IMG/VR virus record: IMGVR_UViG_3300034356_000337
Coordinates: 1 to 35,596 of that record
Length of the DNA stretch: 35,596 nucleotides
Direction: 5' to 3' (one strand)
Source: a virus
Below, in pieces: positions 1 to 35,596 of the stretch (positions are counted from its first letter, which is position 1; every line of letters begins with the position of its first letter). The notes under the pieces were generated by a model. The model saw nothing but the letters and a program-made list of their open reading frames with translations. It did not search any database and had not been told where the DNA came from. The position numbers and the translations under genes are program-made.

Positions 1-1184
1 CTTCAGTTGCAGACCTGAAAGTAGGAGATATGTCAGCTCAAGCCCCTGTTGGGACGACCCTAGCGATCCTAGAGCGGACGCTAAAGGTCATGAGCGCAGT
101 CCAAGCCCGTGTTCATGCAGCAATGAAGCAAGAGTTTAAACTCCTAGCAGGCATTGTTCGGGATTACACCCCTGAAGACTATGCCTATGAAGTGGATGTC
201 TCTGCAGATAACGCAAGAAAGGCTAAGAAACAGGATTACGACATAGTCGAAATCATCCCTGTATCAGACCCTAACGCATCAACAATGGCTCAACGGGTCG
301 TCCAGTACCAAGCAGCCCTGCAACTTGCCACCACCGCACCTGCTATCTATGACCTGCCGCAGCTCCACAGGCAAATGCTAGAAGTGTTAGGAATCAAGAA
401 CGTAGAGAAGTTAGTTCCAGTAGAAGATGACATTAAACCTAAAGATCCAGTGTCAGAAAACATGTGTATTTTGTCTGGAAAGCCGGTTAAAGCGTTCCTT
501 TATCAGGATCATGAGTCCCATATTAAGGTGCATTTAAACGCCATCATGGACCCAAAGATGCAGAAACTGATCGGTCAAAACCCACAGGCTCCTACCATTC
601 AGGCGGCTTTGCAGTCTCATGTCGCTCAACATGCCGGGTTCCAGTATCGGATAGAGATCGAGAAGATGCTGGGTGTTCAGTTGCCTCCGCCAGACGAGCC
701 ATTGCCAGAAGATATTGAAGTGGCTTTGTCAAAGGCGATAGCCGATGCCTCAGACAAGCTGCTCCAGAAAGATCAGGCAGAAGCTCAACAAGAGCAAGCA
801 GCCGTTGCTCAACAAGATCCTCTGGTTCAGATGCAGCAGCAAGAGCTGCAATTGAAGCAGGCAGAACAGCAAAGAAAGGCAGCAAAAGATCAGGCAGATC
901 TAGAGTTTGCAAGAGAAGAATTGCAAAGCAAGGATCAATTAGAGCGCCTGCGTATTCAGTCTCAAACAGAAATAGGATCAATGCAAGTAGAAGCAAGACT
1001 CTCTGATAACCAAATGAATAGGGAATTCAAAGAGCATGAGTTGCAAATCAAACAGACCCTAGAAAGCCTGCAGATAAGTTCAGATCTGTCCCAGTCAACT
1101 CTGGATAGGGAGCTAAAGCGAAGTTCTGCTCAGGCTAAATTAACTTCAGACGCATTAAAGTCAGGAAACGATAGTGGAGCTTAA
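1..1184 (+). CDS. portal protein, C-terminal part (5' end outside window)
   Basis: The reading frame is open back to the first base (codons start at base 3), so the ATG at 30 is an internal methionine and 393 C-terminal residues are visible. Portal proteins form the dodecameric DNA entry ring at one capsid vertex. The segment APVGTTLAILERTLKVM, followed by a helix-rich stretch and a YQDHESHIKVHLNAIMDPK segment, matches what I remember of P22-like portals of uncultured short-tailed phages. The last ~150 residues are rich in Gln, Glu, Lys and Ala (LQLKQAEQQRKAAKDQ), a predicted coiled coil like the P22 portal barrel. Position at the head of a scaffold and capsid gene series supports the call. 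The large terminase is presumably just upstream, outside the window. Confidence 0.85.
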   Translation, partial: SVADLKVGDMSAQAPVGTTLAILERTLKVMSAVQARVHAAMKQEFKLLAGIVRDYTPEDYAYEVDVSADNARKAKKQDYDIVEIIPVSDPNASTMAQRVVQYQAALQLATTAPAIYDLPQLHRQMLEVLGIKNVEKLVPVEDDIKPKDPVSENMCILSGKPVKAFLYQDHESHIKVHLNAIMDPKMQKLIGQNPQAPTIQAALQSHVAQHAGFQYRIEIEKMLGVQLPPPDEPLPEDIEVALSKAIADASDKLLQKDQAEAQQEQAAVAQQDPLVQMQQQELQLKQAEQQRKAAKDQADLEFAREELQSKDQLERLRIQSQTEIGSMQVEARLSDNQMNREFKEHELQIKQTLESLQISSDLSQSTLDRELKRSSAQAKLTSDALKSGNDSGA

Positions 1185-1344
1185 ACATTATCTGCATCGG
1201 GAATTGAGTATAGATCAGCAAGGACTGAAGGATACACTCGCCTTCAATCCTGTTGAAGATTTCGCCGCCTATCGAGAGATAGTGGGCGAGATTCGTGGTA
1301 TCCAGCGAGTGCTAAGACTGTTAGAGGATTTACCTGATGACTGA
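1174..1344 (+). CDS. small hypothetical protein, GTG start (56 aa)
   Basis: A short frame starts with GTG, preceded by AGGA seven bases upstream. It overlaps the end of the portal gene by 11 bases and the start of the GroES-like gene by 8 bases. The product begins MELKHYLHRELSIDQQGLKD and is mostly charged helix (AYREIVGEIRGIQRVLRLLE), with no membrane segment. It fills exactly the gap that would otherwise lie between portal and co-chaperonin, and both overlaps suggest translational coupling. I do not recognise the family. A head-assembly accessory role is only a guess from position. Confidence 0.7.
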   Translation: MELKHYLHRELSIDQQGLKDTLAFNPVEDFAAYREIVGEIRGIQRVLRLLEDLPDD

Positions 1345-1702
1345 AGAAGCAAGCAAGTTAGAGCTACCGATACCCAAGGGCTACCGAATCCTGATTGCCA
1401 TACCGAAGAAGGATAAGGAGTTTAAGGATTCAAAAATATTAATACCTGAAGACCAAAGGCGTAGAGAGGAGACGGCATCAATTGTAGGAGTTGTTGTCAC
1501 CCTTGGTTCTATGGCGTATCAAGACCCTGAAAAGTTTCCAGATGGTCCTTGGTGTGCTGAAGGCGACTACATCATTATGAGGTCGTATTCTGGTACGAGG
1601 TTCAAAATCACCACGCCCGAAGGTGATCAAGAGTTTCGCATAATTAACGATGACACCGTTGAGGCTGTTGTTGCTGATCCACGGGTTGTTACCCGCATTT
1701 AA
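1337..1702 (+). CDS. GroES-like co-chaperonin
   Basis: The 121-residue product is the length of a Cpn10 subunit plus a short N-terminal extension. It has the family layout: a PKGYRILIAIP first strand, a lysine-rich stretch ending in KILIPEDQ around residues 30-40 where GroES carries its mobile loop with a hydrophobic GroEL-contact tripeptide (here probably ILI), then ETASIVGVVVTLG, a GDYIIMRSYSGT segment and a DDTVEAVV C-terminus. Phage co-chaperonins such as T4 gp31 replace host GroES so that GroEL can fold the capsid protein. Its place between portal and scaffold fits that role. The ATG overlaps the previous gene by 8 bases. Confidence 0.85.
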   Translation: MTEEASKLELPIPKGYRILIAIPKKDKEFKDSKILIPEDQRRREETASIVGVVVTLGSMAYQDPEKFPDGPWCAEGDYIIMRSYSGTRFKITTPEGDQEFRIINDDTVEAVVADPRVVTRI

Positions 1703-1712
1703 AGGAGGAGTT

Positions 1713-2597
1713 ATGGACGAGAACTATGAAACAGAATCAGATGAACCGGAAGAGAAGTTTGAAATAGAGGTCGTAGACGATACCCCGGAGGCTGATAGGG
1801 GAAAAGAGTATCGGGCAAAAGGAGATGTAGATGCCTCAGAAGATGAGATATCTCAGTACTCCGATAACGTAAAGAAACGGATTAAAGAGTTAAGTCGGGC
1901 TTATCATGACGAGCGCAGAGAGAAAGAGCGTCTTGGTCGTGAGCAAACCGAAACCGTTAGCTTTGCAAAGCAACTTGCCGTGCAAAACAAGCAACTGCAA
2001 GACCGTCTTTCTGCTGGTGAACTAGAGCTTGTAGAGTCAAGCAAGCAGCGCACAGCGGCTCAGATGGCTCATGCAGAGCGTGAGTACAAGGATGCTTTTG
2101 AAGCGGGTGATACTGACCGCATTATTGCAGCTCAAAAACTCTTGTCGGAAAATGTTGTTTATAAAAGGGAACTTGACAACTATCAACATCAGTATCAAGC
2201 CCCTTTACATCACGAACAAAAGGTAGTAGAAAGACAACCTGAGATTGTCCCTGATGAACGCACCCAGCAATGGGTTGAAGAAAACGACTGGTTTGATAAA
2301 GACTCAGTTATGCGGGGCGCAGCTTTTGGAATACACGACGATCTGGTTAAGACCGGATACGTTGCAGGTTCAGATATCTACTTCGAGCGCTTAAACGCTC
2401 GCATCCGGGAAGAGTTCCCGCAAAAATTCGGGTCCAAGAGACCTGCCGCGAATGTTGTTGCTTCTGCTTCTAGAGGTACAGCGGGTACTAAAAAAATCTC
2501 GCTTACAAAGTCTCAAGTCGCTCTTGCTAAACGACTTAACCTTCCACTAGAAACTTATGCGGCTTATGCTGCCAAGGAGCTTAACAATGTCCGATAG
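1713..2597 (+). CDS. head scaffolding protein
   Basis: The ATG at 1713 follows a perfect AAAGGAGG Shine-Dalgarno; an upstream in-frame start would lie inside the co-chaperonin gene. The 294-residue product is very acidic at the N-terminus (DENYETESDEPEEKFEIEVV), then has a long predicted coiled coil (about residues 50-160) and ends in a basic region containing ISLTKSQVALAKRLNLP. Acidic start, central coiled coil and a basic capsid-binding C-terminus are typical of scaffolding proteins, and the TxSQVALAKRLxL ending is familiar from scaffolds of related environmental phages. It sits upstream of the capsid gene as expected. No protease motif is visible, so scaffold removal may follow the P22 exit route rather than digestion. 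Confidence 0.8.
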   Translation: MDENYETESDEPEEKFEIEVVDDTPEADRGKEYRAKGDVDASEDEISQYSDNVKKRIKELSRAYHDERREKERLGREQTETVSFAKQLAVQNKQLQDRLSAGELELVESSKQRTAAQMAHAEREYKDAFEAGDTDRIIAAQKLLSENVVYKRELDNYQHQYQAPLHHEQKVVERQPEIVPDERTQQWVEENDWFDKDSVMRGAAFGIHDDLVKTGYVAGSDIYFERLNARIREEFPQKFGSKRPAANVVASASRGTAGTKKISLTKSQVALAKRLNLPLETYAAYAAKELNNVR

Positions 2598-3021
2598 AAC
2601 CCCACGGGATGTAGTAACACGCACAACAATGGAACGTAAAACGGCTTGGACACCTCCGTCTTTACTTCCAGTTCCAAGACAAGTAGAAGGCACTTCTTAT
2701 CGCTGGATCAGAAAGATGATGCAGGGACAAGTAGATGACCGGAATATGATGTCTAAACAAGAAGAGGGCTGGATTCCTATTAAAAGAGAAGATCACCCGG
2801 AATTGCAGTATTCGGGTAGGACTACAGGACTCGTCGAAACAGGCGGATTAGTGCTTTGCAGTATGCCTACGGACTTTGTGAACCAGCGGAATGCTCATTA
2901 CCGCAAGATCACAGATGCCCAGACAGCCGCTGTAGACTCTAATCTAATGAGAGAAAATGATCCTCGTATGCCTCTTTTCAGTGAGCGCAAGTCGTCCACA
3001 AGCAGAGGCAGAAGAGACTAA
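2587..3021 (+). CDS. conserved head-module protein of unknown function
   Basis: The start at 2587 is chosen because AAGGAG lies eight bases upstream; it overlaps the scaffold gene by 11 bases. The 144-residue product is soluble and rich in Arg, with a segment GWIPIKREDHPELQYSG, then VETGGLVLCSMPTDFVNQRN, and a C-terminal NLMRENDPRMPLF. I recall the same blocks in a conserved hypothetical protein found between scaffold and capsid genes of marine and freshwater podoviruses. No catalytic motif is apparent. Its constant position suggests a minor head or assembly protein, but nothing in the sequence shows the function. Confidence 0.75.
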   Translation: MSDRTPRDVVTRTTMERKTAWTPPSLLPVPRQVEGTSYRWIRKMMQGQVDDRNMMSKQEEGWIPIKREDHPELQYSGRTTGLVETGGLVLCSMPTDFVNQRNAHYRKITDAQTAAVDSNLMRENDPRMPLFSERKSSTSRGRRD

Positions 3022-3033
3022 AGGAGTATTTAA

Positions 3034-3651
3034 ATGGCTTACCCTACTATAAATGGACCTTATGGGCTAAAACCCATAAACCTGATCGGTGGACAAGTAT
3101 ATGCTGGAGCCACTCGTCAGATGGAAATTGAACCAACATACGCTACCAACATTTTTTACGGTGATTTCGTAAAGAGAGTTGTCGGTGGATTTGTTGAGCT
3201 TGATGACGGAACGACCGCTAACACCCCAGTCGGTGTGTTTCTTGGTTGCACCTACGTCAGCGCAGTAACGAAACAGCCGGTTCAATCGCAATACTACCCA
3301 GCTTCAGTTTCGGTTCAAGCAAATACCGAAATCTACGCTACTGTTGCAGATGATCCTGACACCTTGTTCCAAGTCGCAGTTTGCTCAAGCGGAGTTGTAA
3401 TGGCTACCGTTACGCAAAACGCAATTGGCACAAACATGTCAATTCTGGCAACCGCTGGTAACACAGCTACCGGAAACAGCAACTTTTCCGTTCTAAGCAG
3501 CTCACCAGCAGCTACCAATACGTTCCCAGTACGGGTTATCGATGTTATTCCTGCAACAGCTCCTTCGGCTGGCAACTACGCTGAAGTAATTGTTAAGATT
3601 AACTTCGGTATTCATCAGTATAACAATGCAACAGGTTTGGCTTACGCCTAA
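3034..3651 (+). CDS. capsid decoration-like structural protein
   Basis: The 205-residue product starts MAYPTINGPYGLKPINLIGG and continues with YATNIFYGDFVKRV and TPVGVFLGCTYVS. These blocks match a common virion protein encoded directly before the major capsid protein in pelagiphage-like genomes, often called a decoration protein. It is rich in beta-branched residues, Gly and Ala, with no membrane segment, as expected of an external beta-sandwich subunit. AAAGGAG lies upstream of the ATG. The decoration role is inferred from family memory and gene order. Confidence 0.75.
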   Translation: MAYPTINGPYGLKPINLIGGQVYAGATRQMEIEPTYATNIFYGDFVKRVVGGFVELDDGTTANTPVGVFLGCTYVSAVTKQPVQSQYYPASVSVQANTEIYATVADDPDTLFQVAVCSSGVVMATVTQNAIGTNMSILATAGNTATGNSNFSVLSSSPAATNTFPVRVIDVIPATAPSAGNYAEVIVKINFGIHQYNNATGLAYA

Positions 3652-3665
3652 AAGGAGTTACTTAA

Positions 3666-4580
3666 ATGGCTGCTATATCACGCGCACAACTGCTAAAAGA
3701 GTTACTCCCGGGGCTGAATGCCTTATTTGGTTTGGAGTACGCTCGTTACGGCGAAGAACACAAAGAGATTTTCGAAACAGAAACCTCTGAGCGTTCCTTC
3801 GAAGAAGAAACAAAACTGGCTGGCTTCTCAGCAGCACCTGTCAAGAACGAAGGCTCTGCCATCGCTTACGACAATGCTCAAGAAGCTTGGACCTCACGCT
3901 ATCAACACGAAACTATCGCTCTTGGTTTCTCGCTGACTGAAGAAGCAATCGAAGATAACTTGTACGATTCTCTCTCAGCTCGTTACACCAAGGCTTTGGC
4001 TCGTGCTATGGCATACACCAAGCAAGTTAAGGGCGCGAACATCCTGAACAACGGATTTTCAGGCTCTTACCCCGGTGGTGACAATGTTGCATTGTTCAGT
4101 AACGCACACCCATTAACCGGTGGCGGCACAAACAGCAACATTCCATCTACCCCTGCTGACTTGAACGAAACGTCCTTGGAAGCGGCTGTTATTCAGATCG
4201 CTGCTTGGACTGACGAACGTGGTTTGCTGATCGCCGCTAAACCTCGCAAGTTGGTTGTTCCTCCTTCACTGATGTTCGTTGCAACCCGTATTCTGGAAAC
4301 AGAACTGCGTACCGCAACTGCTGACAATGACATCAATGCATTGAAGAACAACGGTTCGATCCCCGGTGGATATTGTGTCAATCACTTCTTGACCGACACC
4401 GATGCATGGTTCCTGACCACAGACGTACCTAACGGTCTGAAGCACTTTGTGCGTTCACCATTAGCTCAGTCGATGGACGGAGACTTTGATACGGGCAACG
4501 TCCGCTACAAGAGCCGTGAGCGTTATAGCTTTGGCTGGTCAGATCCTCTCGGAATGTTTGGTTCCGAAGGTCAAGCATAA
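3666..4580 (+). CDS. major capsid protein
   Basis: The 304-residue product resembles the Mu gpT-like/HK97-fold major head subunit: the N-terminus MAAISRAQLLKELLPGLNALFGLEY, an ETSERSFEEETKLAGF arm, RYQHETIALGFSLTEEAIED in the spine region, a surface segment with LFSNAHPLTGGG, and a C-terminal RYSFGWSDPLGMFGSEG. AAAGGAG precedes the ATG. Codons are high-expression-like (CGT, AAC and GGT are common). A strong terminator follows 19 bases after the stop, consistent with the end of an abundant late transcript. Confidence 0.9.
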   Translation: MAAISRAQLLKELLPGLNALFGLEYARYGEEHKEIFETETSERSFEEETKLAGFSAAPVKNEGSAIAYDNAQEAWTSRYQHETIALGFSLTEEAIEDNLYDSLSARYTKALARAMAYTKQVKGANILNNGFSGSYPGGDNVALFSNAHPLTGGGTNSNIPSTPADLNETSLEAAVIQIAAWTDERGLLIAAKPRKLVVPPSLMFVATRILETELRTATADNDINALKNNGSIPGGYCVNHFLTDTDAWFLTTDVPNGLKHFVRSPLAQSMDGDFDTGNVRYKSRERYSFGWSDPLGMFGSEGQA

Positions 4581-4599
4581 GTAGTATTTGTGCTAGTTT

Positions 4600-4626
4600 G
4601 GGGGACTTCGGTCCCCCTTTCTTTTT
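4600..4626 (+). terminator. intrinsic terminator after capsid gene
   Basis: A perfect 7-bp stem GGGGGAC/GTCCCCC closed by a TTCG tetraloop is followed by TTTCTTTTT. The UUCG loop with a C-G closing pair is an exceptionally stable hairpin. It lies 19 bases past the capsid stop codon. Confidence 0.95.
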
Positions 4627-4631
4627 GTCCC

Positions 4632-4660
4632 TTGACACTGTTTATATAAGGTGATAAAAA
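4632..4660 (+). promoter_or_regulatory. sigma70-type promoter with extended -10
   Basis: A perfect TTGACA (4632-4637), a 17-base spacer and TAAAAA (4655-4660) as -10. The -10 is preceded by TGA (4652-4654), giving the extended TGn motif. Transcription would begin near 4667, leaving a ~90-base leader before the gene at 4757. Its position directly behind the terminator shows that transcription restarts here for the downstream virion genes. Confidence 0.75.
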
Positions 4661-4681
4661 GATAATAACCAAGAACCCCGA

Positions 4682-4724
4682 CTCATACAGACTGGCTTGG
4701 CAGACGTTATAGAGACTGTATGGG
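4682..4724 (+). promoter_or_regulatory. inverted repeat in the 5' leader
   Basis: CATACAG (4684-4690) and CTGTATG (4716-4722) are perfect inverted arms 25 bases apart, extendable to nine pairs with one G-U (4682-4690 with 4716-4724). It lies in the predicted leader of the gene at 4757, 32 bases upstream of its ATG. It could be an RNA hairpin that tunes translation or mRNA stability, or a protein-binding site. Confidence 0.4.
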
Positions 4725-4756
4725 CATGTGCTATAACACAAATAGGAGCCATAATC

Positions 4757-5443
4757 ATGGCAGCAACACATTTTACCGGTCCCGTATTTTCTCAGAATGG
4801 ATTTGTAGTTGGCGCAAGCGAAACTCCTTACGAGACAGTTTCCTCTACAGCCGCAGGCACTCCTTCAGCCGCTCTGACTGCAACGATTAACCCTACGGCT
4901 GCCTTTGGTAGCTCTACAGTACTTGAGCCTTCTAGCGCTCAAGGCGTTAAAGGTCAGGTTTATTCAACCGCCAATCAATCAACAACAAGCACCTATTACA
5001 TTGGCGTAATGGGTCGTTACCTGATGTCTGGTACAAATGCTTCTACATACCCTAAAGTCGGTGTGATGGGCGTTGTTGGTGACTCTACTGATACCGCTGA
5101 TGCAGCAGTTATGGCTTTCATTGATGGCGATGGTGGAGAGTCTTCTGCCCGTGCAGGCTTCGGCATTGCAATGACCAACAGCACAGCAGGTTCTGGCTTT
5201 ACATACGGTCTGGACTTGAAGATGCAAGACCCAGTTGGTGGTGGCGGTTCTATCAAAGCCTACAAAACGGCTGAGATTCGCCTAGCTAATGATGCTGCCG
5301 CCGCTCCTGTTGTCATCAAGGTAGGTAATTTTGTTGATGGCGCTGCTTCTGGTGTAGGCAAAGGTTCGTTAGGTATTGATTCTACTGATGGACTATTGTT
5401 TGTATCTGACGCTTCTGGCAACTGGCAAGCTGTTACTGTCTAA
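4757..5443 (+). CDS. predicted virion structural protein
   Basis: The ATG at 4757 is chosen because AGGAG lies eight bases upstream; longer in-frame starts would run back toward the promoter. The 228-residue product is rich in Ala, Ser, Thr and Gly, with predicted beta structure (YYIGVMGRYLMSG, VGVMGVVGDSTDT, GFTYGLDLKMQDP). It ends GLLFVSDASGNWQAVTV, a fibre-like ending common in phage structural proteins. It is first in a new transcript with its own strong promoter, suggesting high copy number, for example a head fibre or second decoration protein. I do not recognise a named family. Confidence 0.65.
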   Translation: MAATHFTGPVFSQNGFVVGASETPYETVSSTAAGTPSAALTATINPTAAFGSSTVLEPSSAQGVKGQVYSTANQSTTSTYYIGVMGRYLMSGTNASTYPKVGVMGVVGDSTDTADAAVMAFIDGDGGESSARAGFGIAMTNSTAGSGFTYGLDLKMQDPVGGGGSIKAYKTAEIRLANDAAAAPVVIKVGNFVDGAASGVGKGSLGIDSTDGLLFVSDASGNWQAVTV

Positions 5444-5595
5444 TGCTGACTCATGAAGATCCAGAAGTCGCTACGATTGTGGCGCTTCTGGAAGCCCAAA
5501 GAGACTATGCAATGGGACATGCCGCCAAACTCGCTAAAGAAAATGCTGAGTTAATAGCAAAGATTAGCAGACTTGAGGCATCTAAACCGGCGTAG
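5443..5595 (+). CDS. small coiled-coil protein (50 aa)
   Basis: The ATG shares its A with the previous stop (TAATG), so translation is probably coupled. The product (MLTHEDPEVATIVALLEAQR, then an Ala/Lys/Glu-rich helix ending ISRLEASKPA) is a single amphipathic helix with heptad-like Leu/Ile spacing. No motif identifies a function. Confidence 0.65.
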   Translation: MLTHEDPEVATIVALLEAQRDYAMGHAAKLAKENAELIAKISRLEASKPA

Positions 5596-5618
5596 TCTCA
5601 CCCTACAGGAGATTGATC

Positions 5619-5930
5619 ATGGGTATGCAGTATGATGTATTAGCCTCACTCCCTTTGACGGCAGATGGGCAACTAGAAAACCAAGCAGCAGAGAGCCTTG
5701 GACGGATTCGCATCAAAGCTATTTACGGAACCTCTGGAGCTACCGCTGGGACCATTTCTTTTTATAATGGCACAAGCAATTCCGATCCTTCAGTTATTCT
5801 TCTTCCTACTCCAGCCGCAGCAAATCAAGGCGCATTCTTCTTGCTTATTCCCGGAGAAGGAATCTTGGCTCAGGATGGCGTATATGTAGACACCGGAACT
5901 GCTGCATCAGTAATCGTTATTTACGGGTAA
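5619..5930 (+). CDS. small predicted structural protein
   Basis: The ATG at 5619 has ACAGGAGA upstream; a TTG six bases earlier is possible but less likely. The 103-residue product is mostly predicted beta strands (RIRIKAIYG, GTISFYNGTSN, GAFFLLIPGEGIL, SVIVIYG), with VYVDTGTAAS before the C-terminus. It looks like a small beta-barrel or sandwich of the kind found in head-completion or decoration proteins, but I know no specific relative. Confidence 0.65.
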   Translation: MGMQYDVLASLPLTADGQLENQAAESLGRIRIKAIYGTSGATAGTISFYNGTSNSDPSVILLPTPAAANQGAFFLLIPGEGILAQDGVYVDTGTAASVIVIYG

Positions 5931-5933
5931 AGC

Positions 5934-6170
5934 ATGGAACCGCAAACATTGATCAACCTAGGGGTTGGGGTTATTCTGACAATAGTCGGATGGCTCTCCA
6001 GACAGCTCTGGGATGCGGTAGAAAGAATGAAGGCAGACATTAAGAATATCGAGATAACCCTTCCTTCGCATTATGCGAGGAAGGACGACATCCAATGCAG
6101 GTTTGATAAAGTTGAAGTGATGCTAGAAAAGATCTTCGACAAGTTAGACCTTAAACAAGATAAGGCATAA
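5934..6170 (+). CDS. small membrane protein with cytoplasmic coiled coil
   Basis: The 78-residue product has one N-terminal membrane segment (LINLGVGVILTIVGWLSRQL, about residues 5-24), then a charged helical domain with YARKDDIQCRFDKVEVMLEK and FDKLDLKQDK. This layout (one N-terminal membrane helix, then a coiled coil) recurs in small phage membrane proteins near structural and lysis genes and is loosely like XhlA reversed. A lysis-accessory role is possible, but the true lysis cassette is 15 kb away. Function unknown. Confidence 0.7.
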   Translation: MEPQTLINLGVGVILTIVGWLSRQLWDAVERMKADIKNIEITLPSHYARKDDIQCRFDKVEVMLEKIFDKLDLKQDKA

Positions 6171-6172
6171 AC

Positions 6173-6451
6173 ATGGCAGACCAAGCCGCATATACCGCAG
6201 GATTGAATAAATCGACTCCATCAGAAGAAGAACGCAAAGAGATGCAGCGTATCCGTGATGAAGCTGCAATAGATAGGAATACCGACCTTGGGTATGAAAG
6301 GGCTACACGGGCTACTCCTCCTGCTGGCATGACTCCTGTTGGTCCGCCACGCAGTCAGCCTATTCGTAGAGCTAAGGGCGGGATGATCTCCGCTTCTAAG
6401 AGAGCGGACGGCATTGCAACCAAAGGTAAAACTAAAGGACGGATCATATAA
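6173..6451 (+). CDS. small protein with conserved basic C-terminal tail, member 1
   Basis: The 92-residue product has an acidic helical N-terminus (EEERKEMQRIRDEAAIDR), a proline-rich middle (PPAGMTPVGPPRSQP), and the shared tail KGGMISASKRADGIATKGKT followed by KGRII. The same tail ends several of the next genes. The stop and next start are fused as TAATG. I remember such KxGG...RADGIAxxGKTKGR tails in unnamed small proteins of many uncultured phages; no function is established that I know of. The strongly basic tail could bind DNA or the virion interior. Confidence 0.7.
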   Translation: MADQAAYTAGLNKSTPSEEERKEMQRIRDEAAIDRNTDLGYERATRATPPAGMTPVGPPRSQPIRRAKGGMISASKRADGIATKGKTKGRII

Positions 6452-6711
6452 TGGAGCAGCCCCGCGATACCGGAAGAGGTCCAGTGCTGGCAAGGGCGGT
6501 AGAGTATGCAGCAAATTCGCCGGGAAGAGGTCCGGTGCTGGCTAAGATGGTGAAGCTGGGAGAAGAAGATCCCGGTCCGGGTCCAGTTCTAGCGAAAATG
6601 CTAAGGATGAATGAATATGGGTATAGCAAGGGCGGTTCAGTAAAGTCATCAGCCTCTAGAAGGGCTGACGGAATCGCCACTAAAGGCAAGACAAAAGGCA
6701 GGATGATCTAA
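6451..6711 (+). CDS. small tail-family protein with triple GPVLAKM repeat, member 2
   Basis: The 86-residue product has two parts. Residues ~5-52 are three tandem units of about 17 residues: GRGPVLARAVEYAANSP, GRGPVLAKMVKLGEEDP and GPGPVLAKMLRMNE. The rest is the shared tail (KGGSVKSSASRRADGIATKG, then KTKGRMI). It starts inside the previous stop codon (TAATG) without a clear Shine-Dalgarno, so it probably depends on upstream translation. Tandem helical units plus a basic tail suggest a protein that packs on a repeating partner, but this is inference. Confidence 0.7.
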   Translation: MEQPRDTGRGPVLARAVEYAANSPGRGPVLAKMVKLGEEDPGPGPVLAKMLRMNEYGYSKGGSVKSSASRRADGIATKGKTKGRMI

Positions 6712-6932
6712 TGAAGGCTAAGAGATATGATATGGGTGGATCTGTAAATGGCGGCACTCCTAATCCGTCTCCATTGCTTTCTATTAACGCACCTGACAAT
6801 TCAACACCGGCTCAAAAGCCGGGGTTCTTGAGCGTAGCTCCACCGGTCGGCATGAAGAAAGGCGGATCAGTTAAGGGTGTACGGGGTGGCGGGATAGAAT
6901 CAAAGGGCAGAACAAAAGGAAGGTTCGTCTAA
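6711..6932 (+). CDS. small tail-family protein, member 3 (divergent tail)
   Basis: The 73-residue product begins MKAKRYDMGGSVNGGTPNP, has a Pro/Ser/Asn-rich linker (SINAPDNSTPAQKPGFLSVAPP), and ends with a variant tail: KKGGSVKGVRGGGIESKGRT then KGRFV. RADGIAT is replaced by GGGIES, but the frame KKGGSV...G-I-x-x-KG-x-T-KGR-hydrophobic-Val is kept. Linked to its neighbours by TAATG on both sides. Low sequence complexity before the tail suggests a disordered protein. Confidence 0.68.
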   Translation: MKAKRYDMGGSVNGGTPNPSPLLSINAPDNSTPAQKPGFLSVAPPVGMKKGGSVKGVRGGGIESKGRTKGRFV

Positions 6933-7147
6933 TGGGTGCTTTAGCTAATATGGGATACGGCGCTATGCTGGGTCCAGATCTCCAGAAGAAGATGACCAAG
7001 CCGTTTGATAAGGCATTGTCAGCTACAGAGATGGACGAGCCTAATAAAGAAATGATGAAAGAAGCTAAATATAAGAAAGGTGGGTCAGTTTCCAAAAGGG
7101 CTGACGGGATTGCCACTAAGGGCAAGACCAGAGGGAGAATCGTATAA
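6932..7147 (+). CDS. small tail-family protein, member 4
   Basis: The 71-residue product has an N-terminal MGALANMGYGAMLGPDLQKK, a short helical segment (KPFDKALSATEMDEPNKEMM), and the shared tail KKGGSVSKRADGIATKGKTR followed by GRIV. The tail is identical in protein to member 1 over RADGIATKGKT, although the two genes use different synonymous codons, so it is an old, selected motif and not a recent copy. TAATG junctions on both sides. Function unknown. Confidence 0.7.
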   Translation: MGALANMGYGAMLGPDLQKKMTKPFDKALSATEMDEPNKEMMKEAKYKKGGSVSKRADGIATKGKTRGRIV

Positions 7148-7533
7148 TGGGACAAGGCGCAGCACCAGTAGGCGTGGGTTCATCCCCAGCTCCAATAGTA
7201 GCGCCACCAGTGTCTTCTGCAGCCCCTCAGCAGCCTCAATTCAATTCGTTCATGCAAGCCTATGGGCAGAACAATATACCTCAGCAGCAGGCGTTTAATC
7301 GTCCGCAGCCGCCACAGGGTCAGCAGCTTGAGCTTATGCCTCAGAATAGAGGCGGATATGACCGTCAGCTTGACCAGTTAAGGGGTCAAGGTCAGTATGG
7401 TCAACAAGGATCGCAAGCGGCGCTTATAAATAATTTTCTAAGAAGCCAGTCGCAACTACCTGCAACCGGTCAGCCAAGCACCCCGCCAGTGGGCGGGAAA
7501 GGTGGAGGATCGTCTCCAACCGGTAGATATTAA
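7147..7533 (+). CDS. Gln/Pro/Gly-rich small protein without the tail
   Basis: The 128-residue product is low complexity: Pro/Ala/Val at the N-terminus (VGSSPAPIVAPPVSSAAPQQ), Gln-rich in the middle (QQQAFNRPQPPQGQQLELMP), and Gly/Ser/Pro at the end (PPVGGKGGGSSPTGRY). It lacks the RADGIAT tail but sits inside the same coupled series and ends in GGKGGG...GRY, which may be a decayed version. The composition indicates a disordered protein. TAATG overlaps join it to both neighbours. Confidence 0.65.
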   Translation: MGQGAAPVGVGSSPAPIVAPPVSSAAPQQPQFNSFMQAYGQNNIPQQQAFNRPQPPQGQQLELMPQNRGGYDRQLDQLRGQGQYGQQGSQAALINNFLRSQSQLPATGQPSTPPVGGKGGGSSPTGRY

Positions 7534-8297
7534 TGAAAAAGGCTAAGATAGCCATAGTAATGAGGGAGTTTAAAAAGGGGTCACTCAAGTCCTCATCAGG
7601 ACAGAAGGTGACTAATCCGAAGCAAGCTATCGCCATTTCTTTGAGCGAAGCTAAACGAGCCAAAGAGGGCGGAATGATGGGTAAATTATTTGGTGGCAAG
7701 GAGAGTTATAACGAAGAGTTTGGCGAAGCTAAGGCTGTAGCCAAAAGAAAGATAACCCCAGCTCAGTTTGCACGGGGAGAGAAAGCAGAAGGACACAAGG
7801 GTGAAGAGAAGAATGCTCGTCAGACCGCTGAGAAGATTATGTCTGGCAAGATCTCGCCTGCCGATTATGCAAAGAGTGAAACTACAGGAGAGAAGAAAAT
7901 GGCTAAAGGTGGAATGTCAGGATTTCCAGTTAAGCGTAAGGGTGCAGTAGACAAGAAGACTGTTGCTATGTTAGCCAGCAAGATACTGGACGCAAAGATG
8001 GGTGCAGCGCCAATGGCTCCCCCAGTGGCTCCTCCAATGATGCCTCCGGGCATGAAGAAGGGTGGGTCAGTGTCTAAACGCGCTGATGGCGTAGCTGTCA
8101 GAGGTCGTACAGATCCTAAAGTGGTTAAGATGGCTGCTGGTGGTATGTCCGAAGCCTTGGCTAAACATGCTGCTAAACCCGCTTCCAAAGCCCACGCCGG
8201 TCTTAGAGCTGGTGGCTTCGCTCGTTCAGCAGATGGTATTGCTCAACGTGGTCGTACCAAAGGCAAGTTGCTTAACAAGGGTGGGCGGGTTATCTAA
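7533..8297 (+). CDS. DUF6496-like protein with two internal tail motifs
   Basis: The 254-residue product starts with a block I recognise as DUF6496-like: MREFKKGSLKSSSGQKVTNP followed by KQAIAISLSEAKRA (residues ~10-43). A Lys/Glu/Ala-rich helical part follows (ITPAQFARGEKAEGHKGEEK, KISPADYAKSE), then Pro/Met-rich PPVAPPMMPPGMKKGG. Two tail motifs come next: KKGGSVSKRADGVAVRGRTD in the middle, and RSADGIAQRGRTKGKLLNKG at the C-terminus. It is the largest member of the tail family and seems to merge two tail-bearing units with a DUF6496 head. It is very basic and probably binds nucleic acid or the inner capsid; this is not proven. Confidence 0.72.
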   Translation: MKKAKIAIVMREFKKGSLKSSSGQKVTNPKQAIAISLSEAKRAKEGGMMGKLFGGKESYNEEFGEAKAVAKRKITPAQFARGEKAEGHKGEEKNARQTAEKIMSGKISPADYAKSETTGEKKMAKGGMSGFPVKRKGAVDKKTVAMLASKILDAKMGAAPMAPPVAPPMMPPGMKKGGSVSKRADGVAVRGRTDPKVVKMAAGGMSEALAKHAAKPASKAHAGLRAGGFARSADGIAQRGRTKGKLLNKGGRVI

Positions 8298-8428
8298 TGC
8301 TACCAAGCCGTGGAATGGGCATTATTAGCCCAGCCAAGCTCCGCAAGATCAAGAAGCGTGATGGGGATAGCCCTGTCACGCTGTATAAACACGGCGGGGC
8401 TATAGGAAAGCAGCCTAAAGCTAAGTGA
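8297..8428 (+). CDS. tiny basic protein (43 aa)
   Basis: It starts at a TAATG junction with the previous gene. The product (MLPSRGMGIISPAKLRKIKK, then RDGDSPVTLYKHGGAIGKQP and KAK) is highly basic and has a KHGGAIGK segment faintly like the KKGGSV element of its neighbours. Its stop overlaps the GTG start of the next gene. No known family. Confidence 0.6.
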   Translation: MLPSRGMGIISPAKLRKIKKRDGDSPVTLYKHGGAIGKQPKAK

Positions 8429-8574
8429 TCAAGTGGGCTGAGTACCGAAAAGAATGCGGCAACGTGTTTGATTGGATAATACGGGCAACAGAAGAACGTA
8501 GAGACATGAAGTCTATTGAGGCAGAACGCTTCAGAGAGCTTTATGTTAAGAAGCCAATTGTAAATAAGAAGTAA
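8425..8574 (+). CDS. tiny protein, GTG start (49 aa)
   Basis: The GTG start overlaps the previous stop as GTGA. The product (MIKWAEYRKECGNVFDWIIR, then a charged helix ending VKKPIVNKK) is soluble and helical, with no motif I recognise. The gap between the 8297 gene and the 8592 gene is coding only if this frame is used; the GTGA overlap matches the coupling style nearby. Confidence 0.55.
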   Translation: MIKWAEYRKECGNVFDWIIRATEERRDMKSIEAERFRELYVKKPIVNKK

Positions 8575-8591
8575 CTTATTATAGAGATTCA

Positions 8592-8846
8592 ATGGCTAAG
8601 ACCCCCGCATGGACGCGCAAAGAAGGCAAGTCTGAGAAAGGCGGTTTAAACGCCAAAGGACGGGCTTCATATAACGCAGCCAACCCAGACAAGCCCGGGT
8701 TGAAGGCTCCGCAACCAGAAGGTGGAAGCCGCAAGAAGTCATTCTGTGCCAGAATGTCTGGCATGAAAAAGAAGCTGACATCCGCTAAGACGGCAAATGA
8801 TCCCAATAGCCGCATAAACAAAAGCCTTCGGGCATGGAAATGCTAA
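8592..8846 (+). CDS. DUF6321-like protein
   Basis: The 84-residue product matches from memory a family usually labelled DUF6321: AWTRKEGKSEKGGLNAKGRA near the start, and KSFCARMSGMKKKLTSAKTA then NDPNSRINKSLRAWKC at the end. It has two conserved cysteines (in SFCARM and at the C-terminus) and many lysines and arginines, so a nucleic-acid-binding or metal-linked structural role is plausible. Found in many phages beside structural genes; function not established. Confidence 0.8.
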   Translation: MAKTPAWTRKEGKSEKGGLNAKGRASYNAANPDKPGLKAPQPEGGSRKKSFCARMSGMKKKLTSAKTANDPNSRINKSLRAWKC

Positions 8847-9587
8847 ATGACCACATCAGGCACAGCATCATCTAACCTAGACCTCACTAACATTATTGAG
8901 GAAGCGTTTGAGCGCTGCGGGGCAGAGCTACGCACTGGTTATGATATCCGTACAGCAAGACGCAGTTTAAACCTCCTGACGGTCGAATGGGCTAACCGGG
9001 GGATAAACCTGTGGACGATTGAAGAGGGTGAGATACCGTTAGTTCTTAATCAGGTCTCATACAATCTGCCTGTTGATACGATAGATCTTCTAGAACATGT
9101 AACAAGGGTAGGAACGGGTTCAAGTCAGCAGGACTTGTCTATAACCCGTATTAGCGTATCTACATACGCAACCATCCCTAACAAGAACTCAACTGGTCGT
9201 CCTATTCAATTGTGGGTTAACCGCCAGTCAGGAGCCACCTACCCAATAGGTGGCAGACCAGAAGGCACAGACCCCACTACTGGGGTAGACCATCCTCAGA
9301 TTTATGTATATCCAGCCCCAGATCAGAGCGATTACTACACGTTCGTCTACTGGCGCTTACGCAGGATACAAGACGCAGGCAATGGTATTAACACCCAAGA
9401 CATACCCTTCAGGTTCCTTACCTGCCTGATTGCTGGCTTGGCATACTACCTCGCCGTTAAGATAGCTCCAGACCGCATACAGTCCCTAAAGGACCAGTAT
9501 GAGGAACAGTGGAAGTTTGCTGCTGAAGAAGATAGAGACAAGTCTCCAGTGAGATTTGTCCCTCGCAGGGCTTATATTTGTGGGTAA
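8847..9587 (+). CDS. head-tail adaptor-like structural protein
   Basis: The 246-residue product has the layout of connector/adaptor proteins that dock on the portal: an N-terminal helical domain (LTNIIEEAFERCGAELRTGY, then DIRTARRSLNLLTVEWANRG), a beta domain (LWTIEEGEIPLVLNQVSYNL), a segment PQIYVYPAPDQSDYYTFVYW, and C-terminal helices (FRFLTCLIAGLAYYLAVKIA, then RIQSLKDQYEEQWKFAAEED). It resembles P22 gp4/T7 gp11-type adaptors in helix pattern and gene position. The hydrophobic helix near residue 195 is buried in such folds and need not be a membrane segment. It directly follows the previous stop (TAAATG). Confidence 0.72.
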   Translation: MTTSGTASSNLDLTNIIEEAFERCGAELRTGYDIRTARRSLNLLTVEWANRGINLWTIEEGEIPLVLNQVSYNLPVDTIDLLEHVTRVGTGSSQQDLSITRISVSTYATIPNKNSTGRPIQLWVNRQSGATYPIGGRPEGTDPTTGVDHPQIYVYPAPDQSDYYTFVYWRLRRIQDAGNGINTQDIPFRFLTCLIAGLAYYLAVKIAPDRIQSLKDQYEEQWKFAAEEDRDKSPVRFVPRRAYICG

Positions 9588-10008
9588 TAGGTTTGCGTCC
9601 GCCAAGAACTCGATTGCAGAGTGTGATCGATGCGGGTTTAGGTTCAAGCTAACACAGCTAAAGGCTTTGATCATCAAGACAAAGCAAGTTAATATAATTG
9701 TTTGTCCTGAATGCTGGGAACCGGATCAGCCTCAGTTACAACTGGGGATGTATCCAATTGATGATCCGCAGGCTGTAAGGAATCCTAGAAAGGATTTAAG
9801 CTATTTGCAGTCTGGTAATAGCGGGTTACAATTGGTTAATGGGTCAGGAACGGCTGTTGATGAAAACGGCTATCCTGAAGGCGGAAGTAGAATTATCCAG
9901 TGGGGCTATGCTCCTGTTGGAGGTTCTAGAGCAAACGATGTGGGGCTAACACCGAACTATCTAGCTTTATCATTCCAGCTAGGAACAGTAACAGTAGTTA
10001 CAACTTAG
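9580..10008 (+). CDS. zinc-ribbon virion-associated protein
   Basis: I choose GTG at 9580 (overlapping the adaptor stop by 8 bases) over a TTG at 9556. The 142-residue product has a four-cysteine zinc ribbon, C15-x2-C18 and C42-x2-C45 (ECDRCGFRFKL...VCPECWEPDQPQ), then PIDDPQAVRNPRKDLSY and a beta-rich C-terminus. The family is conserved beside the adaptor gene in many environmental phages and is likely a minor tail or connector part. The exact role is unknown. The gene starts inside the previous one, so coupling is likely. Confidence 0.72.
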   Translation: MGNRFASAKNSIAECDRCGFRFKLTQLKALIIKTKQVNIIVCPECWEPDQPQLQLGMYPIDDPQAVRNPRKDLSYLQSGNSGLQLVNGSGTAVDENGYPEGGSRIIQWGYAPVGGSRANDVGLTPNYLALSFQLGTVTVVTT

Positions 10009-10016
10009 GAGTTAAC

Positions 10017-10184
10017 ATGAAAATTATAATCGCAGCCGGTAAGCCTTCGGCAGGAACCGCAGTTAAGAAATTCCGCAAAGGCGGAAAGACCAATTTAGAA
10101 ATGAAAGAGTTGGGTCGTGGATTGGCTAAGGTTGCTAATCAGAAGGTCTCTTCTTTCAAGTACAAGAACTCTGGGAGCAAATAA
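10017..10184 (+). CDS. small basic protein (55 aa)
   Basis: AGGAG lies just upstream of ATG 10017. The product begins MKIIIAAGKPSAGTAVKKFR and continues KGGKTNLEMKELGRGLAKVA, ending KNSGSK. The FRKGGKTNLEMKELGRGLAKVANQ part resembles small phage proteins with a K(F/Y)xKGG...GR..A pattern that I remember from marine phages. It shares the KGG element of the tail family at 6173-8297. TAATG junction with the next gene. Confidence 0.68.
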   Translation: MKIIIAAGKPSAGTAVKKFRKGGKTNLEMKELGRGLAKVANQKVSSFKYKNSGSK

Positions 10185-10366
10185 TGGCTATTCCAGAAAA
10201 AGCATCTAGCGTTAACCCTAGTCAGCCAAAGCCTATTACTGGGTTATCAGAAAAGGATCTGGGTAATAACGGATATCCAAACAATATCCCTAACACACAG
10301 ACCCAGAAGACCCGTGGTACTGGAGCCGCTACTAAAGGCACTGGTCACTCGAAGAAGATGGGCTAA
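10184..10366 (+). CDS. small disordered protein with RGTGAATKG end (60 aa)
   Basis: Pro/Asn/Ser-rich N-terminal part (SSVNPSQPKPITGLSEKDLG), then a C-terminal KTRGTGAATKGTGHSKKMG. The RGTGAATKG motif is familiar from the ends of small cyanophage and pelagiphage proteins. It is bounded by TAATG junctions. The ending is a further basic Gly/Lys tail, distinct from RADGIATKGKT but similar in composition. Function unknown. Confidence 0.68.
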   Translation: MAIPEKASSVNPSQPKPITGLSEKDLGNNGYPNNIPNTQTQKTRGTGAATKGTGHSKKMG

Positions 10367-11061
10367 TGAATTACACGGAACTATCGCAGACAATTAAGGC
10401 ATATTGTGAGAATGAGTTCCCACAAACAGTCAGTAGCTTTACGTCTGCCCAACAGATCAATACATTCATTGATCAGGCAGAGCAGCGGATATATAACAGC
10501 GTTCAGTTTCCTTCAATACGGAAGAATGTCACTGGGACGTTAACCGCTAATAATCAATATCTGTCAGCTCCCGGAGATTTTCTGGCGGTTTACTCGTTGG
10601 CTGTTATAGACACAATAACTGAAGCGTATGATTTCTTGCTTAACAAGGATGTTAACTTCATACGGGCTGCTTACCCTATCAAGACAGATACGGGAAAGCC
10701 GCAATACTACGCCCTGTTTGGACCAACAACCACTAACGATGCGTCACCTATCATAACGAATGAACTGTCATTCATTCTTGGACCAACTCCTGACTTGGCA
10801 TATGACGTAGAGCTTCATTACTATTACTACCCTGAATCAATCGTTACAGCAAATACAACATGGCTTGGGGATAACTTTTATAGTGTCCTGCTTTATGGCG
10901 CGATGCTAGAAGCAGCAGCGTTTATGAAGTCAGACAAAGACGTTATGGAAAATTACGTTTCCCGATATAATGAAGCATTGGCGCTTGCTAAACGTCTAGG
11001 TGATGGCATGGAAAGACAGGATGCTTACAGATCTGGACAAGTACGGATACCGGTTAAATAA
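10366..11061 (+). CDS. tail tubular A-like / gatekeeper structural protein
   Basis: The 231-residue product begins with a helical domain (YTELSQTIKAYCENEFPQTV, then INTFIDQAEQRIYNSVQFPS). A beta segment follows (RKNVTGTLTANNQYLSAPGD), then KPQYYALFGPT, SFILGPTPDLAYDVELHYYY, and C-terminal helices (SVLLYGAMLEAAAFMKSDKD). This pattern is that of T7 gp11-type tail tubular/gatekeeper proteins, which close the head-tail interface. Together with the 8847 gene it gives two related adaptor-type proteins, as in other short-tailed phages. TAATG junctions on both sides. Confidence 0.7.
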   Translation: MNYTELSQTIKAYCENEFPQTVSSFTSAQQINTFIDQAEQRIYNSVQFPSIRKNVTGTLTANNQYLSAPGDFLAVYSLAVIDTITEAYDFLLNKDVNFIRAAYPIKTDTGKPQYYALFGPTTTNDASPIITNELSFILGPTPDLAYDVELHYYYYPESIVTANTTWLGDNFYSVLLYGAMLEAAAFMKSDKDVMENYVSRYNEALALAKRLGDGMERQDAYRSGQVRIPVK

Positions 11062-11477
11062 TGCCATTTACTGGAAACTTTACCTGTGACGTATTCAAAT
11101 CAGGAGTTCTTGATGGGAACTTTGACTTTGGTGTTGGCACAACAAACGTATTCAAGATAGCGCTGTATACCAATGCATCAACTCTTGATCAGGATACCGC
11201 TGCCTATACAACCGTTGGTGAGGTTGTAGCGACTGGGTATACTGCCGGTGGCAATGTTCTGTCTCCAACCTTGAGCATACTGGACGGGACCGCATTTATC
11301 ACCTTCAATAATACCTCGTGGACAAGTGCATTGACCGCTCGTGGAGCGCTTATTTATAAGGTTGGTGGTGCATCGGTTTGTGTTTTAGATTTTGGTTCGG
11401 ACAAGATCTCAACTACGGTATTCCAAGTAGAATTTCCAGCCGCTTCCAATACTTCGGCAATTATTAGACTCTCTTAA
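11061..11477 (+). CDS. predicted beta-rich structural protein
   Basis: The 138-residue product has FKIALYTNASTLDQDTAAYT, VATGYTAGGNVLSPT and a C-terminal VFQVEFPAASNTSAIIRL. The FKIALYT...YT...GYTAGG pattern is common in small phage virion proteins that I remember only as hypothetical. No membrane segment. Location among adaptor and fibre genes suggests a tail or fibre-attachment part. Confidence 0.68.
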   Translation: MPFTGNFTCDVFKSGVLDGNFDFGVGTTNVFKIALYTNASTLDQDTAAYTTVGEVVATGYTAGGNVLSPTLSILDGTAFITFNNTSWTSALTARGALIYKVGGASVCVLDFGSDKISTTVFQVEFPAASNTSAIIRLS

Positions 11478-11488
11478 AGGATTTTCAA

Positions 11489-12064
11489 ATGATTTCAAAT
11501 AAAGCGGTTTCTGTAGACAAGATAGGTGCAAGCGTTCTGCTAGGCGGAGCAACAACTTCTGCTGCTGGTGGCGCTGGCGTATTTACGATCCAATGTTTTG
11601 GTCAAGATGGCAAGCTGAAATGGGAAGAAAAGAACCCAAATCTGGTTGTTAACGAAGGACTTCAAGACATGAATGACAAGTACTTTTCTGGGTCTACCTA
11701 CACCGCAGCTTGGTATCTAGGTCTGATTACTGGTCCCGGTCCTGCAACCATTGCTGCAGCAGATACCTTAGCTTCGCATACAGGCTGGACCGAATACACA
11801 GACTACACGGGTAACCGTAAAGCTGTAACTTTTGGTGCAGCAACTCTTGCTGATCCTTCAGTTATTAGTAACTCAGGCGCACCTAATGCATTTGCTATTA
11901 CAGCTCCCGGCGGCACTGTTGCTGGCGCTTTCTTGGCTTCAGTAGCTACAGGTACATCAGGTATTTTGTTCTCAGCTTCTGACTTCCAGTCCCCCGGTGA
12001 TCGCGCTGTAGTTGCTGGCGACACCTTGAATGTTACTTACACATTCAGTCTTGACGCTGCATAA
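11489..12064 (+). CDS. predicted tail/fibre-associated structural protein
   Basis: AAAGGAT precedes the ATG. The 191-residue product contains FTIQCFGQDGKLKWEEKNPN and LVVNEGLQDMNDKYFSG, then TAAWYLGLITGPG and a beta-rich C-terminus ending LNVTYTFSLDAA. The DGKLKWE...NLVVNEGL...WYLGL order occurs in a frequent family of phage structural proteins without known function. It pairs with the 11061 product, which has a similar beta-rich design. Confidence 0.68.
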   Translation: MISNKAVSVDKIGASVLLGGATTSAAGGAGVFTIQCFGQDGKLKWEEKNPNLVVNEGLQDMNDKYFSGSTYTAAWYLGLITGPGPATIAAADTLASHTGWTEYTDYTGNRKAVTFGAATLADPSVISNSGAPNAFAITAPGGTVAGAFLASVATGTSGILFSASDFQSPGDRAVVAGDTLNVTYTFSLDAA

Positions 12065-12075
12065 GGAGATATAAA

Positions 12076-12255
12076 ATGGCAACGAAATTCATTAAAGGTC
12101 AGAACGTAAAGGTTCAAGCAACCGTTCCTCAAGGTCCGGTACAGGCGCTTCGTATGACGGAAGATGGAAACTTCTTCTACAGTATTGAGTGGACCGATGC
12201 TGACGGTGTTAAGCAAAACCGCTGGTTTCCAGAAGCCGCTTTGACCGAAGCGTAA
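12076..12255 (+). CDS. small YodC/DUF2158-like protein (59 aa)
   Basis: AAGGAGAT lies upstream of ATG 12076. The 59-residue product (FIKGQNVKVQATVPQGPVQA, then FFYSIEWTDADGVKQNRWFP) has the form of a small SH3-like barrel: start strand with KGQxVK, central strand SIEW, and RWFPEAAL at the end. This recalls the DUF2158/YodC family, which has a WF..G....FP.E.L ending. I infer this from pattern only. Confidence 0.62.
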   Translation: MATKFIKGQNVKVQATVPQGPVQALRMTEDGNFFYSIEWTDADGVKQNRWFPEAALTEA

Positions 12256-12256
12256 T

Positions 12257-13126
12257 GTGTTTGGAATCTCATCATTTGCAGCCGCACCATTTGCGTCACT
12301 AGCAGGAGCTTTTCTAAACTCTGAAGTTAGTGAATCAACTTCTGCGTCAGACTCTATTGTAGGAAGCCCAGTAATTTATGTGGCGGTGACTGAATTTGTT
12401 ATTGCAGCAGATACGGCAATAACATTTGCAGTTTTAAGCTCAAATATAGCTGAGTCTGCAATAGCTTCTGACCAAGCGTCTGCAATTCAAGCGTTTGCTT
12501 CTGCCATACAAGAGTCTGCTGTAGCAGAAGATCAAGCTTCCTCCTCAGTAGAATTAAACAGCGTTATCTTGGAGTCAGTAACTGGCGCTGATGTAGTGGC
12601 TGCTCTAGCTGAGATGAACTCTGCTGTTATAGAGGCTGCCTCTGCTTCTGATGTTATATCTGCTCAAGCCACGTTTGAAGGTGCTGTAACAGAGCAAGCA
12701 ACAGCATCTGAGCAAGTATCCGCAACAGAGATTTTTGCAACCAATATAAATGAATCTGCTGCAGGCACTGACCAAGCGAATGCATCTCACAGTATTGGCA
12801 GCTCTATACAGGAGTCTGCGGCTGGATCTGATGCTATAGGGGCGTTAGCCTACCTCAGTGGATTTATTATTGAAGGCGCTGCTGCCTCTGATGCTGTTGA
12901 TAGCATGGCGGAGTTCCATTCAAGCATACAGGAGTTGATTAGCGCTTCTTCAGCTACGTCTACTGCTGCTAATTTTATAACCTCAATTAATGAGCTTGCT
13001 CAGGCTTCAGATTCCCTTGCAGGAAGCCCTCTCTGGGAGGTAATTAATACCTCAGAATCTACCACTTGGAGTACAATAAATACTTCAGATACAGGTGGTT
13101 GGCAAGTGATTAAAACTCAACCATAA
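12257..13126 (+). CDS. fibre-like protein with ten 20-residue repeats
   Basis: The GTG at 12257 gives an N-terminus MFGISSFAAAPFASLAG like other phage proteins of this type. Residues 46-245 are ten consecutive units of exactly 20 residues, each starting with Glu and following E-S-A-x-A-S-D-x(10)-I-x (for example ESAIASDQASAIQAFASAIQ). The C-terminus has three tryptophans at 10-residue spacing (WEVINTSEST, WSTINTSDTG, WQVIKTQP), a common end of phage fibre or spike proteins. The exact period suggests a regular solenoid or trimeric rod whose length is set by repeat number. Placed first in the fibre block, it may be a spacer or attachment rod. Confidence 0.75.
   Translation: MFGISSFAAAPFASLAGAFLNSEVSESTSASDSIVGSPVIYVAVTEFVIAADTAITFAVLSSNIAESAIASDQASAIQAFASAIQESAVAEDQASSSVELNSVILESVTGADVVAALAEMNSAVIEAASASDVISAQATFEGAVTEQATASEQVSATEIFATNINESAAGTDQANASHSIGSSIQESAAGSDAIGALAYLSGFIIEGAAASDAVDSMAEFHSSIQELISASSATSTAANFITSINELAQASDSLAGSPLWEVINTSESTTWSTINTSDTGGWQVIKTQP
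12392..12991 (+). repeat. ten tandem 60-bp units coding 20-residue repeats
   Basis: Ten 60-base units in frame within the gene at 12257, each beginning with a Glu codon. The protein repeat is exact in length, while the DNA has diverged: Ser, Ala and Glu codons vary between units. This indicates an old array kept by protein-level selection. Confidence 0.85.
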
Positions 13127-13135
13127 TAGGGACAT

Positions 13136-15556
13136 ATGGCACTCATCTTAGCTGACAGAGTAAAAGAGACTTCCACCACCGCTGGCAATGGAACATTCAC
13201 GCTTGCTGGGGCTGCTGCTGGCTTTCAGTCCTTTGCTGTAGTTGGCAATGGAAATACCACCTACTACTGTATCGCAGGGCAGGGAACTAATGAATGGGAA
13301 GTAGGCATTGGAACCTATACATCTTCTGGTACTACACTAGCCCGTACTACAGTTCTATCTAACAGTTCAGCAACAGAGCCAACAGCGCTAATATTTGCCG
13401 CTGGAACCAAGGACGTATTCGTTACCTACCCTTCAGAGAAGTCAGTCAATCTGGATGCATCAGGTAATGCAACTGCATTAGGTACACCAGTAGCCTTTAC
13501 AGGTACAAACATAACTGGCACTGCAGCAGGTCTTACCGCGGGCGAGGCAACCATACTAGAGACTGCGCGGAACATAGCAGGTGTGTCTTTTGATGGCTCT
13601 GCTGCTATATCAATACCATTAGAGAATCTATCCGATGTATCAATTGGTACCGCGGTTGTTAATGAGTTGCTTGGGTATAACGGCACAGCTTGGGTTAATG
13701 TTGCGCCAAACTCGGCGTCAGCGGGAACAGGGGTTGTGTTTTATAACGCCACTCCAGTCATAACTGCGGCAGGAGCTAACAGCGATGTAGCTATTCTTAC
13801 CTTTGCATCCATCCCAGTAACAACAGCAGAGCAAGTAATTACAGGAACAGCAGTTAGTAACACTGTGCTTTTCTCTGCTTTTGTCACTGTTGCGCTGAAT
13901 AGACTTCTATTTGATGCCGGGGTATATGACTTCACAATATGGGCTGGTGTAGACAGCGTTGCTGGTGGCTCTGTTACAACCATTACTAGACAGATATATA
14001 CAGCCACTCCTTTTGTAGTTGGTACTGTAACTACCACAGGCACAGGATCAAGCCGCACAGCTACAGCGTCATCAGGAACGCCCTTTGCTACTTCGGTGAT
14101 AGATGCTTCTGCTACGAATACAACTGCATCATACTTACAGACCCCCCAAGGTCTATATCAGATAACAGCTAGAACCTCTGACACGGTAGTAACTATTACT
14201 ACACCTAGTGGGTATACCAATGAATCAGCAGTTGCTGGTACTGTATGGAAGAAACTGTTTGGGATTACTACTCCAACAATAACATCTATATCCCCTAATT
14301 ACACTGACTTTGGTGTAATTACAACGCAGCCATCTACAGTAGTTACTACTGCAACAAAGATGGGTATTCTTGGGTTTGTTACTTCAGATGCCACTAGGAC
14401 TATATCGCTTACCTACAATGGCGAAGATAGAAATACCCACGTTAATACGCCTCTGGCTAACCTACACAATGACTTGGCTGGGTTGCAGGGCGGAGTTGCT
14501 ACAGAGTATTTTCACTCTACCTCTGCTGAATATACAGGCACAGGCACTGGAGTCTTTGTAAGAGCAACGTCTCCTGCTCTAGTAACGCCAGATCTAGGCA
14601 CTCCAAGTGCGTTAGTAGGAACTAACATAACCGGCACAGCTACAGCATTTACTGCTAGTAACGTAACCACCAATGCTAACCTAACGGGCGAAGCTACCTC
14701 TGTAGGCAACGCAGCCACTCTAACCAACTCAGCGGTTATAGGTAAGGTCTTAACTGGATACACATCAGGGGCGGGGACAGTAGCGGCTACAGATACCATT
14801 CTTCAGGCAATAGAGAAGTTAAATGGTAATACCGCAGCAGTTCCCGGTACAGTAACTTCAGTATCAGTAGTATCAAATAACGGCTTTGCTGGCACAGTAG
14901 CTACTGCTACATCTACTCCAGCTATAACCTTAACAACTACAGTAACAGGCATGTTAAAGGGCAGCTCTGTATCTGGGATTGTAAGTGCTGGGACAAGTGG
15001 CACTGATTATTCTGACGGTACTTCAGCCCTAGCTACTGGTATATTAAAGAGTACAACCACAACTGGTGCGCTGACTATAGCGGTAGCGGCAACGGACTAT
15101 GTGGCTCCAAGCGCATATGCTTCAGCTAATGGTCTTACAATGGCTACAGCTAGGTTATTAGGTAGGACTACAGCATCAACGGGTGCAGCGGAAGAAATCA
15201 CGGTAGGAACTGGGCTGTCCTTAGTTACAGGTACGCTATCATCAACAGCAACCTCGGCATCTCTGGCTAACGACACAACCTCATCTTCTTATATATACCC
15301 AGTCTTTGCCACCGGAACAACCGGTGTAATAGCAAACTTATATACATCCAATGCCAAGCTGCTTTACAAGCCATCAACAGGTGAGCTGGCAGTAACAGCC
15401 CCTATAGCCGCTAACGGCTTAGTACTTAACGCGACTACTGTAGCTACAAGTTATACTATTGCCGCTGGGTACAATGCTTCCTCAGTAGGTCCAATAACTG
15501 TGAGCGGTGGCGTTGTGGTCACGATCACATCAGGGCAGCGTTGGTTGGTCCTTTAG
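13136..15556 (+). CDS. large tail fibre protein
   Basis: The 806-residue product is rich in Thr, Ala, Ser and Gly. The N-terminal ~100 residues (ALILADRVKETSTTAGNGTF...EWEVGIGTYT...TTVLSNSS) are a familiar virion-attachment domain. Repeated LGTPxAxxGTNITGTA modules follow at ~13480-13530 and ~14595-14640. A long beta region contains KVLTGYTSGAGTVAATDTIL and ALATGILKSTTTTGALT, and the C-terminal tip is YTIAAGYNASSVGPITVSGG then VVVTITSGQRWLVL. A related tip ends the next fibre gene. This is a typical elongated trimeric fibre; the receptor is unknown. Confidence 0.82.
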   Translation: MALILADRVKETSTTAGNGTFTLAGAAAGFQSFAVVGNGNTTYYCIAGQGTNEWEVGIGTYTSSGTTLARTTVLSNSSATEPTALIFAAGTKDVFVTYPSEKSVNLDASGNATALGTPVAFTGTNITGTAAGLTAGEATILETARNIAGVSFDGSAAISIPLENLSDVSIGTAVVNELLGYNGTAWVNVAPNSASAGTGVVFYNATPVITAAGANSDVAILTFASIPVTTAEQVITGTAVSNTVLFSAFVTVALNRLLFDAGVYDFTIWAGVDSVAGGSVTTITRQIYTATPFVVGTVTTTGTGSSRTATASSGTPFATSVIDASATNTTASYLQTPQGLYQITARTSDTVVTITTPSGYTNESAVAGTVWKKLFGITTPTITSISPNYTDFGVITTQPSTVVTTATKMGILGFVTSDATRTISLTYNGEDRNTHVNTPLANLHNDLAGLQGGVATEYFHSTSAEYTGTGTGVFVRATSPALVTPDLGTPSALVGTNITGTATAFTASNVTTNANLTGEATSVGNAATLTNSAVIGKVLTGYTSGAGTVAATDTILQAIEKLNGNTAAVPGTVTSVSVVSNNGFAGTVATATSTPAITLTTTVTGMLKGSSVSGIVSAGTSGTDYSDGTSALATGILKSTTTTGALTIAVAATDYVAPSAYASANGLTMATARLLGRTTASTGAAEEITVGTGLSLVTGTLSSTATSASLANDTTSSSYIYPVFATGTTGVIANLYTSNAKLLYKPSTGELAVTAPIAANGLVLNATTVATSYTIAAGYNASSVGPITVSGGVVVTITSGQRWLVL

Positions 15557-15572
15557 AAAACAGGAGATAGAA

Positions 15573-16811
15573 ATGGCAAGTACCTATTCAGCGCTTAAAG
15601 TTGAACTGATCACTACAGGAGAACAGGTAGGCGATTGGGGTAACACTACGAACACCAATCTGGGGACGGCGTTAGAAGAGGCAATTGTAGGCAGAGTAGC
15701 GGTAAACTTTGATACAGACGCTAACTTGACGATATCCCTGACAAATACCAATACAACACAGGCAGCAAGAAACTTCATACTTAACTTAACCTCTTCTGGC
15801 GCATTGACCGCTACTAGAAGTTTAATAGTCCCAACAATCAGCAAGCCTTACCTTATTGAGAACAATACAACAGGGGGCAGAAGCATACTGGTAAAGACTG
15901 CGGCTGGAAATGGAATTACAGTTCCTAACGGAACCCGTGCGTTGGTTTATGCTAATAGCACAGACGTAGTCGCAGCGTTTAGCTATGCTCCTACAATTGT
16001 CGCAGACTCTGTAACAAACACAGCCCTTACAGTTACAAGAGTCCCATACGCATCCACAGGCGGGCTGCTAGTAGACAGTGCTAACCTAACCTTTAACGGC
16101 ACTACAGTGTCTACAGGCGGCGTTACAGCTGCTGGCGCAGTATCATCTGCAACGGTAACGGCTTCTGGTTTGATAACCGGTGGATCAATTACGGACTCAG
16201 CATTAACATCAGGTAGAGTGACCTATGCCACAACAGCCGGATTGCTTACAGATAGCGCTAACCTGACATTTAACGGGACAACGCTAACAACTACAGCTAT
16301 AAGCACTGCATCCTTAACCGCATCAGGTCTTACCCCTACACGAGTTCCTTTTGCCACAACAGGCGGTCTGATTACAGACAGCGCTAACTTAACCTTTAGC
16401 GGTACTGTACTGACCTCTGCTGGCTTTGCTGGACCTTTAAACGGCACGGTCGGAGCTACAACGGCAACTACAGGTCTATTCACCACCATAGGCGCTACTG
16501 GAGACGGTACATTCTCAGGTACTGGTCAGGTAAAGATGCCAGCCGGTAATACTGCACAAAGATCTGGCGCACCTAGCAACGGAATGTTTAGGTACAATTC
16601 TGATCTAATAGCGTTTGAAGGGTATGTTGGCGGTATATGGAGTGGTGTAGGTGGGGCGCAGGCTAATGGTGTAATATTTGAGAACTCACTCATCATCACA
16701 GAAAACTACACATTGACTACAGGTAAGAACGGATTTAGTGTTGGACCAATCACAATTGATTCGGGCGTTTCGGTAACTATTCCGGTAGACCAGCGCTGGG
16801 TTGTTCTCTAG
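15573..16811 (+). CDS. tail fibre protein with three DSANLTF repeats
   Basis: The ATG at 15573 follows CAGGAGAT; longer in-frame starts overlap the previous gene. The 412-residue product begins STYSALKVELITTGEQVGDW followed by GNTTNTNLG, the classic N-terminal domain of many phage fibres. Three shaft repeats contain TRVPYASTGGLLVDSANLTF or close variants. Then come QRSGAPSNGMFRYNSDLIAF (a common fibre domain) and a C-terminal tip SVGPITIDSGVSVTIPVDQR followed by WVVL. The tip is homologous to the end of the 13136 product, suggesting module sharing. Confidence 0.82.
   Translation: MASTYSALKVELITTGEQVGDWGNTTNTNLGTALEEAIVGRVAVNFDTDANLTISLTNTNTTQAARNFILNLTSSGALTATRSLIVPTISKPYLIENNTTGGRSILVKTAAGNGITVPNGTRALVYANSTDVVAAFSYAPTIVADSVTNTALTVTRVPYASTGGLLVDSANLTFNGTTVSTGGVTAAGAVSSATVTASGLITGGSITDSALTSGRVTYATTAGLLTDSANLTFNGTTLTTTAISTASLTASGLTPTRVPFATTGGLITDSANLTFSGTVLTSAGFAGPLNGTVGATTATTGLFTTIGATGDGTFSGTGQVKMPAGNTAQRSGAPSNGMFRYNSDLIAFEGYVGGIWSGVGGAQANGVIFENSLIITENYTLTTGKNGFSVGPITIDSGVSVTIPVDQRWVVL
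16029..16415 (+). repeat. three diverged fibre-shaft repeats
   Basis: Three copies of a block coding (T/G)RV(P/T)(Y/F)ATTGGL(L/I)xDSANLTFxGT begin near 16035, 16215 and 16340. The core GCTAAC...TT...GGxAC is recognisable in the DNA at each copy. They lie in the fibre gene at 15573 and build its shaft. Confidence 0.7.
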
Positions 16812-16820
16812 GAGATATAA

Positions 16821-18023
16821 ATGGCTTCAACTATTGCAGCAATTACAACGTCTGGGGGTGGTGTAGTAACCACAGCCGACGCTTCAGGAAATCTCTCATT
16901 ACTCTCAGGTGCAACTACAGTAGTTGCTGTGACCAGCGCGGGTGTGGCTGTAACTGGGACTCTGAGTGCTAGTAACGGAATCAGCGTAGCAAACACCTTT
17001 GGCTTCAAGAACCGCATCATAAATGGTGGGATGGTGATTGACCAGAGAAATGCTGGGGCTAGTGTTACTCCTGTTGCTGGACAGTTTGTTACTGATAGAT
17101 TTCGTTTTAGTCTTTCACAAACAAGTAAGCTAACTGCTCAACAAAGCACAACTGCACCTGCTGGCTTTATTAACTCGCTTCTTGTTACATCATCTTCTGC
17201 ATACTCTGTGTTGACGGGAGATTATTTTGGCATTGCTCATCCAATCGAAGGTCTTAATGTTGCAGATTTTGGATGGGGTTCAGCTGGTGCGGCAACAGTT
17301 ACTTTATCTTTTTGGGTTCGTAGCTCATTGACAGGTACATTCGGTGGGGCTGTGCAGAATAGCGCAAGCAATCGAAGCTACCCATTCAGCTACACCATCA
17401 GTGCGGCAAACACTTTGGAACAAAAAACAATAACTATTGCTGGCGATACAACAGGCACTTGGTTGACAACAAATGGTGTTGGTCTAGTTGTGCGTTTTGG
17501 TTTGGGCTACGGCTCAACATACGGTGGTGGAACTGCTGGCGCTTGGGTTGGTTCAGATACTCAGTCCGTAACAGGCGCAGTCTCAGTAGTAGGCACATCT
17601 GGTGCTACCTTCTACATCACAGGCGTTCAACTAGAAAAAGGCTCAACAGCTACTTCGTTTGATGTCCGTGCATATTCTGCTGAGTTGGCGATGTGTCAGA
17701 GGTATTATTTTAAAACTTTTGCACAAGGTACTGCACCAGTTCAAAACTCAGGCTCAACAGCGGGAGGATTACTTGTAAGTACATCAGCAACATCTACATT
17801 TGGTGGCTCATTATCACTTCCTGTAACTATGAGGGCAGCCCCCGCAACTGTTACAACATTTAACCCATCTGCTGCAAATGCAAATTGGCGAGATACAAAT
17901 AATGCGGCTGATAGAACAATTGCCTCCGCTGGAGGTGGTGATTCTGCTTTGTTTGTATCAGGTGTGTCAGGCATTGTTAATGGTTTAAATTTTTGTCATG
18001 TAACGGCTACAGCGGAGTTATAA
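16821..18023 (+). CDS. receptor-binding tail fibre with carbohydrate-binding-like domain
   Basis: TAGGAGAT links the previous stop to this gene. The 400-residue product has a short attachment region, then FGFKNRIINGGMVIDQRNAG, VTDRFRF, VTLSFWVRSSLTGTFGGAVQ, EQKTITIAGDTTGTW and ATFYITGVQLEKGSTATSFD with VRAYSAELAMCQRYYFKTF. This series is a widespread phage fibre domain with a jelly-roll (carbohydrate-binding-module-like) design, taken to bind host surface glycans. It lacks the RW(L/V)VL tip of the two previous fibres, so it is a different class of tip. Confidence 0.8.
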   Translation: MASTIAAITTSGGGVVTTADASGNLSLLSGATTVVAVTSAGVAVTGTLSASNGISVANTFGFKNRIINGGMVIDQRNAGASVTPVAGQFVTDRFRFSLSQTSKLTAQQSTTAPAGFINSLLVTSSSAYSVLTGDYFGIAHPIEGLNVADFGWGSAGAATVTLSFWVRSSLTGTFGGAVQNSASNRSYPFSYTISAANTLEQKTITIAGDTTGTWLTTNGVGLVVRFGLGYGSTYGGGTAGAWVGSDTQSVTGAVSVVGTSGATFYITGVQLEKGSTATSFDVRAYSAELAMCQRYYFKTFAQGTAPVQNSGSTAGGLLVSTSATSTFGGSLSLPVTMRAAPATVTTFNPSAANANWRDTNNAADRTIASAGGGDSALFVSGVSGIVNGLNFCHVTATAEL

Positions 18024-18164
18024 ATGTATAAATTAAACAAAGATGGAACATATGCTAACAAAGTTGGTACTGGCGAATGGCATAACATAGAAACATCGCG
18101 AGTCTACCTAGCATGGCTTGCTGAAGGCAACACACCATTACCAGCAGATAAGGAGGTAGCATGA
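18024..18164 (+). CDS. small fibre-associated protein (46 aa)
   Basis: It starts directly after the previous stop. The product (MYKLNKDGTYANKVGTGEWH, then NIETSRVYLAWLAEGNTPLP and ADKEVA) carries YLAWLAEGNTPLPAD, a segment often seen near the end of phage fibres or in small fibre-assembly proteins. AAGGAGG at its 3' end serves the next gene, whose ATG overlaps this stop (ATGA). It may be a small chaperone or a detached domain of the upstream fibre. Confidence 0.7.
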   Translation: MYKLNKDGTYANKVGTGEWHNIETSRVYLAWLAEGNTPLPADKEVA

Positions 18165-18865
18165 GTTCAATCGTAGTCGCAGGGGACACATCCGGTTCCA
18201 TCACCATCAGTGCGCCATTGGTATCAGGCAGTAACACACTAACTTTACCAGCGGTCACAGACACAATAGCGGGGATAGCGGCTACTCAGACTCTCACTAA
18301 TAAGACTCTGACAAGCCCTGTGCTAACCACCCCAGCATTGGGTACACCGGCAAGTGGAGTATTAACGAATTGTACTGGAGTGCCAGCAGCAGCATTGCCA
18401 GCGGGGAGTGTGTTGCAGGTGGTGAGTACAACTAAGTCAGATACCTTTACATCTTCTGTCTCAGCAACTTTTACTGATATAACTGGAATGTCTGTATCAA
18501 TTACTCCAAGAAGCACGTCAAGTAAAATATTGGTTAGCTTTGTACTAAATTGTGTGAATGGTGGGGACAACTCATTTATTAGACTAATGAGAGATGCAAC
18601 TCCAATATGTATAGGAGATGTCGCTGGTTCGCGCACACAATCATCAGCAGGAAATGCATTTAGCAATATTAACGCAGCGGGGTTCTATAGTAACTCTAAT
18701 TTGTATTTGGATTCACCAAGCTCCGTTTCTTCGGTTACATATAAATTACAATTTAGAAATAGCTCCGCTCAAATTTTAAATGTAAATAGGTCGGTTACTG
18801 ACAGCGACACTATAGGTTATTCTCGTACGACCTCAACCATAACAGTACAGGAGATACAGGGATGA
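18161..18865 (+). CDS. tail fibre protein
   Basis: The 234-residue product starts SSIVVAGDTSGSITISAPLV then SGSNTLTLPAVTDTIAG, a common fibre N-terminus. It has TQTLTNKTLTSPVLTTPALG repeats and a C-terminal head domain starting VLQVVSTTKSDTFTSSVSAT and continuing ITPRSTSSKILVSFVLN. That head domain is a recurrent beta-sandwich tip in fibres of unrelated phages. Strong AGGAGG upstream; the stop overlaps the next ATG (ATGA). Confidence 0.8.
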   Translation: MSSIVVAGDTSGSITISAPLVSGSNTLTLPAVTDTIAGIAATQTLTNKTLTSPVLTTPALGTPASGVLTNCTGVPAAALPAGSVLQVVSTTKSDTFTSSVSATFTDITGMSVSITPRSTSSKILVSFVLNCVNGGDNSFIRLMRDATPICIGDVAGSRTQSSAGNAFSNINAAGFYSNSNLYLDSPSSVSSVTYKLQFRNSSAQILNVNRSVTDSDTIGYSRTTSTITVQEIQG

Positions 18866-19236
18866 TCGACTATAGCGCAATACTTATTCTTAACTATCCC
18901 GGCACTCAGTGGACGCTCAACGGTGATTCCTACGAAGGCTTAGACTGGCTCGACTCCACTCCAAAGCCAACACAAGCTGAACTTGATGCTCTATGGATAC
19001 CTACGCAAGAAGCCGATAGCAAAGCAGCTAACAAAGCCACGGCATCTGGTCTACTAAGTGCAACTGACTGGACAACCATCGCAGACGTTGCTAGTCCTAC
19101 AAACAATCCATATCTAGCCAACCAAAGTGAATTCATAGCCTACCGTAACGTAATCAGGGCTATTGCTGTCTACCCACCGGCTGGTGAAGTGGTCTGGCCT
19201 ACACCGCCAACAGAAGTTTGGCTACAAGGAGAATAA
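18862..19236 (+). CDS. tail fibre assembly chaperone-like protein A
   Basis: The 124-residue product contains YPGTQWTLNGDSYEGLDWLD then PKPTQAELDALW (an XkdW-like opening), and a C-terminal half NKATASGLLSATDWTTIADV with EFIAYRNVIRAIAVYPP. The LLxxTDW...YR..IR.I pattern is that of phage tail assembly chaperones (PF16778-like, recalled not searched). The same C-terminal half is present in the next gene, including a 25-base identical stretch. Confidence 0.75.
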   Translation: MIDYSAILILNYPGTQWTLNGDSYEGLDWLDSTPKPTQAELDALWIPTQEADSKAANKATASGLLSATDWTTIADVASPTNNPYLANQSEFIAYRNVIRAIAVYPPAGEVVWPTPPTEVWLQGE

Positions 19237-19451
19237 TATGTACTTCTACGCAGGTTCTACCAATTGTTTTTACACAGCAGGTTCTGATACTCCATCTGAT
19301 GCAGTTGAAATCACTGACGAGCGTTACCAAGAGCTAATAGCAGGTACAGCAGAGGGCTTGATTATTGTTGCTGACTCAGCAGGGTATCCTGAATTCTATG
19401 TCCAGACAGCAGAACAGAACAAAGCTACGGCATCTGGTCTACTAAGTGCAA
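19039..19451 (+). repeat. duplicated chaperone segment (25-base identity)
   Basis: Bases 19039-19063 and 19427-19451 are identical (they start ACGGCATCTGG and end AAGTGCAA), 388 bases apart and in the same frame in the two chaperone genes. Similarity continues with mismatches on both sides. Confidence 0.85.
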
Positions 19452-19666
19452 GTGATTGGACTACGATACCTGATGTAGCTAATCCAATTAATGACCCCTA
19501 CCTAGCTAATCAAAATGCGTTCATTGCATATCGTAGTGAGGTTCGTAAGATTGCTGTTACTCCAGTAGCTGGTAACTTAGTCTGGGCAACTGCACCTACA
19601 GAAGAATGGGTTTGGGCAAACGCAGTACCTTCAGCAGCAGACTTGGTAGTACCACCTACAGTATAA
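19238..19666 (+). CDS. tail fibre assembly chaperone-like protein B
   Basis: ATG 19238 follows AAGGAG; longer starts lie in the previous gene. The 142-residue product has a Tfa-like N-terminus (MYFYAGSTNCFYTAGSDTPS, DAVEITDERYQELIAGTAEG) with a C-terminal half NKATASGLLSASDWTTIPDV, FIAYRSEVRKIAVTPVAGNL, VWATAPTEEW. The C-terminal half is homologous to protein A, while the N-terminal half differs, so the pair arose by duplication or exchange of the chaperone C-domain. Each may serve a different fibre. Confidence 0.78.
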   Translation: MYFYAGSTNCFYTAGSDTPSDAVEITDERYQELIAGTAEGLIIVADSAGYPEFYVQTAEQNKATASGLLSASDWTTIPDVANPINDPYLANQNAFIAYRSEVRKIAVTPVAGNLVWATAPTEEWVWANAVPSAADLVVPPTV

Positions 19667-19675
19667 GGAAATAAC

Positions 19676-20746
19676 ATGGCTATTGTCATAGATGGCACAC
19701 TTGGAATTACCACCCCCGGAGAGACTAATACTGGGGCATTGAGTGTAACTGGTGCGGTTACTGCGTCCAGTACAATGGGTGTTACTGGCGTGTTAACAAT
19801 GAGTGCTACGTCCTCTGCAACGCTGCCTAGTGGCACTACGGCGCAAAGACCCGGAAGCCCAGCAGCGGGTATGACTAGATTTAACACTAGCTATGGCGCT
19901 ATTGAGACTTACTCAGGTACGGCTTGGGTGTTCACAAGTACAGCGCCTACAGTGAGTGTTGAATACATAGTGGTAGCTGGTGGCGGCGCTGGGGCTACAA
20001 GAGCATCTACTGGTGGTGGCGGGGGTGCTGGTGGTTACTTAGCTGCCGCAGGATTTTTGGCAACGTATGGTTCGTCATATACAGTTACAGTTGGCACTGG
20101 AGGGGTAGTTGCAGCGGAAAGTCTTGCTGGTGGGAACGGCACAAATTCTGTATTTTCTACAATAACAGCAACAGGCGGCGGTGGTGGTGGAGCGTCAAGT
20201 GGGGCTGGAGCTACTGGCGGTTCTGGTGGTGGTGGAACTCACTTAGGTGGGGCTGGAGGTGCTGGGAATACTCCATCTACAACACCATCGCAGGGGTCTA
20301 ATGGCGGTGCTTCAAGTTCAGGCAGTCCTCAAGGCGGTGGCGGTGGGGGCGGGTCATCTGCTGTAGGTGGTGGTGGAGCCTCTGATATTGGTGGCGCTGG
20401 TGGAGCTGGAACATTAAATGCAATTACTGGATTTTACTATTCTGGTGGCGGCGGCGGTGGAAGTAATTCAAAAACAACTGGTGGAGCTGGAGGATCAGGT
20501 GTTGGTGGAAACGCATCATCTAATTCAGCCGGAACCCCCGGAACTGCTAATAGAGGCGGCGGTGGTGGTGGAGCTGGATACCCTACGGCAGTTGCTTACG
20601 CTGGAGGATCAGGTGTAGTTGTCCTTAAATATCTGGACACATTTACAATCACTATCAGCGCAGGGCTTACAGGTACAACAGCAACCGCTGGCGGGTATAA
20701 GGTCACAACAATTACTGCCGGTACTGGTACAGTATCTTGGGCTTAG
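19676..20746 (+). CDS. glycine-rich tail fibre/adhesin
   Basis: The 356-residue product has an N-terminal fibre attachment region (GTLGITTPGETNTGALSVTG, then TAQRPGSPAAGMTRFNTSYG and AIETYSGTAWVF), the lead-in VEYIVVAGGGAGA, and then about 210 residues of glycine-rich blocks (TGGGGGAGGY, SGGGGGGSNS, RGGGGGGAGY). It closes with GGSGVVVLKYLD and a short beta end. Similar glycine-rich domains act as polyglycine-helix adhesins (as in Salmonella phage S16 gp38) or Gly_rich fibre domains. It is probably a receptor-contact protein. Confidence 0.8.
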   Translation: MAIVIDGTLGITTPGETNTGALSVTGAVTASSTMGVTGVLTMSATSSATLPSGTTAQRPGSPAAGMTRFNTSYGAIETYSGTAWVFTSTAPTVSVEYIVVAGGGAGATRASTGGGGGAGGYLAAAGFLATYGSSYTVTVGTGGVVAAESLAGGNGTNSVFSTITATGGGGGGASSGAGATGGSGGGGTHLGGAGGAGNTPSTTPSQGSNGGASSSGSPQGGGGGGGSSAVGGGGASDIGGAGGAGTLNAITGFYYSGGGGGGSNSKTTGGAGGSGVGGNASSNSAGTPGTANRGGGGGGAGYPTAVAYAGGSGVVVLKYLDTFTITISAGLTGTTATAGGYKVTTITAGTGTVSWA

Positions 20747-20747
20747 T

Positions 20748-21017
20748 ATGATTATCTTTGACGGGACAACCGGAATTACCACTCCGGGAAATACAAATAC
20801 TGGAACACTAAGCGTTACTGGAGCAGTCACTGCATCTAGTACAGTAGGCGTTGCTGGTGCAGTCACTATGTCTGCTACTTCATATACTCAATTTCCAACA
20901 GGTACAACAGCACAAAGACCTGTATCACCTGCAACTGGCGCGGTTAGATTTAATACTAGCTATGGCGCTTTAGAGGTATATACAGGATCGGCGTGGAAAT
21001 TCTGGTCTACTCCATAG
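20748..21017 (+). CDS. short paralogue of the glycine-rich fibre N-terminus
   Basis: The 89-residue product (MIIFDGTTGITTPGNTNTGT, then LSVTGAVTASSTVGVAG and TAQRPVSPATGAVRFNTSYG) aligns along its whole length with the first ~90 residues of the previous gene. It stops after AWKFWSTP, where the other continues into the adhesin. It therefore has the attachment part but no receptor-binding part. The DNA has diverged at many synonymous sites, so the copy is not recent and is presumably functional, perhaps as a cap or fibre spacer. Confidence 0.75.
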   Translation: MIIFDGTTGITTPGNTNTGTLSVTGAVTASSTVGVAGAVTMSATSYTQFPTGTTAQRPVSPATGAVRFNTSYGALEVYTGSAWKFWSTP

Positions 21018-21025
21018 GGTATATA

Positions 21026-21187
21026 ATGAAAATTAAAGACAAAGCTCAGAAGGTAGTGGGCAAGGTTGATGAGGTTATTGTAAAGGCTGACCCTGTTGCA
21101 GATAACTTTCTAGACCTAATTAAAAGATCTAAGAGAAGCATGACAGTGATACTGATTATCGGCTTTCTGGTGTGGCTAATAACGTAA
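21026..21187 (+). CDS. small single-pass membrane protein (53 aa)
   Basis: ATG 21026 is preceded by AGGGT. The product is a basic helix (KIKDKAQKVVGKVDEVIVKA) followed by one C-terminal membrane segment (MTVILIIGFLVWLIT). It directly precedes the holin and overlaps it by 16 bases, so it may be an antiholin or accessory holin. This is inferred from position and topology only. Confidence 0.65.
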   Translation: MKIKDKAQKVVGKVDEVIVKADPVADNFLDLIKRSKRSMTVILIIGFLVWLIT

Positions 21188-21414
21188 GCTGGTTTGTTAC
21201 GCGGTGGAGACCATCCGCTGCATGGCTGTACCTTCTGATATGCATACTGGACTTTGCTGTCTTTCCGGTATTATGGATAACGCTTCATCCTGAGCAATGG
21301 ACTCCCCTAACCCTGCAAGGGGCAGGGGTCTTTCATCTTAGTTTTGGAGCAATAATCGGAATTTCAGCGCACAGCAGAGGGCAGGAGAAGATTGCTCTAA
21401 TCAATAGGGAATAA
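21172..21414 (+). CDS. holin
   Basis: The frame starts at GTG 21172, inside the previous gene. The 80-residue product has two membrane segments (AWLYLLICILDFAVFPVLWI and LQGAGVFHLSFGAIIGISAH) and a charged C-terminus RGQEKIALINRE. The RPSAAWLYLLICILDF, PLTLQGAGVFH and GISAHSRGQEK pattern matches a holin family commonly placed before spanin and endolysin genes. Holins form the inner-membrane lesions that time lysis. A third short segment is not evident. Confidence 0.8.
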   Translation: MANNVSWFVTRWRPSAAWLYLLICILDFAVFPVLWITLHPEQWTPLTLQGAGVFHLSFGAIIGISAHSRGQEKIALINRE

Positions 21415-21418
21415 TAAG

Positions 21419-21883
21419 ATGTTTCTGCTGGCGCTTCCCTTGGCTACCAAAATCACCATCGCTACAATCATCGCTGTGACGATATTCGGTAGCGGTCTAT
21501 ACTTGGGTAACAGAATAGGCGTAAGTTCGTGCCAGCAGGCTGTAATCGACTCACAGGTACACACCATCGCAGCTATCAAGGAACAGGTCGTTATTTCAGA
21601 CCAAGTGACCACAGAGTATGTAAATACGGTAGCAAAGATACAAACCAAGTCACGCGAGGTACTGACAAATGCCAAAATTCCTACTACTTCTCTGTCTGGT
21701 GATTTCAGGCTGTTCCACGATGCCGCAGCAGACCCCTTTTCCAAAGCCACCGGAACTGCTGATGCAGTCTCCGTTGAAACTCTTGCCGATACCATCTCAG
21801 CCAATTACAGTTCGTGCAACCAGAACTCAGCAACGCTAGAGGCGTTGCAAGACTGGGTTAGAAAGCAGGCATTAGTAGAATGA
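21419..21883 (+). CDS. Rz-like inner-membrane spanin
   Basis: The 154-residue product has one N-terminal membrane segment (ATKITIATIIAVTIFGSGLY), then a periplasmic helical domain. Features are typical of i-spanins: SGDFRLFHDAAADPF in the middle, and VETLADTISANYSSCNQNSA then TLEALQDWVRKQALVE at the end, which matches Rz-type C-termini. It links the inner membrane to an outer-membrane lipoprotein to complete lysis of Gram-negative cells. I looked for an embedded Rz1 lipoprotein in the other two frames near the start and found only short broken frames. Confidence 0.82.
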   Translation: MFLLALPLATKITIATIIAVTIFGSGLYLGNRIGVSSCQQAVIDSQVHTIAAIKEQVVISDQVTTEYVNTVAKIQTKSREVLTNAKIPTTSLSGDFRLFHDAAADPFSKATGTADAVSVETLADTISANYSSCNQNSATLEALQDWVRKQALVE

Positions 21884-22341
21884 ACCTCTCCAAGAACTTC
21901 ACCCTAGAAGAGCTTGTCAAGAGCGAGACTGCCCTTCGTTTAAACATTCCTAATATCCCAACCAAGGCAGAGATAGAGAATCTACGGGTTCTATGCGAGA
22001 AGATATTGCAGCCGATTAGAGATAAGTTTGGCAGAGTTAAGATTAATAGCGGCTACAGATGTAAGGCTGTTAACGAGGCTACAGGCGGCTCTAAGACCTC
22101 TGACCATATGACTGGATGTGCTGCAGATTTAGAGATACCGGGAATGGCTAATTATGATCTTGCCTCTTATATCTCTCAGAATTTTAAGTTCACACAGGTC
22201 ATCTTGGAGTTCTACACAAGAGGTATCCCTGATAGCGGCTGGGTTCATGTATCATACAATCCAGAACGCTTGATAAACCAAGCATTAACTGCGGTCAGGA
22301 AGGATATCAAGACCGTATACCTACCGGGATTATACGCATAA
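21880..22341 (+). CDS. endolysin, M15-type peptidase
   Basis: ATGA overlap with the spanin. The 153-residue product has the M15A (D-Ala-D-Ala carboxypeptidase/L-Ala-D-Glu peptidase-like) core: FTLEELVKSETALRLNIPNI at the start, INSGYRCKAVNEATGGSKTS, then zinc ligands H76 and D83 in SDHMTGCAADLEI and H123 in WVHVSY. It cuts the peptide part of peptidoglycan. There is no signal peptide, so it depends on the holin for access. Confidence 0.9.
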   Translation: MNLSKNFTLEELVKSETALRLNIPNIPTKAEIENLRVLCEKILQPIRDKFGRVKINSGYRCKAVNEATGGSKTSDHMTGCAADLEIPGMANYDLASYISQNFKFTQVILEFYTRGIPDSGWVHVSYNPERLINQALTAVRKDIKTVYLPGLYA

Positions 22342-24485
22342 TGGCATTCCAGAGACTGCAGTTCAGACCGGGAGTCGTCCGAGATCAGACCAATTACACT
22401 GGTGAAGGCGGCTGGTGGGATGGTGACAAGGTACGTTTCTTCTCAGGCTATCCACAGAAGCTAGGCGGGTGGAGAAAATATACCACCACCACTATGTTAG
22501 GCACATGCCGTCAGATGTGGGGCTGGATCACTACCTTCTCTGACAACATGCTTGGTCTTGGGACCAATCAAAAGGTCTATATTGAGGTAGGTGGCAATTT
22601 CAGCGACATCACCCCTTATTCCGATATTTCTGTTGCAGGCGCTCCAACCTTTGTAGCTACCGCAGGTTCTTCTACCCTTACTATTAATGATGCAACCGAT
22701 GCTGCTGTTACTGGAAACTATGTAACCTTCACTGGAGCATTGGGTCTGGGTGGGAACATGACCGCTGCAGTTCTTAATCAGAACTATCTGATAGACAACG
22801 CTGTCAGCGGAACTCAATATACCATTACAGCTAAAGACCCGAACACGGGTCTGCCTGTTATTGCAACCTCTGTAGACGCATCAACTAACGTCTTTACCGC
22901 CAATGTATCAGACGTTATTACATTCACTACATACACGCCGGTTCTTAATAATGTTCTGTATGTAAGCACAACCTCTGCCCTGCCAAATCCTCTGGTCATT
23001 AACACAAAGTATTATGTGATAACTCCGGTTGGCTTAACCTGCGAACTCTCTTTAACTCTTGGTGGTGCGGCTATAAACATCACCACAACAGGCGCAGGCA
23101 CTCAATCAGCCCAAGGAGCCGCTACCGTTGCCGGTTATGAGATAACTCCGGGTGATGCTATTGGGGTATATGGTTACGGATGGGGTGCAGGAGCATGGGG
23201 TCGGGGGGGGGGGGGTTCGGGATCTATAGTGCCAGTTCTGACCCAACAGAGAGATTGGTGGTTTGATAACTTCAACAATGACTTAGTTATGAATATCCGC
23301 AATGGACCAATTTATTATTGGTCTAGAGGAGCTACTCCAGATCCAACGGACTCATTAGCCACCCATGCTATAAGTCTTCAGGATGTGGCAACAGACGATG
23401 GTTTTGATCCAAGCCTAGTTCCTGTGGCTGCAATGCAGATTCTCATATCGCAGAATGATAAACATCTGATATCTTTTGGGTCGATTCCTTACGGCTCAAC
23501 AAGCCCAGATGATCTAGATCCATTGCTGATTAGATGGGCGAACCAAAATGAGCCATCTAACTGGCTTGTTAGTGCGTCAACATCAGCCGGATTCTTGCGT
23601 GTATCTAGAGGATCTAGAATCATAAGGGCAGTGGCAACAAGGCAGGAAATCTTGGTCTTTACCGACACCCATCTGTATACCCTTCAGTTCACAGGAACAA
23701 CAGACGTATTCTCCTTGCAGGAATATGCAGACAATATATCAATACTTAGCGGCAGAGCCGTAACTACAGTTAACAACATTACCTACTGGATGGGTAGAGA
23801 TAAGTTCTATTCTTACTCTGGTCGGGTAGATACATTGCCAACGACATTAAGAAACTATGTCTTTAATGACATGAACTTTAATCAAGCCGAGCAAATTATC
23901 TCAGGAACTAACGAAGGCTTTAATGAAGTCTGGTGGATGTATCCAAGTTTAAACAGCCAGACAAACGACAAGTATGTTATCTATAACCATCTTGAGAAGG
24001 TCTGGTACTACGGAAACATAGAGAGAACGGCTTGGCTGGACTCTCCTTTGAGAGATCATCCGCAGTCTGTTAATACAGACCTTGATACTCAGATTGGGAC
24101 TCTACTAAACCAAGAGGATGGCATAGACGATGATGGACTCGCTATGGAGTCCTATATCCAGTCGAATGACTTTGATATCAATGAAGGGGATAAATTTACC
24201 CTTATCAAGCGGATCATTCCTGATGTCTCATTTGATAACTCAACCGCAGCGGCTCCTGAAGCAACCTTCACAATGAAGTCTAGGAACTTTCCGGGATCAT
24301 CATTTGCTAGTGATGTAGATGACTCAGCCAGTATCATTTCTACAACAGTAGATACATTTACGGAACAGATCTTTATTAGAGCTAGGGCTAGACAGTTAGC
24401 TCTAAAGATTAGCTCTGATGGATTGGGAACGCAGTGGGCATTGGGTACGCCAAGGCTTGATGGCAGGACAGACGGAGAACGCTAA
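22341..24485 (+). CDS. large tail hub/nozzle-like structural protein
   Basis: The 714-residue product begins FQRLQFRPGVVRDQTNYTGE then GGWWDGDKVRFFSGYPQKLG, an opening conserved in a large structural protein of related podoviruses. It is beta-rich throughout, with RRxx-type blocks such as FGSIPYGSTSPDDLDPLLIR, FLRVSRGSRIIRAVATRQEI and WMGRDKFYSYSGRVDTLPTT. These suggest a beta-propeller-like tail nozzle or hub, as in P22 gp10/T7 gp12. Residues ~90-265 look like inserted Ig/fibre-like modules (YEITPGDAIGVYGYGWGAGA follows them). It contains a 13-G run. TAATG at both ends. Confidence 0.72.
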   Translation: MAFQRLQFRPGVVRDQTNYTGEGGWWDGDKVRFFSGYPQKLGGWRKYTTTTMLGTCRQMWGWITTFSDNMLGLGTNQKVYIEVGGNFSDITPYSDISVAGAPTFVATAGSSTLTINDATDAAVTGNYVTFTGALGLGGNMTAAVLNQNYLIDNAVSGTQYTITAKDPNTGLPVIATSVDASTNVFTANVSDVITFTTYTPVLNNVLYVSTTSALPNPLVINTKYYVITPVGLTCELSLTLGGAAINITTTGAGTQSAQGAATVAGYEITPGDAIGVYGYGWGAGAWGRGGGGSGSIVPVLTQQRDWWFDNFNNDLVMNIRNGPIYYWSRGATPDPTDSLATHAISLQDVATDDGFDPSLVPVAAMQILISQNDKHLISFGSIPYGSTSPDDLDPLLIRWANQNEPSNWLVSASTSAGFLRVSRGSRIIRAVATRQEILVFTDTHLYTLQFTGTTDVFSLQEYADNISILSGRAVTTVNNITYWMGRDKFYSYSGRVDTLPTTLRNYVFNDMNFNQAEQIISGTNEGFNEVWWMYPSLNSQTNDKYVIYNHLEKVWYYGNIERTAWLDSPLRDHPQSVNTDLDTQIGTLLNQEDGIDDDGLAMESYIQSNDFDINEGDKFTLIKRIIPDVSFDNSTAAAPEATFTMKSRNFPGSSFASDVDDSASIISTTVDTFTEQIFIRARARQLALKISSDGLGTQWALGTPRLDGRTDGER
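23203..23215 (+). repeat. 13-base G homopolymer in a structural gene
   Basis: Thirteen consecutive G bases code for the Gly run of GRGGGGSGS. The reading frame of the 714-residue gene is intact only with this exact length modulo three. It lies between two conserved blocks (YGYGWGAGAWG and LTQQRDWWFD). Confidence 0.95.
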
Positions 24486-25459
24486 TGGCAATGGTGTCAT
24501 TCAGAGCGTCTCCTCTACCTAACCCTAAGCCAGAATATGACAGGGAGTACATGCTTCAGCTCATTCGAGTGATTGAGCTGTACTTCAATAAACTAGACTC
24601 TAATGCCCCTCTCTTCAATCAGTCTTACAGGGGTGACTTCTTCTATGGCGGAGAGTTCATAGGGGATCAGTTTACCGGCGGCGCTTTTGACGGCACTACG
24701 TTTACTGGGGATCACTTTGTAGGCGGAGACTTTACCGGGTCGGGGGTAGGTATAACTCTGCCCTATGGATCGTTCTACGATACAACCAATCAAGCTGGTG
24801 GAAGCGTAACCACTGAATACCCGATGCGCCTTGCAGCTACAGACATATCTAGCGGGGTATCGGTTGGCTCTAGATCTGCTGCCTTCACAGGCTCAATAGC
24901 TCTTACCGTTCTAACTGTAGCCTCTGGGTTAACAGGGCTTGTCTTTCCGGGCATGTTAATAGCAGGAACCACGGTTACCGCTAACACCTACGTTGTTGAC
25001 CAGCTAACAGGTACAAGCGGTGGCGTAGGGACGTATACCGTCTCTGTGTCTCAAACAGTGACCTCAAGAGCCTTAACTGGCGCTATGGCAACTAAGCTCA
25101 CTGTGACCAATGCAGGGATATATAACTTACAGTTCAGCGCTCAGTTTATTAATACTGACACTGCGGCTCATAACATTGATGTTTGGTTTAGAAAGAACGC
25201 AACTACCCCTACTGGAGCAGGTATAGCTAATAGCAATAGCGCCTTTACAATCCACAGAGAGTCTGGCGGGATAGATGGACGACTCATTGCGGGACTAAAC
25301 TACATGATCCAATTAGCTGCTGCTGATTTCTTGGAGATCATGTGGCATGGAGATGATTTAGGAATAAGTATTGCAACTATAGCCGCTGGGTCTACCCCTA
25401 CCACTCCACAGTCTCCCGGAGTCATAGCTACGTTGCAGTTTGTATCAGCAATACCTTGA
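24485..25459 (+). CDS. tail protein with pentapeptide-repeat helix and inserted module
   Basis: The 324-residue product has four parts. An N-terminal helical domain (EYDREYMLQLIRVIELYFNK) comes first. Residues 50-84 are seven perfect G-x-x-F-x pentapeptides (GDFFY GGEFI GDQFT and so on). Residues ~129-200 are a Gly/Thr-rich module (GMLIAGTTVTANTYVVDQLT, GGVGTYTVSVSQTVTSR) found as a mobile insert in many phage fibres. A C-terminal C1q/TNF-like beta domain follows (ATKLTVTNAGIYNLQFSAQF...NIDVWFRKNATT). Probably a tail fibre or spike; the stacked F-containing pentapeptides suggest a right-handed beta-helix connector. Confidence 0.75.
   Translation: MAMVSFRASPLPNPKPEYDREYMLQLIRVIELYFNKLDSNAPLFNQSYRGDFFYGGEFIGDQFTGGAFDGTTFTGDHFVGGDFTGSGVGITLPYGSFYDTTNQAGGSVTTEYPMRLAATDISSGVSVGSRSAAFTGSIALTVLTVASGLTGLVFPGMLIAGTTVTANTYVVDQLTGTSGGVGTYTVSVSQTVTSRALTGAMATKLTVTNAGIYNLQFSAQFINTDTAAHNIDVWFRKNATTPTGAGIANSNSAFTIHRESGGIDGRLIAGLNYMIQLAAADFLEIMWHGDDLGISIATIAAGSTPTTPQSPGVIATLQFVSAIP
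24632..24736 (+). repeat. seven tandem pentapeptide units
   Basis: Seven consecutive 15-base units coding G-x-x-F-x with Phe at the fixed fourth position. This fits the pentapeptide-repeat (RfrA/PF00805-type) five-residue period, which stacks into a square beta-helix. Confidence 0.8.
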
Positions 25460-25489
25460 CGTTTAAATGCAGGCGAGGATAATGTAACT

Positions 25490-25969
25490 ATGCAGCTAAT
25501 AGACCCCCAGACTACATCGAGCGAAATGGTAGAATTTACTGCCACTATGAGCGCGATGAGCGGAGACATGATCGAAAAGCTGTTTGTCATTGAAGCCGCA
25601 TTAAAGCAGATGCCGCAAGTTGAAGCCCCATTACGCCATTGCTTCGGTAATAAAGTCTACGTCCGTGAAATGACAGCGCCAAAAGGCTCTATCATCATTG
25701 GCAAGATGCATAAATTCAAGCAGGTAAATATTGTCGTCAAGGGTGACATTTCAGTATTGACTGAGGACGGCTGGAAGCGTCTGAAATCAGGTGATATGTT
25801 TGAGTCACCGGCTGGCATCAAACGCGCTGGGTTCACGCATGAAGATACTGTATGGACAACAATTTGCGGGACGGAAGAAACTGAAGTTGAAAAAGCTGAG
25901 GATGAATTGACTATTGGCAGTTACCAAGAATTTTTACAGTATAAAGGAAACCCATTATGTCTTTCATAG
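25490..25969 (+). CDS. cupin-like protein
   Basis: AGGCGAGG lies upstream. The 159-residue product has a helical N-terminus (EFTATMSAMSGDMIEKLFVI) followed by a cupin-like barrel: VYVREMTAPKGSIIIGKMHK, NIVVKGDISVLTEDGWKRLK, SGDMFESPAGIKRAGFTHED, TVWTTICGTEE. The G-x-I-x-V, G-D-x-F and P-A-G-x-K-R-A turns are those of small cupins, and metal ligands could be the histidines in KMHKF and FTHED. The end (ELTIGSYQEFL) is conserved in phage relatives I recall. The function is unknown. It overlaps the next gene by 13 bases. Confidence 0.72.
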   Translation: MQLIDPQTTSSEMVEFTATMSAMSGDMIEKLFVIEAALKQMPQVEAPLRHCFGNKVYVREMTAPKGSIIIGKMHKFKQVNIVVKGDISVLTEDGWKRLKSGDMFESPAGIKRAGFTHEDTVWTTICGTEETEVEKAEDELTIGSYQEFLQYKGNPLCLS

Positions 25970-27375
25970 CAGCAGCAGCGGCAGCGGGGACAACCGTAGC
26001 AGCAATGCAGGCGGCAGCGATAGCGGGAGCAGCGGCTGCACAAGTAGCAGCAGCAGCAACAGCGGCAGCAACAGCGGCAGCAGCAACAGCAGCAGGAGCA
26101 ACAGCGATAGCAGTGCCAACATTAGCAACAACCCTGCCAGCAGCTTTTGGTGCTGCTGGATCATCTTTGGGAGCTACCGGCACAGGGCTAACGGTTGGAA
26201 GCGGTCTTGGTGCTACCGGAGTAGGTGGCGCTGGTCTTGGGACCACAGGTCTAACTGTCGGAAGTGGCTTGGGCGCATCAGGGGGCGCTGGTCTTGGTGG
26301 CTTAGGCGCATCAGCGGGCGCTGGTGGCTTGGGTACATTGGGAACTATGGCTCTTCCAGCCGCAGGTGGAATAGGTGGGACTTTAGCAACAACAGCCGCC
26401 CCATTAGTTGCAGAGCAGAGTCTCAAGCAGGCAACAAAGGAAGGGGTTAAAACAGCAGGCAAAGAAGGGGTTGAAGGGGCATCTAAAGAAGGTCTTGCTA
26501 AAGGAAAGCAACAGATCCTTCTCCAAGCAGAGACACCAGCCGCACAGCCAAACCTTTTTTCTGTAGCAGAGCCAAAGCCTATACCTAGAAGCATTTCTCC
26601 TGAAGCTAGCCCAATGAACCGTGGCACATCCATCTCTACTGATGCGGTCAAGACTCCAGTTTCAAAATCAAACAACGCCTATACATCTAATGTTGTTCCC
26701 GAATCAAGCCCATTTAATGTTGTCGGAAGCGCGCCAAACCCTGCCAAGGCGCCTTTAAACCCATCCGTTACAAACCTTTCTCGTCCCGTTAATGAGGCGG
26801 GAACTGATCTTATGATGAAGTCTATTGCAGACTCCACCGCACACAGAACACCTTTGCAAAAGGCTGGTGATTATGTAATGGATAACAAAATGGATCTTGC
26901 TCTAGGTGGTCTAGGTCTGGCGCAGATGATGCCTCCAAGTAGCGGGAGCGGGGTGAATCCAATCTCAGAAACAATGATTCGCCCCTACACCTATTCCGAA
27001 GAAGATACCTCTGAACAAGAAGCAGATCCAAGCGGTAGAGAGAAGATCAGATACTCAAGCAGTTATGCTGCAGGAACTCCATACAAAGCGGCTCAAGGAG
27101 GTCTACTAAGCCTACATAGAGGCGGTAACTTCCTGAGTGGTCGCGGAGATGGGATGAGTGACGACATACCTGCTATGATAGGAACCAAGCAGCCAGCTAG
27201 GTTGGCTGATGGAGAGTTTGTTATACCAGCAGACGTTGTCTCCCACATAGGGAACGGATCAAGCAAGGCAGGGGCAGAAAAGCTCTACGCAATGATGGAC
27301 AAGATTAGACAAGAAAGAACTGGACGCAAGAGGCAGTCTCCTCAAATCAAAGCAGAAAAGTATCTGCCTAGATGA
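25957..27375 (+). CDS. internal virion/ejection-type protein with alanine-rich N-terminus
   Basis: AAAGGAAA precedes the ATG. The 472-residue product has an N-terminus of about 70 residues almost entirely Ala/Thr/Gly/Val with no charges, a Gly-Leu-Thr-rich repeat segment (GSGLGATGVGGAGLG type), a charged middle, and a conserved end: GLLSLHRGGNFLSGRGDGMS, DDIPAMIGTKQPARLADGEF, VIPADVVSHIGNGSSKAGAE, KLYAMMDKIRQERTGRKRQS. The C-terminal block is well known from structural proteins of environmental podoviruses. The hydrophobic N-terminus could enter membranes during DNA ejection. It overlaps the GNAT-like gene by 4 bases. Confidence 0.75.
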   Translation: MSFIAAAAAAGTTVAAMQAAAIAGAAAAQVAAAATAAATAAAATAAGATAIAVPTLATTLPAAFGAAGSSLGATGTGLTVGSGLGATGVGGAGLGTTGLTVGSGLGASGGAGLGGLGASAGAGGLGTLGTMALPAAGGIGGTLATTAAPLVAEQSLKQATKEGVKTAGKEGVEGASKEGLAKGKQQILLQAETPAAQPNLFSVAEPKPIPRSISPEASPMNRGTSISTDAVKTPVSKSNNAYTSNVVPESSPFNVVGSAPNPAKAPLNPSVTNLSRPVNEAGTDLMMKSIADSTAHRTPLQKAGDYVMDNKMDLALGGLGLAQMMPPSSGSGVNPISETMIRPYTYSEEDTSEQEADPSGREKIRYSSSYAAGTPYKAAQGGLLSLHRGGNFLSGRGDGMSDDIPAMIGTKQPARLADGEFVIPADVVSHIGNGSSKAGAEKLYAMMDKIRQERTGRKRQSPQIKAEKYLPR

Positions 27376-27794
27376 TGGATCTGTCATTAGTACCACCGGG
27401 AATGGTTTGCTCCATCCTCCCGCAGATTCTACCGTATCTGAAGGTATCAGAAGAATGGACGATGGGGAGAGCGACCGCTGACGATATACTGTCATTCATC
27501 CTCTCTCGTCAAATGCAACTGTGGGTAGTTATGGATGACCAGAATATATACGGTCACTTGATAACTGAGGTTAAGCAGTATCATCAATGTAAGATGTTTG
27601 CTATTCAGTACTGTGCGATGGAACCACATGTAATGGAGCAGGTGTCTGACAGGATGCAGGAGTTGGCAGAGGGCTATGCAAAGGCTGCAGGATGTGCAGG
27701 GATAGAATTCACTGGCAGACCGGGATGGTCAAGAGCAATAAAGAAGTATGGATACGAAGTACAAAGCATCTCGTTCCAACGATTCTTTAAATAG
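27372..27794 (+). CDS. GNAT-like internal virion protein
   Basis: ATGA overlap with the previous gene. The 140-residue product has the strand-helix order of a small GNAT fold: DDILSFILSRQMQLWVVMDD, YGHLITEVKQYHQCKMFAIQ, YCAMEPHVMEQVSDRMQELA then EGYAKAAGCAGIEFTGRPGW and a C-terminal KKYGYEVQSISFQRFFK. T7 gp13 (internal virion protein A) is a known GNAT-like assembly factor, and this gene sits among internal virion genes. The acetyl-CoA P-loop (R/QxxGxG/A) is not evident, so it may lack enzyme activity. Confidence 0.75.
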   Translation: MMDLSLVPPGMVCSILPQILPYLKVSEEWTMGRATADDILSFILSRQMQLWVVMDDQNIYGHLITEVKQYHQCKMFAIQYCAMEPHVMEQVSDRMQELAEGYAKAAGCAGIEFTGRPGWSRAIKKYGYEVQSISFQRFFK

Positions 27795-27802
27795 GTGACA
27801 GC

Positions 27803-29110
27803 ATGATATACAACCATTTCTCAATGCTCCCAGAGGGAGCGTTTAAACCAAGATGCGGCAGGCTGGGGATGACCCTAGAAGGCGGAGGCTCTCCAAGCCC
27901 TCCTCCTCCAATGCCTACCCAGACATCTCAGGTATCCGTACCAGAATACGCCAAGCCATACATGGAAGCGATGCTGGGGCAGGCAGGCGCTATAACTGGC
28001 GTTAATCCAGAAGGCTCTCCGGGAGCCGCATATCAGGCATACAAGGGAGATCGTCTTGCTCTAGCCACTCCAGAGCAAATGGCTGCTAGAGGGTCTGCGG
28101 CAGCAATGACTCCTTCTGCTAACTTTGGCACAGCAACAGATATGGCTACAGCAGGCGGGGTAGCGGGGCTGGGCGCTGGTAACTATGCCCCTTCAGGGTT
28201 TGGGACTAACTACGCAACAAGGTCTTATTCGCCTACAGCGTTTAACGCAGCTACAGTCACCCCTGAGAGAGCAACATCCGCTACCTTTGGCGCGGATCAA
28301 GTAGCACAGTACACCTCTCCTTACATGCAGGCGGTTGTAGATCAGCAGAAAATTATGGCAATGCGGGATGCACAGATTGTTCAGAAGAATGCAAACCTAG
28401 CCGCTGCTGGTCAAGGTACGTTCGGTGGAGCCAGACAGCTTATTGGTCAGACAGAAAGAGAAAGGGCGTTAGGCTCTCAGTTAGGCGGTATACAGGCTCA
28501 AGGTCTGCAGTCTGCATATGAGAACGCACAGGCTCAGTTTGAACGCGACCAAGGTCGTGCTATGACAGCACAAGGGCAGAACCTTCAGTATGGCACTCAG
28601 GCTCAACTAGCTAATCAAGCAGCAATGATGGATGCTCAGAAAGCCGCAGAAGCCTCTAGACAGTATGGCTCAACCTTTGGTGAGTCATCAGCAGCTAGAG
28701 ACGCTCAGTTGTCTATGGACGCTCAAAAGGCAGCAGAGCAGTCTAGGCAGTTCGGGACAACCGCTGGTCTGCAAGGATCTAACCAAGCCATCACCGCAGC
28801 TACAAGTCTTGGTAACTTAGGCGCTCAGAAGCAGACAGCCGGTATTGACCTAGCTAAAGCACAAGAAGCCTTTGGTGCAATGGATCAGCAGCAACAGCAA
28901 CAAGCTCTTGAGATTGCTTATCAGAACTATATAGAGCAAAAGGCGTACCCGTACAAACAGCTCGGGTTCATGTCGGATCTATTGCGTGGGAGTGCAAATC
29001 TTGCTGCTACAGGCGGCAAGACAATATATGAAGCTCAACCAAGTCTAGCCCAGCAGATGAGCGGGGCTGGTCTATTAGCCGCTGGTCTTGCTAGAGAAGG
29101 AATGAAATAA
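27803..29110 (+). CDS. internal virion/ejection protein, Ala/Gln-rich helical
   Basis: The 435-residue product has a proline-rich N-terminus (GGGSPSPPPPMPTQTSQVSV), then a long helical region rich in Ala, Gln and Gly with repeated AQMDAQKAAE-type units (AAMMDAQKAAEASRQYGSTF and SMDAQKAAEQSRQFGTTAG). It ends QALEIAYQNYIEQKAYPYKQ and LGFMSDLLRG. The QQALEIAYQNYxxQKxYPY ending is familiar from internal virion or tail proteins of short-tailed phages. The helical repeats suggest a channel-forming ejection protein (T7 gp14-like in role). TAATG junction with the next gene. Confidence 0.72.
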   Translation: MIYNHFSMLPEGAFKPRCGRLGMTLEGGGSPSPPPPMPTQTSQVSVPEYAKPYMEAMLGQAGAITGVNPEGSPGAAYQAYKGDRLALATPEQMAARGSAAAMTPSANFGTATDMATAGGVAGLGAGNYAPSGFGTNYATRSYSPTAFNAATVTPERATSATFGADQVAQYTSPYMQAVVDQQKIMAMRDAQIVQKNANLAAAGQGTFGGARQLIGQTERERALGSQLGGIQAQGLQSAYENAQAQFERDQGRAMTAQGQNLQYGTQAQLANQAAMMDAQKAAEASRQYGSTFGESSAARDAQLSMDAQKAAEQSRQFGTTAGLQGSNQAITAATSLGNLGAQKQTAGIDLAKAQEAFGAMDQQQQQQALEIAYQNYIEQKAYPYKQLGFMSDLLRGSANLAATGGKTIYEAQPSLAQQMSGAGLLAAGLAREGMK

Positions 29111-30708
29111 TGAATCTCATAGAGCTTTCAAACAACCTAAAGGACGTTCCTGATCATTACCTGATGAATGAGGTACAGCAGCCTACAGGCGCTTACCCAG
29201 CATATCTGGTCATCTCAGAGTTAACTAGACGCAAAGGAATGCGAGATAGGGCGCTGAAGAATGATCCTAAGTCTACCGTTGTAGAAGATCTGACTCAGCC
29301 TAATAGGGAACAGATGATGTCTGCTGTTGCTCAAATGCAACAGCCAGCACCACAACAACAGCCTCTGCCTCCTCAGATGCCTATGCCTCCGCAGATGCCT
29401 CCGCAGATACCTCAGATGCCTGCTGCTGGTCTGATGGCTACCCCACAGGCTAGTTCATTAGCCGCTACAGATGCAGTGGCTTCCCCCCGTAAGCGTATGG
29501 CTGGCGGTGGGTTAGTTGCATTCCAAGAGGGTGGTGATGTTAAGAGGTTTGCTGGAGAGGATGGGAGTTATGTGGCTGGCGATCCAAGCTATTATGACCC
29601 GTCTCCGCTTAGTTTCTTGACCAACAGTCGGGATCAAGCCATAGCCAATCTTGCTGCAGAAAAAAAGAAAAGAGAAGACCGTGAGGCTCAAGCTAGAAAA
29701 GATGCGCTTCTGGAAAGCGCACCGGGACAAGTGCCTTATCCTAAAGCAATTACTGAGCTGCCCCCTGCTAAAGATCGTTTAGCTGCTGCAGAGCAAAGCA
29801 TTCGGGATCAGAAGGCAGCCCTTGCAGCCCAGAAACAGACCCCACCAAGTACCAAGCCTGCCGCTCCTAAAGTTGCTCAAGCAGCGGTTGTGCCTGTGAG
29901 TCCGCAGCAGCAGATGGCATTTCCTGCCATCCCAACTGATGAGCAGCTTGCTGCCGCAGGTCAGAAGGCTATTGGAATGTTTGGTCAAAATGTTCCGCAA
30001 AGATTTAGCGAGACAGAGAAAGAGATTGGGAAGCGCACCCAGAATCTAAAAGACCGCAGGAAGTCTGCGCTGAACGAAGCCCTGATGATGGCTGGCATTG
30101 GAGTTCTAAAATCCAAGTCTCCGGGGCGCTATTTTGGCGAGGGAGCAGAAGAAGGTATGCTGGCTTACCGTCAGAACATGGCAAATGTTCGCGCTGGTGA
30201 GGACTCGATGACTGACGTTAGGCAGAACCTTGCTCATCAACAGCTCATGCAGGACCTAGCCCAACAACAGATCGGTCAGACAGCGCAACAACGTGCGCTA
30301 GAGATGTATAAATATGGGAATGAAGCTGCTTATCAACAAGGGCAGCTTGCAAACGTACAAGAGCAGGTAAGGCAGGCTGGGCAAAAGCTTCCTGCAGAAA
30401 TTTATGCTCTAGAACAAACAGGTAAATATCATGCTGGGTTAGGGGAATATTACAGATCTGGAGCTGGCGCTGGAGTTAGAGCTGCAGATATCGACCCAAG
30501 AGTATTGATTAAGGCTCAAGAGCAGGCGGCAATGGAATTAATTAGTCAAAAAAACAAGCCGGGGTATGCTGAGAAGTTGAGAGACTTAACCAATCAATAT
30601 ATTGCAAACATGAACCAGACTGGTATACCGGGGGTTCCGGGTCAGCAAGTCTCTAATCCACTTAGAGGGGTTGGTGGTCCGGGCGCTCAACTGGTACTAC
30701 CTCAATAA
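29110..30708 (+). CDS. internal virion structural protein, Gln/Pro-rich
   Basis: The 532-residue product begins LIELSNNLKDVPDHYLMNEV then QQPTGAYPAYLVISELTRRK, a conserved opening in this phage group. A Pro/Gln/Met-rich linker (PPQMPMPPQMPPQIPQMP) follows, then KRMAGGGLVAFQEGGDVKRF (a GG-rich element seen in many such proteins), a long helical Lys/Glu/Ala-rich region, NEALMMAGIGVLKSKSPGRY, and a Gln-rich helical C-terminal half. Its position between two internal virion genes and helical composition support an ejection-apparatus role. TAATG junctions on both sides. Confidence 0.72.
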   Translation: MNLIELSNNLKDVPDHYLMNEVQQPTGAYPAYLVISELTRRKGMRDRALKNDPKSTVVEDLTQPNREQMMSAVAQMQQPAPQQQPLPPQMPMPPQMPPQIPQMPAAGLMATPQASSLAATDAVASPRKRMAGGGLVAFQEGGDVKRFAGEDGSYVAGDPSYYDPSPLSFLTNSRDQAIANLAAEKKKREDREAQARKDALLESAPGQVPYPKAITELPPAKDRLAAAEQSIRDQKAALAAQKQTPPSTKPAAPKVAQAAVVPVSPQQQMAFPAIPTDEQLAAAGQKAIGMFGQNVPQRFSETEKEIGKRTQNLKDRRKSALNEALMMAGIGVLKSKSPGRYFGEGAEEGMLAYRQNMANVRAGEDSMTDVRQNLAHQQLMQDLAQQQIGQTAQQRALEMYKYGNEAAYQQGQLANVQEQVRQAGQKLPAEIYALEQTGKYHAGLGEYYRSGAGAGVRAADIDPRVLIKAQEQAAMELISQKNKPGYAEKLRDLTNQYIANMNQTGIPGVPGQQVSNPLRGVGGPGAQLVLPQ

Positions 30709-33700
30709 TGGCATACGAAATAGATCTGCCGGACGGGTCTCGTGGGCTAATTCATGATAATGTTCCAAGAGCCAAGGCTCTAGAGGCTGCACAACGCGCC
30801 TATCCAGAAGCATTCCCACCTCCACCTACAGCTTTTAGTCAGGCTTTAAACGCTCCAAGGAATATTGCAAGGGGAGTTGGGTCTGGTCTGGTCCAAGCTG
30901 TAGGGGGGTTAAGCTCTCTCCCATACGCCGCTGCTCGTTATTTCAATCCAGAGATGACTCCGTTTGCAGAGACGGGCTTTGGCAAATCCGTCACAGAAAC
31001 AGAGCAATCATTAGCCCCGACCGATGAAGGTCTTGGGTCTCAGTTTGCACATGGCTTGGGTACATTCGGATCAATGCTTGGTCCGCAAGCTGGTTTAAGA
31101 GGGCTTGGGACAGTAATAAAGGGAGTTGCTCCTCGCGCAGCAGCCCCTGTAGCGGTGGCTCAATCAGCCGGTCTAGGGGCAGAAGAAGCCCGTCAGCGGG
31201 TAGAGACCGCTCGTGCTGAAGGAAAGATAATCAGCCCCGGTCAAGAGTTCGGAGCATTGGCTACCGGCGCTCCTATCGGTCTAACAGAACTCCTCCCAAT
31301 ACAGAATCTATTCAGAGCCACTAAGGGTCTGTCTAAACCTTCTGACTTAACTGCGCTTGCTTATGGCAAGAGAGCGCTACAGCAGGGCGCTGTAGAAGGC
31401 GTACAGGAAGCAGGCTCTGGAGTCTTGCAAGACATAGCCGCTCAACAGATATACAACCCAGACCAAGAGATCGGCGGATCAGCCCTTAAAGAAGGGGCAA
31501 TGGGTGCTGGGGTAGGAGCAGTAGCTCAAGTAGGTCTGGATCTAGTTCTCAGGAAGGACATCCGCAAAGCCTACCAAGCAAGCCTAGCCAAGAAGGATAA
31601 GGAAGAGTTGGATAAAGCTATGCAGGCGGCTAAGGATACCGCTGATGCAGATGCTGCTTCACGCCCTAAAGAGAAGATGGCGGCTGCACAAGACAAGCAT
31701 CCTATCTACAACCCGTTAGGCAACTTCTCAGCCCAGAAGCAGACCGTTGCTGATGACGGGACCACAACCCAGTCAGCAGGTTTAAACGCAGATCATCTGG
31801 CATTCATTAACAAAACAAGGGCAGAAGCAGGCAAGCCTCTACTGAAGGCGTTCTCTGTAGAAGATCTGTCTGATGCCGGTATGCCTCAGCAAGAAATCAG
31901 CAATCTAATTGCAGAGAAGATGGGGTTTGTCCCTAGCGATACAGATGTAGCTAATGCTCCTCAGCACATAGCAACCGTTTTAAACATCGCCGGACAGAAG
32001 AATGTAGATGCTAACTCGCAAGGGTTCAGAGATTTCCTTCGTAGGTCTACAGGAACGGATGATTTAAACAGTATGAGTCCTCCTCAACTGTTCTCTGCTA
32101 TCAAAGCTGTCAGTGCATTGCCTATCTCGAAGACTCCTTTGCAACTGGCAGGCACAAGCGCAACGCGCTTCTCGGAAGAGCAATACGATGTAGCGATAAA
32201 GAATTTAAACGCTGACCATACAGAAGACAACGCTCTCTCGTTAGCGGACACTATCGATAAGATCAAGGGCTACACTGGATTGAAGAACGATGTGGATGCA
32301 GAGTCATTACTGCATACCGCAGCCGGTCGGGGCGACCTGTACGCAAAGTCATACCCCAACCCAGACGGGACGACTAATATCAATGTGCATGTTCCGAACG
32401 CCAACAAGGTAGCTGGCGGTCCTGACGTTAGAGAGAACACATACGCATCTGATTCTGTGCCTGAGTCTTATGTAATTAAGACATCGCAGGGTGATCTAGA
32501 AGAACATGCAACCGAAGAAAAGGCTAAGTCAAGACTCGACACCCTTGCCACTGCGCGGCAGGGTCTTGCGGTCAGGAACACCAGAGAGGCGGCTAAACTA
32601 GGGGACCAGATTGCCCAGAGCCAGACCGAGCTAGACACAATGGCTGCTCAGGGACTGACCAATACCATTGAGTATCAGACCAAGGCTGCAGGCTTAGAAA
32701 GCAAGAACCAAGCAAAGCTCGCTAAGATAGAGAGTTTAAACGCAGCCGCTGAGAATTTGGCAGAGCCTCTGACGGTGGAGCCTAGAGGTGAGAAGATCAC
32801 CACCAAGTCTGACTACACTCTGTACGATAACAACGAGGCAGCCGGAACATTCGACAGTAGAGAAGAAGCGCAAGCACATGCCGTGTCTAAACTTCCTGAC
32901 GATACCCTGCGTCAGATAATAGCCGCTGCGCCTAACCAGAAGGGCAACCTAGCCGCTGAGTTGAGCGTCATGGCTCAGGATGAGCTGAAGGCTAGATACG
33001 GCTCTGTAGAGGGTATACGCGAACCTCATATGGTTGGTAACAAAAAGGCAGAAGAAAGGTTGTTAAGTGCCGGTATGTTTACTGGACGCTTCAAAGAACA
33101 GGCAGCAGAGTTAGACAGAAAGCTTCGTCCGCTGATGACTCGTCTTGGCTTGGGTGATCTGCATTTAAACATCGTTAACGCAATCAGAGCAAGCAACGAA
33201 TCTACGGCAGACGGCGAGTATTCCAAGAAGCTAATAAAGATTGCTATAGATGCCGAGAAACCAATGAGGGTTCTAAGGCATGAGGGTGTCCATGCCCTTA
33301 TAGAGTTGGGTGCTTTCTCTAAAGACCAGCTGAGAGTCCTAGAGAACAAAGCCAAGTCTGAGTGGATCAGCAAATACAATATCATTGAAAGGTATCAGGG
33401 TTTAAACCTCAGCCCAGAGGCATTGATTGAAGAAGCCATTGCTGACGCATTCTCTGACTTTGATCAGACCAAGCCTCCAGCAGGTCTTATCGGCGCTGTG
33501 TTTAACAAGATCAAGTCCTTCATGGAAGCGTTAGGCAACAGCCTTGACGGGATTGGGTTCCATACAGCCGATAGTATCTTTAGCAAGGTGGAGGCTGGTC
33601 GCTTACCCGCCACCAGAGAGCCAACCTCTATGGAGCCTAAATACGGCGCGTTTGAGTATCCCTATGACAAGTCAGTGAAGCTCAAGAAGACCGGCTCGGG

Positions 33701-35596
33701 GGTATGGGGCGGCAACGGGATGGGAACGAGTAAAGCGGATTGGTCTGTTGTTGGTCATCCGAATATAACGATGACCGGAACTAAGGCTGGATATATCGTG
33801 AAGGACTCCAGTACTGGGCATAGAACTGTAGCTGACTCTAAGTCGCACGCCCTTTACAAGATATCAAAACTCCTTGGCAAGGATGAGGCTGGATATACGG
33901 ACACCTCAAAACCATCTACAACCACAACAACAGGAGCGTTCTCTCTGAGAGAAGGACCACCTAAACCGTTGGGTGAGAAGCAAGCTCGTATCTACGCTAG
34001 TGAGCTTGAGAGACTGGTCAAGAGAGTTGGCGAGAGGATTGCAGGGATGGAGTCTGGGAAGACTCTAGAGGACGTTAGAGCGGCTGTTAAGAAGTTACAG
34101 CAATACACTAACGAGGGAATTAAAGGAAAGGAATGGTACGAAGATTCGGCTAAAGCCATCTTGAATGCCTTCAATGGAGACAAGGTTCTTGCTGAGAAGT
34201 TCTTCCAAATCATTTCAATCACCTCAGCCAATACAGAGGTTGCTGCTAACTTTACCAAAGCATCTAAAGCATGGGAGCAGTTTGCCCGTGGTGCTGAGAT
34301 TAAGGTTGGCACAGGAAGAGAGAATAAGGCTGTTAGCGACCTACTGAATTTTGGTATTGACTGGGATGGTCGTAAGACAAATACCTTCTACTCGAACTTC
34401 ATGGATGCAATGGAAGGAAAGGACAGCGGTCGTTCTACCATTGACCTCCACATGACACGGATGCTGTTTGACCGCGACACCCCTACAGACGCTCAGTATG
34501 AATTGGCTGAGAACTTGGTTAGGTTGGTTGCAAGCAAACGGAATCTGCCAGCTAGACAAGTTCAAGCTGCCTCTTGGATAACACAAAAAGCTAAGACAAT
34601 ATTTGAGCGTTATCGTGCGAAGGGTTACAAGAAGGCTCTGAGTGATGCTCAGTTGCGTGAGTACGCAATGGAGATGGCAATCGTAGATTACTCTCATCTA
34701 CTGGGTAAGCGCACAACTCCCCTACCTGTAACAACGAAGCTACAGAAACCATCCGCAGAAACTAGAGCAGAGACTCATGTCATAACCGGAGAAGTCATAC
34801 CATCCGTATCTTCTGAGATGGGACAGGTCGCAGAATTAAAGCATAAAGCCAAAGAAGATTTAAACAAGATAATTCTAGACTCAGGCGCTATTCAAGGAAT
34901 GGCTCGGGCGCTTAACCTTAAAAGCAAAGTTAGGGTATCAGTTGGGAGCGGAGGATATGCTGGAGGCATCACCCCTAATCTAATTGTTCATGTTCATCAT
35001 GATGACCCAGCGATAGCCAAGCAAGATGCAATGGCCTTGTCGCAAGCAATGACCTATGCATTTAAACAAGATGCAGTTCCATTCTTCCGAGCAGACCCAG
35101 CTCTGGCTGACAAAGCGCAGCTAGGATATCGGTTTAGATTTAAACGCAAAGAGCTAACTTTGACGCAAGAAAGAAAGATGTTTAAAGCTCTTCAAGAAGA
35201 GCTTGGTCCATTGGCTGGATATACAAAGACCCGTGCCAATGAATTGGTTCTGATAAACTACACTGGATCAGATGCGTTTGTTGAGTCTGCTGAAGGGTTT
35301 GCAGATATTGCAAAGCGGTTTGAAACTAAGATTAACGAGATTGCCGAACTAGAAGACACTTCAGTGTTTGGCGCAGAATCGGAGTACCCATATCATGACT
35401 GGACAGAGCAGCCTGCTGGAGAAGATCTTATCAAAGGGCTTCAAACTAGCGAAGCCGGACGATCCAATATACTCAGAAGGCTGGACGATGTCCGTGAATC
35501 CTTCAAGTCTTCTGCCAGAGAAGCGGTTAGGTCCGAAGGCAAAGAGCCAAGGTTCTCCCTCCGCCAAACAAAAACCCCAGAGTTTAAACAATGGTT
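30708..35596 (+). CDS. giant polyvalent internal virion protein, HExxH protease domain (3' end outside window)
   Basis: The frame starts at a TAATG junction and stays open to the last base: 1,629 complete codons, no stop. Residues 1-35 are a virion-type opening (YEIDLPDGSRGLIHDNVPRA). Gly/Ala-rich hydrophobic stretches lie at ~52-78 and ~229-281 (GVQEAGSGVLQDIAAQQIYN, GAMGAGVGAVAQVG), and a coiled coil at ~605-690. Zinc-protease motif R-H858-E-G-V-H862 is followed by a likely third ligand E908/E909 in EEAIADAF. A helical domain comes near 1195-1300, and FSLR-bearing linkers occur at ~1079 and near the end. The last residues (PRFSLRQTKTPEFKQW) match the lead-in to ART/PLxxYHGT-type domains of large polyvalent phage proteins. 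Such DarB-like proteins are ejected to disarm host defence. Confidence 0.8.
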   Translation, partial: MAYEIDLPDGSRGLIHDNVPRAKALEAAQRAYPEAFPPPPTAFSQALNAPRNIARGVGSGLVQAVGGLSSLPYAAARYFNPEMTPFAETGFGKSVTETEQSLAPTDEGLGSQFAHGLGTFGSMLGPQAGLRGLGTVIKGVAPRAAAPVAVAQSAGLGAEEARQRVETARAEGKIISPGQEFGALATGAPIGLTELLPIQNLFRATKGLSKPSDLTALAYGKRALQQGAVEGVQEAGSGVLQDIAAQQIYNPDQEIGGSALKEGAMGAGVGAVAQVGLDLVLRKDIRKAYQASLAKKDKEELDKAMQAAKDTADADAASRPKEKMAAAQDKHPIYNPLGNFSAQKQTVADDGTTTQSAGLNADHLAFINKTRAEAGKPLLKAFSVEDLSDAGMPQQEISNLIAEKMGFVPSDTDVANAPQHIATVLNIAGQKNVDANSQGFRDFLRRSTGTDDLNSMSPPQLFSAIKAVSALPISKTPLQLAGTSATRFSEEQYDVAIKNLNADHTEDNALSLADTIDKIKGYTGLKNDVDAESLLHTAAGRGDLYAKSYPNPDGTTNINVHVPNANKVAGGPDVRENTYASDSVPESYVIKTSQGDLEEHATEEKAKSRLDTLATARQGLAVRNTREAAKLGDQIAQSQTELDTMAAQGLTNTIEYQTKAAGLESKNQAKLAKIESLNAAAENLAEPLTVEPRGEKITTKSDYTLYDNNEAAGTFDSREEAQAHAVSKLPDDTLRQIIAAAPNQKGNLAAELSVMAQDELKARYGSVEGIREPHMVGNKKAEERLLSAGMFTGRFKEQAAELDRKLRPLMTRLGLGDLHLNIVNAIRASNESTADGEYSKKLIKIAIDAEKPMRVLRHEGVHALIELGAFSKDQLRVLENKAKSEWISKYNIIERYQGLNLSPEALIEEAIADAFSDFDQTKPPAGLIGAVFNKIKSFMEALGNSLDGIGFHTADSIFSKVEAGRLPATREPTSMEPKYGAFEYPYDKSVKLKKTGSGVWGGNGMGTSKADWSVVGHPNITMTGTKAGYIVKDSSTGHRTVADSKSHALYKISKLLGKDEAGYTDTSKPSTTTTTGAFSLREGPPKPLGEKQARIYASELERLVKRVGERIAGMESGKTLEDVRAAVKKLQQYTNEGIKGKEWYEDSAKAILNAFNGDKVLAEKFFQIISITSANTEVAANFTKASKAWEQFARGAEIKVGTGRENKAVSDLLNFGIDWDGRKTNTFYSNFMDAMEGKDSGRSTIDLHMTRMLFDRDTPTDAQYELAENLVRLVASKRNLPARQVQAASWITQKAKTIFERYRAKGYKKALSDAQLREYAMEMAIVDYSHLLGKRTTPLPVTTKLQKPSAETRAETHVITGEVIPSVSSEMGQVAELKHKAKEDLNKIILDSGAIQGMARALNLKSKVRVSVGSGGYAGGITPNLIVHVHHDDPAIAKQDAMALSQAMTYAFKQDAVPFFRADPALADKAQLGYRFRFKRKELTLTQERKMFKALQEELGPLAGYTKTRANELVLINYTGSDAFVESAEGFADIAKRFETKINEIAELEDTSVFGAESEYPYHDWTEQPAGEDLIKGLQTSEAGRSNILRRLDDVRESFKSSAREAVRSEGKEPRFSLRQTKTPEFKQW

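Follow-up and report, generated by a model that had tools for sequence, protein, structure and literature searches.

A widespread and unnamed family of repeat proteins from aquatic phages, built from acidic 20-residue units of variable number

Introduction

The window analyzed here, that is, the whole 35,596-nucleotide stretch of IMG/VR virus record IMGVR_UViG_3300034356_000337, contains a gene whose product is dominated by a strictly phased 20-residue repeat. The locus raises the question of what such a protein does for a phage, and of whether the strict spacing marks a length ruler, as suggested by a first-pass annotation made from the sequence alone. Here, the repeat is delimited, its relatives among uncultured phages are described, and its gene context, predicted structure, and likeness to known repeat fibres are weighed.

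Architecture of the repeat protein

The repeat protein of 289 residues is encoded at 12257–13126 (plus strand, stop included) from a GTG start, with both start and frame common to all near relatives. Its dN/dS relative to relatives of the same length is 0.44–0.78, which points to a translated gene under mild constraint. The protein is acidic, containing one Lys and no Arg; in its repeat core, acidic residues make up 12.9% and basic ones are absent (core values for L001, a protein identical to that of the window).

Ten Glu-first units of exactly 20 residues had been assigned to residues 46–245. These units are exact, but the array is longer—that is, it comprises twelve units at residues 26–265 (12332–13051, plus strand), with residues 26–45 (ESTSASDSIVGSPVIYVAVT) and 246–265 (ELAQASDSLAGSPLWEVINT) sharing the same phase. 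Self-identity at a lag of 20 amounts to 78 matches versus 28.6 in shuffles (z = 10.2, against a chance limit of 4.3, the 99.9th percentile of the shuffles' largest z at any lag), followed by raised values at lags 40 and 60. Lag 5 is weakly raised and falls under that limit (z = 3.4); with neither a 5- or 6-residue period nor a Pfam repeat match, a pentapeptide or hexapeptide β-solenoid was rejected. Position 1 of the unit is Glu and position 5 is Ala or Gly in all twelve units, position 7 is Asp or Glu in 11, and position 19 is Ile or Val in 11. The E-S-A-x-A-S-D front proposed for the unit thus holds as a consensus but is not invariant, Ser occurring at position 2 in 6/12 units, Ala at position 3 in 8/12, and Ser at position 6 in 8/12. 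Pairwise DNA identity between the twelve units is 27–60%, which rules out recent DNA slippage as the origin of the array and indicates that the array is old; no 60-bp array was reported by Tandem Repeats Finder.

The two ends differ from the array. The N-terminal cap (MFGISSFAAAPFASLAGAFLNSEVS; 12257–12331, plus strand), a putative anchor, consists of residues 1–25 rather than the 22 residues originally given, since the array begins at residue 26; its residues 16–25 resemble half of a unit. In the wider family, two alternative cap types occur, FG-x-x-x-FA-x-x-PFA and GGWGSGTWGQAGWG. At residue 260, a second, Trp-marked repeat of 11 residues takes over from the array (W-x10, with W260, W271, and W282), followed by a terminal IKTQP and overlapping the last 7 residues of unit 12 (13031–13123, plus strand). 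The W-spaced C-terminus noted earlier is therefore a strict 11-residue repeat; indeed, in two sets of relatives, every Trp spacing (211/211 and 256/256, 467 in total) equals 11. Among 81 non-redundant full-length members, the tail holds 3, 4, or 6 Trp residues, once 2, and never 5. Compared pairwise, 25 near relatives are on average 95% identical in the cap, 84% in the tail, and 47% in units 1–10 matched by position.

Relatives, copy number, and order of units

As had been surmised, the protein belongs to no named family: no match was found in Pfam or NCBIfam, and the closest PHROG (12240) is a family of unknown function. The window protein itself does not match PHROG 12240 at E ≤ 1, two longer relatives match it at E values of 4e-9 and 2.5e-12, and a further relative, L086, matches it as well. 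A clear member of this PHROG is protein WPJ30581.1 of Pseudoalteromonas phage vB_PalP_Y7 (E 7.7e-104), in which a D-x-A-x-A-S-D motif is likewise repeated; however, the motif spacing there looks uneven on inspection by eye, and at the C-terminus lies another domain, without W-x10 repeats. A tblastn search of annotated phages with five family members returned nothing but one weak Pseudoalteromonas match, the repeats probably being hidden by the BLAST low-complexity filter. The repeat is also absent from the genes translated in Vibrio VS-ABTNL-3, Manatee Spring ctwe8250, and Pelagibacter HTVC023P, isolated phages with neighbouring genes, and no cultured relatives with this exact architecture were found. 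A sequence search of the PDB gave chance RecA matches only. In GTDB genome contigs, none of 228 pattern matches was confirmed, and there is hence no sign of prophages carrying the family. No published description of the repeat family was found in the open literature, which is weak evidence of absence.

Relatives are encoded on more than 200 uncultured-phage contigs. Scanning IMG/VR with the window protein yielded 47 loci. With an alignment of units as the query, 192 loci were confirmed, and with a distant member as the query, 465 relatives; in both cases, the best 80 were kept. A further scan gave another 52 loci. These proteins form an unnamed, widespread phage repeat-protein family, the general architecture of which is a cap, then units of consensus ESATASDxVSAxxxFxxxI, and then LWELIDDSQTxxWxxI with Trp every 11 residues. 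The 20-residue phase is kept in the relatives, 1604 of 1643 unit-to-unit steps (97.6%) measuring exactly 20. Across 816 distinct units, the most fixed positions are E1 (95%) and D7 (85%); V/I occupies position 9 in 68%, F/L/Y/I/W/V position 15 in ~90%, and I/V position 19 in 90%, with even positions polar and odd ones mostly small or hydrophobic.

The number of units, by contrast with their length, is not fixed. Relatives with other copy numbers were sought and found, with a range from 9 to ~71 units; near relatives with a common cap and tail have 12, 15, 24, 29, 33, 38, ~41, or ~71. In many relatives with 24–38 units, as opposed to the 12 found here, the upstream genes are 97–100% identical to those of the window. 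Examples of such long arrays beside near-identical upstream genes are L022 (29 units), L037 (33), and L034 (24), although the gene corresponding to that at 11489 is only ~91% identical in these three, unlike the other upstream genes. DNA alignments of near relatives reveal homologous blocks displaced from one another by a whole number of units, most often 4, 5, or 9. A copy number varying from 9 to ~71, even beside flanking genes that are 97–100% identical, does not fit the length ruler suggested at first; conserved ends with a middle free in length describe a spacer of variable length.

Two members carry insertions. In L032 (1501 aa), a Gly-Trp insert (IGYGWGLGYGWGLGAWGSSG) about one-third along the array interrupts ~71 otherwise in-phase units; it looks like the WG cap found elsewhere in the family, as though it marked a fusion of two proteins. 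In L105 (656–2806), a Gly_rich_2 domain (PF21722, E 8e-16) is inserted among the units.

The order of the units has a period of its own. In 40 proteins, units separated by a lag of 4 or 5 resemble each other more than in shuffled orders (z = 11 at both lags), with further maxima at lags 9 and 14. Near relatives gave z values of 8.1, 10.0, 5.7, and 5.5 at lags 4, 5, 9, and 14, respectively, together with an excess of synonymous codon identity, suggesting that the period there is partly block duplication. Distant relatives gave z values of 6.4 and 6.1 at lags 4 and 5 without any such codon excess, making a simple duplication of recent date less likely there. Spectral peaks lie at 4.8 units in the near set and 4.3 units in the distant set, and are carried partly by unit position 13; in a replication set consisting mostly of WG-cap loci, many of them positional orthologues, the effect is weaker and peaks at 5.3 units. 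The two candidate explanations for this second-order period of ~4.5–5 units are a superhelix and old block duplications.

Gene context and the partner fibre

The repeat gene lies in a tail-fibre module with conserved synteny. Upstream on the plus strand are an SU10-adaptor-like gene (8847–9587; PF24175, E 7.6e-8), an SU10-type adaptor gene (10366–11061; PF24175, E 1.7e-20), a phrog_644 gene (11061–11477), and a phrog_8123 gene (11489–12064) with a weak match to phrog_4176 (tail fiber); neither phrog_644 nor phrog_8123 has an assigned function. A small ORF of 59 aa (12076–12255, plus strand) ends one base ahead of the repeat gene. Downstream on the same strand follow a tail-fibre gene of type 1 (13136–15556), with ~110 N-terminal residues matching proteins mostly annotated as tail fibers, and a second tail-fibre-like gene of type 2 (15573–16811), starting with MASTYSALK. 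The order SU10 adaptor, phrog_644, phrog_8123, repeat protein, and tail fibre is kept in most loci examined.

Elsewhere in the window, a GroES-like co-chaperonin (phrog_3188, E 4.5e-8) is encoded upstream of the capsid genes at 1337–1702 (plus strand). Three Lys-rich ORFs (6173–6451, 6451–6711, and 7533–8297, plus strand) have in common a C-terminal motif like SASKRADGIATKGKTKGR, recurring within 7533–8297 as KRADGVAVRGRTDPK and RSADGIAQRGRTKGK. The last 4.9 kb (30709–35596) contains no plus-strand ORF of at least 80 aa and three minus-strand ORFs of 106–119 aa.

The type of cap is matched with the type of the following fibre. An FG cap, as in the window, is followed by a fibre of the 13136 type (type 1) in 21/21 identified cases among relatives lying after phrog_8123 and in 12/12 fresh loci (33/33 in total). 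A WG cap is followed by a fibre of the 15543 type, the type 2 partner of WG caps elsewhere, in 10/10 and 68/68 cases, respectively (78/78 in total); for the fresh loci, only cases with a typeable next gene are counted. The pairing is partly confounded by phylogeny, and shared descent accounts for some of it. Four loci also hold a fibre of the 13136 type, yet the WG repeat gene there is immediately followed by a fibre of the 15543 type, suggesting that the cap cooperates with the fibre encoded next.

Predicted structure and proposed role

AlphaFold2 modelling of the full protein as a single chain with 45 sequences gave a low-confidence model (pLDDT 53, pTM 0.47; pLDDT 57–66 over most units) with strands in each of the twelve units, at approximately unit positions 18–3 and 8–15. 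Modelling of the C-terminal part of L018 with a more diverse alignment gave no fold (pLDDT 43). A structure search with the monomer model found no match at E ≤ 0.001 in the PDB or BFVD; the non-significant PDB matches obtained with Foldseek (best E 0.34) were largely parallel β-helices, phage tailspikes among them, and the best BFVD match, also non-significant, was an unnamed phage protein. On the basis of the full-protein model, β structure is likely in the repeat units, in the form of a solenoid or of a trimeric stalk, the two geometries suggested at first. The first description of the protein as fibre-like is thus upheld by its position adjoining tail-fibre genes and by the two strands modelled, at low confidence, in every unit.

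The best reading is a very acidic, β-structured stalk, anchored at its N-terminus and tipped by the W repeats, and we put at roughly 0.6 the probability that the gene product serves as a structural spacer in the adsorption apparatus of the phage. The cap (FG..FA..PFASL) would dock on the tail or adaptor region, beside or onto the fibre encoded by the next gene. The 20-residue units, each with two short β strands and hydrophobic residues at alternating positions, would stack into a regular, very acidic rod, with the C-terminal 11-residue W repeats as its distal end. Copy number would set the length of the rod, which may change in evolution as whole units are gained, lost, or exchanged while both ends are retained. 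Presence in the virion, the rod shape, the identity of the distal end, the oligomeric state, and the role in adsorption are what we infer from repeat, context, and model. The 20-residue recurrence of E1 and D7 in a protein nearly devoid of basic residues makes cation binding a reasonable guess.

The composition of the units counts against a stalk, since sequences rich in Ala, Ser, Thr, Asp, and Glu and nearly free of Lys and Arg are also typical of disordered acidic linkers. The protein might then be a mostly disordered bristle or linker, with the repeats keeping composition rather than structure and acting as an entropic spacer or a charge brush on the virion; an average of 46% A/S/T, 14% acidic, and 1% basic residues, as well as the pLDDT values of 53 and 43, would fit such a protein. 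However, the phase is exact over 97.6% of steps and the hydrophobic positions 9, 15, and 19 are fixed, and disordered linkers are not known to hold phase and buried-type positions in this way. Disorder is accordingly an unlikely account of the protein.

The two SU10-type adaptor genes close by allow the spacer to be placed instead at the adaptor ring, as a head or collar fibre or whisker that is not receptor-binding and aids weak attachment to hosts or particles; the tail fibres are equally close, however, and it is with the tail fibre that the cap type is matched, making this location improbable. Least probable is a non-virion helper, that is, a chaperone or template with the repeats as scaffold, on which the tail fibre of the next gene would be assembled: fibre assembly genes commonly adjoin fibre genes, and this one lies directly upstream of a fibre with strict type-matching, but no chaperone family is matched, the copy number goes from 12 to 71 while the N-terminal domain of the downstream fibre stays conserved, and the glycine-rich domain of L105, of a kind found in tail proteins, better suits an exposed fibre.

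A tentative, rather doubtful extension of the stalk reading is that the acidic unit represents a fibre fold absent from solved structures—an evolvable spacer employed by a large group of uncultured aquatic phages, with one superhelical turn per ~4.5–5 units, and with ladders of E1 and D7 held by divalent cations. If true, the superhelix would explain both the second-order period and the frequent gains and losses of 4, 5, or 9 units.

Comparison with known repeat fibres

Repeat fibres are known as a kind, whereas the unit, the double-repeat architecture, and the copy-number range found here are unmatched in the libraries searched. In the adenovirus fibre, an N-terminal anchor peptide is followed by a β-repeat shaft and a distal domain, the number of repeats sets the length, and the unit of the triple β-spiral is ~15 residues with a conserved Gly/Pro turn. 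The anchor, repeat shaft, and distal end proposed for the phage protein are similar in principle, but its unit is exactly 20 residues and has no conserved Gly or Pro column, and no sequence relation to the adenovirus fibre was found in the PDB sequence search; the structure of the adenovirus shaft is described elsewhere (PMC3386624). The triple-stranded β-helix of the T4 gp5 type, a phage needle of changeable length, has a repeated VxGxxxxx motif (PMC4576200), and thus an 8-residue motif with an invariant Gly, as opposed to 20 residues with no fixed Gly. Collagen-like sequences occur in prophages (PMC3368898), and the collagen-like stalks of phage tail fibres are also repeat stalks within fibre proteins; here, however, there is no Gly-X-Y, Gly being rare (14 of 289 residues) and not present at every third residue. 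Parallel β-solenoids (tailspikes, pentapeptide repeats, and SufB/SufD) are the best Foldseek class for the monomer model, but their coils are 5-residue or irregular, and no match was significant.

Significance

With no Pfam or NCBIfam model available, members of this family will be annotated as hypothetical proteins. In viral fibres, the length of the shaft sets the distance over which a receptor is reached. Otherwise near-identical phages carrying, at one locus, 12 to at least 38 units in whole-unit steps therefore constitute a natural series for relating fibre length to adsorption, and one in which the ends are fixed and the partner fibre matches in type; the protein may also provide a length-programmable β scaffold.
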